Shown here: piece by piece, positions 1 to 64,000 of the stretch
Numbering within the stretch: position 1 is the stretch's first letter
Layout of the letters: each line of letters begins with the position of its first letter
Assembly (NCBI RefSeq): GCF_002914525.1
Contig: NZ_LODW01000022.1
Location: forward strand, 1-64,000
DNA length: 64,000 nucleotides
Direction: 5' to 3'
From: Rhizobium hidalgonense
GTDB taxonomy: Bacteria > Pseudomonadota > Alphaproteobacteria > Rhizobiales > Rhizobiaceae
Notes under the pieces: generated by a model
Seen by the model: only the letters and a program-made list of their open reading frames with translations
What the model was told of the DNA's origin: nothing
The model's database searches: none
Made by a program: the position numbers and the translations under genes

Positions 1-61
1 ACACAATCCTCTTTCGCAAGACCGAATGGACGCCACAATACAGCAAAAATTAAACATGGTT

Positions 62-170
62 GCTCCCCGAGAAGGGGATATGCGGCGCCCTCTCCGTCCC
101 CCCGCATGCCTCTCACATGGCACGTCCGCTCTCCCCGCCATTGAGGGGAGAGGGTTAGGGTGAGGGGCAG
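62..170. repeat. Dispersed intergenic repeat, copy A
   Basis: This non-coding stretch follows the rnhA stop codon. It carries the block 'ctctccccgcc...ggggagagggttagggtgagg' that recurs near 21.9, 29.5, 44.0, 54.5 and 55.1 kb. The left part (gaaggggatatg, cctctccgt, ggcacgtcc) matches the copy near 54.6 kb. The end has a short inverted repeat (ctcccc / gggga) that could act as a weak hairpin downstream of rnhA. It resembles the RIME-type rhizobial intergenic mosaic elements, but that name is from memory and was not checked. Bases 1-61 hold nothing I recognise. Confidence 0.7.
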
Positions 171-188
171 CTATCGGCGCACGGCACC

Positions 189-644
189 CTAAAACGAAAC
201 CGCCTTGCCCTTCTTGAACGGCTCCATGCCCCGGCGCGCAAGTTCGTCGGCGCGTTCGTTTTCCGGGTGGCCGGCGTGGCCTTTCACCCAGTGCAGCGTC
301 ACCTTGTGGCGGTCACGGGCCGCCTCCAGCGCCTGCCAGAGTTCGGCATTCTTCACCGGCTTCTTGTCGGCGGTTTTCCAGCCGTTTTTCTTCCAGCCGA
401 AGATCCACTTGGAGATACCGTCCTTGACGTAGGCGCTGTCGGTATAGAGATCGACCTCGCAAGGGCTCTTCAGGGCCTGCAGTGCGGAGATCGCCGCCAG
501 CAGTTCCATGCGGTTGTTGGTGGTGTCGGCCTCGCCGCCGCACAGCTCCTTTTCGACGTCGCCATAGCGCAGCACGGCGCCCCAGCCGCCGGGGCCGGGA
601 TTGCCGGAGCATGCGCCGTCGGTGAAGATATCGACGTGTTTCAT
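189..644 (-). CDS. rnhA: Ribonuclease HI
   Basis: RNase HI degrades the RNA strand of RNA-DNA hybrids (R-loops, Okazaki primers) in the cytoplasm. The 151-residue protein has the full family length. All four carboxylates of the metal site can be placed: D9 in the [11 protein letters not shown] motif, E47 in [10 protein letters not shown]69 in YTDSAYV and D133 in NERADELA, with the catalytic loop histidine in KGHAGH (H123). The start codon overlaps the end of thrB by four bases, so the two are translationally coupled. It is probably the last gene of an ispH-thrB-rnhA run on the minus strand. Confidence 0.97.
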
Positions 645-1606
645 AGGCTCAATCCGTATTCGGCGGCCGAGCCGATCTGGCGGTGGAAGCGCAGCTTGCG
701 GAGATATTCGAGCGGGTCCTTCTTGGTGACCATGGCGCCTTCAGGCGTCGTCAGCCAGTCATAGAGCCGGGTCAGGAAGAAACGTAGCGCCGACCCGCGC
801 GACAGCACCGGCAGGGCAGCGATCTCTTCGCCGCTCAACGGCCGGACACTCTGATAACCCTCGAGCATCGCCGTGCCCTTGGTGATGTTGTAGGCGCCGT
901 CCTTTTCGAAACACCAGGCATTCAGGCAAATCGAGACGTCATAGGAGAGCAGGTCGTTGCAGGCGAAATAGAAATCGATCAGGCCGGAGAGCTGATCGCC
1001 GAGGAAAAAGACATTGTCGGGGAAGAGATCGGCATGAATGACGCCGGCCGGCAGGCTCTTCGGCCAGGCGGTGGAGAGGAAATCGAGTTCGCCGCGGATT
1101 TCGTCCTGGAGGCCGGGCTCGACCTCGCCGGCGCGATCTTCCGATTTTTCCCAGAGGCCGCGCCAGCCGTCGATCGACAGGGCGTTCGGGCGCGTCAGCG
1201 CAAAACCATCGCCGGCCACATGCATCTCGGCCAGGGCCCTGCCGACCTCGCGGCAATGTTTCGCCTCCGGCTTTCTCAGCCACATGCCTTCGAGAAAGGA
1301 GATCAGCGCGGCCGGGCGGCCGGAGAGTGAGCCGAGCAGCGCGCCGTCGCGCCTTGGCAGCGGCAGCGGGCAGGAGAGGCCGCGGGCGGAAAGATGCTGC
1401 ATCAGGCCGAGAAAGAACGGCAGGTCGGTCTTTTCCACGCGCTTCTCATAGAGCGTGAGGATCAGCGGGTCCTTGGAGGTGTGCAGCAGAAAATTGGAGT
1501 TTTCGACGCCTTCGGCGATCCCCTTATAGGAGAGCAGCGTGCCCGTGTCATATTCCGTCAGGAACCATTTCAGATCGTCTTCGGCGATATCGGTATAGAC
1601 TGCCAA
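641..1606 (-). CDS. thrB: Homoserine kinase, ThrB type II (APH fold)
   Basis: This enzyme phosphorylates L-homoserine to O-phosphohomoserine in threonine synthesis. The 321-residue protein belongs to the aminoglycoside-phosphotransferase-fold ThrB typical of alphaproteobacteria, not the GHMP type of enterics. The catalytic loop [11 protein letters not shown] (H-x-D-x4-N) and the following LIDFYFA (metal-binding D) are present. The N-terminus with [19 protein letters not shown] and LTLYE fits the rhizobial family. The start is a TTG. No strong SD precedes it, but the N-terminal match supports it. It overlaps rnhA by four bases and lies 82 bp downstream of ispH. Confidence 0.95.
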
Positions 1607-1688
1607 GGGAGGTCTCGTCTTTGCACTGTTGATATTGGCTCCGCCGCATCGACCATCCGGCGTCGCGACAAGGTTTTCAGGATGAAGA

Positions 1689-2690
1689 TCAGCCGTTGAC
1701 GAAGGCCATGTCGGCCGCCGTCAGCTCGATGCTGCGCAATTCGCGGTTGACCAGGAAATTCTCGGTTTCCTGCACCGTTTCGGCCAGTTCGACCTGAGCG
1801 TCGAAACGGGCGCGGAAAGCCTCGATGATCTCGTTGACGATGACCTCGGGGGCGGAGGCGCCGGCGGAAAGGCCGAGCGTCGAAATCGCGCCGATCTCCT
1901 CCCAGTCGAGTTCGGCGGCGCGCTGCACCAGGATCGATTTCTTCGCCCCTGCCCTCAGCGCCACTTCGACGAGGCGTTTGGAATTGGACGAATTCGGCGC
2001 GCCGACGATGATGAAAAGATCGCAGCCGGGGGCCGCCTGCTTCACCACTTCCTGGCGATTGGTCGTCGCATAACAGATCGAGTCGGCCGCCGGCGCGGTC
2101 AGGTTCGGGAAGCGCTGGTGCAGCCGGGCGATTACGCCGGCCGTATCGTCGACCGACAGCGTCGTCTGGGTGACGTAACCGAGATTGTCGGGATCGGCGG
2201 GAACGTAGGCGTCGGCATCCTCGATCGTCTCGATCAGCGAAACCGAACCCTCCGGCAGTTGACCCATCGTGCCGATCACCTCGGGGTGGCCGGCATGGCC
2301 GATAAGCACGACATGGCGGCCGAGGCGATTGTGGCGCATCGCCTGCTTGTGGACCTTGGAGACCAGCGGGCAGGTGGCGTCAAGATAAAAGAGATTGCGG
2401 CTCGCCGCATCCTCCGGCACGGATTTCGGCACGCCATGGGCGGAGAAGACCACCGGCTGGGCGCGGTGCTCGGCCGGGATCTCGTCCAGTTCCTCGACGA
2501 AGACGGCGCCCTTGGCCTCCAGCCCCTCGACGACATAACGATTATGGACGATCTCGTGGCGCACATAGACCGGCGCGCCATAGGATTTCAGCGCCAGCAC
2601 GACAATCTGGATCGCCCGGTCGACGCCGGCGCAGAAGCCGCGCGGCCCGCAGAGCCTGATCGTCAAGGGAGGTTTCGCCGCAATATTCAT
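1689..2690 (-). CDS. ispH: 4-hydroxy-3-methylbut-2-enyl diphosphate reductase
   Basis: IspH (LytB) is the last enzyme of the MEP isoprenoid pathway, reducing HMBPP to IPP and DMAPP with a [4Fe-4S] cluster. The three cluster cysteines sit in [13 protein letters not shown] (C20), [11 protein letters not shown] and [10 protein letters not shown]. The frame stays open upstream to 2858, but the ATG at 2690 ([18 protein letters not shown]) gives the normal 333-residue length and puts the first motif in place. Upstream on the same strand is the SURF1 gene. The first pathway enzyme, dxs, is also in this window near 42 kb. Confidence 0.96.
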
Positions 2691-2766
2691 GTCTTTTCCG
2701 TCAAAATTCCGTACCGCGTCGGGATAAGCGACCTCTAGCCCAATATGGCCGGGAATTGAAGCAATA

Positions 2767-3522
2767 CTATTGCGCGGGCTGCTTGCCGGGTTTGCGGAAC
2801 CAGGAGATCGCCACCACGACAACAAGCACGGCGGCAAGCCCGTACCAGGTGAAGGCATATTGCAAATGGTCGTTCGGCAGATCGACCTGGGTGACGCCGC
2901 CGATCGGCAGGCCGGCCGGATTGGGCGTGGAATCGGCGTCGACGAAAAACGGGAGGACGCGGGCCTTTTCCAGCCCGACGCTCTCTGCCATCACGTCGAG
3001 ATCCTTCCAGTAGAAGATATTCTTGGCGACGTCGTTGTCTGGCACCACCCAGGAGGGTTTGCCGGGCAGTTTGGCACGCGCCAGGCCGGTGACGGTCTGC
3101 TGATCCGTCAACTGGCCCTGCATGCGCATTTCCGGTTCCTTGTTCTCATAGGGAACAAAGCCGCGATTGACCAGGAGGGTGCGCCCGTCGGCAAGCTCAA
3201 GCGGGGTATAGACGTAAAAGCCGGTCTGGCCCTGCCAGGTGGCGAAGAAGTGCCGCTCCTTGTTGTTGATGTAGCGCCCGGTGGCGGTGACCTTGCGGTA
3301 TTCGATATCACCGCCTGAAGCCGCCATCGCCTCGATCTCGGCGAGCGGCACCGGAGCGGCCGCCTGGCGCGCGGCGATATCGGCAAGCAGGCCTTCCTTC
3401 CAGTGGAGGCGCTCCACCTGCCAGGTGCCGAGCGAAATCAGGATGGAAAGCGCGATCAGCACCAGGATGCCGGTTGCCACAGGCAATAGGCGGCGCGGCG
3501 CGGCATGTTGGATATCAGTCAC
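2767..3522 (-). CDS. SURF1 family cytochrome oxidase assembly factor
   Basis: SURF1/Shy1 proteins assist heme a insertion into subunit I of aa3-type oxidase. The 251-residue protein has the classic layout: an N-terminal membrane helix (about residues 14-32) ending in the signature [11 protein letters not shown], a large periplasmic domain, and a C-terminal helix (about 222-241) preceded by the family motif [11 protein letters not shown]. The start overlaps the end of the DUF983 gene by 8 bp, so the two are co-translated. The cta structural genes are only 2.5 kb upstream but are separated by an unusual three-gene block. Confidence 0.94.
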
Positions 3523-3895
3523 TCAGGCGTCCTTCGCGGGCATTGTGGCGGTATTGCATGGCGATCAGGATGCCCTTGAACCAGCGCAGCGTCGCAAGCG
3601 ACAGGATAATCGTCAGCGGAGCGAAGAGCAGGATGTGCACCCAGATCGGCGGGGCGTAATTCACCTGCAGCCACAGCACCATGCCGATGACGATGAAGCC
3701 GACGATGAGGATGACGAAGACGGCGGGGCCGTCGCCGGCATCGGCGAAGGAATAATCGAGGCCGCAGGAGGCGCAGCGCGGCTTCAGGCCGAGCAGGCCA
3801 TCGAACAGTTTTCCCTGGCCGCAGCGCGGGCAGCAGCCCTTGATGCCGGTTTTGACCGGATCGACCGGCGGATAGTGGGCGCTGTCCTCGCTCAT
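3515..3895 (-). CDS. DUF983 family membrane protein
   Basis: This is a small inner-membrane protein of the DUF983 family, commonly encoded beside cytochrome oxidase assembly genes in alphaproteobacteria. It has 126 residues from the ATG at 3895. The cytoplasmic N-terminus carries two CxxC pairs (C22-P-R-C25 and C41-A-S-C44), a zinc-ribbon-like metal site, followed by two membrane helices (about residues 57-75 and 81-100). The frame is open upstream to 4309, but that part is antisense to the divergent kinase gene and is not family-like. The biochemical role is unknown; association with oxidase biogenesis is inferred from context. Confidence 0.88.
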   Translation of the reverse strand: MSEDSAHYPPVDPVKTGIKGCCPRCGQGKLFDGLLGLKPRCASCGLDYSFADAGDGPAVFVILIVGFIVIGMVLWLQVNYAPPIWVHILLFAPLTIILSLATLRWFKGILIAMQYRHNAREGRLSD

Positions 3896-4012
3896 GCCAT
3901 TCCTCCTGACAATTCCATGCTGCCTTAACTCTCCCATAAAGTATTCGCATCCCGAATGGAAATGCCTGCGCGGACCCCTGAGCGATTCGTGCCAAACAGA
4001 AGAAGAAGACTG

Positions 4013-4654
4013 ATGACCAATGACAACCATGCCGGACAGATCATTATTTTGAACGGTGCGCCGCGCAGCGGCAAATCCAGCATTGCGCGCGCAATCCAGG
4101 ACGAATTCGAGGGACCGTGGATCAACCTCGGCGTCGATAGCTACAATGCCATGACCCCGAAGCGCTACCTGCCCGGCATCGGCCTGAGGCCGGGCGGCGA
4201 GCGGCCGGAGCTCGAAGAGCTGGTGCCGTTCCTCTATGCCGCGCTGTACGAATCGATCGCCATCCATGCCGGATTGGGGCTCAATGTGGTGGCCGATCTC
4301 GGCCATCATGACAGCTATTCCGAGCCGCTCGGCATTCTCGGTGACTGCGCCCGCCGCCTGGAAGGCTTCTCAGTGCTGTTCGTCGGCGTGCGCTGTCCGA
4401 TCGAGACGATCATGCGGCGGCGGGAATTCAAACAGGAAGGCCGCGAGACACTATATGTAAGAGCCACCGAGGAGACGCCCGTGCCGGAGCCGGTGCAGCG
4501 CTGGCAGGACGAGGTGCACCGGCCCGGCGTCTATGACATGGAGGTCGATACATCAGTCCTGACCGCGCTCGAATGCGCCGAGGCGATCCGCCATCAATTG
4601 GATCTCGGTATTCCCGAACCCTCGGCCTTCGAACGGATCGCCGGCGGGCGGTGA
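4013..4654 (+). CDS. Chloramphenicol phosphotransferase-like P-loop kinase
   Basis: The 213-residue protein resembles the CPT-like family, founded by Streptomyces chloramphenicol 3-O-phosphotransferase. The Walker A motif GAPRSGKSS (about residues 13-21) is followed by SIARAIQDEF and LGVDSYNAMTP, where the aspartate corresponds to the proposed catalytic base. VADLGHHDSY and VLFVGVRCPIETIMRRRE are further family-like blocks. The natural substrate is unknown. Most such homologues in non-producing bacteria are annotated by similarity only, so drug resistance should not be assumed. The ATG at 4013 is used; the frame opens at 3956. It is divergent from DUF983 and 46 bp upstream of a GNAT gene. Confidence 0.82.
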   Translation: MTNDNHAGQIIILNGAPRSGKSSIARAIQDEFEGPWINLGVDSYNAMTPKRYLPGIGLRPGGERPELEELVPFLYAALYESIAIHAGLGLNVVADLGHHDSYSEPLGILGDCARRLEGFSVLFVGVRCPIETIMRRREFKQEGRETLYVRATEETPVPEPVQRWQDEVHRPGVYDMEVDTSVLTALECAEAIRHQLDLGIPEPSAFERIAGGR

Positions 4655-4700
4655 AGGTTTCGTGTTTCAAAAGAAGGCCGAGAATGCGGGATCGATAGCG

Positions 4701-5174
4701 ATGGGGATTGAATTTCTGCAAGTGAAAAAGGTCGAAGAGTGGCGGGCCTATCATGCCATCCGGCGGCACGTTTTGTTCGATCTGCGCGGCCTCGACGGCT
4801 ACGATGATACGCATCCGGATGAACATGCACCTGGCCATATGCCGCTGCTGCTCAGGAAAGACGGCGTCGCCCTCGGCACGGTCCGCCTCGATCTGTCGGA
4901 AGGCACGACCGGCATCGTGCGACTTGTCGCCATCATGCCGGAATATCAGAGACAGGGTCTGGGGCGGATTTTGATGTCCGAGGTCGAGAGATTATCGGCA
5001 AGCCGGGGCCTCAGCCGCCTGGAGGTCTATGCCGCGCCGGATGCCGTTCCTTTTTATGAAAAGCTGGGTTGGGTGATGGTCGACCCTGGCAAGATCAGCC
5101 CGCTGATGGCGAAGGAAATCGAGTCCTCCGATCACGGCAGCGGATCGGGCGACGGTCCCAGATCGCCGCTCTAA
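4701..5174 (+). CDS. GNAT family N-acetyltransferase
   Basis: A 157-residue acetyltransferase of the GNAT fold. The acetyl-CoA loop is visible as VRLVAIMPEYQRQGLGRILM (the Q-R-x-G-x-G/A signature of motif A). It is followed by RLEVYAAPDAVPFYEKLGW, the motif B segment with its typical FYEKLGW. The ATG at 4701 begins directly with the first beta strand (GIEFLQVKK). A GTG at 4662 would add 13 residues and cannot be excluded. The acceptor substrate is unknown. The stop overlaps the convergent plsY stop by four bases. With the kinase upstream it forms a plus-strand pair. Confidence 0.85.
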   Translation: MGIEFLQVKKVEEWRAYHAIRRHVLFDLRGLDGYDDTHPDEHAPGHMPLLLRKDGVALGTVRLDLSEGTTGIVRLVAIMPEYQRQGLGRILMSEVERLSASRGLSRLEVYAAPDAVPFYEKLGWVMVDPGKISPLMAKEIESSDHGSGSGDGPRSPL

Positions 5175-5857
5175 CTTTGCGCTGCCGTTTTCGATTCCGG
5201 GCTGCTTTGTCCCAGACGCGGCTCCGTCCCTGCCAGCAGCCGCTGAATGTTGGCGCGATGGCGCACGATCACATAAATGCCGCCTGATATCACTAGCAAG
5301 CGATAGGGTAAGGGCTGCTCCAGGCCACAGATGAGGGCGATTGCAGTCAGAGCCGCCAGCATCGAACCAAGGGAAACAATCCGGAAGACGGCCAGCACAA
5401 CACCAAAAACCGTCAGAGCACCCAATCCCACCGGCCAGGATATCGCGAGCAACAGGCCGAGCCCCGCCGCAACGGATTTGCCGCCTTTGAAATTCAGCCA
5501 GATCGAACGGCTATGCCCCAGCAATGCGGCAAGTCCGGCCAGGCAAACGGCCCAGGGCAGCCAAGCTTGTAGATCAAGCGCCGCCGGCGGCATGTCGTGC
5601 AGTACTCCATGCAGCCGCGGATAAAGCCAGCCGGCAAAGAAGATCGCCCCTGCGCCTTTCAGCACATCCACCAGGAGCACGGCCAAGGCAGGCCATTTCC
5701 CCAGGGTTCGCAACACGTTCGTCGCCCCGGTGGATCCCGAGCCCTGGTTGCGAATATCGATGCCGCGGAGCAGTTTACCCGCGAGATAACCCGTCGGCGT
5801 GGAACCGATGAGATAAGCGATCGCCAATCCAACCACACCAGCTATCCAGAAAACCAT
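5171..5857 (-). CDS. plsY: Glycerol-3-phosphate acyltransferase PlsY-like
   Basis: PlsY transfers the acyl group from acyl-phosphate to glycerol-3-phosphate, the first step of phosphatidic acid synthesis, in the inner membrane. The 228-residue, five-to-six-helix protein has the family motifs GSTPTGYLAGKLL, the glycine-rich GSGSTGATNVLRTLG, GHSRSIWLNFKGGKSVAAGLG and a C-terminal RHRANIQRLLAG. The start at 5857 follows a clear SD (GAGGTGG, 7-8 nt). The wording GIDIRNQGSGSTGATNVLRTLG is closer to what I remember of cyanobacterial PlsY than of rhizobial housekeeping PlsY, so it may be a second, acquired copy. It has its own start region downstream of the cta terminator. Confidence 0.88.
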   Translation of the reverse strand: MVFWIAGVVGLAIAYLIGSTPTGYLAGKLLRGIDIRNQGSGSTGATNVLRTLGKWPALAVLLVDVLKGAGAIFFAGWLYPRLHGVLHDMPPAALDLQAWLPWAVCLAGLAALLGHSRSIWLNFKGGKSVAAGLGLLLAISWPVGLGALTVFGVVLAVFRIVSLGSMLAALTAIALICGLEQPLPYRLLVISGGIYVIVRHRANIQRLLAGTEPRLGQSSPESKTAAQS

Positions 5858-6002
5858 GGGAGCCACCTCGACCTTCAAATACCAGGCAATCATCATTCTG
5901 TCGTCTGCGCCTCGCGTAAACCAACGATGGCGAGTGGAGAAGAGATTTGCGGCAGCCGCTTCCTTCCTCATTGACAAGAACGGAGCGTGGGAAACCACAC
6001 AT

Positions 6003-6029
6003 AAAAAAGGCGGGCACCAGGCCCGCCTT
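6003..6029 (-). terminator. Rho-independent terminator of the cta operon
   Basis: Read on the minus strand, a perfect 9-bp stem AAGGCGGGC / GCCCGCCTT with a 5-nt loop ends in a T6 run. It starts 20 bp after the ctaE stop codon. It should end cta transcription before plsY. Confidence 0.9.
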
Positions 6030-6049
6030 CTGCTTGTATATCGCTCCGA

Positions 6050-6928
6050 TCAGCCTGCCGCGACCGGTGCGCCCCAGCCGCCCCAGACGTAGATGCAGAA
6101 GAACAGGAACAGCCAGACGACGTCGACGAAGTGCCAGTACCAGGCGGCGGCCTCGAAGCCGAAATGCTGTTTCGGGGTGAAATCGCCGCGCAGCGACCGG
6201 ATCAGGCAGACCAGCAGAAAAATGGTGCCGATGAGGACGTGGAAACCGTGGAAGCCGGTCGCCATGAAGAAGGTCGCGCCGTAGATCGAATTCTTGAAGG
6301 CGAAGGGCGCGTGGGCATATTCATAGGCCTGGACGCTGGAGAAGAAAATGCCAAGCAGCACCGTCAGCGTCAGGCCCTGGATCAGGCCCTTACGGTCGTT
6401 GTGCAGCAGCGCATGGTGCGCCCAGGTGACCGTCGTGCCGGAGAGCAGCAGGATAACGGTGTTGTAGATCGGCAGGTGCCAGGGGTCGAGAACCTCGATG
6501 CCCTTCGGCGGCCAGGTGCCGCCGGTATAGAGCAGGCGCGAGGCCTGGATCGCCTCGTTCGGATAGAGGCTGGCGTCGAAATAGGCCCAGAACCAGGCGA
6601 CGAAGAACATCACTTCCGAGGCGATGAACATGATCATGCCGTAGCGCAGGTGCAGCGAAACGACGCGGGTATGAGAGCCCTCATGGGCTTCCTTCACCGT
6701 ATCGGCCCACCAGCCGTACATGACGTAGAGAACCAGCGCGAAGCCGATGTAGAAGAGCCAGGGATTGGCAAGCTCGGCGCCGGCGACCTTGAACGAGCCG
6801 CCGTTCAGGTAGCGCATATAGCAGACGCCGCCGATCGCCATGATGAAGGCGCCGAGCGAGGCGAGAATCGGCCACGGGCTCGGATCGATGATGTGGTAGT
6901 CGTGATTCTTCTGATGAGCATCGGCCAT
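6050..6928 (-). CDS. ctaE: Cytochrome c oxidase subunit III
   Basis: Subunit III of the aa3-type cytochrome c oxidase in the inner membrane, which stabilises proton uptake and subunit I. The 292-residue protein has seven predicted membrane helices. Recognisable family blocks are HDYHIIDPSPWPILAS at the N-terminus, FIASEVMFFVAWFWAYFDASL with the conserved glutamate, NTVILLLSGTTVTWAHHAL, and YWHFVDVVWLFLFFCIYVWG at the C-terminus. It is the last gene of the ctaCDBFGE operon, 61 bp after ctaG, followed by a strong terminator. Confidence 0.97.
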   Translation of the reverse strand: MADAHQKNHDYHIIDPSPWPILASLGAFIMAIGGVCYMRYLNGGSFKVAGAELANPWLFYIGFALVLYVMYGWWADTVKEAHEGSHTRVVSLHLRYGMIMFIASEVMFFVAWFWAYFDASLYPNEAIQASRLLYTGGTWPPKGIEVLDPWHLPIYNTVILLLSGTTVTWAHHALLHNDRKGLIQGLTLTVLLGIFFSSVQAYEYAHAPFAFKNSIYGATFFMATGFHGFHVLIGTIFLLVCLIRSLRGDFTPKQHFGFEAAAWYWHFVDVVWLFLFFCIYVWGGWGAPVAAG

Positions 6929-6989
6929 GTAGCTATCCCCGGATGTCTTCCTTCACTCCGCTCCCGGCATAGCCGGAAACGAGCCTTGA

Positions 6990-7598
6990 TCAAAGTTTCT
7001 TTTCACTCTTTACCGCTCCACCCTCATTCGAAGCCAAAGGCTTCGGACCCTCTTTCGGGTAGAACGTATATGACAGCGTCACCGTATGGATATTCTTGGA
7101 TTCCACCGCCTTGACGATCTCAGGGTCGATGTAGAACACCACCGGCATGTCGAGCTTCTCGCCCGGCTTCAGGTCCGTTTCCGTAAAGCAGAAACATTGC
7201 ACCTTGTTGAAATAGACGCCCGCCTCGCCCGGCGTGACGTTGAACACCGCCTGGCCACGCTGCGTCTCGTTCGAACGATTCTCGGCGGTGAAATTCACCT
7301 GTATGGTTTCGCCGATCTTCGGATTGACCTCGCGCTCGACCGGCTTGAAATCCCATTGCAGGCCGGGCGCGACATTAGCGTCGAAGGTGACGCGCATCGT
7401 GCGGTCGAGCACGACGCTCGACACCTGGTCGACGCGCTGCGTCGTGCCGTTATAGCCGGTGACCTGGCAGAAGATCCGGTAGAGCGGCACGGCGGCATAG
7501 CTCATCGCGCCCATGCCGAAGACGAAGCTCAGGCACATCATGACGACGGCGCCGTTGTTGCGGCCCTGTTTCTTCGGTGCGGCGGGGCTGTCGCTCAT
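6990..7598 (-). CDS. ctaG: Cytochrome c oxidase assembly protein CtaG/Cox11
   Basis: Cox11-type copper chaperone that delivers copper to the CuB centre of subunit I. The 202-residue protein has one N-terminal membrane anchor (about residues 17-36) followed by a periplasmic immunoglobulin-like domain. The copper-binding motif is visible as [10 protein letters not shown], and the family segment [21 protein letters not shown] follows the anchor. The ATG at 7598 overlaps the stop of the upstream small ctaF gene by four bases (ATGA). The longer open frame to 7754 runs antisense-like through ctaF and is rejected. Confidence 0.95.
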
Positions 7599-7735
7599 CC
7601 GGCCATTCCCCCGCCGATCTTCACGATGGTGATCGCGTAGAAGAGAATGACGAGGCCGGCCAGCACCAGCCCGAGGGCGATGTTGCGGTTGCGGCGCGAC
7701 TTCATCTGCTTTTCGGTGAGCTTGACGAGATCCAT
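7595..7735 (-). CDS. Small CtaF/CoxF-like oxidase operon protein
   Basis: A 46-residue protein with one membrane helix (about residues 19-38, [19 protein letters not shown]) behind a basic amphipathic N-terminus ([15 protein letters not shown]). Its start overlaps the ctaB stop by one base (TGATG) and its stop overlaps the ctaG start by four bases, which is strong evidence of a real, translationally coupled gene. Small proteins at this place between ctaB and ctaG in alphaproteobacteria are annotated as CoxF or hypothetical. Its role in oxidase assembly is inferred from position only. Confidence 0.9.
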
Positions 7736-8685
7736 CAGAACCAACCTCCCGCATGCGAGACCAGCATCGACGCCAGCCGGTCGATCATCAGAGCGGAGAA
7801 CACGGCGAAGAGATAGAAGATCGAGAAGGCGAACAGCTTCTTTGCTGGGATCATCTTCAGATCGCCGTCGGGCATCCGCCAGACGGCGATGGAACAGTAG
7901 ATGAAGATCGCGCCGAGGGCTGCCGCCACCAGGCCGTAACCGAAGCTCGCAAAACCGAGGAAGGACGGCAAAACCGCGCAGACGGCGGTCAGCACCGCAT
8001 AGGCGACGATCTGATGCTTGGTCGCCCGCTCGCCGGCAACGTTCGGCAGCATCGGCACGCCGACGGCTTCGTAGTCGCGCATCTTGAACAGGGCCAGCGC
8101 CCAGAAATGCGCCGGCGTCCACAGGAAGATGATGAGGAAGAGAACGGTGCTTTCGATCGTCACGCTGTTGGTCACGCAGGCCCAGCCGATCATCGGCGGG
8201 AAGGCGCCGGCGGCGCCGCCGATGACGATGTTCTGCGGCGTCGAGCGCTTCAGCCACATGGTGTAGACGACGGCATAGAAGAAGATGGTGAAGGCGAGGA
8301 TACCAGCCGAGAGCCAGTTGACGGCGAGGCCGAGGATAACGACCGAGAAGCCAGACAGCACCAGGCCGAAGGCCAGAGCCTCAGAGGGCGCGATACGGCC
8401 GGCCGGGATCGGACGGTTGGCGGTGCGGCTCATGATGGCGTCGATATCAGCATCGTACCACATGTTGAGCGCGCCGGAGGCGCCGGCGCCGACGGCGATA
8501 CAGAGAATGGCGATCAGGCCGAGAACGGGATGGATGTGGCCCGGCGCCAGCACCAGGCCGGCAAAGGCGGTGAAGACCACGAGCGACATCACCCGCGGCT
8601 TCAGCAATTCGAAATAATCGCGTGCACTCGCTTCCGACAATTCGCCGTCCTTTGCAAGTACCTCGTGATTGTCGATGACCGTCAT
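7735..8685 (-). CDS. ctaB: Protoheme IX farnesyltransferase (heme O synthase)
   Basis: CtaB/CyoE attaches a farnesyl group to heme b, giving heme O, the precursor of heme A for the oxidase. It is a polytopic UbiA-type prenyltransferase of 316 residues. The aspartate-rich motif [21 protein letters not shown], typical for heme O synthases, is intact, and the N-terminal [20 protein letters not shown] is family-typical. The ATG at 8685 is chosen; a longer frame to 8751 lacks conservation. It sits between ctaD (66 bp upstream) and ctaF. Confidence 0.96.
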
Positions 8686-8751
8686 TATTCCGTCCTGAGT
8701 ATCAGAATAGCAGGACGCCGTAACAAATGCGGCGTCCTGATACCCGCGCAA

Positions 8752-11357
<2,606 letters not shown>

Positions 11358-11698
11358 CACCTTATTATCTCCCTCGAGCGCTTGACCTGCAAAATAGAAC
11401 GCAGAATCCTTGCCATCTTCAGCGCTTCAAACCACAGTTTGCCATTTGCCGCAACAGGCCAGAGCAATTGTCTATGCGGCATTTTTGCTGAAAGCATAGG
11501 CAGGCCGGAACGGCAAAACATCCCAAGTTTTTCATCAGCATATGAAAAATCGGCTTTCCGGCCAATCCGCGCGCCGCACATTCTTGCCGAAAGGTCCAAT
11601 TTCCGCCGCAGTCCCCCGGTTTTCACGGGGTGGGGCTTTTCATTTTTGGTGGGCAGCTTCAACAATAGCCGCAAATGATTCGATATCCAGAGGTTTCC

Positions 11699-12334
11699 AT
11701 GGGTTTCCGTTCCCTCGCGCAGTCGCTTCTCGTGACTGCCAGCATCGCGGCCGCAGCGGCGACGCCCGTTTTCGCGCAGCAACCCACACCGACGCCAGCC
11801 AAGCCCCCAGCTGCCGCGGCGGCCCCTGCCCCTGCCCCGGCGCAGCAGCCCTCGGCTGCCAACCCGAACATCCAGGTGTCGCCCGGCCAGACCCAGCCGC
11901 AGGCGCCGGGCACGGTGAAATCCAATCACGGCGCATGGTCCGTCGTCTGCGACAAGCCGGCGGGGGCTGCGACCGAACAATGCGCGCTGATGCAGAACGT
12001 CATCGCCGAGGATCGGCCGGAGGTCGGGCTTTCCGTCGTCGTCCTGAAGACCGCCGACCGCAAGTCGAAGATCCTGCGCGTGCTCGCACCCCTCGGCGTG
12101 CTGCTGCCGAACGGCCTCGGGCTCAATGTCGACGGCAAGGATATCGGCCGCGCTTATTTCGTGCGCTGCTTCGCCGACGGCTGCTATGCCGAGGTGGTGC
12201 TCGAGGACGAGCTGCTCAAAACCTTCCGCAGCGGCGCCCAGGCGACCTTCATCGTCTTCCAGACGCCGGAAGAAGGCATCGGCATTCCTGTTGATCTCAA
12301 AGGTTTTGCCGAAGGTTTCGACGCTCTGCCCTGA
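11699..12334 (+). CDS. Invasion-associated locus B (IalB) family protein
   Basis: A 211-residue exported protein. It has a signal peptide (about residues 1-27, cleaved near PVFAQQ), then a Pro/Ala/Gln-rich low-complexity linker to about residue 70, then the IalB domain beginning with HGAWSVVCDKP and containing paired cysteines (VVCDK, EQCAL, RCFADGCY). IalB proteins are named after a Bartonella locus, but the family is widespread in free-living and symbiotic alphaproteobacteria. The function here is unknown and is unlikely to be invasion. The start at 11699 follows a good SD (AGAGG). It is divergent from ctaC. Confidence 0.87.
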   Translation: MGFRSLAQSLLVTASIAAAAATPVFAQQPTPTPAKPPAAAAAPAPAPAQQPSAANPNIQVSPGQTQPQAPGTVKSNHGAWSVVCDKPAGAATEQCALMQNVIAEDRPEVGLSVVVLKTADRKSKILRVLAPLGVLLPNGLGLNVDGKDIGRAYFVRCFADGCYAEVVLEDELLKTFRSGAQATFIVFQTPEEGIGIPVDLKGFAEGFDALP

Positions 12335-12408
12335 GGGCATGCAAGCGCGCAACGCAATTCCGCTCGCATTCCGTCTTCGCTGCACTTGCTGCAGAAGCCC
12401 CTCACACT

Positions 12409-12507
12409 CCGTCATGCTCGGGCTTGACCCTGGGCTTGACCCGAGCATCCACGCGGCATCCATCAGTGCCGGACATGGATCCTCGGCTCAAGGCCGAGGA
12501 TGACGGA
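12409..12507. repeat. Nested intergenic palindromic element
   Basis: This lies in the 420-bp gap between the IalB-like gene and tldD. Outer arms ccgtcat / atgacgg enclose two hairpins: TGCTCGGG / CCCGAGCA (loop 17) and TCCTCGGC / GCCGAGGA (loop TCAAG). It is non-coding. Elements of this wording (cctcggcttgacccgaggatgacg) are common between genes in rhizobial genomes. It may form a long RNA structure or a transcription end for the upstream gene. Confidence 0.75.
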
Positions 12508-12674
12508 GGACGAGGTGACGCACCAGCCAAACTTGGCGCCGGCGCATGGGGAGATCGGTCCGCTAGGTGCGCCCTTGTGCAGCGGAAGGCGCAAAGCGAT
12601 AAAATCGCTTGCTTCTCTTTCGAAGAGCATTCCATCTCCTGCGACGGCCCTACCCGATAATAATAATTCGACCG

Positions 12675-12706
12675 TAGGGCTTCACTCCTTATCATTAGGA
12701 GCCCTA
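12675..12706 (+). other. Nested inverted repeat upstream of tldD
   Basis: TAGGGCT / AGCCCTA arms enclose CTCCT / AGGAG with a 7-nt AT-rich loop, in an otherwise AT-rich stretch 50 bp ahead of the tldD start. There is no T-run, so it is not a standard terminator. It could be an operator or an RNA hairpin in the tldD leader. The remaining bases of the 12335-12754 gap show nothing else I recognise. Confidence 0.45.
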
Positions 12707-12754
12707 TCTAAGGCATAGGCGCATTCCCGAACGCATGCCCATTGGAGCCATATT

Positions 12755-14170
12755 ATGACCACCGATCTCCTGACGCTATTCGATGCCGACGAAGCGACGA
12801 TGCGCAAGCACGTGGCCGAGGCGCTGTCCGGCGCCGATGACGGCGAGCTTTATATCGAGCATGCGCAGGCCGAAGCGCTCACCTTCGACAATGGCCGGCT
12901 GAAGGGCGGCAGCTTCAATACCGAGCAAGGGTTTGGCTTACGCGCCGTTGCCGGCGAAGCGGTGGGTTACGCCCATGCCGGCGATCTCTCGGTGGCGGCA
13001 CTGAAACGGGCGGCCGATGCGGTCGGCGCGGTGACGCGCGGTTATTCCGGCTCCTATGCGGCAGCCCCGCAAGGCACCAACAAGAAATTCTACGGCGACC
13101 AGAACCCGATCGGCCAGCCGAGCTTCGAAGAGAAGGTCAAGGTGCTGCAGGACATCGACGCCTATCTCAGAGGTAAGGATGACAAGGTGCGGCAGGTGAC
13201 GGCCTCGGTCGCGGCGAGCTGGCAGGTCGTCGACATCCTGCGTGCCGACGGGCATCGCGTCCGCGACATCAGGCCGATGACGCGCATCAACATTTCGGTC
13301 ATGGTCGGCGAAGGCGACCGGCAGGAAAGCGGCTCCTACGGCAGCGGCGGGCGCATCGGCTTCGGTGATTTCATTGCCGAGGGCAGCTGGCAATATGGCG
13401 CCGACGAGGCGCTGCGCCAGGCGCTCGTCAACCTCGAAGCGATCGATGCGCCGGCGGGCACGATGGACGTCGTTCTCGGCTCCGGCTGGCCGGGCGTGAT
13501 GCTGCATGAGGCTGTCGGGCACGGGCTGGAAGGCGATTTCAACCGCAAGAAGACCTCGGCTTTTTCAGGCCTTCTCGGCCAGATGGTCGCCGCCCCCGGC
13601 GTCACCGTCGTCGATGACGGCACGATGGACAACCGCCGCGGCTCGATCACCATCGACGACGAGGGCACCCCATCCGGCTACAACGTGCTGATCGAGAACG
13701 GCAAGCTCGTCGGTTACATGCAGGATCGGCAGAACGCCCGGCTGATGGGCATGCAGCCCACCGGCAACGGCCGCCGCCAGGGTTATGCGCATGTGCCGAT
13801 GCCGCGCATGACCAACACCTACATGCTCGGCGGCGACAAGACGCCTGAGGAAATCATCGCCTCGGTGAAGAAGGGCATCTATGCCGTTTCCTTCGGCGGC
13901 GGCCAGGTCGATATCACCTCCGGCAAATTCGTCTTCGGCTGCACCGAGGCCTATCTGATCGAAAACGGCAAGATCGGCGCGCCGATCAAGGGCGCCATGC
14001 TGATCGGCAACGGCCCGGACGCGATGAAGCGGGTGTCGATGATCGGCAACGACATGAAGCTCGATACCGGCATCGGCAATTGCGGCAAGGGCGGCCAGTG
14101 GGTTCCGGTCGGCGTCGGCCAGCCGCATCTGCGCATGGATCAGATCACCGTCGGCGGCACGCAGACCTGA
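12755..14170 (+). CDS. tldD: Metalloprotease TldD
   Basis: TldD works with TldE/PmbA as a zinc peptidase that trims unfolded peptides, including microcin precursors and the CcdA antitoxin in E. coli. The 471-residue length is normal. The zinc site HEAVGHGLEGDFNRKKTSAF (about residues 250-269) is intact, and a distal cysteine occurs in KFVFGCTEAYLIENGKIG, the typical TldD C-terminal block. A GGAG SD precedes the ATG. The downstream GNAT begins 10 bp after the stop, suggesting a two-gene operon. The partner tldE is not in this window. Confidence 0.96.
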   Translation: MTTDLLTLFDADEATMRKHVAEALSGADDGELYIEHAQAEALTFDNGRLKGGSFNTEQGFGLRAVAGEAVGYAHAGDLSVAALKRAADAVGAVTRGYSGSYAAAPQGTNKKFYGDQNPIGQPSFEEKVKVLQDIDAYLRGKDDKVRQVTASVAASWQVVDILRADGHRVRDIRPMTRINISVMVGEGDRQESGSYGSGGRIGFGDFIAEGSWQYGADEALRQALVNLEAIDAPAGTMDVVLGSGWPGVMLHEAVGHGLEGDFNRKKTSAFSGLLGQMVAAPGVTVVDDGTMDNRRGSITIDDEGTPSGYNVLIENGKLVGYMQDRQNARLMGMQPTGNGRRQGYAHVPMPRMTNTYMLGGDKTPEEIIASVKKGIYAVSFGGGQVDITSGKFVFGCTEAYLIENGKIGAPIKGAMLIGNGPDAMKRVSMIGNDMKLDTGIGNCGKGGQWVPVGVGQPHLRMDQITVGGTQT

Positions 14171-14180
14171 GGGGTGAGTG

Positions 14181-14672
14181 ATGGCGGAGATCGAAATCAG
14201 ACCCTTTGCCGCCGATGACGCCGATGCCGTGCTGTCGGTGATCCTGCCGATCCAGCGCGAGGAGTTCGGCATCGATATATCAGCCGATGCGCAGCCGGAT
14301 CTCCGGGTCATCCCGGATTTCTATCAGTCCGGCAAAGGTGAGTTCTGGGTCGCCGTCAAGGACGGCGCCATCGTCGGCACGCTCGGGCTCAAGGATATCG
14401 GCAACAACCAGGCGGCGCTGCGCAAGATGTTCGTCTCAGCCGAAGTCCGCGGCCGCGAGCACGGCGTGGCGGCGCTGCTGCTCGATCGCCTGATCGCCCA
14501 TGCCAGGGACGCCGGCCTCACCGATATCTTCCTCGGCACAACAGACAAGTTCGTCGCCGCCCAACGCTTCTACGAGAAGAATGGTTTTACCGAGATTACC
14601 AAGAGCGCCCTGCCCCGCTCCTTCCCGCTGATGGCGGTGGACAGCAAGTTCTACCGCTATAAGGTCGGCTGA
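14181..14672 (+). CDS. GNAT family N-acetyltransferase
   Basis: A 163-residue GNAT protein. The acetyl-CoA-binding motif is RKMFVSAEVRGREHGVAALLLDRLIAHA (motif A variant RGREHGV), followed by IFLGTTDKFVAAQRFYEKNGF (motif B). The N-terminus EIEIRPFAADDADAVLSVI is typical. The ATG at 14181 is preferred over the GTG at 14178. Likely co-transcribed with tldD. The substrate is unknown. It is convergent with the MazG-like gene, 16 bp apart. Confidence 0.88.
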   Translation: MAEIEIRPFAADDADAVLSVILPIQREEFGIDISADAQPDLRVIPDFYQSGKGEFWVAVKDGAIVGTLGLKDIGNNQAALRKMFVSAEVRGREHGVAALLLDRLIAHARDAGLTDIFLGTTDKFVAAQRFYEKNGFTEITKSALPRSFPLMAVDSKFYRYKVG

Positions 14673-14688
14673 CTCTCGCCGACATGCA

Positions 14689-15006
14689 TCAGCTCTTCGC
14701 CACCTCGGCCGGCCGAAACAGCCACTTCCGTTCGATCGCGGCGGCGAGATCGAGATCGTTGTGACGGGCAAACAGCAGAAGATGACCGAGAACGTCGGCG
14801 GTCTCGTCGGCGAGATCGCGCTGCATGTCTTCAGCAGAGCGGCCCTTTGCACGGCCGCGGCCGGTCAGCCGATTCCATGCCTGGGTCAGTTCACCCATTT
14901 CCTCCTGCAGCTTCAGGAGGAACCAGTCGGCATCGCGCTCGATGTTGTTGGCAGCAACGTGAACAGAGGATGAGGTTTCGAACTGGTCGGCAAGACGGCG
15001 CAACAT
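14689..15006 (-). CDS. MazG-like nucleotide pyrophosphohydrolase family protein
   Basis: A 105-residue all-alpha protein of the MazG/PRA-PH type. The metal-binding pattern is present: LQEEMGELTQAW (ExxE-type on helix 1) and LADETADVLGHLLLFA (ExxD on helix 2). Such single-domain proteins hydrolyse nucleoside triphosphates to monophosphates, often in nucleotide pool sanitation. The exact substrate is not predictable. The ATG at 15006 starts with RRLADQFETSS. The frame is open to 15120, but that overlaps the carboxypeptidase gene. Confidence 0.8.
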   Translation of the reverse strand: MLRRLADQFETSSSVHVAANNIERDADWFLLKLQEEMGELTQAWNRLTGRGRAKGRSAEDMQRDLADETADVLGHLLLFARHNDLDLAAAIERKWLFRPAEVAKS

Positions 15007-15088
15007 GGATGTTCTCCTTTTGTTTATGGAGGAGACGCTGATTCCCGATGCTTGTCCAGAGCGAATTGCCTGAGTGGCGTCGCGGCGA

Positions 15089-16372
15089 TCAGCCTTGGTC
15101 CGGCAGCAGCATGCAGTCATAGGAGCGCTGCTTCAGTGCATCGCAGGCCGAGACTGCGGCATCCTTGCTGGCAAAGCCGACGAAACGGGCGCGATAGATC
15201 CTGTTGGCGCCCTTACCGACTGCTTCGGTATAGGGCGAGGCGGAAACCAGCGGCGCGCCGCCTTCCGACTTCGCCTGGGCGAGAAGCGCGCGCGCCGCAT
15301 CGGCGCTCGGGGCGGCCGAGATCTGGATCTGCCAGTCGCCATCGGTCTTTGCTGCAGACATTTTCGGCGCCTTGCCGGCGTTCAGGATTTCGTCCATTGC
15401 GACCGGACGTTCCAGCGGCACGACGGCGTCATCGGCATAAGCCAGGCTCTTTGCTGCGAGATCGTCGGCTGGGCGCGGTGCGCTGAGCGGCACCGGAACA
15501 TCGGAAGCGTCGGCGGCCGACGCCACTTCCACAGGCTCCCTGGCGCCAACGCTCGCCACCAGCTTGGCGCCGCCGGAAGAGGAGGCACGGCCGAGATACC
15601 GGTCGAGCAGACCGGCCATCTTGGCGTCGCGGCTGCGGGCGGTGCGACCGCCGAGCACGACGCCGACGACGCGGCGGTTGCCGTCCCGGACGGCGCTGAC
15701 GAGATTGAAGCCGGAGGCGTTGGTGTAACCGGTCTTGATGCCGTCCATGCCCTGGTAGCGGTACATGAGATTGTTGTGACCGCGCACGGTGCGGCCGCGG
15801 AAATTGAAGCTTGCCGCCGAAAACAGCCTGTATTCGTTCGGATAATTCTTCATCAGCGCGATGGCGAGCGTCGACATATCGCGCGCCGTGGTCACCTGGC
15901 GGCCGTCCGGCAGGCCGGAGGCGTTGACGAAGACGGTGCGGCTCATACCGAGCTGGCGGGCCTTGGCCGTCATCATCCGGGCAAAACCGCTTTCCGAGCC
16001 GCCGAGCGTCTCGCCCATGGCGGAGGCGGCGTCATTAGCGGACTTGATGATCATGCCATAGACCGCCTCGCGCACGGTGATCGTGCCGCCGGCCTTGACG
16101 CCGAGCTTGGTCGGCGGCCGGGCGGCGGCGTATTTCGACATTTTGATCGGGGTGTCCCAGGCAATCTTGCCGCGTTTCAACGCCTCGAAGGTGAGATAGA
16201 GCGTCATCATCTTCGTCAGCGAGGCCGGATGGTTCAGCGTATCGGCATTTTCGGCGGCGAGAACCTTGCCGGTCCGGGCATCGAGAATCAGCGAGGCGCT
16301 GCCGGCCAAGGCTGCAAGAGGTGCCGAAACGGCCAGCGTTACGGTCAAAACGGCCGCCAGAAGCGTTCTCAT
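15089..16372 (-). CDS. D-alanyl-D-alanine carboxypeptidase with C-terminal SPOR domain
   Basis: A low-molecular-weight penicillin-binding protein (peptidase S11) that removes the terminal D-Ala from peptidoglycan stem peptides. The 427-residue protein has a signal peptide (residues 1-23), and the catalytic motifs are S51-L-T-K54, S111-A-N113 and K213-T-G215. After a low-complexity linker the last about 75 residues (WQIQISAAPSADAARALLAQA) form an SPOR domain, which binds denuded glycan strands and would target the enzyme to the septum. The start at 16372 sits directly before the signal peptide. Confidence 0.94.
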   Translation of the reverse strand: MRTLLAAVLTVTLAVSAPLAALAGSASLILDARTGKVLAAENADTLNHPASLTKMMTLYLTFEALKRGKIAWDTPIKMSKYAAARPPTKLGVKAGGTITVREAVYGMIIKSANDAASAMGETLGGSESGFARMMTAKARQLGMSRTVFVNASGLPDGRQVTTARDMSTLAIALMKNYPNEYRLFSAASFNFRGRTVRGHNNLMYRYQGMDGIKTGYTNASGFNLVSAVRDGNRRVVGVVLGGRTARSRDAKMAGLLDRYLGRASSSGGAKLVASVGAREPVEVASAADASDVPVPLSAPRPADDLAAKSLAYADDAVVPLERPVAMDEILNAGKAPKMSAAKTDGDWQIQISAAPSADAARALLAQAKSEGGAPLVSASPYTEAVGKGANRIYRARFVGFASKDAAVSACDALKQRSYDCMLLPDQG

Positions 16373-16590
16373 GCAGTTCCCCTTGATGCGTCGGCTCTCG
16401 ATAGGATCGGCTCTTGTGCCGTAATGTGACAGAAGCGGCAAGTTTGGCGCGACTTTGAGGCAACTCCTATCATTTTTCTAGTCTTTTCATCGCCTTGGTT
16501 AACAGGAAATGAAAGCGCCGTGTGAAATCGGGATTCAGCAAGGCTTAAGCCGCGCTTGCTAGTTTCCCGGAAAAGAGCAACGGACGGCGC

Positions 16591-17628
16591 ATGACGGGAC
16601 AATTCAAGCGACTGGCAAAACGCGCGGCGATCGGCGCCGGGCTCGAGGTTTCCTGGCTCATCGCCGCCGCCGGGCTGATGCGGCAAGCGCGCGGACGCGG
16701 CCTGGTCTTCACGCTGCATCATGTCCGGCCGCACGTGGCCCAGGCTTTCGAGCCGAATGCGCATCTCGAAATCACCCCCGGCTTTCTCGATACGGCGCTG
16801 CGGCGGCTGCGGCGGGAGGGCTATCGCTTCGTACCGCTCGATCATGTGCCGGCGCTGCTGGCCGAGCCCGAGGGCGGCAAGCCGTTTGCCGCCTTCACGC
16901 TCGACGACGGCTACATCAACAATCTGGAGCACGCGCTGCCGGTGTTCGAACAGCATCAGGCGCCGTTTACGGTTTTCGTCGCAAAGGGCTTTGCCGAAGG
17001 TTCCCACAGCATCTGGTGGGAGACACTCGCCGTGCTGTTGCGCCGGTTGGGCGAAATCCGCTTCGATTTCGGCCGCGGCAGCGAGCGCTTAGCGCTCGAC
17101 GATCCGCAGCAGCAGTGGAATGCCTTCGACCGCTTCGCCGGGTATATCCACCGATCCGACGAGGCGCGCGCGGTGGCGGCAATCGACATGCTGGCGCGGG
17201 AAAACGGCATCGAGCCGACCGATATCACGCGCGAGCTGGTCATGGGGCCTGGTCAGTTGCAATGGCTCGCGAGCCATCCGCTCGCCACACTCGGCGCCCA
17301 TACGATCAGCCATCGGGCGCTGGCCCGCCTGCCGGATGCCGAAGCGCGAATCGAAATGCAGGTTTCGGCCGATTACGTCGAGGCGGTGACCGGCATCCGT
17401 CCCAAGACGATCGCCTATCCCTACGGCACGCCGGAGGCGGCTACCGCCCGCGAGGCGGCGATTGCCCGCGATCTCGGCTTTCAGCTTGCGGTGACCACCC
17501 AGCCCGGGCTGCCGGCAGCACGGCTGACCGGTTATCTCCCGCGCTTTTCGCTGAATGGCTTCTACCAGAAGCGACGCTATGTCTCGGCGCTCGCCTCCGG
17601 CATTCCGCTGAAGCTGCTGGGAAAATAG
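16591..17628 (+). CDS. Polysaccharide deacetylase (NodB homology) family protein
   Basis: A carbohydrate esterase family 4-like protein of 345 residues. The metal/catalytic motif is FTLDDGYINN (TFDDG variant with both aspartates), followed by LGAHTISHRALARL (H-x3-H metal ligands) and KTIAYPYGTPEAAT in the C-terminal third. Such enzymes remove acetyl groups from N-acetylated sugars in polysaccharides or cell-wall glycans. No clear signal peptide is present, so it may act on cytoplasmic or membrane-associated glycan intermediates. It is monocistronic and convergent with pdxH, 6 bp apart. Confidence 0.9.
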   Translation: MTGQFKRLAKRAAIGAGLEVSWLIAAAGLMRQARGRGLVFTLHHVRPHVAQAFEPNAHLEITPGFLDTALRRLRREGYRFVPLDHVPALLAEPEGGKPFAAFTLDDGYINNLEHALPVFEQHQAPFTVFVAKGFAEGSHSIWWETLAVLLRRLGEIRFDFGRGSERLALDDPQQQWNAFDRFAGYIHRSDEARAVAAIDMLARENGIEPTDITRELVMGPGQLQWLASHPLATLGAHTISHRALARLPDAEARIEMQVSADYVEAVTGIRPKTIAYPYGTPEAATAREAAIARDLGFQLAVTTQPGLPAARLTGYLPRFSLNGFYQKRRYVSALASGIPLKLLGK

Positions 17629-17634
17629 GACAGC

Positions 17635-18255
17635 TTACGGATACATCCTGACCCTGTCCCATTTGCCTTCCGGTAACGGCCGGCGAAATTCGATGCGGTC
17701 ATGCAGGCGGAAGTTCTGGTCCTTCCAGAATTCGATCGAGGTCGGCCGGATGCGGAAGCCCGACCAATGGGCGGGACGCGGAATTTCGCCGATGGCATAA
17801 CGGGCGGTATATTCGGCCACGGCCTTTTCAAGCGCGAAACGGCTTTCAAGCGGGCGGGATTGTTTCGACGCCCAGGCGCCGATGCGGCTACCGCGCGCCC
17901 GCGTCTTGAAATAGGCGTCCGCTTCGGCGTCGGTGACGATCTCGACCGGGCCGCGCAGCCTTACCTGACGGCGCAGGCTTTTCCAGTGAAAGCACATGGC
18001 GGCCTTTTTCTGGCCCAGAATTTCACGGCCTTTCTGGCTCTCGAAATTGGTGTAAAAGACGAAACCGTCGTCATCGAATCCCTTCAGGAGAACCATGCGG
18101 ACATTGGGAAGACCATCCTCATCGACCGTTGCCAGCGCCACGGCGTTCGGGTCGTTGGGCTCGGAGGCCTCCGCTTCTCCAAGCCATTCGGCAAAGAGCT
18201 TGAAGGGTTCGCCACTTTCGGTAAAGTCACCGCTTGTTAACTCGTTTGCCGACAT
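17635..18255 (-). CDS. pdxH: Pyridoxamine 5'-phosphate oxidase
   Basis: FMN-dependent oxidase that makes pyridoxal 5'-phosphate from PNP or PMP. The 206-residue length is normal. Family blocks include [24 protein letters not shown] (FMN binding), [31 protein letters not shown] and the C-terminal substrate-binding HDRIEFRRP...WDRVRMYP. It is divergent from the lipoprotein gene, with 65 bp between starts that must hold both promoters. Confidence 0.96.
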
Positions 18256-18320
18256 ATTGGTTCAAATGCCCCGGATTTTTCAAAACTCGCCCAGCTTTTG
18301 GTAACTGGACAGGACGCAGG

Positions 18321-18779
18321 GTGGAAGTCATAGCAAAGTCATATCGCCATACAAAGGGCCTGCGGCGACGCAGCAGCACGTTCTTCGTCATCGGCGCTGC
18401 AATGCTTTCGCTTTCCGGCTGCGTGGCAGGCGGTATGGATTTCTTGAGCGAAGCCAAGGTCGACCGGTCGGTGGCGACCGGCACCGTGCCGCAGACGCCG
18501 CCGAGCACCGATACGCTGTCGGACGAGATGACCGTGCGCAACGCCGTGACCTCGGCCGACGTGCAAAGGCTCGAGGGTCAACCGCTTCCCTGGGCGAATG
18601 CATCGACGGGCAGCGCCGGCGTCATCGATACGATCGTCGAGAACAACGAATCAGGCCAGGTGTGCCGGCAGTTCCGCACGACCCGCCATTCCTATGTCGG
18701 CATCGCCAAATTCTACGGGAAGACCTGCTTGGTCGGCGGCGGCAACTGGCAGCTGTTGAGCTTTCAGCCGGAGAGCTGA
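18321..18779 (+). CDS. RT0821/Lpp0805-like surface lipoprotein
   Basis: A 152-residue predicted lipoprotein. A basic N-terminus (RHTKGLRRRS) and hydrophobic core end in the lipobox LSLSGC, so the mature protein would start at that cysteine and be anchored in a membrane. The C-terminal half (GQVCRQFRTTRHSYVGIAKFYGKTCLVGGGNWQLL) resembles the 17-kDa surface antigen / RT0821 family, with two cysteines. I chose the GTG at 18321, which gives a compact signal peptide; a longer frame to 18234 overlaps pdxH. Function unknown; a structural outer-membrane role is plausible. Confidence 0.75.
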   Translation: MEVIAKSYRHTKGLRRRSSTFFVIGAAMLSLSGCVAGGMDFLSEAKVDRSVATGTVPQTPPSTDTLSDEMTVRNAVTSADVQRLEGQPLPWANASTGSAGVIDTIVENNESGQVCRQFRTTRHSYVGIAKFYGKTCLVGGGNWQLLSFQPES

Positions 18780-19101
18780 TCCGGCGGGTAAGCGAAGCCC
18801 TCCCAGGCACAATCCAAAATGTTGCGTTCCCGCGTGCGCGCCCCGAAAAGATGCGCGACGCCCTCCCAAACAGTTAATGCGCGACCGCTTTCTGCCGGAT
18901 GCTTAGCGAAGAGCTAACCATTCGCCGCGAAACACCCCACATCTCTCCACAGAAATAACAAGTGATTAGCAACTCCGCCGCAGGATCGGCGTTGAAAGTG
19001 GCTCTTCCTGCCTTTGTGGCGGGTGGCGCCGCACAAGTTTTATTGGACGGGGATGCCGGGCAAGGACGTGGCTTCCCGCATCGCAACACCGGCGGTTTGA
19101 C
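18780..19101. other. Intergenic region without recognised feature
   Basis: A 322-bp gap between the lipoprotein gene and the dnaJ-like gene. Short open frames here have no coding character. It presumably contains the dnaJ-like gene's promoter. I see no clear hairpin, repeat or operator. Confidence 0.5.
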
Positions 19102-20283
19102 ATGCGCGATCCTTATAAAATTCTGGGCGTCAACCGCGACGCGGCAGCAGACGAGATCAAGGCGGCTTGGCGCAATATGGCCAAGGCAGCCCATCCCGAC
19201 CATAATCAAAGCGATCCGACGGCGACGGCCCGGTTCGCCGAGATCGGCCGCGCCTATGAAACGCTGAAGGATCCGCGCAAACGCAGCCTGTTCGACAATG
19301 CCGTGCGGATGGCGGAAGCCAAGAAGCAGGAACAGACGATCATGCAGCAGCGCCAGGCAGCGCGTGAGGCCGCCGTGCGCGCCAAGGCGGCGCAGGCCAA
19401 TGCCGAGCGCGTGATGGAGGAGCTTGCGCGCGCCGCCCAGAAGGCGGCAGCCGACGGCTCCAGGCAGGCAGGATCGGCCGAGCCGGCCGAGGAAATGGTC
19501 GAGCGTATTTTCGGCGCCCAGGCGCGCGCTGCCGGCGGCGGCCAGGCGCAGGGTCGCACCCAGCAGGCGCAATATCAGCAGGCCCAGAACCAGCAAGCAC
19601 AAAACCAGCAAGCGGGCGAGACCGGCAGGCGCGCGGATGGCGATGCCACTGAAGCCGCGGGCGACGAGGACGCCGGGGAGACGGCAGCCAATGCCGGCGC
19701 CAATCTTCCGCTGCCGCTCAGCATCCTCACATCCCTGGTGCGCCGTTTCACCGGCGCCAAGGATACGGGCCTCGAAAAAGCACCCGATGAGGTGACGACG
19801 GCGACAGTGACGATCGACGACGTGCTGAAGAGCAGCTGGATCACCGCGTCGCTGCCGGAAGGCCGCGAGATCGGCTTCGCATTGCCGGCAGGCACGAGGG
19901 ATGGCGACGAAATCAGGCTCAAGGGCCAGGGCTTCAAGCTGCCGGGCATGCAGCGCGGCGATGCCGTCATCGCCATTCGCATTGCGCCCGATCCGCGCTT
20001 CACGGTCGATGGTTTCGATCTGCATGCTGTGCTGCCGCTCAGCATCGAAAATGCCGTGCTCGGCACCGAGGCGCGCATCGAGGGGCCGAGCGGGCCGCTC
20101 GACATTACCATCCCCGCCTGGTCGGGCTCGGACAAGACGATCAAAATCCCCGGCCAGGGATTGCCCCGCGAAGAGGGCGGCAGAGGCGATCTCGTCGTCG
20201 AATTGCGCATTATCCTGTGGGAAAAACCCGACGACAAGGTCACCGATCTCATGCGGAGCATGCGCGAAGGCCTGTTCCTGTGA
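19102..20283 (+). CDS. DnaJ/CbpA-like co-chaperone with Q-rich linker
   Basis: A 393-residue J-domain protein. The J domain is at residues 1-70 (DPYKILGVNRDAAADEIKAAWRNMA) with the essential HPD motif (AAHPDHNQ) that stimulates DnaK. There is no zinc finger, so it is a type II (CbpA-like) DnaJ. The middle (about 85-210) is an Ala/Gln-rich helix and a low-complexity tract with four QQAQ-type repeats. Residues about 230-380 form the DnaJ C-terminal substrate-binding domain (GTRDGDEIRLKGQG, IPAWSGSDKTIKIPGQG). It is distinct from the DnaJ expected next to dnaK. fabI lies 122 bp downstream. Confidence 0.92.
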   Translation: MRDPYKILGVNRDAAADEIKAAWRNMAKAAHPDHNQSDPTATARFAEIGRAYETLKDPRKRSLFDNAVRMAEAKKQEQTIMQQRQAAREAAVRAKAAQANAERVMEELARAAQKAAADGSRQAGSAEPAEEMVERIFGAQARAAGGGQAQGRTQQAQYQQAQNQQAQNQQAGETGRRADGDATEAAGDEDAGETAANAGANLPLPLSILTSLVRRFTGAKDTGLEKAPDEVTTATVTIDDVLKSSWITASLPEGREIGFALPAGTRDGDEIRLKGQGFKLPGMQRGDAVIAIRIAPDPRFTVDGFDLHAVLPLSIENAVLGTEARIEGPSGPLDITIPAWSGSDKTIKIPGQGLPREEGGRGDLVVELRIILWEKPDDKVTDLMRSMREGLFL

Positions 20284-20405
20284 AATATTTATGACTTTCG
20301 CACCCTTTGTTACGATACCTAACAGTTGATGATCCAGGCCAAGCTTGAACCGATTAGCGGCCTATGCCATAGGCAGGATCGATCAGAATTCCTAGGGAGC
20401 GAAAT

Positions 20406-21224
20406 ATGGCTCAAGCATCCGGCCTCATGGCAGGCAAACGCGGCGTCATCATGGGTGTCGCCAACAATCGTTCGATTGCGTGGGGTATTGCCAAGGCCAT
20501 TCATGCGCAGGGCGGAGAAGTCGCGCTCACCTATCAGGGCGATGCGCTGAAGAAGCGCGTCGAGCCGCTCGCCGCCGAAATCGACGCGACGCTCGTCGGC
20601 CATTGTGACGTTGCCGACGAAGAAACCATCGACGCCGTTTTCGAAAACGTCGAGAAGCTCTGGGGCAAGATCGATTTCCTGGTGCATGCGATCGGCTTCT
20701 CCGATAAGGACGAGCTGACCGGCCGTTACGTCGACACCTCGGCCGACAACTTCGCCAAGACGATGCAAATCTCCGTCTATTCCTTCACCTCGGTCGCACG
20801 CCGCGCCGAGAAGCTGATGACGGATGGCGGCGCCATGCTCACGCTGACCTATTACGGCGCCGAAAAGGTGATGCCGAACTATAATGTTATGGGTGTCGCC
20901 AAGGCGGCACTCGAGGCGAGCGTCAAATATCTGGCCGTCGACCTCGGACCGCAGAACATTCGCGTCAACGCCGTCTCGGCCGGCCCGATCAAGACGCTTG
21001 CCGCCTCCGGCATCGGCGATTTCCGCTATATTCTGAAGTGGAACGAATATAACGCGCCGCTGCGCCGTACCGTCACCATCGAGGAAGTCGGCGATGTCGG
21101 CCTCTATCTGCTGTCGGACCTGTCGCGCTCCGTCACCGGCGAAGTGCACCATGCCGACAGCGGCTATCATGTCATCGGAATGAAGGCGGTCGACGCCCCC
21201 GACATTTCGGTCGTCAAGGACTGA
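20406..21224 (+). CDS. fabI: Enoyl-[acyl-carrier-protein] reductase (NADH)
   Basis: FabI catalyses the last reduction of fatty-acid elongation and is the triclosan target. The 272-residue SDR-type protein shows the divergent NADH-binding motif GVANNRSIAWGIAKAIHAQG and the catalytic Y-x6-K as YNVMGVAK, with the second conserved tyrosine in TYYGAEKVMPNYN. The start is preceded by AGGGAG. The histidine phosphatase gene follows 21 bp downstream, so the two are likely co-transcribed. Confidence 0.96.
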   Translation: MAQASGLMAGKRGVIMGVANNRSIAWGIAKAIHAQGGEVALTYQGDALKKRVEPLAAEIDATLVGHCDVADEETIDAVFENVEKLWGKIDFLVHAIGFSDKDELTGRYVDTSADNFAKTMQISVYSFTSVARRAEKLMTDGGAMLTLTYYGAEKVMPNYNVMGVAKAALEASVKYLAVDLGPQNIRVNAVSAGPIKTLAASGIGDFRYILKWNEYNAPLRRTVTIEEVGDVGLYLLSDLSRSVTGEVHHADSGYHVIGMKAVDAPDISVVKD

Positions 21225-21245
21225 AGCATTCCCGGAGCCTAGACC

Positions 21246-21836
21246 GTGCTTATCTACGTGATCAGACACGGTCAGACCGACTGGAATGCCGAGCGTCGCC
21301 TGCAGGGCCAGAAGGACATTCCGATGAATGCCACGGGCCTGGAGCAGGCCCGCCAGAACGGGCTGGCGCTCGGCGAAATTCTCGGCGACACAGTCGATGA
21401 ATTCGATTTCGTCGCAAGCCCGCTGCAGCGCACGCGCGCGACCATGGAAATCGTCCGCGCCGCCATGGGCTTGCCGCCGCTTGCCTATCGCACCGATCGC
21501 AGGCTGGTCGAGATATCCTTCGGCGACTGGGAGGGCTCGACGCTCAAGGAGCTGAAGGCGACGCAGCGCGAGCGGGTGGCGGAGCGCAACGCCGCGAAAT
21601 GGGATTTCATTCCGCCCGGCGATGACGCGGAAAGCTACGAGATCCTCTCCTGGCGCACCGGCTCTTGGCTGAACTCCGTCGACCGTCCGACGGTCTGCGT
21701 CACGCATGGCGGCGTCATCCGCACGCTTTTCCAGACGATTTCCGACTTGCCGAAGATCAGCGCTGCGGAAGGCGCAATCCCGCAGGACCGGATCGCCAGG
21801 ATCGACACCGCTGAGCGGACGATCGTCTGGCTGTAG
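21246..21836 (+). CDS. Histidine phosphatase (phosphoglycerate-mutase-like) family protein
   Basis: A 196-residue member of the histidine phosphatase superfamily. The catalytic RHG motif is in YVIRHGQTDWNAERRLQG, the second arginine in SPLQRTRATMEI, the acid in RLVEISFGDWEG, and the second histidine in VCVTHGGVIRTL. It could be a cofactor-dependent phosphoglycerate mutase or, more likely given the short length, a broad-specificity phosphatase. Start is GTG. It lies 21 bp after fabI. Confidence 0.88.
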   Translation: MLIYVIRHGQTDWNAERRLQGQKDIPMNATGLEQARQNGLALGEILGDTVDEFDFVASPLQRTRATMEIVRAAMGLPPLAYRTDRRLVEISFGDWEGSTLKELKATQRERVAERNAAKWDFIPPGDDAESYEILSWRTGSWLNSVDRPTVCVTHGGVIRTLFQTISDLPKISAAEGAIPQDRIARIDTAERTIVWL

Positions 21837-21905
21837 AGATTGCGAATTCGTACCATCGCCTGGCGGCACGTTAGCAGCTCAAGGCAAAATCGGGACATCC
21901 TGTCT

Positions 21906-22065
21906 GCCCCTCATCCGCCTGCCGGCACCGACCGCGGTCGAGCCACGGGTCTCGACCCCGGGAGAAGCGACAAGCCGCCAACCTCTCCGTTCCCCCACCG
22001 AGCTCTCGTGGGGCACGTCCCCTCGCCCCGTTTTTGCGGGGAGTGGGTTAGGGTAAGGGGCAGCC
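21906..22065. repeat. Dispersed intergenic repeat, copy B
   Basis: A full-length copy running from gcccctcatccgcctgccgg to gtgggttagggtaaggggcag. It shares the internal 'accgcggtcgagccacgggtctcgacc' type palindrome with copy E near 54.5 kb and the terminal hairpin cgccccgtttttgcggggag with the others. It occupies most of the gap between the phosphatase and the convergent DUF1344 gene and may serve as a shared transcription end. Confidence 0.8.
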
Positions 22066-22095
22066 TTTGGGCACAAACCTCATTCTTAAAGTTGC

Positions 22096-22356
22096 CTACT
22101 TGACGATATCGAGATCGTTGATGACGCGCTTGCCGTCGACCTCGGTATAGAAGACGATGACCTTCACGCCGGCTTCGAGGCCGTCGAAATTGAACTCCTC
22201 GGGCGCCTGATAGGTTTTACCGTCATCGAGCGTCAACACCAGATTGGCGGTGTCGACTTTCTTAATCGTCGCCTCGACATCGGCGCTCTCGGCAAAACCG
22301 CTCATCGGGGACAGAAAACTTGCTGTTGCCAAAAGCGTGGCGACGACGAAACGCAT
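22096..22356 (-). CDS. DUF1344 domain-containing exported small protein
   Basis: An 86-residue protein with a signal peptide (residues 1-22, cleavage after SGFA) and a compact domain ADVEATIKKVDTANLVLTLDDGKTYQAP matching the DUF1344 pattern, probably a small periplasmic beta-barrel. The ATG at 22356 is chosen to start the signal peptide; the frame is open to 22401. Function is unknown. Confidence 0.82.
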   Translation of the reverse strand: MRFVVATLLATASFLSPMSGFAESADVEATIKKVDTANLVLTLDDGKTYQAPEEFNFDGLEAGVKVIVFYTEVDGKRVINDLDIVK

Positions 22357-22597
22357 GGCGACAATCCTTTTGAAACGCTGCACGAGAACATGACTGGTCA
22401 CAGATAGCCTCCTGAATATGGCGAAAATTGCCCGGAAGAATGGCTTTTCCCGCCCAATTGATGAATAGGATTTTAAATATAATCAAGACACGGTGTTAAC
22501 CGCTGTTTTTCCCTTTCCATGATTTTTGGCATCGCCTGCGGGCAATCGTAAATTAACCCCCGCCCCCTACAGTCGCCCAGAAGATGGGAGTTTCATT

Positions 22598-25500
22598 TTG
22601 CTATCCAGGCTGAGCGACAACAAGCAGTTGCGGCGCGTGTTGAAGAATACCCGCGTCTCTTTTCTGGTTTCTTCGCTTGTCGCCCTTGTCGTCATCATGG
22701 TCGGCTTCGGCCTCGACCGGGCCAATACTCAATCTTATGTGCGCGAACTGCATATCCGCACCGAAAGCGAGGCGAATCTCATCCGCGCCCGGGTCATGGC
22801 TGAGATCAATATGGACCTCAGCATGGTCCGCGACCTTGCCAATCTGATCTCCGTCAGCGCCGCAAACGGAGAGGAGATGGAGCGGCAGATCAACTGGCTG
22901 CTGATCCAGAATCCGTCCTTCATTCACATCGCGGTCGCACCGGATTTCATTATCGACAACGTCTATCCCAGGCTACCCGGCAATGAGCAGATCGGCCGCG
23001 ACGTACGCGCAACGCTGTTTTCACGCCAGACAATGACGCCAGCGGCCGGCGATCAGTCGGCACGCTTCTATGGCCCGGTCAGCACCGACGGCCGGGACGG
23101 CTTTGCCATATTCTTCCCGGTTTTTGTCAAGGAGAACGGCCAGCGGCGGGTTTGGGGAGCGGTCGAACTGGTCATCGACCAGCAGATGTTCTACGAGGCG
23201 ACCGGGCTGATGCCGGCGCGCGACCGCGAGAACCGGGAACGTTATCCGCATCTCGACCATCTTTCGATCGCCATCCGGGATATCGGCTCGCCGGCAAGGG
23301 CCGCGATGGCACCCTTCTTCGGATCGTCCGATATCGACGACAAGGAGCCGATGCGCCAGAAGATCGGCTTTGCCGGCGGCAAGTGGGAACTCTCGGTCGT
23401 TCCGAACAGCGGCTGGGACGCGATACCGGAAAACCGAACCGAGCTGCGCCTGATCGTCGCCGCCGCCGGCTGCATCATCATCATCCCGATTTTCTTCGCC
23501 ACACTCCTGCTCGGCGAGCGCAATCGCAACATCACCGAGTTGGAGACACGCGAGGCGAAACTCAAGGAACTATCGCAGCGCCTCGATCTGGCGCTGGAGT
23601 CCTCGAATATCGGCATCTGGGAGCTGCAGGATCATACGAACAGCCTGTTTTGGGACGCGCGCGCCGCGGCCCTGCACGGCAAGCCGGCTCAGGAGGGAAG
23701 CCGGGCGCTCGACGAATGGCTGGCGGCGATCCTGCCCGAGGACCGCGATATCGCCGAAGTGCATTTCTTCAGCTGCAGCATCGCCGGGGCTGCCTGCACG
23801 GCGCAGTACCGCATCCTGCTTGCCGGCGGCGGCATCCGCCACCTGCGCTCGGTCGGCGCCTTCTATACCGATGCCGGCGGCGTCAGCAAGACGATCGGCA
23901 TCGTCTGGGACGTGACCGCCGATGCGGAAACGACCGATACGCTGCGCAAGGCCAGGGATATGAGCGAGGTCAAGAATGCCGAGCTGGAGCTGGCGCTTGA
24001 AGAGCTTTCCAGCCGCGAGGGACAGCTCGCCGAGCTGTCGAGCCGGCTCGACCTGGCGCTCAATTCCTATCAATGCGGCATCTGGGAAGCGCGGCCCGAC
24101 CGGGGCGGCTCGATCTGGAACGAGCGCATGCACGAGCTCTATGGGCTTACGCCGCGCAACGGCTTCATGACCGAGGAGACCTGGCTTGGCTGCATCCACC
24201 CCGAGGATCGGGCATTGGCGCTGGAAAGCGCGCGTTACTTCAAGAAGAACGGCGATACGCACACCCTCGTCTGCCGGGTGATCGGCAACGACGGCGCGGT
24301 GCGCTATGTGCGCTCGGTCGGCAAGGTCCACCAGACGGGGACCGGCGAGATGAAGATCATGGGCATCGCCTTCGATGCCACCGAAGACGTGCTGATGACG
24401 ATCCGGCTGAAGGCGGCCAAGGACGAGGCGGTCGCCAAGAATATCGAGCTCGAGCTTGCCAAGAACAGGATCGAGCACAATTCGCTGCACGACCCGCTGA
24501 CCGCACTCGCCAATCGCCGCAAGCTCGATATCGCGCTGGAAGAGCTGACGCATGACGGTCGCCGGCAGCGGCAGAAATTCTCGATCCTGCATATCGACCT
24601 CGACCGCTTCAAGGACATCAACGATACGCTTGGCCATGCCGCCGGCGATGCGATGCTGGTGCATGCCTCGAGGGTGCTCGCCAGGAATGTCCGCGGCAGC
24701 GATCTCGTCGCGCGCATCGGCGGCGACGAGTTCGTCATCCTCGCACTCGATGTCGGCGATAAGGAGATGGCCGAGCTTTCGACGCGGATCATCGAGGAGA
24801 TGCGCCAGCCGATCGATTTTCAGGGTTTCTCCTGCCGCTGCGGCGTGTCGATCGGTGTGGCGCTTGCCAACGGCATTCATGTCGATGCGCGCAAGGTGCT
24901 GATCAATGCCGATATCGCACTCTACCGCGCCAAGAGCATGGGCCGCAACCGCTTCGAATTCTTCAATCACAATCTCCAGGCCGATATCATCAACACCAAG
25001 CGCACGGCTGACGAGATCCTCGCCGGCATCGACAATGGCGAATTCACCGCCTGGTACCAGCCGCAATTCTCAGCCCGGACGATGGAGCTGACCGGGGTCG
25101 AGGCGCTGGTACGCTGGAAGCACCCGTCCAAGGGGTGGCTCGCCCCCGACAAGTTCCTGCGCATCGCCGATGAGATCAATGTCGTGCAGATGCTCGACCG
25201 GATCGTGCTGGAAACGGCGCTGCGCGACAAGATGCGCTGGACGGCGCTGGGCATTGCCGTGCCGAAGGTCTCGGTCAATGTTTCGGCGCGGCGGCTGCAT
25301 GACGGCAGCCTGCTGGAATCGCTTGCCGATCTGCATATCCGCCCCGGCGAACTCTCCTTCGAACTGGTGGAATCGATCTTCCTCGACGAGAGCGAGGACG
25401 TCGTCTCGCACAATCTCGAGCGCATCAAGGCGCTCGGCATCGATATCGAGATCGACGATTTCGGCACCGGCCATACCTCGATCGTCAGCCTGCTGAAGCT

Positions 25501-25768
25501 GAAACCGAAGCGGCTGAAGATCGATCGCCAGCTGGTGCAGCCGATCGTCGGCGCCTCGCAGGAGCGGGCGCTGGTCCGCTCTATCATCGAGATCGCCCGC
25601 TCGCTCGGTGTCGAGACCGTGGCCGAAGGCGTGGAAACGGCAGCTCATGCCGAACTGCTGCGCGATCTCGGCTGCGACATCCTGCAGGGCTACGCCTTCG
25701 CGCGGCCGCTCTCCTTCGACGATTTCACCAACGAGGCGACGGGACCCGGATGGCGGCTGGCATCCTGA
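22598..25768 (+). CDS. Membrane PAS-PAS-GGDEF-EAL cyclic-di-GMP protein
   Basis: A 1056-residue signalling protein. Layout: TM1 (about residues 20-39), a periplasmic CHASE-like sensor (about 40-280), TM2 (about 282-305), a short coiled coil, PAS 1 (about 324-440), a second coiled coil, PAS 2 (about 480-600), GGDEF (about 630-790) and EAL (about 805-1050). The GGDEF motif is intact (ARIGGDEFVILA, near 708), with the phosphate-binding DPLTALANRR. The EAL domain keeps EALVRW, NVSARRL, DDFGTGHTS and ETVAEGVE, so both synthesis and hydrolysis of c-di-GMP are possible. I chose the TTG at 22598 because GGGAG lies 8 nt upstream; another TTG at 22526 has no SD. Confidence 0.92.
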   Translation: MLSRLSDNKQLRRVLKNTRVSFLVSSLVALVVIMVGFGLDRANTQSYVRELHIRTESEANLIRARVMAEINMDLSMVRDLANLISVSAANGEEMERQINWLLIQNPSFIHIAVAPDFIIDNVYPRLPGNEQIGRDVRATLFSRQTMTPAAGDQSARFYGPVSTDGRDGFAIFFPVFVKENGQRRVWGAVELVIDQQMFYEATGLMPARDRENRERYPHLDHLSIAIRDIGSPARAAMAPFFGSSDIDDKEPMRQKIGFAGGKWELSVVPNSGWDAIPENRTELRLIVAAAGCIIIIPIFFATLLLGERNRNITELETREAKLKELSQRLDLALESSNIGIWELQDHTNSLFWDARAAALHGKPAQEGSRALDEWLAAILPEDRDIAEVHFFSCSIAGAACTAQYRILLAGGGIRHLRSVGAFYTDAGGVSKTIGIVWDVTADAETTDTLRKARDMSEVKNAELELALEELSSREGQLAELSSRLDLALNSYQCGIWEARPDRGGSIWNERMHELYGLTPRNGFMTEETWLGCIHPEDRALALESARYFKKNGDTHTLVCRVIGNDGAVRYVRSVGKVHQTGTGEMKIMGIAFDATEDVLMTIRLKAAKDEAVAKNIELELAKNRIEHNSLHDPLTALANRRKLDIALEELTHDGRRQRQKFSILHIDLDRFKDINDTLGHAAGDAMLVHASRVLARNVRGSDLVARIGGDEFVILALDVGDKEMAELSTRIIEEMRQPIDFQGFSCRCGVSIGVALANGIHVDARKVLINADIALYRAKSMGRNRFEFFNHNLQADIINTKRTADEILAGIDNGEFTAWYQPQFSARTMELTGVEALVRWKHPSKGWLAPDKFLRIADEINVVQMLDRIVLETALRDKMRWTALGIAVPKVSVNVSARRLHDGSLLESLADLHIRPGELSFELVESIFLDESEDVVSHNLERIKALGIDIEIDDFGTGHTSIVSLLKLKPKRLKIDRQLVQPIVGASQERALVRSIIEIARSLGVETVAEGVETAAHAELLRDLGCDILQGYAFARPLSFDDFTNEATGPGWRLAS

Positions 25769-25921
25769 CCGCCTTCCTTTGATAGGAACGGAAACAGCAT
25801 TTCCGCAGCTGCCGGTTTGGCGCAAAGAAAGGCTTTTGCCTCGACGGCTTTTTGGCCTATGAGTGTCGCGCCTTTTCAAGCAATGGCGCGATCGGCTTTG
25901 GCGCGCCACCCGTGGGAACAC

Positions 25922-27019
25922 ATGTCGCACAATACATTCGGTCACCTCTTCCGCGTAACCACCTGGGGCGAAAGCCATGGTCCGGCACTCGGCTGCGTCG
26001 TCGACGGCTGCCCTCCGGGGCTGCGCTTCAAGCTCGAGGAGCTGCAGGTCTGGCTCGACAAGCGCAAGCCCGGCCAATCCCGCTTCGTGACGCAGCGGCG
26101 CGAGGAGGATCTGGTCAAGGTGCTGTCCGGCGTCATGCTCGACGCCGACGGCGAGACGATGACATCAACCGGCACGCCGATCTCCATGCTGATCGAAAAC
26201 ACCGACCAGCGATCCAAGGATTACGGCGAGATCGCCCGGCAATACCGCCCCGGCCATGCCGACTATACCTATGACCTCAAATACGGCATTCGCGATTATC
26301 GCGGCGGTGGCCGTTCCTCGGCGCGCGAAACCGCAGCCAGGGTCGCGGCTGGCGGCATCGCCCGCCTTGTCGTGCCCGGCGTGACGGTGCGCGGCGCCTT
26401 GGTGCAGATCGGCAAGCACAAGATCGACCGGCGCAACTGGGATTGGGATCAGGTCGGCCAGAACCCGTTCTTCTCCCCCGATGCGGCAATCGTGCCGGTC
26501 TGGGAGGAATATCTCGACGGCATCCGCAAGACGGGCTCTTCGATCGGCGCAGTCGTCGAAGTAGTCGCCGAAGGTGTGCCGGCTGGCCTCGGCGCGCCGA
26601 TCTATGCCAAGCTCGACCAGGATATCGCCTCGCTGCTGATGTCAATCAACGCCGTCAAGGGTGTGGAGATCGGCAATGGTTTTGCCGCTGCCGAAACCTC
26701 AGGTGAAGACAATGCCGATGAGATGCGCATGGGCAATGACGGCACGCCGATCTTCCTTTCCAACCATGCCGGCGGTATTCTCGGCGGTATTTCCACCGGG
26801 CAGCCGGTGGTGGCGCGTTTCGCCGTCAAGCCGACCTCCTCGATCCTGACCGAGCGCCAGTCGATCGATGCCGACGGCAAGAATGTCGATATCCGCACCA
26901 AGGGCCGGCACGACCCCTGCGTCGGTATCCGCGCCGTGCCAATCGGTGAGGCGATGGTCGCCTGCGCCATCGCCGATCATTATCTTCGCGACCGCGGCCA
27001 GACCGGCCGTCTGAAATAG
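25922..27019 (+). CDS. aroC: Chorismate synthase
   Basis: The last shikimate pathway enzyme, converting EPSP to chorismate with reduced FMN. The 365-residue length is normal. Signature blocks are [77 protein letters not shown] and [16 protein letters not shown]. The ATG at 25922 matches the family N-terminus ([15 protein letters not shown]); the frame is open to 25817. ribBX follows after 9 bp, so the two share a transcript. Confidence 0.97.
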
Positions 27020-27028
27020 GAGCGTCCC

Positions 27029-28132
27029 ATGTCTTACGACCAGAAGCGCGTCGTCGACGCCATCCGGGCCTTCGAGGCCGGCGAGATCGTCGTCGTCATG
27101 GACGACAATGATCGCGAGAACGAGGGTGACCTGATCGTCGCCGCCGTGCACACGACGCCGGAAAAGATGGCCTTCATCGTGCGCCACACCTCGGGCATCG
27201 TCTGCGCGCCGATGCCGAGGGAAGAGGCCAAGCGCCTCAACCTCAACGCCATGGTGGCGGAAAACGATTCGGCCCATACGACGGCCTTCACTGTCTCGGT
27301 CGATTTCAAGCATGGCACGACGACCGGCATCTCGGCCGACGACCGGACGCTGACGGTGCGCAACCTCGCCAATCCGAATGTCGGCGCCGCCGATTTCGTC
27401 CGTCCCGGCCACATCTTTCCGCTGGTTTCTCGCGAAGGCGGCGTACTGATGCGCTCCGGTCATACGGAAGCCGCCGTCGACCTCTGCAAGCTTGCCGGCC
27501 TGCCGCCGATCGGCGTCATCTCCGAACTGGTCAACGATGACGGCACCGTCACGCGCGGCCCACAGGTCGTCGATTTCGCCGAACAGCACGGGCTGAAGCT
27601 GGTCTCCGTCGCCGATCTCATCGCCTATCGCCAGCGCAAGGAAACGCTGATCGAACATGGCGCGAGTTTCGACGTCGACACGCCGTTCGGCAAGGCCAAG
27701 GCCCACACCTATGCCCTGCCCTGGGACCCGATGCAGCATCTTGCCGTCGTCTTCGGCGACATCCGCGACGGCGTCGACATCCCGGTACGCTTGCATCCGG
27801 AGAATGTCGCCGAGGATCTCTTCGGCAAGAACAGCCCGGTCGATTTCTATATGCAGAAGATTGCCGAGCAAGGCCGCGGCGTCATCGTCTATCTGCGCGA
27901 GGGTTCCGTCGGCGTCGGCCACACCGACAATGGCCGCAAGGCCCGCAGCCAGGGCCGCGAAGCCCATGCCGAAGCACAGAGCCGCGACAGCGAATGGCTG
28001 GAAATCGGCCTCGGCGCTCAGATCCTCAAGGACCTCGGCGTCAGCTCGATCAAACTGCTGACCAGCCGCGAGCGCCATTATGTCGGCCTGGAAGGTTTTG
28101 GGATCAAGATCAGCAAGACGGAGATCTGCTGA
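27029..28132 (+). CDS. ribB: RibBX: DHBP synthase fused to degenerate GTP cyclohydrolase II-like domain
   Basis: The N-terminal about 205 residues are 3,4-dihydroxy-2-butanone-4-phosphate synthase, with the active-site motif DDNDRENEGDLIVAA and the ribulose-5-phosphate-binding RSGHTEAAVDLCKLAG. The C-terminal about 160 residues align with GTP cyclohydrolase II, but the three zinc cysteines of the RibA signature (HSECLTGDVFGSLRCDCG) are absent: here the segment reads VRLHPENVAEDLFGKNSPVD. This fits the RibBX class of proteobacteria, in which the X domain lacks cyclohydrolase activity. A separate ribA would then be needed elsewhere. No FMN riboswitch precedes it; it is coupled to aroC. Confidence 0.93.
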   Translation: MSYDQKRVVDAIRAFEAGEIVVVMDDNDRENEGDLIVAAVHTTPEKMAFIVRHTSGIVCAPMPREEAKRLNLNAMVAENDSAHTTAFTVSVDFKHGTTTGISADDRTLTVRNLANPNVGAADFVRPGHIFPLVSREGGVLMRSGHTEAAVDLCKLAGLPPIGVISELVNDDGTVTRGPQVVDFAEQHGLKLVSVADLIAYRQRKETLIEHGASFDVDTPFGKAKAHTYALPWDPMQHLAVVFGDIRDGVDIPVRLHPENVAEDLFGKNSPVDFYMQKIAEQGRGVIVYLREGSVGVGHTDNGRKARSQGREAHAEAQSRDSEWLEIGLGAQILKDLGVSSIKLLTSRERHYVGLEGFGIKISKTEIC

Positions 28133-28164
28133 GGGAGTTCGCGATAACCCGCAGAACTATTCGG

Positions 28165-29355
28165 CTACCCTCGCCAGCCCTCCAAAAGCACAACCTTCTC
28201 CACCCCCGCAAACCGCGCCACCCGGTCCAGTTCCGCCTCCAGCCGCTCTAGCCGCCCGGCCGAAGGCTTCACGCCCGGTTCCAGCCACAGCCGCTTGACG
28301 TCGAGCGTCGACTTCCTCCGATCCGCCTTCATGTCGATGCGGCCGATCAGCCTATCGCCTTCGAGTAGCGGGAAGACGTAATAGCCATATTCGCGCTTCG
28401 GCTCGGGCACGAAAATCTCGATGCGGTAGAAGAAGCCGAACAGGCGTTCGGTGCGGTTGCGGTCGCGGATCATCGGATCGAAGGGGCTGAGGACGCGGAT
28501 GCGCGGCGGCGCGCCGGGGTAGTTGTCGAGCGTCGAGAGAAAATCGGCAAAGGCCCAGGAGGGGCGCGGTTTGGCCCCGAGCGCCGATTCGATCAGCACT
28601 TCGATAAGCTCGTCGCGATGGGCTGATACCCAGGCCTTGGCCTCATCGGGCGAGACGAGGTGCCAGAAGGCCGATATTTCGCCATGGGTGGCAAAGCCGA
28701 GGCGGGCGAGCGCACTGCGGCAGGCCCAGTCGACGAATTCCTCGCGGCTCACCTCCGGCTTACGGAACTCCTCCGGGATGACGCGCTCCGTCAGATCATA
28801 GATCTTCTGGAAATTCGAGCGGCCGGCGATGGCGAACTTGCCGGTGTGCCAGAAATATTCGAGCGCCGTCTTGTTCGGATGCCAGTTCCACCAGCCGCCG
28901 GAGACATGGCCGTCGGCCTTGATGTCGCGCGCCAGGATCGCGCCGTCGCGCTCGACGCGCTCATAGGTTTCCGCAAAAGCCGCCTCGAAACCTTCGCCGC
29001 GCCATTTGCGCCAGCGTTCGACGATCACCTTCTCCTGATGACGGAACTTGTGCTTCCAGTAGACGAAGAAGGCGCTCGGCAGAATGGAGGCGTCATGCGT
29101 CCAGTGCTCGAACAGCGCGCCGTCCTTTTCGAGCAGCGCCGTTAGGTGCTCGCGCCTGTAGGTCTGGTTGCGGGAAAACAGGATCTGATGATGGGCCCGC
29201 TCGACCGTCTGGATGCTGTCCACCTGGACGAAACCCAGCTCACGGATGAGCTGCAGCAGGCCCTCCTTGGTCAAGGCGCGGTTCGGCGGGGCGCTGAGAC
29301 CCTGCTTGGCGAGGAAGACCCGGCGGGCGTCGGAATTGGAAAGCAGATTCGTCAT
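28165..29355 (-). CDS. YcaQ/AlkX-type winged-helix DNA glycosylase family protein
   Basis: A 396-residue member of the HTH_42 family (formerly DUF1006), which includes E. coli YcaQ/AlkX and Streptomyces AlkZ, glycosylases that unhook interstrand crosslinks and excise N7-alkyl bases. The catalytic Q-x-D form of the motif is visible in LGFVQVDSIQTVERAHHQ. Three winged-helix segments follow, and the C-terminus has the family block PFDPMIRDRNRTERLFGFFYRIEIF. The ATG at 29355 is used. It is convergent with ribBX. Confidence 0.85.
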   Translation of the reverse strand: MTNLLSNSDARRVFLAKQGLSAPPNRALTKEGLLQLIRELGFVQVDSIQTVERAHHQILFSRNQTYRREHLTALLEKDGALFEHWTHDASILPSAFFVYWKHKFRHQEKVIVERWRKWRGEGFEAAFAETYERVERDGAILARDIKADGHVSGGWWNWHPNKTALEYFWHTGKFAIAGRSNFQKIYDLTERVIPEEFRKPEVSREEFVDWACRSALARLGFATHGEISAFWHLVSPDEAKAWVSAHRDELIEVLIESALGAKPRPSWAFADFLSTLDNYPGAPPRIRVLSPFDPMIRDRNRTERLFGFFYRIEIFVPEPKREYGYYVFPLLEGDRLIGRIDMKADRRKSTLDVKRLWLEPGVKPSAGRLERLEAELDRVARFAGVEKVVLLEGWRG

Positions 29356-29484
29356 GGCCACATCATAACGCGGAAAATCTTCCTAGCCACCCGATATCGC
29401 TATCGGCTGTCGACAGCGAGATTTGTGCTTTCATCAATCCGATGTCCCCGTATAGAAGCATTCCTGCAAGTTGACGCCAATGGC

Positions 29485-29626
29485 TGCCCCTCACCCTAAC
29501 CCTCTCCCCGTAAAAACGGGGAGAGGGGATGTGCCTTGCGAGCGGCACGTGGAGTATGGAGAGGTCGCGGCATGGTCCCTTCGCCCCGCGAGCGGGGAGA
29601 AGGTGGCGGCAGCCGGATGAGGGGCT
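29485..29626. repeat. Dispersed intergenic repeat, copy C (inverted)
   Basis: This is the same element as the other copies but inverted: it starts with gcccctcaccctaaccctctccccg and ends with cggatgaggggc. It contains the hairpins ctccccgtaaaaacggggag and tcgccccgcgagcggggaga. It fills most of the 331-bp gap between the glycosylase gene and bioM. Confidence 0.8.
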
Positions 29627-29686
29627 GGTCTCGCAGATCTGCCCATTGATGGCGCTTTCCAGCGTCGCCGGATACGAGGAAATAGC

Positions 29687-30361
29687 TTGGACATACAATT
29701 CGAAGGTGCCGGGGTCAGTTTCGGGATGCGGGTCACGCTGCAGCCGCTGACGCTCGGCATCAGTGGCAAACGCATCGGCGTCATCGGGCTGAACGGTTCG
29801 GGCAAGACCACTTTCGCCCGGCTGATCAACGGGCTGACCAAGCCGACCACCGGCCGCGTCACCGTCAATGGCCGCGATACGAGCGATGAGAAATCTGCAA
29901 TGGCCGATGTCGGCTTCATCTTCCAATCGCCGCAGAACCAGATCATCCTGCCGATCGTCAAAGACGACATCGCTTTCGGGCTGAAGCGGCGCGGTTTCAC
30001 CAAGGTGGAAATCGAGGCGAAGGTCGAGGGTGTGCTGGCCCGCTTCGGCGCCGAGGCGCTGGCCGATCGCCGGGCGCACGAGCTTTCCGGCGGCGAGTTG
30101 CAGGTGGCCGCCCTCTGCTCGGTGCTGGCGACAGGGCCCGGCATTCTCATCCTCGACGAGCCGACCAACCAGCTCGACCTGAAGAACCGGGCCCTGGTCG
30201 AAGGAATTATCGCCGGGCTTGACGAAAGCGCCATCGTCATCACCCACGATCTGGAGCTGATCTCCGATTTCGAGCGGGTGCTGTTGTTTCATGAAGGCCG
30301 GCTTGCCGCGGATGCGCCGGCGGCCGAAGCAATCGCCCGCTACCGGGAGATCGCTGCGTGA
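29687..30361 (+). CDS. bioM: Biotin ECF transporter ATPase BioM
   Basis: The ATP-binding subunit of the energy-coupling factor biotin importer. The 224-residue ABC protein has Walker A GLNGSGKTT, Q-loop FQSPQNQII, signature LSGGELQ, Walker B ILILDEPTNQ and H-loop VITHDLEL. The start is a TTG preceded by GAGGAA with good spacing. Its stop overlaps the bioN ATG (TGATG). The bioMNY operon is established for biotin uptake in Rhizobium etli. Confidence 0.95.
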   Translation: MDIQFEGAGVSFGMRVTLQPLTLGISGKRIGVIGLNGSGKTTFARLINGLTKPTTGRVTVNGRDTSDEKSAMADVGFIFQSPQNQIILPIVKDDIAFGLKRRGFTKVEIEAKVEGVLARFGAEALADRRAHELSGGELQVAALCSVLATGPGILILDEPTNQLDLKNRALVEGIIAGLDESAIVITHDLELISDFERVLLFHEGRLAADAPAAEAIARYREIAA

Positions 30362-30969
30362 TGCAATCGCTCTATGTCGAAGGCAACAGCGTGATGCACC
30401 GGATTTCACCGCGGCTAAAGCTGTTGTCGCTTGCGGCCTTCAGCATCGCGCTGTTCGTCACCGGCAATCTCGTCCTGCTTTCGATCGCCGCGCTGCTGGC
30501 TGCCATCGTCTACCGCATGGTCGGCCTGCCGCTTCGTGATGGGCTCAGGCGGCTGCGGCCGATCTCCCTGACGATCGCCGTCGTCGCGCTCTTCAACCTG
30601 ATTTTCCATCCCTGGCAAGAGGCTCTCGTACCGCTACTGCGGCTGACGGCGCTGATGCTTTTTGCCGCCACCCTGACGGCGACGACCTCGATCACCGCCT
30701 TCATCGACGAGGTGACGGCGCTTGCCCGGCCGCTCGAACGCACCGGTTGGGTTCAGGCCGACGACATCGGCCTGGCGCTTGGGCTGGTGCTGCGCTTCGT
30801 GCCGGAAATCGTCGGCCGTTACCAGGCGATCCGCGAGGCGCATATCGCTCGCGGGCTGAAAATCCGGCCGACGACACTACTTGCGCCGCTGATCATCCTG
30901 ACGCTCAAGGATGCGGATAATATCGCCGCGGCGATTGACGCGCGCGGCATTCGGCGGCATGGAAGTTAA
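30361..30969 (+). CDS. bioN: Biotin ECF transporter transmembrane protein BioN
   Basis: The T component, which couples ATP hydrolysis to the substrate-binding S component. The 202-residue membrane protein has four to five helices and ends with the two Ala-Arg-Gly coupling motifs of ECF T proteins: EAHIARGLKIRP and AIDARGIRRHG. These contact the ATPase. It is translationally coupled to bioM, and bioY begins 24 bp downstream. Confidence 0.94.
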   Translation: MQSLYVEGNSVMHRISPRLKLLSLAAFSIALFVTGNLVLLSIAALLAAIVYRMVGLPLRDGLRRLRPISLTIAVVALFNLIFHPWQEALVPLLRLTALMLFAATLTATTSITAFIDEVTALARPLERTGWVQADDIGLALGLVLRFVPEIVGRYQAIREAHIARGLKIRPTTLLAPLIILTLKDADNIAAAIDARGIRRHGS

Positions 30970-30993
30970 CGATTGATAAACACGGAAGTCATG

Positions 30994-31557
30994 ATGAGCA
31001 CCCGCGATCTCGTTCTTACTGCCCTCTTTGCCGCAATCATCGTGGCGCTCGGCCTGCTGCCACCGATTTTCCTCGGCTTCATTCCGGTGCCGATCACCGC
31101 GCAATCGCTCGGCGTCATGATGGCCGGCGTCGTGCTTGGCGCGCGCCGCGGCGCGATTGCCGTGCTGATCGTGCTGCTGCTGGTCGCCATCGGCCTGCCG
31201 GTGCTGTCGGGCGGCCGCGGCGGGCTTGCCATCTTTGCGTCGCCAACGGCCGGCTTCCTGATCGGCTGGATCTTTGCCGCCTTCGTCACCGGCTACCTCA
31301 GCGAGCGGCTGGTCAACGACCAGCAATCCGCCCTCGTGCAGACGGTGAGCTTCTTCCTCACCGCCATGGCCGGCGGCATCGTCGTGCTCTATGCCTTCGG
31401 CATCACCTATCTCGCAACCGTCGCCGGTCTCGGCTTCACCAGGGCCTTTGTCGGCTCGATGGCCTTCATTCCAGGCGACGTGATCAAGGCTTTCGTCGCC
31501 GCCCTTCTTGGCCGCGCCGTCATGGTCGGCTATCCCCTGCTGCCGGTGCGCGCGTAA
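30994..31557 (+). CDS. bioY: Biotin ECF transporter substrate-binding protein BioY
   Basis: The S component that binds biotin in the membrane. The 187-residue protein has six helices. BioY-typical blocks are FIPVPITAQSLGVMMAGVVLGARRGA, VGLPVLSGGRGGLAIFASPTAGFL-like (here AIGLPVLSGGRGG) and the C-terminal GSMAFIPGDVIKAFVAALLGRA. Two adjacent ATGs (30991, 30994) are possible; GGAAG spacing favours the second. A TTG at 30973 is less likely. A hairpin lies 30 bp after the stop. Confidence 0.94.
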   Translation: MSTRDLVLTALFAAIIVALGLLPPIFLGFIPVPITAQSLGVMMAGVVLGARRGAIAVLIVLLLVAIGLPVLSGGRGGLAIFASPTAGFLIGWIFAAFVTGYLSERLVNDQQSALVQTVSFFLTAMAGGIVVLYAFGITYLATVAGLGFTRAFVGSMAFIPGDVIKAFVAALLGRAVMVGYPLLPVRA

Positions 31558-31589
31558 CCATAAGTCCGGCCTGCCGGAAAAGATATCGC

Positions 31590-31620
31590 AATGGCCGCCT
31601 CGGGCTCGAAGGCGGCCATT
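31590..31620 (+). terminator. Hairpin downstream of bioY without T-run
   Basis: A perfect 11-bp stem AATGGCCGCCT / AGGCGGCCATT with a 9-nt loop lies 32 bp after the bioY stop. There is no T-run, so it is either a weak terminator or an mRNA 3'-end stabiliser. Confidence 0.5.
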
Positions 31621-31731
31621 ATGCGTTGACGCCGATCGCCTCCCAATCTCCGTCGCCGCAGCTCGTGAGCCTCAAGTCCACGGTCCGTCGGCGATTCTAT
31701 GCCGTCTCGGCATGGCCTGGAATCCGGGCAA

Positions 31732-31753
31732 CAAAAAACCGCCTTGAGGCGGT
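31732..31753 (-). terminator. Rho-independent terminator of the Gly-rich small gene
   Basis: On the minus strand, a 6-bp stem ACCGCC / GGCGGT with a TCAA tetraloop is followed by six T's. It starts 26 bp after the stop of the Gly/Asp-rich small ORF, which supports that ORF being expressed as its own unit. Confidence 0.85.
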
Positions 31754-31779
31754 CGGGCATTCTATCGATTTCAGGCTAT

Positions 31780-31995
31780 CTAATCTCCACCACCTCCGTC
31801 TCCACCACCTCCGTCTCCACCCCCGCCGTCACAGCCGCCACCGTGGCCACCGTCGCAGCCGCCATGGGAGGTGTCGAACCCAACTCCACCGCCGTCGCCA
31901 GAGCTGCCCGACTTGTGCTTGCTGCCCATGATCATCAGGGCACAAAACAGGATGAAGCATGCGAAGAGCACACCATCCGAGAAAAATGTATCCAA
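31780..31995 (-). CDS. Small membrane-anchored Gly/Asp-rich protein
   Basis: A 71-residue protein with one N-terminal membrane helix (about residues 7-24, DGVLFACFILFCALMIMG), a short KHKSGSS segment, and a C-terminus of glycine repeats interrupted by Asp, His and Cys, ending in three GGGGD units. Evidence that it is real: a TTG start with a strong SD (AAAGGAT) at correct spacing, and a dedicated terminator. Function unknown. The Cys/His/Asp-decorated glycine tail could bind metal or serve as a recognition tail. I recognise no named family with confidence. Confidence 0.7.
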   Translation of the reverse strand: MDTFFSDGVLFACFILFCALMIMGSKHKSGSSGDGGGVGFDTSHGGCDGGHGGGCDGGGGDGGGGDGGGGD

Positions 31996-32101
31996 TCAAT
32001 ATCCTTTCGTTTTGTTTCAGGAAATCTTGTTTCCTGATTAAAATAGTAGATTATTATCGCGATACCGGCAATGGCCCCAATATGAAACTTTCATGACACT
32101 C

Positions 32102-32129
32102 TTCTGCGCTGCCGGCCTACAGCGCAGAA
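32102..32129 (-). terminator. Hairpin at the 3' end of metG2
   Basis: A perfect 10-bp stem TTCTGCGCTG / CAGCGCAGAA with an 8-nt loop lies 24 bp beyond the metG2 stop codon. A T-rich stretch follows only in the plus direction (TATTTTCTC), so termination for metG2 is plausible but not textbook. Confidence 0.45.
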
Positions 32130-32153
32130 TATTTTCTCTCGGGCCGCTTACGC

Positions 32154-33713
32154 TCAGGCAACCGCTCTTTGCGGAAAGAGCACGGCTTGCGGGGCGGCTT
32201 TGACCCCGCTCACGATCAGCTGATCCCGATAGAGGCGAGGAGACGCTATTCCCAGCCTGGAATGCAGCGTTGCGGCCGCGGCCGGCAGGAATGGGAGGAG
32301 GCAGCGAGCAATGATCGCAAGGCCGTAGACCTGCTCGGCCAGGCCAGCACCAAGACGTTCGAAGGTCGCCTGGCGATCCTCCGGAACGGGATCGCCAAGC
32401 AGCGCTTTCGCATCCACCCATGGTGCGCATTTTGTAAACCGCCGGTTCGCCTCGCCGATAAACTCGAAAATGTCGGCGAGGCCGACATGGAGCTCGTAGG
32501 CATCGAACGCCGCCGATACCTTCCCCGGAAGGCGGTGAGCCTGCTGCACGAACTCGGTATCCGGCACCGGCGGTATGATGCCGGCGAACGACTGATCTAG
32601 AAGGGCAAGCACCCGATTGGCGAGATTGCCGAGCTGGCCCGCGAGCTCGCCCGACCATGCGGCTTCCAGACGCTCGGCCGAGAAATCGCCATCGTCTCCC
32701 GAGCGGATATGCCGGAGCAGATAATAGCGCAGCGCGTCCGGCGTTCCGTAGGCGTCGATGATGCCTTCCGGATCGATGCCGTTGCCGGCCGACTTGCCGA
32801 TCTTCCTGCCGTCGACCGTGACGTAACCGTGCACGAGAAGCAATGATGGCGGTGGCAGGCCGGCCGACAGCAGGATGGCCGGCCAGTAGATGGCGTGGAA
32901 TTTGGAGATGCCCTTGCCGACGACGTGGATGCGTTCTGCGCCGTTCCAATAGCGCTGAACCAGCGCTTCGTCGGACCCGTGCCCCAGGCCTGTGAGATAG
33001 TTCGCCAGGGCATCGAACCAGACATAGACGACTTCACCAGCATCGGGGCCATCTCCCTCGGGAACCGGAACGCCCCAGCCTCGCGCCCGTTCGGCGCTGC
33101 GCGACACGCTGATGTCGGTGAGGCCCCGCCGCAGCAAGGAAAGGATTTCATTGCGCCGATGGGCGGGAACGATGCGAAATTCACCAGTCTCGACGAGTTC
33201 GAGCAGCCGGCCGCCATATCGGGAGAGACGGAAGAACCAGTTCTCCTCTCGGACGATCTCGAGAGCGACCCCATGTTCGGGGCAGCGCCCGTCATCGAAT
33301 TCCGACGGTTCGTAGAATTGCTCGCAGCCGACGCAGTAGAGGCCCTCATAGGCTCGGCGATAGAGGTCGCCGTTTTCAGCGCAAGCCCGCCACAAGGCGT
33401 GGACGCAGGCGACATGCCTTGGATCGCGAGAGGTGCGGACGAATTCCTGGTTGGAGAGATCGAGCCGGCCGCCCAGAGCCTCGAACCTGTCGGCATTGGC
33501 ATTGACGAAGGCCCTCACCTGCAGTCCCGCGGCTTCCGCCGCCCTGACATTCTTCAGGCTGTTGTCGTCGGTTCCACACTGAAACCTGACGTCGTGACCG
33601 AGAAGCCTGAAATGGCGGGCATAGGCATCGGCCTGGACGAGTTCGAGGGCGAAGCCCACATGCGGCGCGGCATTGACATAGGGGATCGAGGTGGTGACGT
33701 AGATCTTGTTCAT
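32154..33713 (-). CDS. metG: Second, divergent methionine--tRNA ligase
   Basis: Charges tRNA-Met with methionine. The 519-residue class I synthetase has the HIGH motif as APHVGFALEL, KMSKS as GRKIGKSAGNG, and the WFDALANYLTG block for the methionine pocket. A zinc knuckle is present (YCVGC...RCPEH). The protein differs from the rhizobial housekeeping MetRS as I recall it (which begins with a YYVTTAISYPNG-type sequence and lacks these cysteines), so this is probably an extra, acquired copy. An AGGAA SD precedes the ATG. Its leader contains a Met-rich peptide and terminator, described separately, suggesting induction when methionyl-tRNA is low. It may be a resistance or reserve enzyme. Confidence 0.92.
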   Translation of the reverse strand: MNKIYVTTSIPYVNAAPHVGFALELVQADAYARHFRLLGHDVRFQCGTDDNSLKNVRAAEAAGLQVRAFVNANADRFEALGGRLDLSNQEFVRTSRDPRHVACVHALWRACAENGDLYRRAYEGLYCVGCEQFYEPSEFDDGRCPEHGVALEIVREENWFFRLSRYGGRLLELVETGEFRIVPAHRRNEILSLLRRGLTDISVSRSAERARGWGVPVPEGDGPDAGEVVYVWFDALANYLTGLGHGSDEALVQRYWNGAERIHVVGKGISKFHAIYWPAILLSAGLPPPSLLLVHGYVTVDGRKIGKSAGNGIDPEGIIDAYGTPDALRYYLLRHIRSGDDGDFSAERLEAAWSGELAGQLGNLANRVLALLDQSFAGIIPPVPDTEFVQQAHRLPGKVSAAFDAYELHVGLADIFEFIGEANRRFTKCAPWVDAKALLGDPVPEDRQATFERLGAGLAEQVYGLAIIARCLLPFLPAAAATLHSRLGIASPRLYRDQLIVSGVKAAPQAVLFPQRAVA

Positions 33714-33763
33714 CGGCGTTTCCTTTCGAAGGCTATTGTTGCCCGCGAGACGGATCGACCCAT

Positions 33764-33788
33764 AAAAAAGACCGCCTCGAAGGCGGTC
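33764..33788 (-). terminator. Attenuator terminator before metG2
   Basis: On the minus strand, a perfect 8-bp stem GACCGCCT / AGGCGGTC with a 3-nt TCG loop ends in T6. It lies 33 nt after the stop codon of the Met-rich leader peptide and 50 nt before the metG2 ATG. Its place between promoter and gene makes it an attenuator rather than a gene-end terminator. Confidence 0.88.
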
Positions 33789-33815
33789 GCTGGTGCATCT
33801 GGACGCACGAAACCC

Positions 33816-33834
33816 GCCACGCTATGAGCGCGGC
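33816..33834 (-). promoter_or_regulatory. Leader 1:2 hairpin competing with antiterminator
   Basis: Leader RNA positions 39-57 (A of the leader ATG = 1) form GCCGCGCU / AGCGUGGC, 8 bp including one G-U, loop CAU. The left arm begins at the last base of the third Met codon. The right arm contains GGC of GGCGG (55-59), which can alternatively pair with CCGCC (87-91) in the left arm of the terminator. This gives the three mutually exclusive pairings of a classical attenuator. Confidence 0.7.
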
Positions 33835-33872
33835 ATCATCATCACGAAAGTGCTGATCAGGGTGTTGTCCAT
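33822..33872 (-). CDS. Met-rich leader peptide of metG2 attenuator
   Basis: A 16-codon ORF encoding MDNTLISTFVMMMPRS, with three consecutive Met codons at positions 11-13, followed by TAG. It ends 108 bp upstream of the metG2 start on the same strand and just ahead of an alternative-hairpin region and a strong terminator. No SD is present, but a promoter-like pair puts the transcript start at the A of this ATG, so it may be read as a leaderless message, as reported for the trp leader of Sinorhizobium. Translation stalling at the Met codons would sense charged tRNA-Met. Confidence 0.78.
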   Translation of the reverse strand: MDNTLISTFVMMMPRS

Positions 33873-33878
33873 ATCATT

Positions 33879-33907
33879 TTTCTAGCATGAAGGGCACTTT
33901 CGAACAA
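33879..33907 (-). promoter_or_regulatory. Candidate sigma-70 promoter of the metG2 leader
   Basis: On the minus strand: -35 TTGTTC (33902-33907), 17-nt spacer, -10 TAGAAA (33879-33884). The seventh base after the -10 is the A of the leader-peptide ATG (33872). Each box matches the consensus only partly, so this rests mainly on spacing and position. Confidence 0.5.
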
Positions 33908-33914
33908 GCGCGCT

Positions 33915-34802
33915 TCAATGATCGGCGGCATCCGATCGGCATTCCTTCGTAAACCACTCCGTAAAACGACGCACCGGCTTTTTCGCCCAGGAACTGGTGA
34001 TCAGGTAATATCCCTGGGTCTCCGCCGTCGAGATATCCGAAAGCACGACGAGGTCGCCACGATCGATCTCTCGCCGAAACACTTCGACCGGGCATAATGC
34101 GACCCCATGTCCGGCTATCACCGCCGTGGCAAGCATATTGAAGTCCTGAAATATCGGCCCGCGAACCGGCTCCGGCGCCTTTACGTCAGTTTTTCGGAAC
34201 CATTCTTTCCAGCCGTCCACGGATTCGTCGTGCAGCAGGTCGGCGGCTGCAAAGGACACGCTGTCGACAGTCCAGTTCCGTTTGGAAAGATAATGAACGC
34301 TGGCCACCGGCTGGTTGCGGCGGGAGAAAAGCAGCCGGCTCTCCCGTCCGCCCGACAGGTCTTCTCCCATGGTAATCAGAACATCCAGGCTTTCGTGATC
34401 GAATCGCTCTTCCGCTTTTGCATAGACGATCCTGACATCGAGATCGGGATTGCTCTCGCGGAAAGACGGCAGTGCGGGAACAAGCCAGCGCGACGCGATC
34501 GAAGGAATGCATCCGACAGTGATCGAACGCATATTGTGGTCTCGGCGCATATTGCCCGTTGCATGGGCGATGGCTGCCAGCGAGCCCGAGACGGCCAGAT
34601 AATATTCGCTGCCCGCCGGGGTCAGCGCGACCCCGCGCCCGGATTTTTGCAGCAGCTTGCGTCCCAGCCACGCCTCCAGATGTTTGAGCTGATGACTGAT
34701 CGCCGCGTGGGTCACATGCAGTTCGTCTCCAGCCTTTGACAGGCTCATCAGCCTGGCAGTCGCTTCGAAGGCCCTCAAGGCGTTCAGTGGCGGCAGTTGC
34801 AT
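33915..34802 (-). CDS. LysR family transcriptional regulator (GcvA-like)
   Basis: A 295-residue LysR regulator. The winged helix-turn-helix is at residues 1-60 (LPPLNALRAFEATARLMSLSKAGDELHVTHAAISHQLKHLEAWLGRKL), with the GcvA/AmpR-type opening 'PPLNALRAFEA'. The effector domain covers about 90-290. It is transcribed away from ectC, with an AT-rich 180-bp gap that is the natural place for its operator, so ectC is the likely target. The effector is unknown. Confidence 0.92.
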   Translation of the reverse strand: MQLPPLNALRAFEATARLMSLSKAGDELHVTHAAISHQLKHLEAWLGRKLLQKSGRGVALTPAGSEYYLAVSGSLAAIAHATGNMRRDHNMRSITVGCIPSIASRWLVPALPSFRESNPDLDVRIVYAKAEERFDHESLDVLITMGEDLSGGRESRLLFSRRNQPVASVHYLSKRNWTVDSVSFAAADLLHDESVDGWKEWFRKTDVKAPEPVRGPIFQDFNMLATAVIAGHGVALCPVEVFRREIDRGDLVVLSDISTAETQGYYLITSSWAKKPVRRFTEWFTKECRSDAADH

Positions 34803-34982
34803 ATGTTCGAATTCCTCACATGACCGGCACGTGCTTTGATCCGCTAGAAAAGAAGTTCCAATTTATACCTGTAACTTATTCTAACATTATTCTCAATTTT
34901 CATCATTTGAAGCAGGTGTGGATTCCAGTGCCTAATGGATCATGGATGATCGAAAACATCCCCGTCATTCCGGAGAAAGCAC

Positions 34983-35369
34983 ATGTTTGTGAGAAGTCTG
35001 AGAGAAGTGGAAGAGACCGAACGCTTCGTCGATTGGGGCAATGGCACAAGCCATCGCCTGCTGACGAATGATGACGGGATGGGATTCACCGTCTGCCACA
35101 CGGTCGTTCGCGCCAACACGCAGGCATTGCTGCAGTACCGCAACCATCTGGAGGCCTGCTACTGCATCCAGGGAGAAGGCGAGGTAGAGGATATGGACGG
35201 CAATGTCTTTCCCATCCGCGTCGGCGACATCTACGTGCTCGATAAACATGACCGCCACTATTTGCGGGGCGGCAAGGACAAGGACCTCATTCTCGTCAGC
35301 GTCTTCAATCCACCACTGAAAGGCACGGAACGTCACGATCTGAACAACAGAAGCGGTTCCGAATACTGA
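34983..35369 (+). CDS. ectC: Orphan L-ectoine synthase
   Basis: EctC is a cupin that cyclises N-gamma-acetyl-L-2,4-diaminobutyrate to the compatible solute ectoine. The 128-residue length is normal. The iron ligands known from EctC structures are present with a one-residue shift: E57 (NHLEACYCI), Y84 ([10 protein letters not shown]) and H92 (RHYLRGG). A GGAG SD lies at the right distance. No ectA, ectB or ectD is nearby, so the substrate would have to be imported, or the enzyme may run in reverse or have drifted. The divergent LysR gene is the probable regulator. Confidence 0.93.
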
Positions 35370-35495
35370 GTCGAGCAACCGATCTCCGGCAGGCGTCTGC
35401 CATCCTTGGCGAACAGTTTGGCACTGTGATAGCAAGCATCGGAATTGCACGCTGTCGGTGCGGCGTGCCCACGTTTGGTGGAAGGGCCTGCTGCC

Positions 35496-36104
35496 GTGAT
35501 CCGCACGAAGATCGACACGCTGTGGTTCAAGCGCTGTTGCGCATTTCACCTGCAGTTTCTTCCCGATCGCGAGGCGCTGTCAAAGCTCTGCGCCTTGCAA
35601 GATAGTGTCGAGCGAGACAGCGCCGCGGCCCTCGCACGCGTCCCGGCCACAAGCCTGCATATGACGGTCGTCAGTCTGGTCAAGGCCGCGGCCCAATTCA
35701 GCATAGCGAACGAGGAGGTCTGGAAGCGGAACGGGGAAAGATGGATGGAAATCGTCGAGAGATTGATCGACGAGACCCCGCCGTTTGAACTTCATTTTCA
35801 CGAGGTGGCGGCTTCGGAAGCTGCTGTCTTCGTAAAAGCCGAGGAGCCGGCGGCATTGCGCAGGCTTCGCTCCGCCATTTCACAGGCCATCTGCTTCGAC
35901 GAGTGGCGTCCAATCCCGCCCCGCATAGCGCATATGACACTGTTCAGGTTTTTCGCCGAAGAGCCGGTGCCGGCGGTAAGCTTCGACGTGGGTTGTTTAC
36001 CCATCAGAGTGCGGGCTGGATCCCTCACCCTGCTGGAAGAGCGGGTTTATCCAAACGTCGAGATCAATATACTCAGCCAACCGCTGCTGCGCGGCAAATC
36101 CTGA
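35496..36104 (+). CDS. 2H phosphoesterase (LigT/2'-5' RNA ligase-like) family protein
   Basis: A 202-residue protein with two H-x-T motifs, SLHMTVVSL (H55) and IAHMTLFRF (H146), spaced as in the 2H phosphoesterase superfamily. This superfamily includes 2',3'-cyclic phosphodiesterases and the 2'-5' RNA ligase. Overall similarity beyond the motifs is not obvious to me, so the call is at superfamily level. Start chosen: GTG at 35496 with GGAAGGG upstream; a GTG at 35478 and a TTG at 35445 are alternatives. It follows ectC by 126 bp and may share its transcript. Confidence 0.68.
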   Translation: MIRTKIDTLWFKRCCAFHLQFLPDREALSKLCALQDSVERDSAAALARVPATSLHMTVVSLVKAAAQFSIANEEVWKRNGERWMEIVERLIDETPPFELHFHEVAASEAAVFVKAEEPAALRRLRSAISQAICFDEWRPIPPRIAHMTLFRFFAEEPVPAVSFDVGCLPIRVRAGSLTLLEERVYPNVEINILSQPLLRGKS

Positions 36105-36113
36105 TCACGGGCT

Positions 36114-36515
36114 CTAATCCAGAAAACCGTAAAGCCAGTCCCGGGTCTCCTCCGGCAAAGACACTGGCAGCTGATCCTCCCCCGCGCGGGCCTGCCAGAT
36201 GATCTCCACCTCGGCGGCCCGCTCCTCGCCGGTGTCGATCGAGACGATGAAGCCGATGGAGCGAACACCGATCTTGTCGACGGCCGCAGTGAAGATGGCC
36301 GGCTCGTCGTAGTGCAGCGGGCGATGGAGAATGCAGGAAATCTTGGTGGCGCTGTATTTTGGTTCGTCCTCCACATCGGGCCGCGACGACCAGAAGCTCG
36401 CAATGACGGACTCGGCGTAGGAAATATAGGAGCCCAGAAACATCTGGCCGGTCATATCGACATCGCGAAACGGCACGTGTATTTCCGCCACCCCAGGGCG
36501 TTTCGACTGGTTCAT
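36114..36515 (-). CDS. Hot-dog fold acyl-CoA thioesterase family protein
   Basis: A 133-residue single hot-dog domain protein. The segment VPFRDVDMTGQMFLGSYISYAESV corresponds to the 4-hydroxybenzoyl-CoA thioesterase/YbgC motif (RxxDxDxxGHxxxxxYxxYxE), with M-T-G-Q in place of the usual D..GH variant. The C-terminus includes an AEVEIIWQARAGE strand. The substrate is unknown; it could hydrolyse acyl-CoA or acyl-ACP. It is convergent with the 2H protein gene (9 bp apart). The ATG at 36515 is used; a TTG at 36521 is possible. Confidence 0.78.
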   Translation of the reverse strand: MNQSKRPGVAEIHVPFRDVDMTGQMFLGSYISYAESVIASFWSSRPDVEDEPKYSATKISCILHRPLHYDEPAIFTAAVDKIGVRSIGFIVSIDTGEERAAEVEIIWQARAGEDQLPVSLPEETRDWLYGFLD

Positions 36516-36704
36516 CAACAACTCTGCCTACAAAATTCCCCGTCAACGACAGTAGCGACGGCGTTCGTTGAAGTAAACGCCGCAAATGACCGGAATTGCA
36601 ATGCGGCGGACAGTCGGAAGGCGTGGCGACAGCGCTTGTTGAAATCATCAGCCGATGCCCCATCTGCTGTGGAACATGACATAAGTGACCGATAGAGTGT
36701 CTCC

Positions 36705-37640
36705 ATGAGCACCCGTCTTTACGAACATCCGATCTTCCTGGAACATGTGACGCCCGCCGGCCATCCGGAGCGATCGGACAGGATCCGCGCCATTAACGTC
36801 GCGCTGGAACATCCGAATTTCGAGCGACTGGAGCGCCGGCAGGCGCCGCGGGCGAGCGAAGATTCGGTGCTGCTGGCGCATCCGGAGGAACATCTTGCCG
36901 CCGTGATGCGGGAGATTCCCGAGGAAGAGGATCGGATCAACCAGCTGGAAGCCGACACCTATGCCAGCGCCAGGAGCCTGCAGGCCGCATTGACCGGCAT
37001 CGGCGGCGCGATGGCGGCGGTGGACGACGTCTTCTCCGGCGCCGCCGACAATGTTTTCGTCGCCGCCCGCCCGCCCGGGCACCATGCCGGGAAGATGACG
37101 GCGATGGGTTTCTGCTTCTTCAACAATGCGGCGATCGCCGCCCGCCATGCGCAGAAGAGACATGGCGCCGAGCGCGTCGCCATCATCGACTGGGACGTGC
37201 ACCATGGCAACGGCACCCAGGATATTTTCTGGGACGATCCCTCGGTGCTGTTTTGCTCGACGCATCAGATGCCGCTCTATCCCGGCAGCGGCGCCAAAGA
37301 CGAGCAGGGCAAACACAACACCATCGTCAATGCGCCGCTTTCGCCGAATGTCGGCAGCGACCATTTCCGCGAGGCATTCAAATCGCGCGTGTTGCCAGCC
37401 GTTGCCGATTTCCGGCCGGATCTCATCATCATCTCCGCCGGTTTCGATGCGCATCACCGCGACCCGCTGGCGCAGATCAACCTGACCGGCGAGGATTTCG
37501 ACTGGGCGACCGGGCGCGTGCTCGAACTGGCCGACCGTCACGCCAAGAACCGGGTCGTCAGCCTGCTCGAAGGTGGTTATGATCTCGAAGGCCTCGCCGA
37601 ATCGGCGGGCATGCATATTCTGCGAATGATGAAGGGTTGA
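36705..37640 (+). CDS. Histone deacetylase/acetoin utilization family hydrolase
   Basis: A 311-residue zinc-dependent deacetylase-fold protein. Motifs: [11 protein letters not shown], the catalytic His pair in [26 protein letters not shown], zinc ligands in [17 protein letters not shown], and [18 protein letters not shown]. Bacterial members act on polyamines, lysines or other acetylated substrates; which is not decidable here. xseB follows with its ATG 2 bp after the stop, so the two are co-transcribed. Confidence 0.92.
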
Positions 37641-37642
37641 GA

Positions 37643-37894
37643 ATGACTGACAGCGCCAAGCCTGAAGTATCGGGCCTTTCCTTCGAAAAGGCGGTCGCCG
37701 AACTCGAAAGCATCGTCGCCCGGCTGGAACGCGGCGATGTGGCGCTGGATGAATCGATCGAGATCTATGAGCGCGGCGAAGCGCTGAAGAAACACTGCGA
37801 AACGCTGCTTTCGGCCGCCGAAAACCGCATCGAGAAAATAAGGCTCGACCGCGCCGGCAAGCCGCAGGGCGTCGAGCCGCTCGACGGAGCCTGA
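37643..37894 (+). CDS. xseB: Exodeoxyribonuclease VII small subunit
   Basis: An 83-residue helical protein that binds several-fold to XseA to form exonuclease VII, which degrades single-stranded DNA. The family core [36 protein letters not shown] is intact, followed by [15 protein letters not shown]. The ATG at 37643 lies 2 bp after the deacetylase stop. xseA is not in the window. Confidence 0.95.
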
Positions 37895-37983
37895 GGCGCA
37901 GCGAAACGCCTCTTCGAAGACGCTTGGCGTTCGGCTTGCGACCGATCTATGATCCCCTTCCAGAATGTTGAGGGGACAGACAC

Positions 37984-38751
37984 ATGACGGACAGATTGAA
38001 GGGCAAGGTCGCCATTATTTCGGGCGGCGCGACCGGCATGGGCGGTGCCGCCTCGAAGCTTTTTGCGGCGGAAGGCGCGCGTGTCGCGATCATCGACCGC
38101 AATGGCGAAGCAGCCGCCGAGACCGTCAAGCAGATCCGTGACGCCGGCGGCGAGGCCGACTCCTGGACGGCCGATGTCTCCGACGAAGCCGCCGTCAACA
38201 CCGCCGTGGCGGGCGTCGAGGAACGCTACGGCGCGGTGACCGTGCTCTTCAACCATGCCGGCACCATCGTCATCAAACCCTTCCTCGAAACGACGCTTGA
38301 GGAATGGGACTGGCTGCATGCCGTCAATGTGCGCTCGATGTTCCTGATGACCAAGGCCGTGCTGCCGAAGATGATTGCCGCGGGCGGCGGATCGATCGTC
38401 TGCACCTCGTCGATCTCGGCGGTCGCCGCCACGCCGATGGAGGTACTTTACGACACGACCAAGGGTGCGGTGCATATGTTTGCCCGGGCGATTGCGGTCG
38501 AATTCCGCGACCGCAACATCCGCTGCAACGCCGTCTGTCCCGGCTTCATCCGCACGCCGCATGGCCTGCGCGAGGTGGCCGATCTGCAGGCGCTCGGCGT
38601 TGACGTTTCGGATGCCGCCATCGCCGCCCAGCAGGGGCGGATCGGCGAGCCCGAAGACGTCGCCCGGGCCGCGCTTTATCTCGCCAGCGACGAGTCCAAC
38701 TTCGTCAACGGCGCCCACCTCTTCGTCGATAACGGCTTTACGGCAATCTGA
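37984..38751 (+). CDS. SDR family NAD(P)-dependent oxidoreductase
   Basis: A classical short-chain dehydrogenase of 255 residues. The cofactor motif is ISGGATGMGGAASKLFAAEG, followed by the NHAG motif (LFNHAGTI), the catalytic Ser in SSISAV and YDTTKGAVHMFAR (Y-x3-K), and the C-terminal GRIGEPEDVARAALYLASDESNFVNG. An acidic residue (D at the end of beta2, IDRN) suggests NAD(H) preference. The substrate is unknown. It stands alone, 89 bp after xseB. Confidence 0.9.
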   Translation: MTDRLKGKVAIISGGATGMGGAASKLFAAEGARVAIIDRNGEAAAETVKQIRDAGGEADSWTADVSDEAAVNTAVAGVEERYGAVTVLFNHAGTIVIKPFLETTLEEWDWLHAVNVRSMFLMTKAVLPKMIAAGGGSIVCTSSISAVAATPMEVLYDTTKGAVHMFARAIAVEFRDRNIRCNAVCPGFIRTPHGLREVADLQALGVDVSDAAIAAQQGRIGEPEDVARAALYLASDESNFVNGAHLFVDNGFTAI

Positions 38752-38834
38752 GATTAGGCATGCGCAGCGGGTCCGATTGGACGCGCCGCACTCCAGGCAC
38801 TATCTGTGGTCGATATCCTACCGCATAATGCAGC

Positions 38835-38890
38835 AATTCAAAGTGCTGCAGCGTCCTATGCGCGGCTCTCAGAGACGCGCGGCGCTGCAA
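38835..38890. repeat. Dispersed palindromic element (attcaaagtgctgcagcg type)
   Basis: An imperfect inverted repeat with arms TGCAGCG and CGCTGCA, plus inner TGCGCG / CGCGCG, lies upstream of the pirin gene. I recognise the wording 'attcaaagtgctgcagcgtcct...gcgcgcggcgctg' as a recurrent Rhizobium intergenic element. It may be an mRNA hairpin in the pirin leader, as it ends 17 bp before the start codon. Confidence 0.6.
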
Positions 38891-38906
38891 TGTTCGGAGA
38901 TCAACC

Positions 38907-39830
38907 ATGTCCTTTTTTCCCGGTAAAGATCCGCTCCCCGGCGATGCCTTCGCCTGTGATGCGATCGAGAATCTGATCATTCCGCGCAGCAGCGATATCG
39001 GCGGTTTCCAGGTGCGCCGCGCCCTGCCGACGCGGCAGCGGCGGCTCGTCGGGCCGTTCATCTTCTTCGATCGCATGGGACCGGCGATCCTCAAGCCCAA
39101 CGAGGCGCTGGACGTGAAGCCGCATCCGCATATCGGCCTTTCCACCGTCACTTATCTCTTCGACGGCGAGATCCGCCATCGCGACAGCCTCGGCACCGAA
39201 AAGGTCATCCGTCCCGGCGATATCAACCTGATGACGGCGGGCCGCGGCATCGTGCATTCGGAGCGCACGCCGGATAATCTGCGCGGCCATCCGCTGCTGA
39301 TGTCGGGGCTGCAGACCTGGCTGGCGCTACCCGACGACAAGGAGGAGATCGATCCCTCCTTCGCCCATACGGAAAAGACCGAGATGCCGCTGATCGAAAC
39401 GCCAGGCGTGCGCGGGCGTGTGGTCATCGGCTCGTTCGAAGGCATGAGATCGCCCGTCGGGGTTTTCTCCGACACGCTCTATGTCGATCTCAGCCTGCAG
39501 TCGGGCACCAAGTTTCCCTTCGGCACAGCGCATGAAGAGCGCGCCGTCTACGTGCTCTCCGGTGAGGTCGTCATCGCAGGCGACCGTTTCGCCGCCGACC
39601 AGCTGCTGGTCTTCCGGCCGGGCGATCCGATCACGCTCGAAGCCGGCAGCGACGGCTGCCACCTGATGCTGTTCGGCGGCGCGGCGCTCAATTCGAAACG
39701 TTATATCTGGTGGAATTTCGTCTCCTCCTCGAAGGAGCGGATCGAAAAAGCCAAAGAGGAATGGCGCACCGGCCGCTTCGATATCGTTCCCGGCGACGAG
39801 GAGGAATTCGTGCCGCTGCCGGAAGGCTGA
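38907..39830 (+). CDS. Pirin family protein
   Basis: A 307-residue two-cupin protein. The N-terminal cupin carries the pirin metal motif: PHPHIGLSTVTYLFDGEIRHRDSLG and IVHSERTPDN (His-rich plus Glu). The C-terminal cupin begins around residue 190. Some pirins are quercetinases or redox sensors; the role here is unknown. It is separated from the SDR by a palindromic element and convergent with the PLD-like gene. Confidence 0.92.
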   Translation: MSFFPGKDPLPGDAFACDAIENLIIPRSSDIGGFQVRRALPTRQRRLVGPFIFFDRMGPAILKPNEALDVKPHPHIGLSTVTYLFDGEIRHRDSLGTEKVIRPGDINLMTAGRGIVHSERTPDNLRGHPLLMSGLQTWLALPDDKEEIDPSFAHTEKTEMPLIETPGVRGRVVIGSFEGMRSPVGVFSDTLYVDLSLQSGTKFPFGTAHEERAVYVLSGEVVIAGDRFAADQLLVFRPGDPITLEAGSDGCHLMLFGGAALNSKRYIWWNFVSSSKERIEKAKEEWRTGRFDIVPGDEEEFVPLPEG

Positions 39831-39851
39831 CGGCAGCGGTGCCTTGCGGAA

Positions 39852-41828
39852 TCAGCCTGCCGCGAAATAGCGCGTCAGCGCACCTTTCGTGCGGTTGACA
39901 TAGCCGTCCTGCCAGCTGTCGTCGACGCTGAGAAAGCCGGACCAGCCCTTTTTGCCCTGTCGCTTCAATTCCGCCTCGACGGCGCGGAAGCGATAGTGAT
40001 CATAGACATCGAGGATGTGGACGGCATAGGCCTCGGCGAGCGCGCGGTCGCCTTTGACGATCAGCATGTTTTCGTCATTGGCGTAAGAGGCCTTGAAGCC
40101 GAGATTGTGGCTGCCGAGGACGACGACGCAGTCATCCGACAGGGGGTCGATCACCAGCACCTTGTCGTGAATGATGGCGCCGACCTTCTTGGCCGTCAGT
40201 TCCTCAGCACCGAAATCCGCCAGCAGTTGTCGGTCATCGATGCGCGACGCCCGGACGATCGAGACATTCGCCTCGTCGAAGGTATGGGGCGAGATAGCCT
40301 CTTCATCATCGTCGGGATCGTCGCGGTCGTTGTCCTTGCCGGCGACATAATTGGGCATGGCTTGGGCGCTTGAAACGGCGCCGGTGACGATCAGCTTCTG
40401 ATCCTTGAGGCCAATATCGATTGCCTCGCCGACGATGCAATCCCTGCCCGACTGGCCGGGATAAAAGGCGAGGAACAGCACGGCGTGCTCGGCCCGGCGC
40501 ATCAGCCGGTAGACCTCTCGAAGATCGGGCGGCGTTGCCTTGCCCTTTCTACGGCTTTGCATGTTCGGAGAAAACCAGGCTTCGACCGACGCGCCGTTGC
40601 CGGTCGGGACAACAGACGGCGCCTCGTTCGAGCGTCGGAAATCCTTGCTCTGCTGGTTGTCGGGCATGCCGTCATCGAATTCGACAGGCGCTTCCAACGT
40701 CGCATTGTCGTCCAGCATCCGCTCCCAATAAGCGACATAGGCCGCGGCAACCTCATCGTTGCGAACGATCAACGCGTTGTTGGATTGGCCGGCAAGCCCC
40801 GTCGCGGTCCAGTTGGTGCTGCCGGTGAAAACGCTGCGCTCGGCGCCGCCAGGCGGGATGTGCACGACGAATTTGTTGTGGCCGATCTGGCTCGAATTGT
40901 TGAACATCCGGTGGTGAATGTCGACGCCGGCATCGATCAGCGCCTTACGGGCGTGGGCATTGCGCACATCCCAATCGTCGCCGACCTTTCCCGTATTGGC
41001 GAGGATGATGTGCAGCCTGTCCTTGTTGGCAAGCAGCAGGTCGAGCAGTTCCTTGTCCTCCAGCTCGTAAAGCGCGACAAGGAAGCGGCCGGGCGCATTG
41101 ATGAATTCCCTGAGCATCGGAATGACATCGCCGGCAAGATATTTGCGGATGCCGTTTTCCGGATTGGAGATCATGTCGATCAGTTCGTTCGGCTGCTTCA
41201 CCCCATCTTCCAGCAGGACGTTTCGCAGCCACTGCGCGGCGAGGATGCCATTGGTAAAGGTAGACTCGAACTGGCCACGCTTGCGCGTCACATGCACCGG
41301 ATTGGAGGCGACCGCCGGGCCGAGATAACCGAGCGGCCGCGGCGGCCCCTCGTAGGCCTTGACTGCGATTTTCTCGAAGGTGCCGTTCTTCTTGATCGGC
41401 CTGCCGTCTTTGTCCCGCTTGTTGATCTCGACGAGCTGAGGCGTCGGATCGGGTGCGGCCTGCATGCCCGGCTTGAGATCGCCGAGCGGACGGATTTCGT
41501 AACGCACGCGAACCTCGTCCGGCCGCCGTTTCATTTCGTTGCGCCGCTTGCGTAGCGTCAGGTCGCGCCAGGACAATTTTTGCACCGGCCAGAGCGACGT
41601 CGTTTGCGGCAGCCAATGCGGATTGCGCTGTCCCTTGAAGGCGACCCAGGCGGCGCAAGTGACACGGTCCTCGCTGCCATTAAGTCTTTTCGAGACGTTT
41701 CCCTGCTCGTCGAGATAGACGCGGACGACTTCAAACCCAAGGCATCCATCGATCTTGTCGTCGATGTCCCAGGCCACATAGGCGACCTCGTTGTTGACAT
41801 AGGCATGCGCTGCAATAATGGTTCCCAT
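39852..41828 (-). CDS. Phospholipase D-like domain protein with degenerate first HKD
   Basis: A 658-residue protein with two PLD-type halves. The second HKD motif is complete (IIHDKVLVIDPL, near residue 552, followed by GSHNLG). The first (GHNKFVVHIP, near residue 316, followed by GSTNWT) has H and K but lacks the aspartate. No signal peptide is seen. The N-terminal about 200 residues match nothing I recognise and mention no known targeting signal. It may be a nuclease or phosphodiesterase of the PLD superfamily. The start at 41828 has a GGGGGA SD about 8 nt upstream; ATGs at 41843, 41858 and 41867 are alternatives. It stands between pirin and dxs as a single transcription unit. Confidence 0.78.
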   Translation of the reverse strand: MGTIIAAHAYVNNEVAYVAWDIDDKIDGCLGFEVVRVYLDEQGNVSKRLNGSEDRVTCAAWVAFKGQRNPHWLPQTTSLWPVQKLSWRDLTLRKRRNEMKRRPDEVRVRYEIRPLGDLKPGMQAAPDPTPQLVEINKRDKDGRPIKKNGTFEKIAVKAYEGPPRPLGYLGPAVASNPVHVTRKRGQFESTFTNGILAAQWLRNVLLEDGVKQPNELIDMISNPENGIRKYLAGDVIPMLREFINAPGRFLVALYELEDKELLDLLLANKDRLHIILANTGKVGDDWDVRNAHARKALIDAGVDIHHRMFNNSSQIGHNKFVVHIPPGGAERSVFTGSTNWTATGLAGQSNNALIVRNDEVAAAYVAYWERMLDDNATLEAPVEFDDGMPDNQQSKDFRRSNEAPSVVPTGNGASVEAWFSPNMQSRRKGKATPPDLREVYRLMRRAEHAVLFLAFYPGQSGRDCIVGEAIDIGLKDQKLIVTGAVSSAQAMPNYVAGKDNDRDDPDDDEEAISPHTFDEANVSIVRASRIDDRQLLADFGAEELTAKKVGAIIHDKVLVIDPLSDDCVVVLGSHNLGFKASYANDENMLIVKGDRALAEAYAVHILDVYDHYRFRAVEAELKRQGKKGWSGFLSVDDSWQDGYVNRTKGALTRYFAAG

Positions 41829-42093
41829 GACCTGATCCCCCATCCGGCGCGGCAACATTGCTACCATTCCGTGTCATATTCAAGTTTCTCACCGGCTCCT
41901 TCGCCCGTATGAGATCCCGGGCAAATCAGGCGAGTGCAACTTACAGAAATAGAAAGTGATATCGTCCGAAAGCGCTCACACTTTTTTCCGCCATGCTCTA
42001 AGGTGAAAACCTTCGGTTCCTGAAATGCACTTGTTTTGCCCCGATCTAATCGAATAAAGCGAAACAAGGAAAAGCAAGAAAGAGCGCCCGCCC

Positions 42094-44010
42094 GTGACAC
42101 AACTGCCGAAGACCCCCCTGCTCGACCAGGTCACTTACCCCGCCGACCTGCGCAAGCTCGAGGATCGCGACCTGCCGCAGCTTGCCCGCGAGGTCCGGGA
42201 CGAAATGATCGATGCGGTGTCGCGCACCGGCGGTCATCTCGGCGCCGGTCTCGGCGTGGTCGAGTTGACGATCGCCATCCACAGCGTCTTCGACACGCCT
42301 GATGATCGGCTGATCTTCGACGTCGGCCATCAATGTTATCCGCACAAGATCCTCACCGGCCGGCGCGACCGCATTCGGACGCTGCGCCAGGAAGACGGGC
42401 TTTCCGGCTTCACCCGCCGGGCCGAGAGTGAATATGATCCATTCGGGGCGGCGCATTCCTCGACCTCGATCTCGGCCGGCCTCGGCATGGCGATCGCCGC
42501 CGATCTCGACAAATCAGACCGCCGTGTCATCGCCGTCATCGGCGACGGCGCGATGTCGGCCGGCATGGCCTATGAGGCGCTGAACAATGCCGGGGCGCTC
42601 GACGCACGGCTCATCGTCATCCTCAACGACAACGACATGTCGATCGCGCCGCCGACGGGTGCGATGAGCGCCTATCTCGCCCGCCTTGCTTCCGGGCGCA
42701 CCTATATGGGCTTCCGCGATTTCGGCAAGAAGCTGACGGCCTATCTCGGCAAGAATATCGACCGGGCGATCACCCGCGCCGTCGAACATGCCCGCGGTTA
42801 CGTCACCGGCGGTACCATGTTCGAGGAGATGGGCTTTTATCATATCGGGCCGATCGACGGGCATTCCTTCGACCATTTGCTGCCAGTGCTGCGCAACGTG
42901 CGCGACAATGGCCGCGGACCGGTGCTGATCCACGTCGTTACCCAGAAGGGCAAGGGCTATCCGCCGGCCGAAGCCGCAGCCGACAAATATCACGGCGTCA
43001 ACAAGTTCGACGTCATTACCGGCGCCCAAGCTCGGGTGAAGCCGAATGCGCCGAGCTATACCAGCGTCTTTGCCGAAGCACTGGTGCAGGAAGCGACCCT
43101 CGACGACAAGATCGTCGGCATCACCGCCGCCATGCCGAATGGTACCGGCCTCGACAAACTCGCCGAAGCCTTTCCGTCGCGCTGTTTCGATGTCGGCATT
43201 GCCGAACAGCATGCCGTGACCTTCGCCGCCGGCTTGGCCGCGGAAGGCTACAAGCCGTTCGCCGCGCTCTATTCCACCTTCCTGCAGCGCGCCTACGATC
43301 AGGTCGTGCACGACGTGGCGATCCAGGGACTGCCGGTGCGTTTTCCGATCGACCGCGCCGGCTTCGTCGGCGCCGACGGCCCGACCCATGCCGGCTCCTT
43401 CGACACCGCCTTCCTGACCACCCTGCCCGGCTTCGTGGTGATGGCGGCGGCCGACGAGGCCGAACTCAAGCACATGGTGCGCACGGCTGTCGCCTATGAC
43501 GGCGGGCCGATCTCGTTCCGCTATCCCCGCGGCGAAGGTGTCGGCGTCGACATGCCGGCGCGCGGCGAAATCCTGCAGATCGGCAAGGGACGCATCGTCA
43601 AGGAAGGCACCAAGGTGGCGCTGCTCTCCTTCGGCACACGGCTTGCCGATTGTCTGCTGGCCGCCGAAGATCTCGATGCCGCCGGGCTTTCGACGACGGT
43701 CGCCGATGCGCGCTTCGCCAAGCCGCTCGACCACGACCTGATCCGCCAGCTTGCCCGCCACCACGAGATGCTGATCACCGTCGAGGAAGGCTCGGTCGGC
43801 GGCTTCGGCAGCCAGGTCTTGCAGTATCTTTCGAGCGAGGGCCTGCTCGACAACGGCCTGAAGATCCGCTCGCTCGTCATGCCGGATATCTGGATGGAGC
43901 AGGCCAAGCCGGAAGCGATGAACGCCCATGCCGGGCTAGATCGCGCCGGGATCGTCTCGACAGTATTCAAGGCGCTGGGGCGTGGGGTTGCTGTTGGGGT
44001 TGCGGGGTAA
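42094..44010 (+). CDS. dxs: 1-deoxy-D-xylulose-5-phosphate synthase
   Basis: Thiamine-diphosphate enzyme that condenses pyruvate and glyceraldehyde-3-phosphate, the first MEP pathway step. The 638-residue length is normal. Visible are [18 protein letters not shown], the ThDP motif [18 protein letters not shown]...[19 protein letters not shown] (here [10 protein letters not shown]) and [10 protein letters not shown]. Start is GTG with an AAGGAA-type SD upstream. The gene family order xseB-dxs-tlyA is common in alphaproteobacteria; here other genes lie between. Confidence 0.97.
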
Positions 44011-44034
44011 AGATTATTGAGGGCGTGCCGTGTG

Positions 44035-44173
44035 GCCCCTCATCCGCCTGCCTGCACCTTCTCCCCGCTTGCGGGGCGAACGGAGATAGCCGCGAACTCT
44101 CCGTGCCCCGCCGACATCTCGTGTGGCACGTCCCCTCGCCCCGCAAGCGGGGAGAGGGTTAGGGTGAGGGGCA
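44035..44173. repeat. Dispersed intergenic repeat, copy D
   Basis: The copy runs from gcccctcatccgcctgcctg to gagggttagggtgaggggcag, with internal hairpins ctccccgcttgcggggcg and cgccccgcaagcggggag. It lies between the convergent dxs and chemoreceptor genes. Confidence 0.8.
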
Positions 44174-44207
44174 GGCTCTTGCTCGGACCTATGCCGATCC
44201 TCCCGAC

Positions 44208-44235
44208 AAAAAAGGCGGCGCATCTCTGCGCCGCC
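44208..44235 (-). terminator. Rho-independent terminator of the chemoreceptor gene
   Basis: On the minus strand, a perfect 9-bp stem GGCGGCGCA / TGCGCCGCC with a GAGA loop is followed by six T's. It begins 36 bp after the chemoreceptor stop codon. Confidence 0.9.
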
Positions 44236-44271
44236 CTCTGCATTTGACATCACTTCCTAAAAGGGTCCCCC

Positions 44272-46212
44272 TCAGAACTCCGTCCAATCCTCTTGAACCG
44301 CAACCGCAGCACTCGCCTGTCTTCCGCCGAAGGCCTTGGTGACCTTGCTGGCGAGCGCGCGGGCGGGAGAAGCGACCGGACGGGCGTTGGCGACGGCTGC
44401 GCGCGGTGCTGCGGCATCCGGCCTTGTCTGGCCGAGCTTGAACTGGTGCAGCAATTCGTCGAGCGCGTTTGCTTCCTGGGCGAGCGCATGGCTGGCAGCA
44501 GTCTGCTCCTCGACCATGGCGGCATTCTGCTGGGTGCCCTGGTCCATGTTGTTGACGGCGGTGTTGATCTCCTGCAGGCCGATCGACTGTTCGCGGGTGG
44601 CGGTGACGATGGCGCTGACGTGGTGGTTGATCTCCTGCACCTCGGTAACGATGGCTTCGAGCGCCTTGCCGGTCTCGCCGACGAGGGAGACGCCGGCAAC
44701 GACCTGTTCGCCCGACGTGGTGATCAGCGCCTTGATCTCCTTGGCCGCCTTGGCCGAGCGCTGAGCGAGCTCGCGGACTTCCTGGGCAACGACGGCAAAG
44801 CCCTTGCCGGCATCACCTGCGCGGGCAGCTTCGACGCCGGCGTTCAAGGCCAAGAGGTTGGTCTGGAAGGCGATGTCGTCAATGACGCCGATGATGTTGG
44901 AGATTTCGCCCGAGGACTTTTCGATCTGCTGCATGGCGGAGACCGCCCTGCGGACGACTTCGCCGGATTTTTCGGCGCCGAGGCGGGTACGCTCGACGAG
45001 ATTGCCGGCATCCTCGGCGCGCTTGGCGCTGTCGCGAACGGTGGTCGTCACCTGCTCGAGCGCTGCGGCGGTCTGTTCGACGGCGGCGGCCTGCTGTTCG
45101 GTGCGGTGCGCCAGATCGTCGGCGGCGGAGCGGATTTCGCCGGCGCCGGCATTGATCGCCGAGGCGTTGCGGCCGACCGATTGCAGGGCTGCCTGCAGCT
45201 TTTCGACCGCGTGGTTGAAGTCATTGCGCAGGCTGTCATATTGCGGCGCGAACGGCGTATGGAGACGGCCGGCCATATCGCCATTGGCAAGTTCGGCAAG
45301 GCCGCCGGCCAGAGCGTCGATGGCAAAGCGGATCTCGCCTTCTTCGCGGGCCTTCTGCTCGTCGCCGGCCCGGCGCTGGCGCTCGGCGTCGTCGCGCATG
45401 CGGTCGGTTTCGCCGGCAAGACGCAGCTTCTCGATCGCCGCCTGCTTGAAGACCAGCACCGATTGGGCCATGCGGCCGACTTCGTCACCGCGGTCGGTCG
45501 CCGGAACCTCGATATCGTTCTCGCCGCCGGCGAGGCGATCCATGGCCCCGGTCATGCCGACGATCGGGCGGACGATGGTGCGCGACATCAGCCAGGCAAG
45601 CACGGCGGCGGCAAGCGAGGCCACGATACCGCCGGCAAGCAGCGTCGTCTTCAGATCGCTGTTGGCATCGGCGCGGATTTCAGCAAGCGCTTCGGACTTT
45701 TCGCGGGCGCTGGCCTTGATCTTGGCCGAGGCCTGGCGGAAGCCATCGAGCTGGCCCTTGGTGGCGTTGACGCCGATCTTGACGACCTCCTCGATCGGCA
45801 TGTCGGTTTCCTTGCGCGCTTTGGTCTGCGGCTCGGCCAGTTCATGGAAATAGAGGTCGGCAGCCTTCTGCATGCCGTCGATCATCTCGACCAGCTGCGG
45901 CTCGCCGGCCGCTGTCTGCTTGGCGGCGGCGATCGCCTTCAGCATTCGCTCGCGGTTGGTAAAGACATCACCATAGGTGCTGTCGCTGCGGAAGAGGATG
46001 AAGCCGCGCAGATTGACGGCCTGCTCGAGCATCGCCTGCAGCGCATCGTCGATCTGGTTGACGAGCAGCTCGGACTTTTCCTGCTCGGCAGAAGCGGCTG
46101 CGGATGCCGTCGCCTTGGAGTAGACGAAGGCGGAAACGGCGACGAAAATAAGAATGAGGGCTGCGAACGTGGCCGCAAGCTTCCCGTTCAAGGATATGTT
46201 TTTGGCGGACAT
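44272..46212 (-). CDS. Methyl-accepting chemotaxis protein with C-terminal DWTEF tail
   Basis: A 646-residue membrane chemoreceptor. TM1 is at about residues 12-31, a helical periplasmic sensor (four-helix-bundle type, 32-187), TM2 at about 188-208, then HAMP, a second linker, and the signalling domain with the conserved hairpin [37 protein letters not shown]. The protein ends in EDWTEF. This resembles the NWETF-type pentapeptide that recruits CheR/CheB in other receptors, after a flexible Ala/Pro linker. The ATG at 46212 has AGGAG. The ligand is unknown. Confidence 0.94.
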
Positions 46213-46446
46213 CGGTGAATTTCTCCTGACGACAGTCGACGCGGCGAAGGTGGGTCGCGCGTGAGGCGCAACCGCAGGGATGTTTGAAACTGAGAACATG
46301 ATCGGCGTTGAAACGCTTGCGCCGTCATGGCGCCGAGCGGTCCGGACGAACCGCTGCAATCGGGGCGAAGCTATGCGGGCGAGCTTTAGATTTGTTTAAA
46401 TTGTGCGCAGCAGCAGCGACCGAAGCCATGATTAAAGCTGCTTAAA

Positions 46447-47439
46447 TTAAGGCTGCTTCGGTTCCGCTTCCGGCGGGTTGAGGATCAGGATGTCGAAATC
46501 CTTTGCGGGATCGAAATCCTCGGCCGTCATCCGGAAGGTCGTCGAGCCGATCTTCTGAACGTTGCTGCCGCAGAAGCTGATGAGGCTACCCGGCTTGCCC
46601 TTATCGATCGTCAGTTGGAAGCGCTTGATCGGCCCCGCCCAGTTGGCGCCGGTCGACAGCACATAGGAGATCCAGCTTTCAGTATAGTTGGAGCCGCCCG
46701 TCTCGGCCTCCCCCGCACGCTGTTGCGCGACCCTGACGAAATCCGCATCCAGGCAGTATTTGCGGGAATATTCCTCGAAGCGCTCACCCTTCGGTTGGCC
46801 GTTTTCGAGAAAGCTGATGGCGACGGTGCCGCCCACGGCCGGCTGGTAGCGGTGTTCGACGCTCACCTTCTTCTTGGCCGGAAAGGTGGTGCGCCACCAA
46901 TAGGTCGAGCGTAGCGTCCAGAGCGGCACAAGATCGGCGTCCGTCATGGCATAGATCAGGCCACGGGCGATCCAGTCCTTCCGGACGGGGTCGGGGAGCT
47001 TGGAAAGCGCTTCTGTCGTCTTCTGGCTGTAGGGCAGGACCGGAATGCCGTATTTGGTGAACTCGTCGGTCACGTCGATGCCGAGCGAAACGACGCGCTG
47101 CTGCAGTTTGGCGGTGATCGGCCTGCCATCCTGCACGGTGGAAAAATGCAGGAAATTGTCGCTGTCATAATCCGAGATGGCCGAGTTGTTGTCCACCTGG
47201 CCCGATATGTCGGGCATCGGGAAGGCGACTAGGCTGTCGACATCCTTGTCCGAGGTGTTTTCGAAGACATAATCAACACGCACTTGCGAAGCGGAGATGA
47301 AGAGATCCTCTTCGACCATGCTGACATCGTCGGATTGGGCGAAAATCAGCCCGCCGGTCCTGACCTCGGCCATGGTGTCGTTCGCCAGCGCCGGCGATGC
47401 CATCCCTGCCGCGACAAGAAGAGTGAAGAGCTTCAGCAT
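46447..47439 (-). CDS. DUF4424 domain-containing exported protein
   Basis: A 330-residue protein with a signal peptide (about residues 1-19, cleavage after ALA-NDT). The mature part begins DTMAEVRTGGLIFAQSDDVSMVEEDLFIS and contains EISGQVDNN-like and YWWRTTFPAKKKVSVEHRYQPAVGG blocks typical of DUF4424. It is probably periplasmic. The role is unknown. The ATG at 47439 starts the signal peptide; the frame is open to 47505. It is divergent from tlyA. Confidence 0.85.
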   Translation of the reverse strand: MLKLFTLLVAAGMASPALANDTMAEVRTGGLIFAQSDDVSMVEEDLFISASQVRVDYVFENTSDKDVDSLVAFPMPDISGQVDNNSAISDYDSDNFLHFSTVQDGRPITAKLQQRVVSLGIDVTDEFTKYGIPVLPYSQKTTEALSKLPDPVRKDWIARGLIYAMTDADLVPLWTLRSTYWWRTTFPAKKKVSVEHRYQPAVGGTVAISFLENGQPKGERFEEYSRKYCLDADFVRVAQQRAGEAETGGSNYTESWISYVLSTGANWAGPIKRFQLTIDKGKPGSLISFCGSNVQKIGSTTFRMTAEDFDPAKDFDILILNPPEAEPKQP

Positions 47440-47570
47440 AAAACACCCCCGTGTCTGCGGCCGCCCCGTCATCGCCGCGGCAGGATTATCGCCGAAAGCT
47501 TTCAAGGGTCAATGATGCTGTCTGGAACAAAACGCTTGCAACCGGCGGCTTTGCCGGTCATTCACAGCCG

Positions 47571-48317
47571 ATGTCCGAACAAAACAGCCAACGCCTCGAC
47601 CAACTTCTCGTCTCCCGCGGCCTTTTCGCCAGCCGCTCGCGGGCCCGCGACGCCGTGCAGCGCGGCACCGTGCGGATCGCCGGCCAAGTGGTCACCAAAG
47701 CCGGGGCGCTCATCGGCGACGACGCTGCCATCGAGATCGACGACCCGGCGCAGGACTATGTCTCGCGGGCAGCATTGAAGCTTGCAGCAGCCCTCGAGCA
47801 TTTCCGGCTCGATCCCGCCGGCCATCACTGTCTTGATATCGGCGCTTCCACAGGCGGCTTCACCGAGGTGCTGCTGCAGCGCGGCGCTGAGCATGTCACC
47901 GCAGTCGATGTCGGTCACGGGCAGATGCATCCACGCATATCGGGCGATCCGCGCGTTACCAGCCGGGAAGGCCTCAACGCCCGCAACCTGACAGCCGACG
48001 ATATCGGCCATCCCGCCACCTTCATCGTTTCCGACGTTTCCTTCATCTCGCTGAAGCTGGCGCTGGCGCCGGCTCTCGAGATCGTGGAGCAGGGCGCCGT
48101 CGCCGTGCTCTTGGTCAAACCGCAGTTCGAGGCGGGGCGCGAGGCGATCGGCAAGGGTGGGCTGTTGAAAGACCCCTCCTCCGCTCCCGCCGTCGCTGCG
48201 GAATTGGAGCGCTGGTTCATCGAGGACATGGGCTGGAATAGCCTCGGCCTCATCCCCTCGCCGATATCAGGTGGCGACGGCAATCAGGAATTCCTACTGG
48301 CAGGATTGAAACCGTGA
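47571..48317 (+). CDS. tlyA: TlyA family rRNA 2'-O-methyltransferase
   Basis: TlyA-type enzymes methylate ribose of rRNA cytidines; some are annotated as hemolysin A. The 248-residue protein has an N-terminal S4 RNA-binding domain (LDQLLVSRGLFASRSRARDAVQRGTVRI, about residues 8-70) and a FtsJ-like methyltransferase domain with the SAM motif CLDIGASTGGFTEVLLQRGA, catalytic-lysine segments SRAALKLAAAL and LLVKPQFEAGRE. The ATG at 47571 is used; the frame is open to 47451. It overlaps the next gene by four bases (GTGA). Confidence 0.93.
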   Translation: MSEQNSQRLDQLLVSRGLFASRSRARDAVQRGTVRIAGQVVTKAGALIGDDAAIEIDDPAQDYVSRAALKLAAALEHFRLDPAGHHCLDIGASTGGFTEVLLQRGAEHVTAVDVGHGQMHPRISGDPRVTSREGLNARNLTADDIGHPATFIVSDVSFISLKLALAPALEIVEQGAVAVLLVKPQFEAGREAIGKGGLLKDPSSAPAVAAELERWFIEDMGWNSLGLIPSPISGGDGNQEFLLAGLKP

Positions 48318-49564
48318 GCACCGAAACCGTCACCATCGATAAGCTCGGCGCCCAGGGCGACGGCATTGCCGGCAGCGCCGGCGGACCTGTCTATGTACCG
48401 TTTTCCCTCCCCGGCGAAATCGTGGCGATCGCCCGCGTCAAAAGCCAGGGCACGATCATGTCGATCACCACGCCCTCGCCCGACCGGCAGGAGCCGCCCT
48501 GCCGGCATTTCGGTCCGGATGGCCTCAACGGCACCTGCGGCGGCTGCACGCTGCAGCATATGGCAGACGGCCCCTACCGCGCCTTCAAGCGCCAGTTGGT
48601 CATCGATGCGCTCAGATCGAAGGGGCTGACGCCTGACGTCGGCGAGATCGTGCCGGCCCGGCCGGGTGAGCGGCGGCGCGTGGTGTTTGCGGCGCGCAAG
48701 ACCGAGAAAGACATGCTGATCGGTTTCAACCAGGCCGAAAGCCACCATATCGTCGCGATCGAGGAATGTCCGATCTCGTCTGCGGGCATCGTCGCCCGGC
48801 TGCCGGCGATCCGGGCGATTGCCGCGGCACTCGCGACCAATGCCGAACCCTTCCGCGTCTCCGTGCTCGAAACGCTATCCGGCCTCGACATAGCCGTCGA
48901 CGAGGTGAAGAAATTGTCCGACCCGCAGCGTCGCAAGGCGGTCGAGACGGTGCTTGGCCTGCGCGGCATTGCGCGCGTTTCGCTGAACGGCGAAATCCTC
49001 ATCGAGCCGTCGAAGCCGCTGGTCGATTTCGGCGGCGTCCAGGTTTCGCCGCCGCCCGGCGGCTTTACCCAGGCGACCAAGCCGGCGGAAGAGGCAATGG
49101 CCGAGCTGGTGCTTGCCCATGCCGGCAAGGCCAAGCGCATTGCCGATCTCTTTGCCGGCGCCGGCACGTTTTCGCTCAGGCTGGCGCGGATCGGCCGCGT
49201 GCATGCGGTCGAAGCCGAGGCAAAGGCACTCGCTGCCCTCGACCACGCTGCCCGCAACACGCCCGGACTGAAGCCAGTCAGCGTCGAGAAGCGCGATCTC
49301 TTCCGCCGTCCGCTGATGACGCAGGAATTCAAACCTTTTGACGTCGTTGTCTTCGACCCGCCGCGGGCCGGCGCCGAGTTCCAGTGCAAGGAGCTTGCCC
49401 GCTCTGCGGTGAAGAAGATCGCCGCCGTCAGCTGCAATCCGCTGACGCTGGCGCGCGACCTGGCGATCCTCGTCGAGGGCGGCTACCGGATCACCGGGGT
49501 GACGCCGATCGACCAGTTCCTCTGGACCTCGCATGTCGAGGTGGTGGCGACGCTGGAGAAATAG
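48314..49564 (+). CDS. TrmA/RumA-family 23S rRNA or tRNA uracil-5-methyltransferase
   Basis: A 416-residue SAM-dependent RNA methyltransferase. The N-terminus is a TRAM domain (VTIDKLGAQGDGIAGSAGGPVYVPFSLPGE). Iron-sulfur cysteines are PPCRHFG, TCGGCTLQHM and EECPI. The SAM site is ADLFAGAGTFSLRLA, and the catalytic cysteine motif AVSCNPLTLARD lies near the C-terminus. It could be RlmD/RlmC-like; the exact uracil is not decidable. It is translationally coupled to tlyA through a GTG start. Confidence 0.92.
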   Translation: MSTETVTIDKLGAQGDGIAGSAGGPVYVPFSLPGEIVAIARVKSQGTIMSITTPSPDRQEPPCRHFGPDGLNGTCGGCTLQHMADGPYRAFKRQLVIDALRSKGLTPDVGEIVPARPGERRRVVFAARKTEKDMLIGFNQAESHHIVAIEECPISSAGIVARLPAIRAIAAALATNAEPFRVSVLETLSGLDIAVDEVKKLSDPQRRKAVETVLGLRGIARVSLNGEILIEPSKPLVDFGGVQVSPPPGGFTQATKPAEEAMAELVLAHAGKAKRIADLFAGAGTFSLRLARIGRVHAVEAEAKALAALDHAARNTPGLKPVSVEKRDLFRRPLMTQEFKPFDVVVFDPPRAGAEFQCKELARSAVKKIAAVSCNPLTLARDLAILVEGGYRITGVTPIDQFLWTSHVEVVATLEK

Positions 49565-49637
49565 GCTGGCCGTCCGCCGCCTAACCCGCCGTCAGTGCCA
49601 AGGGACCGGCCTAAAATCACCAGGCGGAGGAACCCGA

Positions 49638-50648
49638 TTGCGAATGCGCAAGACCAGAAGACGCAATCCTTATTATGACGGCCCGGTGTCCGATCACTTC
49701 GACGGCACGCATTTCTTCAATCCCGAAGGTATCGAGCCCCTTGGTTTCCGCGATTTGCTGCGGTGGCAGTTCGGCGGCGGCCGTCAGCGTTGGCCGAAAT
49801 CGGTCCCAAGTCCATATTCGGCGGCCAAACCCGATGCACGTGTTGACGATGCAGATCTGCGGGTGACCATGGTTGGCCATGCAACAATGCTCGTCCAGGT
49901 CGCCGGGCTCAATATCCTGACCGACCCGGTATGGTCGGAGCGCGTCAGCCCCTTCGCCTTTGCCGGCCCCAAGCGCGTCGTCCAACCGGGCATCGCATTC
50001 GATGATCTGCCGCCGATCGATCTCGTGCTGATCTCGCACAATCACTATGATCATCTCGATATCGCAACCCTCAAGCGGTTGCAGGCGAAACATCGGCCGC
50101 GTGTCGTGACGCCACTCGGCAATGACACGATCATCCGCCGCGCCGTGCCCGATCTACAGACGATAACGATGGATTGGGGCGAGCGCATCTCGCATGCCGG
50201 AATCAGCATTGATGCGGAGCCCGCGCATCATTGGTCCGCCCGCGGCACCGCCGATCGCCGGATGGCACTCTGGGCGTCGTTCGTCTTGTCGACTCCGGCC
50301 GGAAAGATTTATCACGTCGGAGATACGGGCTTTCACCACGGCATCCATTACAAAGCGGCACAGCAGAAGCATGGCGGCTTTCGCCTGGCGATTTTGCCCT
50401 TCGGCGCATATGAGCCGCGATGGTTCATGAAAGGCCAGCACCAGAATCCGCGGGAGGCGGTGATCGGGATGACGCTGGCAAATGCAGCCTATGTGGCAGG
50501 GCACCACTTCGCGACGTTCCAACTGACAGATGAGGCGGTCGACGCACCGGCACGAGCATTGCAAGACGCGATGCGCGAGCATGATATTCCCCTGGAACGG
50601 TTCCGGCCGCTCAGGGCCGGCGAGCTCTTCGACGTGCCGGCAGTCTAA
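49638..50648 (+). CDS. MBL-fold metal-dependent hydrolase (UlaG/NAPE-PLD-like)
   Basis: A 336-residue metallo-beta-lactamase-fold protein. The metal motif is ISHNHYDHLD (H-x-H-x-D-H), with further ligands in AEPAHHWSARG, HVGDTGFHHG and GHHFATFQLTDEA. The block TMVGHATMLVQVAGLNILTDPVW is typical of the RomA/NAPE-PLD-like group, which acts on lipids or phosphodiesters; substrate here unknown. The TTG at 49638 lies 7 nt after GGAGG; the ATG at 49644 (13 nt) is a close alternative. Confidence 0.86.
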   Translation: MRMRKTRRRNPYYDGPVSDHFDGTHFFNPEGIEPLGFRDLLRWQFGGGRQRWPKSVPSPYSAAKPDARVDDADLRVTMVGHATMLVQVAGLNILTDPVWSERVSPFAFAGPKRVVQPGIAFDDLPPIDLVLISHNHYDHLDIATLKRLQAKHRPRVVTPLGNDTIIRRAVPDLQTITMDWGERISHAGISIDAEPAHHWSARGTADRRMALWASFVLSTPAGKIYHVGDTGFHHGIHYKAAQQKHGGFRLAILPFGAYEPRWFMKGQHQNPREAVIGMTLANAAYVAGHHFATFQLTDEAVDAPARALQDAMREHDIPLERFRPLRAGELFDVPAV

Positions 50649-50651
50649 GGC

Positions 50652-50766
50652 GCGTCCGACGCGGAGCAATTCCAGGAAAAGTGCGAAGCGGTTTTCCATC
50701 CGGAATTGCGTAAAAACAAAAACTTAGAGCGGTTCCGCGCTTCCACGAAAAGCTGAACCGCTCTAA
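50652..50766. repeat. Intergenic element with terminal AGCGGTTC palindrome
   Basis: Non-coding sequence with ggagcaattccaggaaaagt, cggttttcc, ccggaattgcgtaaaaacaa and a terminal palindrome AGAGCGGTTC / GAACCGCTCT around 50727-50764. I recognise this as a recurring rhizobial intergenic element. The final hairpin sits between the convergent MBL and enoyl-CoA hydratase genes and may act as a bidirectional transcription end. Confidence 0.7.
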
Positions 50767-51515
50767 CGCCGCATGAATGCCTCAAAAGCCGCCCGGGCCT
50801 CCGCACTTTTCAGCCGCGCGGAGAAATGGCGGGCCTCCTCGTCGATGCGGGCGATGATCTCGTCCCTGTCGCCTCGAATGAGATCGCGGGCGATGCGCAG
50901 GGCCTCCGGCGGTTTGGCAGCCAGCCGGGCGGCGGTCGCCAGCGTTAGGGCATCGACCTCGGCGGGTTCGACCACCTTCCAGATGAGACCGGCGTCCTTG
51001 GCTTCGGCGGCCGAGAAGGCTTCGCCCGCCGCAAGCAGGGCGAAGGCGCGCTGGTGGCCCATCAGGCGCGGCGCGACGAGGCTCGAGGCCGCCTCCGGCA
51101 CCAGCGCCAGATCGACGAAGGGCGTGCGGAACTGGCTTCGATCCGAGGCGATGGTCAGGTCGCAATGGAGATGGATCGTCGTACCGATGCCGATCGCCAG
51201 GCCGTCGACGCCCGAAACGATAGGCTTTTCGGCCTTCACCAGCGCATAGAGAAAATCGAGGAGCTCCGGCCCGAGGCCGCCGCCCATCGCCGCGGCGAGA
51301 AAATCGCCCATGTCGTTGCCGGCCGAGAAAGAGCCTTCGGTGCCGAGGAAAGCAGTGGCGCGGATCTCGGGATTGGCGTTCGACGCATTCAGCGCATCGG
51401 CCATCACACGGTACATGGCGCGGGTGATGGCGTTCTTCTTCTCCGGCCGGTTGAAGCGGATGATCTGGACGCCCGGATGGGCGGAAGGCTGCTCGATGAT
51501 GATGTGATCGGTCAT
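50763..51515 (-). CDS. Enoyl-CoA hydratase/isomerase family protein
   Basis: A 250-residue crotonase-fold protein, probably in fatty-acid or related acyl-CoA degradation. The oxyanion hole segments are FLGTEGSFSAGNDMGDF and VDGLAIGIGTTIHLHCDLTIASD. The usual catalytic glutamates are not clearly both present (VPEAASSL in the second position region), so it could be a hydratase or an isomerase. It lies 9 bp downstream of the acyl-CoA dehydrogenase gene, in the same operon. Confidence 0.87.
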   Translation of the reverse strand: MTDHIIIEQPSAHPGVQIIRFNRPEKKNAITRAMYRVMADALNASNANPEIRATAFLGTEGSFSAGNDMGDFLAAAMGGGLGPELLDFLYALVKAEKPIVSGVDGLAIGIGTTIHLHCDLTIASDRSQFRTPFVDLALVPEAASSLVAPRLMGHQRAFALLAAGEAFSAAEAKDAGLIWKVVEPAEVDALTLATAARLAAKPPEALRIARDLIRGDRDEIIARIDEEARHFSARLKSAEARAAFEAFMRR

Positions 51516-51524
51516 TGGATGTCC

Positions 51525-53303
51525 TCAAGCAAGCAGGATGCGGGCGGCGGCAAGGCTTGCCGCGCCATTGACGACCTGGTCGCGAAGGGCCGCGGTCTCC
51601 GCGAGCAGGTTTTCGGCGGCGAAGCGGCAGAGCGCGATACGCCCCTCGCCCCTGCCATCGCCGCTTTCGGCAAGAGCGCCCTTGGCGAGATAGCAGCCGG
51701 TGAGCACCAGCCCAAACAGGCGCTGATAGGGTGTCGCGCCGGAAAGTGCCTCGGCGGCTCTGTTGTCGGCCAGCGTCTGCAGCAGCCAGCCGCTCGCCGC
51801 TTCGAGATCTGAAATCGCTGCGTCGAGCCTAACTGCGGCCTCGCCGAGGCCATCGAGATTGGAGCGGCGGACGCTATCGGCGATCTCCTTCAATTCAGCG
51901 ATGAAGCCTCTCACCTGATCGCCGCCGGAGAGCGTCAGCTTGCGAGTGACGAGGTCGATCGCCTGGATACCGTTGGTGCCCTCGTAGATCGGCGCGATGC
52001 GGGCGTCGCGCAAATACCGCGCAGCACCCGTCTCCTCGATGAAGCCCATGCCGCCATGCACCTGAATGCCGAGCGAGGCGACGTCGACGCCGGCATCGGT
52101 CGAAAAGGATTTGGCGATCGGCGTCAGCAGGGCGGCGCGCTCCTGCCAGTGGCGGTTGCTATCGCCGGCCCGGTGGGACATGTCGATCGCGTGGGCGCAG
52201 GAATAGGAGATGGCGCGCGCGCCTTGGGTCAGCGCCTTCATGGTGAGAAGCATGCGGGCGACATCGGGATGTTCGACGATCGGGCTCATGCCGGCGCCGC
52301 TCCAGCCGGGCGCCTTGCCCTGGGTGCGCTCCTTGGAATAGGCGACAGCCTTCTGGGTGGCGGCCTCGCAAATCGCCACGCCCTGCATGCCGACGGCCAG
52401 GCGGGCATTGTTCATCATCGTGAACATGCAAGCGAGGCCCTTGTTCTCCTCGCCGACCAGCCATCCCACAGCCCCCTTTTCATCACCGAACCGGCCGTCG
52501 CCATAGATCATCGTGCAGGTCGGCGAGCCGTGGATGCCGAGCTTGTGCTCCAGCGAATGACAAAACAGATCGTTGCGGGCCCCAAGCGAGCCGTCGTCGT
52601 TCACCAGGAATTTCGGCACCAGGAAGAGCGAAATGCCGCGGGTGCCGGCCGGCGCATCCGGCAGGCGGGCCAGCACCAGATGGATGATGTTGTCGGCCGC
52701 GTCATGCTCGCCCCAGGTGATGAAAATCTTCTGGCCGAAGAGGCGGTAGCTGCCGTCGGCGCGGCGCTCGGCGCGGGCCTTGAGCACGCCGAGATCGGAG
52801 CCGGCATGCGGCTCGGTCAGGTTCATGGTGCCGGTCCATTCGCCGGACACCATCTTCTCCAGATATGTCTCCTTCAGTGCGGCGCTGCCATGGGTGCTGA
52901 CGGCTTCGATCGCGCCCATCGTCAGCGTCGGGGCGAGGGCGAAGGCCATGGAACCGGAATTCCACATTTCCAGCGCTGCGACGTTCAGCATATGCGGCAG
53001 GGCCTGGCCGCCGAAAGCTTCGGGCGCCGTCAGGCCGTTCCAGCCGCCGGCGATCCAGTTGCGATAGAGATCGCGCCAGCCATCCGGCAGTCTGACCTCG
53101 CCACCCTCCAGGCGGGCGCCCTGGCGGTCGCCGATGTCGGCGAGGGGTGCCACTTCCTCTGTGGTAAAACGTCCCGCCTCGGCGAGGACGGCGTCGACCA
53201 GATCTTCGCCGAGATCGCCGAGAAGCCCCTCTGATATCGCTTCGCGCATACCGGCTACATGCTTCAACGTAAACGCGATTTCCTCGACGGGCGCCTGATA
53301 CAT
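51525..53303 (-). CDS. Acyl-CoA dehydrogenase with C-terminal extension
   Basis: A 592-residue flavoprotein of the long ACAD type (AcdB/FadE-like). The FAD and substrate motifs are visible: EPHAGSDLGVLKARAE, FGQKIFITWGEHD, and the catalytic-base region GGMGFIEETGAARYLRDARIAPIYEGTNGIQAIDLVTRKL. The C-terminal about 130 residues form the extra helical domain of this subgroup. It oxidises an acyl-CoA to the 2-enoyl-CoA, which fits the hydratase encoded next. Start is ATG. Upstream 53304-53520 holds the divergent promoters. Confidence 0.93.
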   Translation of the reverse strand: MYQAPVEEIAFTLKHVAGMREAISEGLLGDLGEDLVDAVLAEAGRFTTEEVAPLADIGDRQGARLEGGEVRLPDGWRDLYRNWIAGGWNGLTAPEAFGGQALPHMLNVAALEMWNSGSMAFALAPTLTMGAIEAVSTHGSAALKETYLEKMVSGEWTGTMNLTEPHAGSDLGVLKARAERRADGSYRLFGQKIFITWGEHDAADNIIHLVLARLPDAPAGTRGISLFLVPKFLVNDDGSLGARNDLFCHSLEHKLGIHGSPTCTMIYGDGRFGDEKGAVGWLVGEENKGLACMFTMMNNARLAVGMQGVAICEAATQKAVAYSKERTQGKAPGWSGAGMSPIVEHPDVARMLLTMKALTQGARAISYSCAHAIDMSHRAGDSNRHWQERAALLTPIAKSFSTDAGVDVASLGIQVHGGMGFIEETGAARYLRDARIAPIYEGTNGIQAIDLVTRKLTLSGGDQVRGFIAELKEIADSVRRSNLDGLGEAAVRLDAAISDLEAASGWLLQTLADNRAAEALSGATPYQRLFGLVLTGCYLAKGALAESGDGRGEGRIALCRFAAENLLAETAALRDQVVNGAASLAAARILLA

Positions 53304-53520
53304 GGTTTTCCTCCGTGGGACCGGCCTGCATTTTTACCCTTGGGCAAAGCCTCTCCGAGGCAAGGGCTAATTGATTTTTACGTAAACGTCAATTTCGATT
53401 TCCCGCCCTGCCATGCGATAATTCGCCCGATACGGCGCTTGGCACTTGCCCCCTCGCACAAATGGACGTCATGAAGACTCGCTAAGGAATGACATCGCCT
53501 TCGCAAAGGACCGGCGACCA

Positions 53521-54516
53521 ATGGATACATTGCCCGTCAACATACCCGGTTTTGTCTGGGCCTATCGCTTCTCGCCGGATGAAAAGACCGCGGTGCGGCT
53601 GAACAACAGTGCGACGGTGGCGGAACTGACCGCCGACAACTGTTTCTACTGGCTGCACCTCAACCTTGTCGACGCCCGCGTACCGGCCTTGCTCGAGACG
53701 CTCGACGGGCTGACGGAAGAGGCGAAATCGGCGCTGACGACGCGTGACACGCATGCGACCATCACCGTCGACGAGCAGATGCTCTACGGCACGCTTGTCG
53801 ACTGCCAGCGCGATTTCGCCCAGGATACCAACAATCTCGGCTGGCTGCATTTCGCCATGTCCGACCGCTTCATCATCACCACGAGGCTGCAGCCGCTGCG
53901 CAGCGTCGAGCGGGCGCGGGCGCTGATCGAGAAGAATCCGGGCAAATTTTCACGGCCTGTCGATCTCTTCGAGCTGCTGGTGATCGAGTTTCAGCGCACC
54001 CTGATCGCGATCGTCATCGAACTCACCGACGAGTTGAACCTGATCGAGGATTTCGTCTACGACAATGCGCCGCGCGACGAACGCCGGCGGCTGGCGCCGG
54101 TGCGGCGAACCGTGGTGAGATTGCATCGGCATCTGCGCACGGTGCTGGCGCTGATGCGCCGGGCTGCGGCAGCCGACGACGACGAGATGCCCTTCGGCTT
54201 CGACGATGTGGCGCGGCGACTGACGAGCCGGCTGGAAACGGTCGACCACGACATCTATGCGCTGCAGGATAGGGCGCGGCTGCTGCACGAAGAAATCGAT
54301 TCGAAACAATCCTCCGAGACCAACCGCCACCTCTATCTGCTGTCGATCATGACGGCCTTCCTGCTGCCGCCGACCCTGGTAACGGGTTTCTTCGGCATGA
54401 ACACTGCCAACCTGCCCTTCGCCGTCGGCGACTACGGCACCGAATACGCCGTCGCCCTGATCGTCGCCTCGATCGCCTTTGCCTGGTGGCTGCTGCGGCG
54501 GGTGGATATTCTTTGA
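53521..54516 (+). CDS. CorA/ZntB-like divalent cation transporter
   Basis: A 331-residue member of the 2-TM-GxN family. The long cytoplasmic funnel domain (about residues 1-265) is followed by TM1 (about 270-290) and the signature GFFGMNTANLPF, then TM2 (about 305-325), ending in WWLLRRVDIL. The GMN motif is intact. The N-terminal FVWAYRF, FYWLHLNLVD and helical segments are ZntB-like, so zinc or magnesium transport is possible. The ATG at 53521 is used; the frame is open to 53446. Confidence 0.9.
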   Translation: MDTLPVNIPGFVWAYRFSPDEKTAVRLNNSATVAELTADNCFYWLHLNLVDARVPALLETLDGLTEEAKSALTTRDTHATITVDEQMLYGTLVDCQRDFAQDTNNLGWLHFAMSDRFIITTRLQPLRSVERARALIEKNPGKFSRPVDLFELLVIEFQRTLIAIVIELTDELNLIEDFVYDNAPRDERRRLAPVRRTVVRLHRHLRTVLALMRRAAAADDDEMPFGFDDVARRLTSRLETVDHDIYALQDRARLLHEEIDSKQSSETNRHLYLLSIMTAFLLPPTLVTGFFGMNTANLPFAVGDYGTEYAVALIVASIAFAWWLLRRVDIL

Positions 54517-54529
54517 AGCGCAGCGAACT

Positions 54530-54704
54530 GCCCCTCATCCGCCTGCCGGCACCGACCGGGGTCGAGCCACGGGTCTCGACCCGTCCTTCGGACCCCCGCT
54601 CGCGGGCGAAGGGGATATGCCGTGGCCTCTCCGTTCCTCACACACTTTTCGCAGGGCACGTCCCCTCTCCCCGTTTTTACGGGGAGAGGGTTAGGGTGAG
54701 GGGC
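54530..54704. repeat. Dispersed intergenic repeat, copy E
   Basis: A full-length copy with gcccctcatccgcctgccgg at one end, an internal cgagccacgggtctcgacc palindrome, the ggggatatgccgtgg segment shared with copy A, and the terminal ctccccgtttttacggggagagggttagggtgagg hairpin. It occupies most of the 306-bp gap after the transporter gene. Confidence 0.82.
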
Positions 54705-54822
54705 TAAGCTGCTGGCGCCTCAATAAGGCGAATGCTTGGGTGATGAGCTTTGATGCCGCCACCTCACCCGGAACAGTTCTTGCACGGTTACTAATATATA
54801 TACCGTGGGGAGAGCTAATGTC

Positions 54823-55086
54823 ATGAAATGGTGCACATCCGGAGAGTTTGCCCCTCTGATGCTCGTTGTGAGTGGGCCGGAAAAATACAAGCTTGTTGCA
54901 ACCCTTGGTCAGGCTGCCGAGATGCTGACGGTTGGCTGGCCGACCGACGATGGAGAAGAATACCTCGTGGCGATTATGGCTTGCCGGGATGCAATTCACG
55001 GGGAAATTCCGGCTGAGGACGCGCGAGCAGCGCTTATCCGTGCCGCCGACGAAGCTGGCATTTCGGTGATCACCGTCGTTCACTGA
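54823..55086 (+). CDS. DUF982 domain-containing small protein
   Basis: An 87-residue protein with the DUF982 pattern: a hydrophobic strand around VVSGPEKYKLVATLGQAAEML, the WP-DGEEYLVAIMACRDAI helix, and a final AEDARAALIRAADEAGI. DUF982 proteins are abundant and often multicopy in Rhizobium; function unknown. The ATG at 54823 has GGGGAGAG upstream. It is flanked on both sides by the dispersed repeat. Confidence 0.8.
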   Translation: MKWCTSGEFAPLMLVVSGPEKYKLVATLGQAAEMLTVGWPTDDGEEYLVAIMACRDAIHGEIPAEDARAALIRAADEAGISVITVVH

Positions 55087-55105
55087 GTTTAGCAGCCGAC
55101 GCGCG

Positions 55106-55152
55106 TACCCTCTCCCCCGTTTTTACGGGGAGAGGGTTAGGCTGAGGGGCAG
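55106..55152. repeat. Dispersed intergenic repeat, copy F (short)
   Basis: Only the terminal hairpin unit is present: ccctctcccccgtttttacggggagagggttaggctgagg. This matches the end of the longer copies. It lies between the DUF982 and BA14K genes. Confidence 0.8.
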
Positions 55153-55165
55153 CATTCGGCGCCTA

Positions 55166-55660
55166 TCAATAGGGCGAATAGCACTGCTGGCGCGGGCCGT
55201 TATAGGGCTGGAACGTGTTGTCGTAGGCGCGATAGGACCGGTAGCGGTTGGCGCACCAGGCGACGTGGCTCGAACCCATACGGGGCGCCGGTTCGACGTA
55301 GCGCGGCTGGGCGACAATGGCGCCGCCGATGACTGCGCCGGCGCCGAAGGCGGCGAGCGGGTACCAGTAGCCGTTGTAGTGACGGTAGCCCGGGCGGTAA
55401 TAGCTATATCCGCGATAGCCGCCGTAATAGCCGGGGCGGTAGCCGCCGCCGTAGCCGGGCCGATAATAGGCGCCAGGGCGATAGCCCGGCCGGTAATAAT
55501 CGCCGCGATAGTAGCGGCGGTATTGGACGTTCTCGACGGCAGAGGATTTTTCCACCTGCGGGGCGGTCGGCACCTGGATTGCCTGCGACGGCACGAAGCT
55601 TGTCAGAACGACGGCGGCGGCCAAAGCTGCGGTCGCGATCTTGTTACTCAAACTAAACAT
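55166..55660 (-). CDS. BA14K family exported protein with Tyr/Gly/Arg repeats
   Basis: A 164-residue protein. A signal peptide (residues 1-28) is followed by a low-complexity region of YYRPGYR/GYYGGY repeats (about 45-95), a short membrane-like [16 protein letters not shown] segment, and the C-terminal BA14K motif [19 protein letters not shown] with WCANRY and QCYSPY. BA14K was described as a lectin-like immunoreactive Brucella protein; in rhizobia the role is unknown. GGGAGAG SD precedes the ATG. Confidence 0.9.
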
Positions 55661-55828
55661 TCTTCTCTCCCATTCAACAGCGATAACCGCCTGCTCCAGC
55701 AACGCTATCGTGCCCGAATGGTTCCGAAAGCGGCCGGGGCCGGCTGCTTTCGTCTTTTTAAAGAAATCGATCTGAACCGGGCATTAACCGCGATGAACCG
55801 CGCTCAATGCCTATCTTCCGACGTGTGC

Positions 55829-57073
55829 TTAGGCCACGGCGGAGATTTTCGCCTGATCACCCTGCAGGCGGTTGACCATAAAGTTCGAATACCATTCGAG
55901 GAACTGCATGACGCCGCCCTCGTGCAGGGAAGAATAAGGGCCGGGTTCATAGGCCGGCGAGTGGATGCCGAAGGCATTCTCCTCGACGATGCGGCGATCC
56001 TGGTCGTTGGTCTCGGTCCAGACGTGGGTCAGTTCCTCGAGATTGTAATCCACGCCTTCGACGGCGTCCTTGTGGACGAGCCACTTGGTCGTCACGGCCG
56101 TCTCGTTGGCGCTGAGCGGCAGCACGCGGAAGGAGATGGCATGGTCACCGAGCAGGTGGTTCCAGGTCGTCGGGTAGTGGAAGAGCAGCATGGTGCCGAT
56201 ATGGCTGATCGAGATATCGTCGGCTAGCGGACGCGTGACAGCGCGCTTGCCCGACATAGTGTAGCTCTCGGCATCTTCGATCAGCGGCATGCGGGCGGTG
56301 CGGAACTGTCCGTCCGGCGAAATCTGGAACTTGCTCGGCAGGCCGGCGGCCTCGCAGCGCGCCCAATGGCCGGCGATCTCCGGATCGTCAGCGCCGCCAT
56401 CCGTGCCGGTGACACTCGGGGCTTCGGGATAGGTGCGGCAGAGTTCAGGGTGATTGGCGGCGCAGTGGTAGCACTCGCGGTTGTTTTCCCAGACGAGCTT
56501 CCAGTTGCCCTTCTCGATGATCGTGCTCTGGAAGGCGACTTTGCTCTCGCTGATCCGGTGCGGGGCGACATAGGGCTCGATCTTGTCGCGCACTGGCTGG
56601 AAATTGGGAGCGGTGTCGGCAAGGCAGATGAAGACATAACCTGCGACGACTTCGCAATGGACAGGCTTCAGGTTGAAGCCGGTCTTGTCGAAATCATCCC
56701 CCATGTGGCGGGCGAAGGCGAGCTTGCCTTCAAGATCATAAGTCCACTGGTGATAGGGGCAGACGAGGCGCACGGAGGAGCCGTGCTCCTTGGTGCAGAC
56801 GCGCGAGCCGCGATGACGACAGCTGTTGTGGAAGGCGCGGATGACATTGTCTTTGCCGCGGACGACGACGACGGGATAGCTGCCGATCTGGACGGTAAAA
56901 TAGGCGCCCGCCTTCGGCAGTTCGCAATCATGGCCGATGAACAGCCAGTCGCGATAATAGATCATCTCCATGTCGAGCTGGAAATAATCCTCGTCGATAT
57001 AGAACGGCCGCTCGAGGCTGAAGCCCTCCCGGCGGTTCTTGAGCTGACGCAAAACGTTGCTGCGAATATCCAT
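55829..57073 (-). CDS. Rieske aromatic-ring-hydroxylating dioxygenase alpha subunit (GbcA-like)
   Basis: A 414-residue Rieske non-heme iron oxygenase subunit. The Rieske ligands are CRHRGSRVC and CPYHQWTY (C-x-H...C-x2-H), and the mononuclear iron site is ENNRECYHCAANHPELC. The sequence resembles the glycine-betaine demethylase oxygenase GbcA, which suggests methylated-amine demethylation, but the reductase partner (GbcB) is not nearby. The ATG at 57073 lies 8 nt after GAGG; upstream ATGs (57079, 57163, 57172) are possible. A TGCGAC palindrome cluster lies upstream. Confidence 0.9.
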   Translation of the reverse strand: MDIRSNVLRQLKNRREGFSLERPFYIDEDYFQLDMEMIYYRDWLFIGHDCELPKAGAYFTVQIGSYPVVVVRGKDNVIRAFHNSCRHRGSRVCTKEHGSSVRLVCPYHQWTYDLEGKLAFARHMGDDFDKTGFNLKPVHCEVVAGYVFICLADTAPNFQPVRDKIEPYVAPHRISESKVAFQSTIIEKGNWKLVWENNRECYHCAANHPELCRTYPEAPSVTGTDGGADDPEIAGHWARCEAAGLPSKFQISPDGQFRTARMPLIEDAESYTMSGKRAVTRPLADDISISHIGTMLLFHYPTTWNHLLGDHAISFRVLPLSANETAVTTKWLVHKDAVEGVDYNLEELTHVWTETNDQDRRIVEENAFGIHSPAYEPGPYSSLHEGGVMQFLEWYSNFMVNRLQGDQAKISAVA

Positions 57074-57222
57074 CTTCATGTCCTCGTGCACCCGGTTGCC
57101 GCCCTTACCCCGAAGGCCGGCGGAAGCGCGCCTGCTTCCTTCTCCTTCAGGAGAATTGTTCATGGCGGCCATTTAATCACCTGAGCCCATTTAATCATCT
57201 GGGTAGGCTGTCGTTCGGTTGT

Positions 57223-57390
57223 AATGCGACATCGGCTTCGAAATTGACGACAGGATGCGCCCGGCCCGTCCGGAGCGATCCCATCACTCGACTGTGCAGG
57301 TCATTATCGTCAATTGCGACATGGCGTAAAGACCCGATCCGCAGAGAGTGATGCGGCCCGATAGCCCCGATCGTCGCATTTGCGACATCG
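57223..57390. promoter_or_regulatory. TGCGAC half-site cluster with perfect inverted repeat
   Basis: In the 424-bp gap between the divergent oxygenase and hypothetical genes, TGCGACAT occurs at 57225-57232, 57315-57322 and 57381-57388. The last forms a perfect palindrome GTCGCA-TT-TGCGAC (57373-57386), and the middle one a GTCAAT-TGCGAC variant. Both the spacing and the repetition look like operator sites of a dimeric regulator. The remainder of the gap shows nothing else I recognise. Confidence 0.6.
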
Positions 57391-57497
57391 CCCGATATCG
57401 GCCCTCCACTGAGGCGGCAACCCGCGCCATTTTAACACCGCCTTAAGCATACGGTCCTATCGTGCTGAGCATCCGAGACCGACGAAGCACGCGAATC

Positions 57498-58106
57498 ATG
57501 GCCAAACTCCGGTATTTCGACGCGAAAGAAACGAGCAGATCGCAGGAGCCGCAGCTCGTTGCCGCGCATTCCGAATTCCTGCGCACCGGCCGCATCCCCC
57601 GCGAGCGGCGGCACTGGCTGGCCGAGGAAAAGCGCTATTTCACCCATGACGAGGTCGCCGCCAAAACCGGCCGCAAGCTGCAGGTGGCCGGCGAGAAGAC
57701 GCATCAGCACATCAACGGCTTTCACCATTCGATCCAGTTTCCGAAGATGATCTTCCACCGGACGCTAGAGGACAGCCCGCATCTCGGCTATTGCCACGTC
57801 ACCGCCGCGCGGACGAAGTTCGCCCATTATGACGAGGTGAGCTGGGCCTTCTACATCGCCAATTTCTATTCCGACATCGGCGAGAACGACAATTTCTTCG
57901 AACGGATCGATGTCGGCTATTCCCGCATGTATTTCGCCGTCGCCATCAAACCGGGCGAAGACTCTCAGGAAAAGATGGCCATCGACCGGTCGGTGCGCGG
58001 CAATGGCCTGCTCTTCCGCACCCATGATCCGCAGGCGGCGATCCGCAACATCCTGCTGCTCGGCGCCCGCAACGAACAGCTGCGCGAAATCATCCGCCAG
58101 CTATAA
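57498..58106 (+). CDS. Conserved hypothetical protein (rhizobial)
   Basis: A 202-residue soluble protein with no motif I can name with certainty (possibly DUF6656). It has a Lys/Arg/Glu-rich N-terminus, two CH-rich turns (HLGYCHVTAARTKFAHYDEVSW), an acidic SDIGENDNFFERIDVGYSRMYFAVAIKPGED segment and a helical C-terminus. Start chosen at the ATG 57498; a GTG at 57462 is less likely. It stands alone upstream of the Sua5 gene, 62 bp apart. Confidence 0.78.
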   Translation: MAKLRYFDAKETSRSQEPQLVAAHSEFLRTGRIPRERRHWLAEEKRYFTHDEVAAKTGRKLQVAGEKTHQHINGFHHSIQFPKMIFHRTLEDSPHLGYCHVTAARTKFAHYDEVSWAFYIANFYSDIGENDNFFERIDVGYSRMYFAVAIKPGEDSQEKMAIDRSVRGNGLLFRTHDPQAAIRNILLLGARNEQLREIIRQL

Positions 58107-58168
58107 ACGCGATTGATCGCGGGCGGTGGAAAGCCTAATGACTGCCGGAAGGAAAAACCAGGCAGCAC

Positions 58169-59143
58169 ATGGCACGCATCATCGACATAGAGGCAGACAG
58201 GCAGGCAGCGCTTGAGGCCGCCTGTGCCGCGCTCGCCGGCGGCTTTGCCATCGCCATTCCGACCGAGACCGTCTACGGCCTTGCCGCCGACGCCACCAAT
58301 CCGGCGGCGATCACCCGCATCTACGAGACCAAGGGCCGGCCGCGTTTCAACCCGCTGATTTGCCACATGGCCGATCTTGCGATGGCCGAGGAGCATGCCG
58401 AATTCGACCCCGTGTCGCGGGCGCTCGCTGCTGCCTTCTGGCCCGGCCCGCTGACGCTGGTGCTGCCGCTGAAACCGCAAAGCCCGATTCATTCGCTGGC
58501 GACCGCCGGGCTCGACAGCGTCGGCGTGCGCGTGCCGAAAGGTTTTGCGGGCGCGCTGATCGGCGCCTTCGGGCGGCCGCTCGCCGCCCCCAGCGCCAAC
58601 ACGTCAGGCGCGATCAGCGCAACGAGTGCGACCCATGTCGATGCCGATCTCGGCGCGAAGGTCCCGTTGATCCTCGATGCAGGCCCAAGCACCGTCGGCG
58701 TCGAATCGACGATCGTCAAGGTGGAGGGCGACCGGGTAAGGCTGCTGCGGCCCGGCGGCCTGGCAGCGCGCGAGATCGAGCGTGTCGCCGGCCGGCCGTT
58801 GCTCCGGGCGAAGACGGCATCGGCGGCGATCGAAGCACCCGGCATGCTCGCCTCGCACTACGCGCCGGGTGCCGCCGTGCGCCTCAATGCGACGACCGTC
58901 GAACCTGGCGAAGCGCTGATCGCCTTTGGCAGTGCAGTGGTCTCCGGCAAAAACGGGGCCCGGATCGTTCTCGATCTCAGCCCAGGCGGCGACTTGGCCG
59001 AGGCGGCGGCCAATCTCTTCGACTATATGAAACGGGCTGATGCCAGCGGGGCTTCGAGCATCGCCTTTTCGGCCATTCCCGAGGAGGGGCTCGGCGAAGC
59101 GATCAATGACCGCCTGCAGCGGGCAGCGGCTCCGCGCGACTGA
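58169..59143 (+). CDS. L-threonylcarbamoyladenylate synthase (Sua5/TsaC)
   Basis: Makes threonylcarbamoyl-AMP from threonine, bicarbonate and ATP for the t6A37 modification of tRNAs. The 324-residue length indicates the long Sua5 form: an N-terminal YrdC domain (FAIAIPTETVYGLAADATNPAAITRIYETKGRPRFNPLI, SAPSANTSGAIS-like APSANTSGAISAT, IVKVEGDRVRLLRPGG) and a C-terminal Sua5 domain beginning around residue 230 (APGMLASHYAPG). The FAD oxidoreductase gene follows after 32 bp. Confidence 0.94.
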   Translation: MARIIDIEADRQAALEAACAALAGGFAIAIPTETVYGLAADATNPAAITRIYETKGRPRFNPLICHMADLAMAEEHAEFDPVSRALAAAFWPGPLTLVLPLKPQSPIHSLATAGLDSVGVRVPKGFAGALIGAFGRPLAAPSANTSGAISATSATHVDADLGAKVPLILDAGPSTVGVESTIVKVEGDRVRLLRPGGLAAREIERVAGRPLLRAKTASAAIEAPGMLASHYAPGAAVRLNATTVEPGEALIAFGSAVVSGKNGARIVLDLSPGGDLAEAAANLFDYMKRADASGASSIAFSAIPEEGLGEAINDRLQRAAAPRD

Positions 59144-59175
59144 CAGACCTGACCTAATCGACCGAGGACCGACCG

Positions 59176-60609
59176 ATGAGCACCGGCATTTCCACCGATC
59201 TTCTCGACCGCTTCGCCGCCATCGTTGGCGACAAGTATGCGCTTAGCAGCGAGGCCGATCTTGCGCCGCACCTGATCGAAAACCGCGGGCTCTATCACGG
59301 CTCCTCCCCTCTCCTTTTGAAACCCAGCTCGGTCGAGGAAGTCTCCGCTATTATGAAGCTTGCGACGGAGACCGGAACGGCGATCGTGCCGCAGACCGGC
59401 AATACCGGCCTCGTCGGCGGCCAGACGCCGCGTGCCGGCAGGTCGGATATCATCCTGTCGCTCGAGCGCATGAACAAGATCCGCGATGTCGATCCAGTGG
59501 CCAACGTGCTGGTGGCTGATGGCGGCGCCATTCTCGCCGACGTGCAGAAGGCGGCCGAAGCGCATGGGCGGCTGTTTCCGCTATCGCTGGGCTCCGAGGG
59601 CTCCTGCCGCATCGGCGGCAATCTCTCCACCAATGCCGGCGGCACGGCGGTGCTGGCCTACGGCAATATGCGCCAGCTCTGCCTCGGCCTCGAAGTGGTG
59701 CTGCCGACCGGCGAGATCTGGGACGGGTTGCGCCGCCTGAAGAAGGACAATACCGGCTACGACCTGCGCGACTTGTTTATCGGCGCCGAAGGCACGCTCG
59801 GCATCATCACCGGCGCGGTGCTGAAGCTGTTTCCGCAGCCCCTCGGCCATCAGGTGGCGTTCGCCGGCCTGAATTCGGTGGCGGATGCGCTTGGGCTCTT
59901 CAATCTTGCCTCCAGCCTCTGCGGCGCTTCACTCACCGGTTTCGAGCTGATGCCGCGTTTCGGCGTCGAGATCACCACCCGCCACATCGACGGCGTTCGC
60001 GATCCGCTGGAAGCGGCCTATCCCTGGTACGTGCTGATCGACATTTCAACGTCGGATTCGGCCGAGACGGCCGAGCGGATGATGAACGGCGTGCTCGAAC
60101 AGGGTTTTGAGGCCGGGCTGGTGCTGGATGCTGCGATCGCCTCGTCGGTGGCGCAGCAGAAGGCGATCTGGCACATGCGTGAGAGCATGTCAGATGCCCA
60201 GAAGCCCGAAGGCGGGTCGATCAAGCACGATGTTTCCGTGCCGGTGTCGAGGATCCCGCATTTCATGGCCGAGGCCGAAGAAGCTGTCATGGCGGCAATG
60301 CCGGGCGCCCGCATCTGCGCCTTCGGCCATATGGGCGACGGCAATATCCATTACAATATTTCCCAGCCGGTCGGTGCCGACAAGGCCGCCTTCATCGGCC
60401 GCTGGCGCGAAATGAACCACATCGTCCATGGCTTGGTGCTGGCGCATGGCGGCTCGATTTCCGCCGAACACGGCATCGGCCAGCTGAAGCGCGACGAACT
60501 GGCGGCGATCCGCCCGCCGATCGAAATCGAACTGATGCGCCGCATCAAGCGCGCCTTCGATCCGGCTGATATCATGAACCCGGGAAAGGTCGTCAGCCTC
60601 GAGGTATGA
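59176..60609 (+). CDS. FAD-binding oxidoreductase (D-2-hydroxyacid dehydrogenase type)
   Basis: A 477-residue flavoprotein of the VAO/GlcD superfamily. FAD-binding motif: VPQTGNTGLVGGQTPRAGRSDIILSLERMNKIRDVDP, followed by GSCRIGGNLSTNAGGTAVLAYG and GAEGTLGIITGAVLKLFPQP. The C-terminus has GHMGDGNIHYNISQP and SAEHGIGQLKRDEL. These are typical of D-2-hydroxyglutarate or D-lactate dehydrogenases; which substrate cannot be decided. It is probably co-transcribed with the Sua5 gene and convergent with the DUF1217 gene. Confidence 0.93.
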   Translation: MSTGISTDLLDRFAAIVGDKYALSSEADLAPHLIENRGLYHGSSPLLLKPSSVEEVSAIMKLATETGTAIVPQTGNTGLVGGQTPRAGRSDIILSLERMNKIRDVDPVANVLVADGGAILADVQKAAEAHGRLFPLSLGSEGSCRIGGNLSTNAGGTAVLAYGNMRQLCLGLEVVLPTGEIWDGLRRLKKDNTGYDLRDLFIGAEGTLGIITGAVLKLFPQPLGHQVAFAGLNSVADALGLFNLASSLCGASLTGFELMPRFGVEITTRHIDGVRDPLEAAYPWYVLIDISTSDSAETAERMMNGVLEQGFEAGLVLDAAIASSVAQQKAIWHMRESMSDAQKPEGGSIKHDVSVPVSRIPHFMAEAEEAVMAAMPGARICAFGHMGDGNIHYNISQPVGADKAAFIGRWREMNHIVHGLVLAHGGSISAEHGIGQLKRDELAAIRPPIEIELMRRIKRAFDPADIMNPGKVVSLEV

Positions 60610-60655
60610 GGGCAGCCGTCGGCGCCAGCCGCCGCGCTCCTGCCGGACCTTATGA

Positions 60656-63600
60656 CTACCGCGGGCCGCCGCCGGTGAGGATCTGCAGCGCCGGCGATTG
60701 CTGGGCGCTGTTCTGGACGTCGTACATGGCGGTGAAGCGGCGCAGCAGCTTGTCGACCTTTTTCGGGTCCTGGAGATCCTCGAGCTTGACGAAGCGGTTG
60801 ATCAGATCGGCCTGCTTGGCGACGTCCATGCCGGAAATCTGCGAAGGCAGGCTGTAGGCTGTGGTGATGACCTGATAGAGCGCCTTGTCGCCGAGGATCG
60901 AATAGATCGAGGTGATGCTCGGGGCCTTGCGGCTGAAATAAAGCGCCAGGCGCACACCGTCGTTGCTTTCGCCCTGCTGGGCTTCCAACGTCTGCTGGAC
61001 ATAAAGCTCCTGGGTGTTCTCCTCGGCGGCCTTGTTCTGGATGGCGCCCATCTTGGCGCGGGTCAGATTGCCGTCCTTGTCGAAGTTGAAGGCGGCGACG
61101 ATATCCTTGAAACGGGCATCGGCCTTGGCGTTCAGATAGCTCTTCTTATCGTCGGGATCGGAGGTGAAGATTTTCTTCAGCGTCGCCTTGTCGTAATCCT
61201 TCGGGTCGAGATTGTTGGCTTTCAGCACCAGATCTGTCAGGCGGCTGTCGTCGAGGAAATCATCGAGCGACTTTACCTTGGCCATGCCCTTGGCGAAGTA
61301 ATCCACTTCGGCCGTTGCATCCTTGGATGCCTTGTCCTTTACCGGGCCGGCCTTCAGCAGCATGGTCATATGCGCCTTGTAGTCGGTGGCATATTTGGCC
61401 ATGGTCGCGTCGGGCAGCGCCTGGAAGGGTGATGCCGCCTTGCCGTCGGGGCCGAAATTGAAGGCGCGGGCGAGATTGGTGATGCGCTCGTCCTTTAGCG
61501 AGGCGATATAGCCATTCGGATCATAGGCATCGCTCGTCAGGATCTTGCGCATCATCGAGCGCGGCACGTCCTGGTCGGTCAGGCCGAAGGCCTGCAGCGC
61601 CACATGAAAGGGATCCGGCAGATTGTCGTTGCTCTTCCGGAAATCGGCCGAAGCATTGTTGCGCAGGAAATCGTTGACCGATTTGATCTCGGCAGTATCG
61701 AGCAGGCTGTTGCTGTCGGCCATCATGCTCGAGTAGTTGGAGGCGACCTCATCGATCGCCTCCTCGCGCTCGTCGTCATAGCGCGCCATATAGTTGTCAT
61801 TGGTGGTCTGCGCCTGATCGGCCGTCTGGACCGAACTGACGACCGGCAGCGATCCATCGGCGGCGAAGTTGAAATCGGCGTTAAGATCGGCATGACCGGC
61901 AGCTGAGGCGGCCGTCGCATCGGTCAGGAAGCTCTTCAGGTCGGCGTCCGAGATATTCAGCGGCAGATTGTAGGTGCTCTTCAGGAAATTGGTGATGGCG
62001 GGATCCGCGATGAGATCGTCGACATTGGCGATCGTCGCCATCCGGGCGGAATAATCGTCGGTGCGCGCTCCGGCGGCAAATTTCGTGTTGCGGATCTGGG
62101 TGTCCGTCTGCGCCGACAGGCCGTCCTTGAGAGAGCCATCCGCCTTGAAGTTGAAGGCGGCGGCAACGTCGGCATAGGTGCCGGTGCCGCTCTGATCGGT
62201 GAGAATGCTGCGAAGAGCGACGTCGGTGACGGTAGACGGGATGCCGAAGGCGTTGCGCACGAAATTGTTCAGCTTCTGGTCCGCCAGCAACTGATCGACG
62301 TTCGAGATTCCCGCGATGGTCGACTGATAATAGACGGCCGCACTATCGGCCTTGCTGGCAGTGCTCGCGCTTTGCGAAGCAGTCTGCGAGGCGTAAAGGG
62401 TGGCGACCGAACCGTCCGTCTTGAAATTGAAGAGATCGTGGACGTCGCTATAGCCCTGAGCGCTGGCGGCCGCGGGATCGACGAGGAAAGTCCTCAGCGT
62501 CGCATCGGAGACGCTGTCGGCGATCTGCATGCTGGTCCTGAGATAGCTCACAGCAACCGGATCGGACATGATACCGTCGACATTGGTGACACCGCCGATC
62601 ATGGTATTGAAATGCGCCGCGTTCGCTGCCGACTTGTCGGTGGTCGATTTGCGCTGCGTGTCCGTCTGGATCACCGCACCGTTGATCGAGCCATCAGACT
62701 GGAAGTTGAAATCGGCATTGAGATCGGCGTGGCCCTGCGCGGCGGCATAGGCGGAGTCGGTCAGGATGTTCTTCAGATTGGCATTGCTGAAACCGGTGCC
62801 GAGACCATAGGCATCCTTGATGTAGCGCGCCATGTTTCCGTCGGCGAGCAAGTCGTCGACATTCGTGATGCCGCTCGATTGCGAGGTCACCTTATAGTAG
62901 TTGGCGGTGAGCGACGCCGCCGACGACAGCTTGTTCGCCTGGTCTAGCGTCTGGACGCGCACCGTGTTCGAAGTCGAACCGTCGGCTTTGAAGTTGAAGG
63001 CGTTGTAGACATTGGTAAAGCCCATCAGCTGGGCATAACCGGGATCGGTCAGGACCGTGCGCAGCGCCGCCGCGGTGAAATCGGCGCCCATGCTGTAAGC
63101 CGTCTTGATATAGGAGGTCAGACGTTTATCGGCGACCAGATCGTCGACATTGGTGATCGTGCCGATCTTGGCTGTATAATAGGCCTTGTTGTAGTCGGCC
63201 GCCGTTTTGTTGACGTAGACAACGTCGGAACCAACCGAATTGTCGATGATGACGGACTGGGAATTCAGCGTGTAGGTCTCGATGACAGAAGCCTTCTGCG
63301 CCGCGGTCTGGGCCGTGCCGGTGACCGTGCCGTCGGCGTTGAAGCCGAACTGGGCGGCCAGCGCCTTATACTTGTCGCCGCCCTGCGTATTGACGACGCT
63401 CGTGGGGTCGCTGAGATCGCTGGTCAGCACCTGGCGCAGAAAGTCCTTCGACGCATAGGTGGGATCGATATTGAAGGTCTTTAGCACATAGGTGCGAAGC
63501 CTGGTGTTGTTGACCAGATCGTCGACGGTCTTCACGCTGTCGATATTGTTGCTGTAATAAGTGCTCTCGGCGGTCGCTGCCTTGTCGGCGTCGACGAAGG

Positions 63601-63985
63601 ACTGCTTGTAGAGGCCGATCAGATCATCCTCCTGCGCATCCGTCTGCACGTCCTTCTCGGGCGCATTGAAATTGAAGGCGGCGGCGAATTCGCGGTAGCG
63701 CGTATCGGAGAGCTTGTTGGCGTAGCTGTTGGGGTCGGTGAGATCGCTTTCCAGCACCTTCTTCATGAAGGCCTTGGCATAGGTCATGTCTTCAAGACCA
63801 TAGGCTTTCATCGCATAGCTGTAGAGCTTGTAATCGCCGAGGAAGTCGTCGACGTCTTTGACCTTATTGATATGGTCGGCGTAGTACTGGGCATCCTTCT
63901 TGACCGTCGCCTGCGACGCGACCTTGTTCAGGCTCGACGTCATATCCTTCGACAGGATCGTGTAAGCGAGGGAAGCCGTAATCAT
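60656..63985 (-). CDS. Large tandem DUF1217 protein
   Basis: An 1109-residue protein starting at or near the window edge. It consists of about nine modules of roughly 90-130 residues, each with a helix-rich core, a NVDDLLAD-type element and a closing FNFxxDGS element (seen near 63.67, 63.34, 62.99, 62.70, 62.42, 62.14, 61.86, 61.45 and 61.08 kb), then a partial last module ending in LTGGGPR. Shorter DUF1217 proteins are encoded in flagellar clusters of rhizobia; this one has many more copies. The role is unknown; a structural part in motility or surface is inference. ATG at 63985 or TTG at 63988; the frame stays open to the window edge. Confidence 0.85.
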   Translation of the reverse strand: MITASLAYTILSKDMTSSLNKVASQATVKKDAQYYADHINKVKDVDDFLGDYKLYSYAMKAYGLEDMTYAKAFMKKVLESDLTDPNSYANKLSDTRYREFAAAFNFNAPEKDVQTDAQEDDLIGLYKQSFVDADKAATAESTYYSNNIDSVKTVDDLVNNTRLRTYVLKTFNIDPTYASKDFLRQVLTSDLSDPTSVVNTQGGDKYKALAAQFGFNADGTVTGTAQTAAQKASVIETYTLNSQSVIIDNSVGSDVVYVNKTAADYNKAYYTAKIGTITNVDDLVADKRLTSYIKTAYSMGADFTAAALRTVLTDPGYAQLMGFTNVYNAFNFKADGSTSNTVRVQTLDQANKLSSAASLTANYYKVTSQSSGITNVDDLLADGNMARYIKDAYGLGTGFSNANLKNILTDSAYAAAQGHADLNADFNFQSDGSINGAVIQTDTQRKSTTDKSAANAAHFNTMIGGVTNVDGIMSDPVAVSYLRTSMQIADSVSDATLRTFLVDPAAASAQGYSDVHDLFNFKTDGSVATLYASQTASQSASTASKADSAAVYYQSTIAGISNVDQLLADQKLNNFVRNAFGIPSTVTDVALRSILTDQSGTGTYADVAAAFNFKADGSLKDGLSAQTDTQIRNTKFAAGARTDDYSARMATIANVDDLIADPAITNFLKSTYNLPLNISDADLKSFLTDATAASAAGHADLNADFNFAADGSLPVVSSVQTADQAQTTNDNYMARYDDEREEAIDEVASNYSSMMADSNSLLDTAEIKSVNDFLRNNASADFRKSNDNLPDPFHVALQAFGLTDQDVPRSMMRKILTSDAYDPNGYIASLKDERITNLARAFNFGPDGKAASPFQALPDATMAKYATDYKAHMTMLLKAGPVKDKASKDATAEVDYFAKGMAKVKSLDDFLDDSRLTDLVLKANNLDPKDYDKATLKKIFTSDPDDKKSYLNAKADARFKDIVAAFNFDKDGNLTRAKMGAIQNKAAEENTQELYVQQTLEAQQGESNDGVRLALYFSRKAPSITSIYSILGDKALYQVITTAYSLPSQISGMDVAKQADLINRFVKLEDLQDPKKVDKLLRRFTAMYDVQNSAQQSPALQILTGGGPR

Positions 63986-64000
63986 CAAATGCGCCCTTTT

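What the first reader, a model, noticed from the sequence alone, without database searches (positions are those of the whole stretch)
33713..33907. Methionine-responsive attenuator before a second methionyl-tRNA synthetase
Directly seen on the minus strand: (1) a 16-codon leader ORF (33822-33872) with three adjacent Met codons; (2) overlapping arms: 39-46 with 50-57 (8 bp), 55-59 with 87-91 (5 G-C pairs), and 85-92 with 96-103 (perfect 8 bp plus T6), numbering from the leader ATG; (3) a further hairpin at 65-80; (4) metG2 starts 50 nt after the terminator. Established knowledge: this is the architecture of ribosome-mediated attenuators such as trp and leu. Inference: a ribosome stalled at the Met codons covers arm 39-46, frees 50-59, and the antiterminator forms; with enough Met-tRNA the terminator forms. 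Met-codon attenuation of a methionyl-tRNA synthetase gene is something I do not recall being described.
Basis: partly seen in the sequence, partly recalled or inferred. Interest (0 to 1): 0.9.

Follow-up and report, generated by a model that had tools for sequence, protein, structure and literature searches.

The report
Methionine attenuator before backup methionyl-tRNA synthetase
In a Rhizobium genome, the DNA before a second gene for methionyl-tRNA synthetase holds a tiny reading frame with three adjacent methionine codons and overlapping hairpin arms; together they likely form a switch that would turn the gene on when charged methionine tRNA runs short, and many related synthetase genes in other bacteria are also preceded by short frames with adjacent methionine codons.

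Summary
A 16-codon leader ORF (MDNTLISTFVMMMPRS*), overlapping hairpin arms and a U6 terminator lie 50 nt before metG2, the second of two MetRS genes. The unit occurs in all 64 close rhizobial loci examined (39 distinct leaders); the Met codons stand in 37-38 of 39 while most codons upstream vary. Leader and gene sit in many different flanks. Folding gives the expected switch: antiterminator pairing in nascent RNA has median probability 0.02 free, 0.99 with a ribosome at the Met codons, 0 with it at the stop (there its footprint covers the arm). Distant relatives carry other leaders on the same plan: 6 of 7 in the rhizobial order, with Met-Met leaders in 52 of 60 actinobacterial loci (terminators less clear), one Armatimonadota and one Gemmatimonadota locus. 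Companion MetRS genes have none (0 of 9). The attenuated enzymes placed in the tree lie in one clade reading G(T/A/S)D(D/E)N(S/A) where MetRS normally has GTDEHG. Best reading: a ribosome-mediated, Met-tRNA-sensing attenuator on an auxiliary MetRS, possibly an inhibitor-tolerant backup. No description of it was seen in the searches made. No expression data were available.

The parts
33903..33908 (-). promoter-like -35 element CTTGTT (inferred)
   Evidence: TTG invariant in 32 of 32 aligned upstream regions; DNA homology with 10 of 31 loci begins within 6 nt upstream of it; E. coli-type consensus scan found none
33881..33886 (-). promoter-like -10 element GCTAGA, 8 nt before the leader ATG, so transcription likely starts at or within a few nt of the ATG (inferred)
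   Evidence: TGNTA invariant in 32 of 32 aligned upstream regions
33822..33872 (-). leader ORF MDNTLISTFVMMMPRS* (16 codons plus stop)
   Evidence: core found in 63 of 64 rhizobial loci by pattern, the 64th (L112) by eye with a 1-nt insertion
33834..33842 (-). three adjacent Met codons (regulatory codons)
   Evidence: ATG in 37, 37 and 38 of 39 distinct leaders at these three codons
33816..33834 (-). hairpin 1:2 (arm 1 33827-33834, arm 2 33816-33823), with the leader stop codon across its loop and arm 2
   Evidence: -14.1 kcal/mol; 99.5% of cells paired in 26 leaders
33782..33818 (-). antiterminator 2:3 (33814-33818 with 33782-33786) enclosing the central hairpin
   Evidence: -16.5 kcal/mol; nascent P(2:3) 0.01 free, 1.0 stalled on Met, 0.0 at stop
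33793..33808 (-). central hairpin GTGC..GCAC inside the antiterminator
33764..33788 (-). intrinsic terminator 3:4 (33770-33788) plus T6 (33764-33769)
33715..33760 (-). post-terminator hairpin that pairs the metG2 Shine-Dalgarno with an ATCC that is invariant in the alignment (possible second, translational layer)
   Evidence: folds; pair counts on 21 of 32 sequences (82.5% of cells paired, covariation score and number of doubly changed cells reached by 0 of 500 shuffles, but 3 pairs changed on both sides reached by 276 of 500)
32154..33713 (-). metG2, second methionyl-tRNA synthetase (519 aa)
   Evidence: PF09334 280.7 bits; TIGR00398 346.9 bits against cut-off 336.35; the other MetRS is 40% identical
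33549..33575 (-). codons for the subfamily signature GTDDNSLKN (canonical MetRS: GTDEHGxK)

Best explanation
The 195 bases before metG2 hold a 16-codon ORF with three adjacent Met codons, mutually exclusive hairpin arms and a terminator, which together likely act as a ribosome-mediated transcription attenuator that would let this second methionyl-tRNA synthetase be transcribed only when charged elongator Met-tRNA is scarce. Inferred steps: RNA polymerase starts at or near the leader ATG and a ribosome follows. If Met-tRNA is plentiful the ribosome runs to the stop codon, covers arm 2 and leaves 3:4 to terminate; with no ribosome, 1:2 forms and 3:4 also terminates. If Met-tRNA is scarce the ribosome stalls on the Met run, covers arm 1, frees arm 2 to take arm 3 into the antiterminator, and metG2 is made. 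Shown: the sequence parts, their conservation, their place before one MetRS subfamily and the folding behaviour in silico. Not shown: any RNA or expression. The likely purpose (inference) is an auxiliary MetRS called up when the housekeeping enzyme fails or is inhibited, as published for an antibiotic-resistant TrpRS (title seen).
For: Conservation: 64 of 64 close rhizobial loci (63 by pattern, L112 by eye); the 63 hold 39 distinct leaders, with a Met run of 3 in 33, 4 in 1, 2 in 3, and interrupted in 2. Met codons are 37-38 of 39 conserved while most codons before them vary. Three-state folding in 39 leaders, with the genome's own trp leader as a partial positive control. Leader and gene are shared while the flanks form 19 upstream and 11 downstream clusters among 32 loci. 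Leader model R1: above 100 bits in 2 of 297 family genomes, both with a close metG2. Other leaders with a Met run and complementary arms: L094/L095, L097, L129/L130 and L131; actinobacteria 27 of 30 and 25 of 30 with Met-Met (the best-scoring 30 loci of each search); Armatimonadota L048 with MMM and a terminator. Controls: companion MetRS genes 0 of 9; other MetRS loci 0 of 39 and random rhizobial windows MMM 2 of 3000. Tree of 62 MetRS: the attenuated enzymes placed in it fall in one clade of 48, support 100/99.
Against: Base-pair covariation inside the rhizobial leader is not above shuffles, because most pairs never vary. Equilibrium folding of the complete leader keeps the terminator even when stalled, and the cruder prefix folds show 2:3 in only 3 of 18 representatives (L129, L130, L131), not in the window. 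No E. coli-type promoter. Two of 39 leaders have an interrupted Met run, and L027 and L029 have weak U-runs. 8 of 60 actinobacterial loci lack Met-Met; L036, L037, L042 (in the clade) and G750 show no Met leader. Most actinobacterial hairpins lack a T-run (2 of 30 pass the terminator rule), and no clear antiterminator was shown for L043 or L048. Met shortage also lowers initiation, so severe shortage could silence the leader. No expression evidence.
Confidence: 0.88

Rival explanations
1. The leader is mainly a source of a small RNA or leader peptide that acts in trans, as S. meliloti rnTrpL/peTrpL do, and the effect on metG2 is secondary.
For: S. meliloti trpL is leaderless and its RNA and peptide act in trans (passages of PMC7298713 and PMC10117765); the C-terminal residues (P/L)R(S/L/T) are conserved.
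Against: The conserved C-terminal codons lie in arm 1 and are explained by pairing; most of the rest of the peptide varies. Distant relatives keep a Met run and neighbouring arms, not the peptide. In the family search the strong leader hits were both before metG2.
Confidence: 0.06
2. MetRS autoregulation by anticodon mimicry: MetG2 binds the 1:2 hairpin, whose loop reads CAU, and stabilises the terminator state (thrS-like).
For: The loop CUCAUAG of hairpin 1:2 resembles a tRNA-Met anticodon loop (recalled) in the window and many leaders.
Against: CAU is not kept: the loop is CCU in L023, L024, L026, L030, L041 and UAU in L025, L032; most changes are synonymous TCA to TCC in the Ser codon.
Confidence: 0.03
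3. Control is mainly translational: the hairpin after the terminator hides the metG2 Shine-Dalgarno, and the leader only tunes RNA level.
For: Invariant ATCC pairs with GGAT of the SD; paired cells, doubly changed cells and covariation score exceed all 500 shuffles.
Against: It does not explain the Met run, the leader or the terminator. Two of the 14 pairs are unpaired in 11 of 21 sequences, and L032 folds otherwise. It may be a second layer.
Confidence: 0.05
4. Chance ORF over an ordinary upstream terminator.
For: Short ORFs with MM occur in 111 of 3000 random rhizobial windows.
Against: MMM plus terminator 0 of 3000 against 53 of 60; conservation in 39 distinct leaders.
Confidence: 0.01

Closest known systems
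Auxiliary antibiotic-resistant TrpRS gene under ribosome-mediated transcriptional attenuation (Vecchione and Sello 2010, J. Bacteriol.; title only, seen in the reference list of PMC4787780; that the organism is Streptomyces coelicolor is recalled)
   Same: Second aminoacyl-tRNA synthetase gene under ribosome-mediated attenuation, by its title.
   Different: Tryptophan, not methionine; antibiotic resistance is in that title, only inferred here.
trpL/rnTrpL attenuator of Sinorhizobium meliloti (passages of PMC7298713, PMC10117765) and the trp leader MIKSLNIAVWWWAR* of this genome (L190)
   Same: Short leader ORF at or near the transcript start, run of three regulatory codons in the genome's own trp leader, GC-rich terminator.
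   Different: Biosynthetic gene and Trp codons; here Met codons, which also start every protein.
Predicted attenuators before trpS2 and leuS in Streptomyces (PMC1262725, passages) and leader peptides before trpS, leuS, alaS, thrS and metNIQ in S. lividans (PMC8079986, passages)
   Same: Leader peptides on synthetase genes; metL is a published Met-containing leader, on a methionine import system.
   Different: None of those named in the passages is on a MetRS. metL has scattered Met codons and no typical terminator, by that paper. PMC1262725 reports no conserved structure for methionine operons in Actinobacteria.
E. coli pheM-pheST attenuator and Firmicutes T-boxes on synthetase genes (recalled)
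   Same: Synthetase expression tied to the charging of its own tRNA.
   Different: Phe codons; T-boxes read the tRNA directly and need no ribosome.
Two distinct MetRS genes with variable sensitivity to MetRS inhibitors in Streptococcus pneumoniae (Gentry 2003; title only, seen in the reference list of PMC4787780)
   Same: Two MetRS genes in one cell, linked to inhibitor sensitivity.
   Different: Whether that enzyme shares the signature was not tested; the one here is attenuated and its sensitivity untested.

Membership tests
Ribosome-mediated transcription attenuators (trp/his/leu type) | short translated leader with a run of regulatory codons | tested here: met
   run of at least two Met in 37 of 39 distinct leaders, interrupted in 2; translation itself not tested
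Ribosome-mediated transcription attenuators (trp/his/leu type) | mutually exclusive antiterminator and intrinsic terminator | tested here: met
   (prediction)
Ribosome-mediated transcription attenuators (trp/his/leu type) | ribosome position at regulatory codons against stop decides the fold | tested here: met
   P(2:3) above 0.5 in 39 of 39 stalled, 0 of 39 at stop, 2 of 39 free, with assumed footprints 11 nt (Met) and 8 nt (stop) beyond the A-site codon (in silico)
Ribosome-mediated transcription attenuators (trp/his/leu type) | regulatory codons match the downstream gene's amino acid | tested here: met
   Met codons before a MetRS
Ribosome-mediated transcription attenuators (trp/his/leu type) | compensatory base changes in the arms | tested here: inconclusive
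   none above shuffles within rhizobia; between lineages arms differ in sequence yet complementary arms are readable, not scored statistically
Ribosome-mediated transcription attenuators (trp/his/leu type) | expression responds to shortage of the charged tRNA | not testable with these tools
   needs RNA or reporter work
Rfam Trp_leader RF00513 | score at or above gathering threshold | tested here: not met
   15.3 bits against 41
T-box or SAM riboswitch | Rfam match | tested here: not met
   no Rfam family in the window at gathering; no T-box or SAM family among the 6 matches with E up to 10 in 33700-33950
thrS-like anticodon-mimic autoregulation | conserved cognate anticodon in an operator loop | tested here: not met
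   CAU replaced by CCU or UAU in 7 of 32 aligned leaders
Methionyl-tRNA synthetase, class I (metG) | family models and class I motifs | tested here: met
   PF09334 280.7 bits, TIGR00398 346.9 against 336.35; HVGF and KIGKS in the places of HIGH and KMSKS; catalysis not tested

The most novel reading that the evidence does not exclude
A cross-phylum class of methionine attenuators is tied to one subfamily of auxiliary methionyl-tRNA synthetases whose active site departs from the canonical GTDEHG motif. The pair would work as an inducible defence against natural MetRS inhibitors: blocked housekeeping MetRS stalls ribosomes on the leader Met codons, which releases a tolerant enzyme. Because the sensed amino acid also starts every leader, the response would be bell-shaped, open at moderate shortage and shut at extreme shortage, a behaviour not expected of attenuators for other amino acids.
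Probability: 0.38. Interest if true: 0.88.

Novelty: new variant of a known kind. Interest (0 to 1): 0.74.

Why it matters
Ribosome-mediated attenuators are known for several amino acids; here methionine would be sensed on a MetRS gene. Leaders with adjacent Met codons precede the same synthetase clade in Pseudomonadota and Actinomycetota and in single loci of Armatimonadota and Gemmatimonadota; the hairpin switch itself is shown by folding only in the rhizobial order. If confirmed it adds methionine, the initiating amino acid, to the attenuation code and poses a clean question of how a switch works when its signal also limits initiation. It also points to an auxiliary MetRS that cells would keep silent until charging fails, which suggests that natural MetRS inhibitors, or recurrent Met-tRNA crises, shape soil bacteria.

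Tried and rejected
Covariation as proof of structure: tried on 26 of 32 leaders (L007, L009, L011, L013, L034, L035, close to others, left out of A1); uninformative, most pairs do not vary. The post-terminator alignment A2 used 21 of 32.

Riboswitch or T-box: rejected. Anticodon mimic: considered because the 1:2 loop reads CAU; rejected because CAU is not conserved.

Leader before other genes: R1 gave matches at E up to 0.01 in 30 of 297 genomes (stricter filters), but only two exceed 100 bits. The next six were read on the matching strand; by eye five look like ordinary terminators or unrelated hairpins and one (L087) is a different leader-like element, listed in passing. My working view before one search was that L087 is chance; one search corrects that. 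The weaker hits were not read.

Plasmid location: no match in PLSDB (near mode). A genome-wide null on the whole assembly was not possible; random windows of already fetched DNA served instead.

Literature for a MetRS attenuator: searches returned no paper; one search listed 3 of 3 and one search listed 20 of 146, none on the subject by title or abstract. The held library lacks most subscription journals.

Inhibitor pocket: a passage of PMC9071491 names Asp51, a His, a Gly, Glu55, Lys56 and Ile57 of S. aureus MetRS among the residues of the auxiliary inhibitor pocket. MetG2 keeps the Asp and differs at the His, Gly and following hydrophobic positions of the motif (aligned to two other MetRS; the S. 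aureus numbering was matched by motif, not by alignment). I recall that positions in this stretch are known resistance sites; the papers were not held, so this stays recall.

Signature as a perfect marker of attenuation: rejected. L044 carries it, lies just outside the clade and has no Met leader; L036, L037 and L042 lie inside the clade without one.
Full report
What is there. On the minus strand the leader ATG is at 33872 and the stop at 33824-33822; three Met codons (33842-33834) run directly into arm 1 of hairpin 1:2. Arm 2 overlaps the antiterminator arm, whose partner is the 5' arm of the terminator; T6 ends at 33764 and metG2 starts at 33713. The positions given in the finding are right. 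metG2 encodes a 519-aa class I MetRS. The genome has one other metG, 40% identical, at G000:C93. The host genus is that of Rhizobium johnstonii 3841: G692, a same-genus genome, has its metG2 at the same coordinates as that named record, held as G306.

Conservation in rhizobia. The search for related loci gave 79 loci, 31 of them rhizobial with 66-88% identity. The genus search found metG2-like genes in 36 of 148 genomes. Of 64 loci with close metG2 (window included; some genomes occur twice), 63 carry the leader core by pattern and the 64th, L112, carries it with a one-base insertion seen by eye. The 63 hold 39 distinct leader sequences. At the three regulatory codons ATG stands in 37, 37 and 38 of 39; most codons upstream of the run vary, and the number of codons differs, though GAC stands in 25 of the 26 leaders that have a codon 15 places before the stop. 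The -35-like TTG and the -10-like TGNTA are invariant in 32 of 32, and in the window the -10 ends 8 nt before the leader ATG, so the transcript is likely near-leaderless, as published for S. meliloti trpL (passages of PMC7298713 and PMC10117765). The E. coli consensus scan finds no promoter. DNA homology between the window and the loci begins within 6 nt upstream of the -35-like box in 10 of 31 loci, at or inside the leader in 20, and further upstream only in L006. The flanks fall into 19 upstream and 11 downstream clusters among 32 loci under a blastn rule. So leader and gene form one unit that sits in many places.

Chance. In 60 rhizobial metG2 upstream regions, 57 have a short ORF with MM, 54 with MMM and 53 with MMM plus a T-tailed hairpin; in 3000 random rhizobial windows the counts are 111, 2 and 0. 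Other MetRS loci: 0 of 39 with MM. Companion MetRS genes (seven rhizobial metG1 and the second MetRS of the Gemmatimonadota and Armatimonadota genomes): 0 of 9.

Folding. For 39 distinct leaders, nascent RNA ending at arm 3 pairs 2:3 with median probability 0.02 when free, 0.99 when a ribosome sits at the first or last Met codon, and 0.0 when it sits at the stop. Above 0.5 are 2, 39, 39 and 0 of 39. The ribosome was modelled as covering everything up to 11 nt beyond the Met codon or 8 nt beyond the stop; the stop footprint reaches the antiterminator arm, so the zero follows from arm position and that assumption. Local energies in 32 leaders: 1:2 -10.1 to -14.1, 2:3 -13.8 to -18.2, 3:4 -10.9 to -14.6 kcal/mol. 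Against this, once arm 4 exists the terminator still dominates at equilibrium in the stalled state (median 0.88 and 0.96, window 1.0), so the model needs kinetic trapping. The genome's own trp leader (MIKSLNIAVWWWAR*, L190) behaves alike in the stalled and stop states, with terminator 0.99 or more at equilibrium; unlike metG2, its free nascent RNA already prefers 2:3 (0.92). Covariation within the rhizobial leader is not above shuffles because most pairs never vary.

Same plan, other letters. More distant metG2 (52-54% identity) carry unrelated leaders: MTCLPLNTLSRMMMPLSIREADPFA* and its sister (G175, G234), MPTHPASSSRFTMMPLSQIEVARVVV* (G347, another family of the order), MSNEIDIHKSMMRPC* and its sister (G726, G694), MIEKFKSLMKFRMMRRFAMKR* (G786). 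That is 6 of 7; G750 shows none. In 14 of 18 representative leaders the first paired base of the free fold lies 1-2 nt after the last Met codon; in L095, L097, L048 and L043 it does not, and in L022, L162 and L168 its partner is distant rather than a local arm 2. The crude stalled folds of that call put arm 2 on arm 3 in L129, L130 and L131 only; in the other 15, the window included, they chose other structures, mostly with the terminator. In L094, L095 and L097 complementary arms are readable by eye. Actinobacterial relatives carry Met-Met leaders in 27 of 30 and 25 of 30 loci, the best-scoring 30 of each search. By eye the eight others keep at least one internal Met near the same place. Few actinobacterial hairpins have a T-run (2 of 30 pass my rule), so termination there is less certain; MM occurs in 11 of 3000 random actinobacterial windows. 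L036, L037 and L042 show no such leader. Armatimonadota L048 has MMM and a strong terminator with an upstream long-range pairing; Gemmatimonadota L043 has MCMM and a terminator. For neither did my fold show a clear antiterminator.

The enzyme. In a tree of 62 MetRS (selected rows over 400 aa; L129-L131 not included), the rhizobial MetG2, L094, L095, L097, the actinobacterial ones, L043 and L048 form one clade of 48 (support 100/99); metG1 lies outside. GTD(D/E)N(S/A)xKN stands in 60 of 61 close rhizobial rows (L030 has K for N), 30 of 30 and 30 of 30 actinobacterial rows; L095 and L097 read GADEN, L042 GSDEN; other MetRS mostly read GTDEHG. Of 39 other MetRS only L044 has the signature; it lies just outside the clade and has no Met leader. 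Ten actinobacterial genomes tested each hold a MetRS of 470-501 bits besides this one; five rhizobia, the Gemmatimonadota and the Armatimonadota genome hold two MetRS, as does the window's genome. So the enzyme is auxiliary in the 18 genomes checked. A passage of PMC9071491 places the corresponding stretch of S. aureus MetRS in an auxiliary inhibitor pocket. This, and the published attenuated antibiotic-resistant TrpRS (title seen), make an inducible inhibitor-tolerant backup the most attractive purpose; it is inference.

Second layer. A hairpin between terminator and metG2 pairs an invariant ATCC with the Shine-Dalgarno. Paired cells, doubly changed cells and covariation score exceed all 500 shuffles; the number of pairs changed on both sides (3) does not (276 of 500), and pairing is only 82.5%. 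It may add translational control.

A twist. Methionine is also the initiating residue. Shortage of Met-tRNA lowers initiation on the leader, and a leader without a ribosome folds 1:2 and terminates. The three elongator codons may make stalling more sensitive than initiation. The predicted response is a rise and then a fall with growing shortage (inference).

Literature. Attenuators or leader peptides on synthetase genes are known or predicted (trpS, leuS, alaS, thrS; PMC1262725 and PMC8079986, passages), and a Met-containing leader is predicted before metNIQ in S. lividans. No paper on a MetRS attenuator was seen: searches returned none, one search listed 3 of 3 and one search listed 20 of 146 papers, none on it by title or abstract. 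PMC1262725 reports no conserved structure at methionine operons in Actinobacteria (passage). PMC2965389, a survey of premature terminators, has no match for metG or metS in its main text. I therefore file this as a new variant of a known kind.

Noticed in passing
L087 (G164:C3:148756-148870, minus strand): Leader-like element in another genome of the family: ORF MNNTHKTNLSIMTTVH*, a CCACCGTT/AATGGTGG hairpin over the stop, and a CCGCC..GGCGG T-tailed terminator 30 nt before a 128-aa ORF that looks SnoaL/NTF2-like (name by eye, no search). Similar architecture, other codons.
   Followed up: partly
window 33715-33760: Conserved hairpin between the terminator and metG2 that hides the Shine-Dalgarno; covariation score above shuffles.
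   Followed up: partly
L190 (G000:C42, around 43317): The genome's own trp leader, MIKSLNIAVWWWAR* with terminator, similar in size and layout to the Met leader.
   Followed up: partly
L030 (Pararhizobium polonicum) and L035: metG2 reading frame ends early in L030 (160 aa in the frame read) and lacks the KIGKS match in L035, while both leaders are intact; possibly decaying copies or sequencing errors.
   Followed up: no
window 31784-31830: Tandem repeat of 15 bases, 3.1 copies, between a bioY-like ORF (name by eye) and metG2.
   Followed up: no
L208-L237 (class-level actinobacterial loci): Some auxiliary MetRS leaders have a spaced run such as MMLMSMPSGLFRAS*, and L230, L233, L235 only one internal Met in a similar leader: perhaps a graded series of Met sensors.
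   Followed up: no
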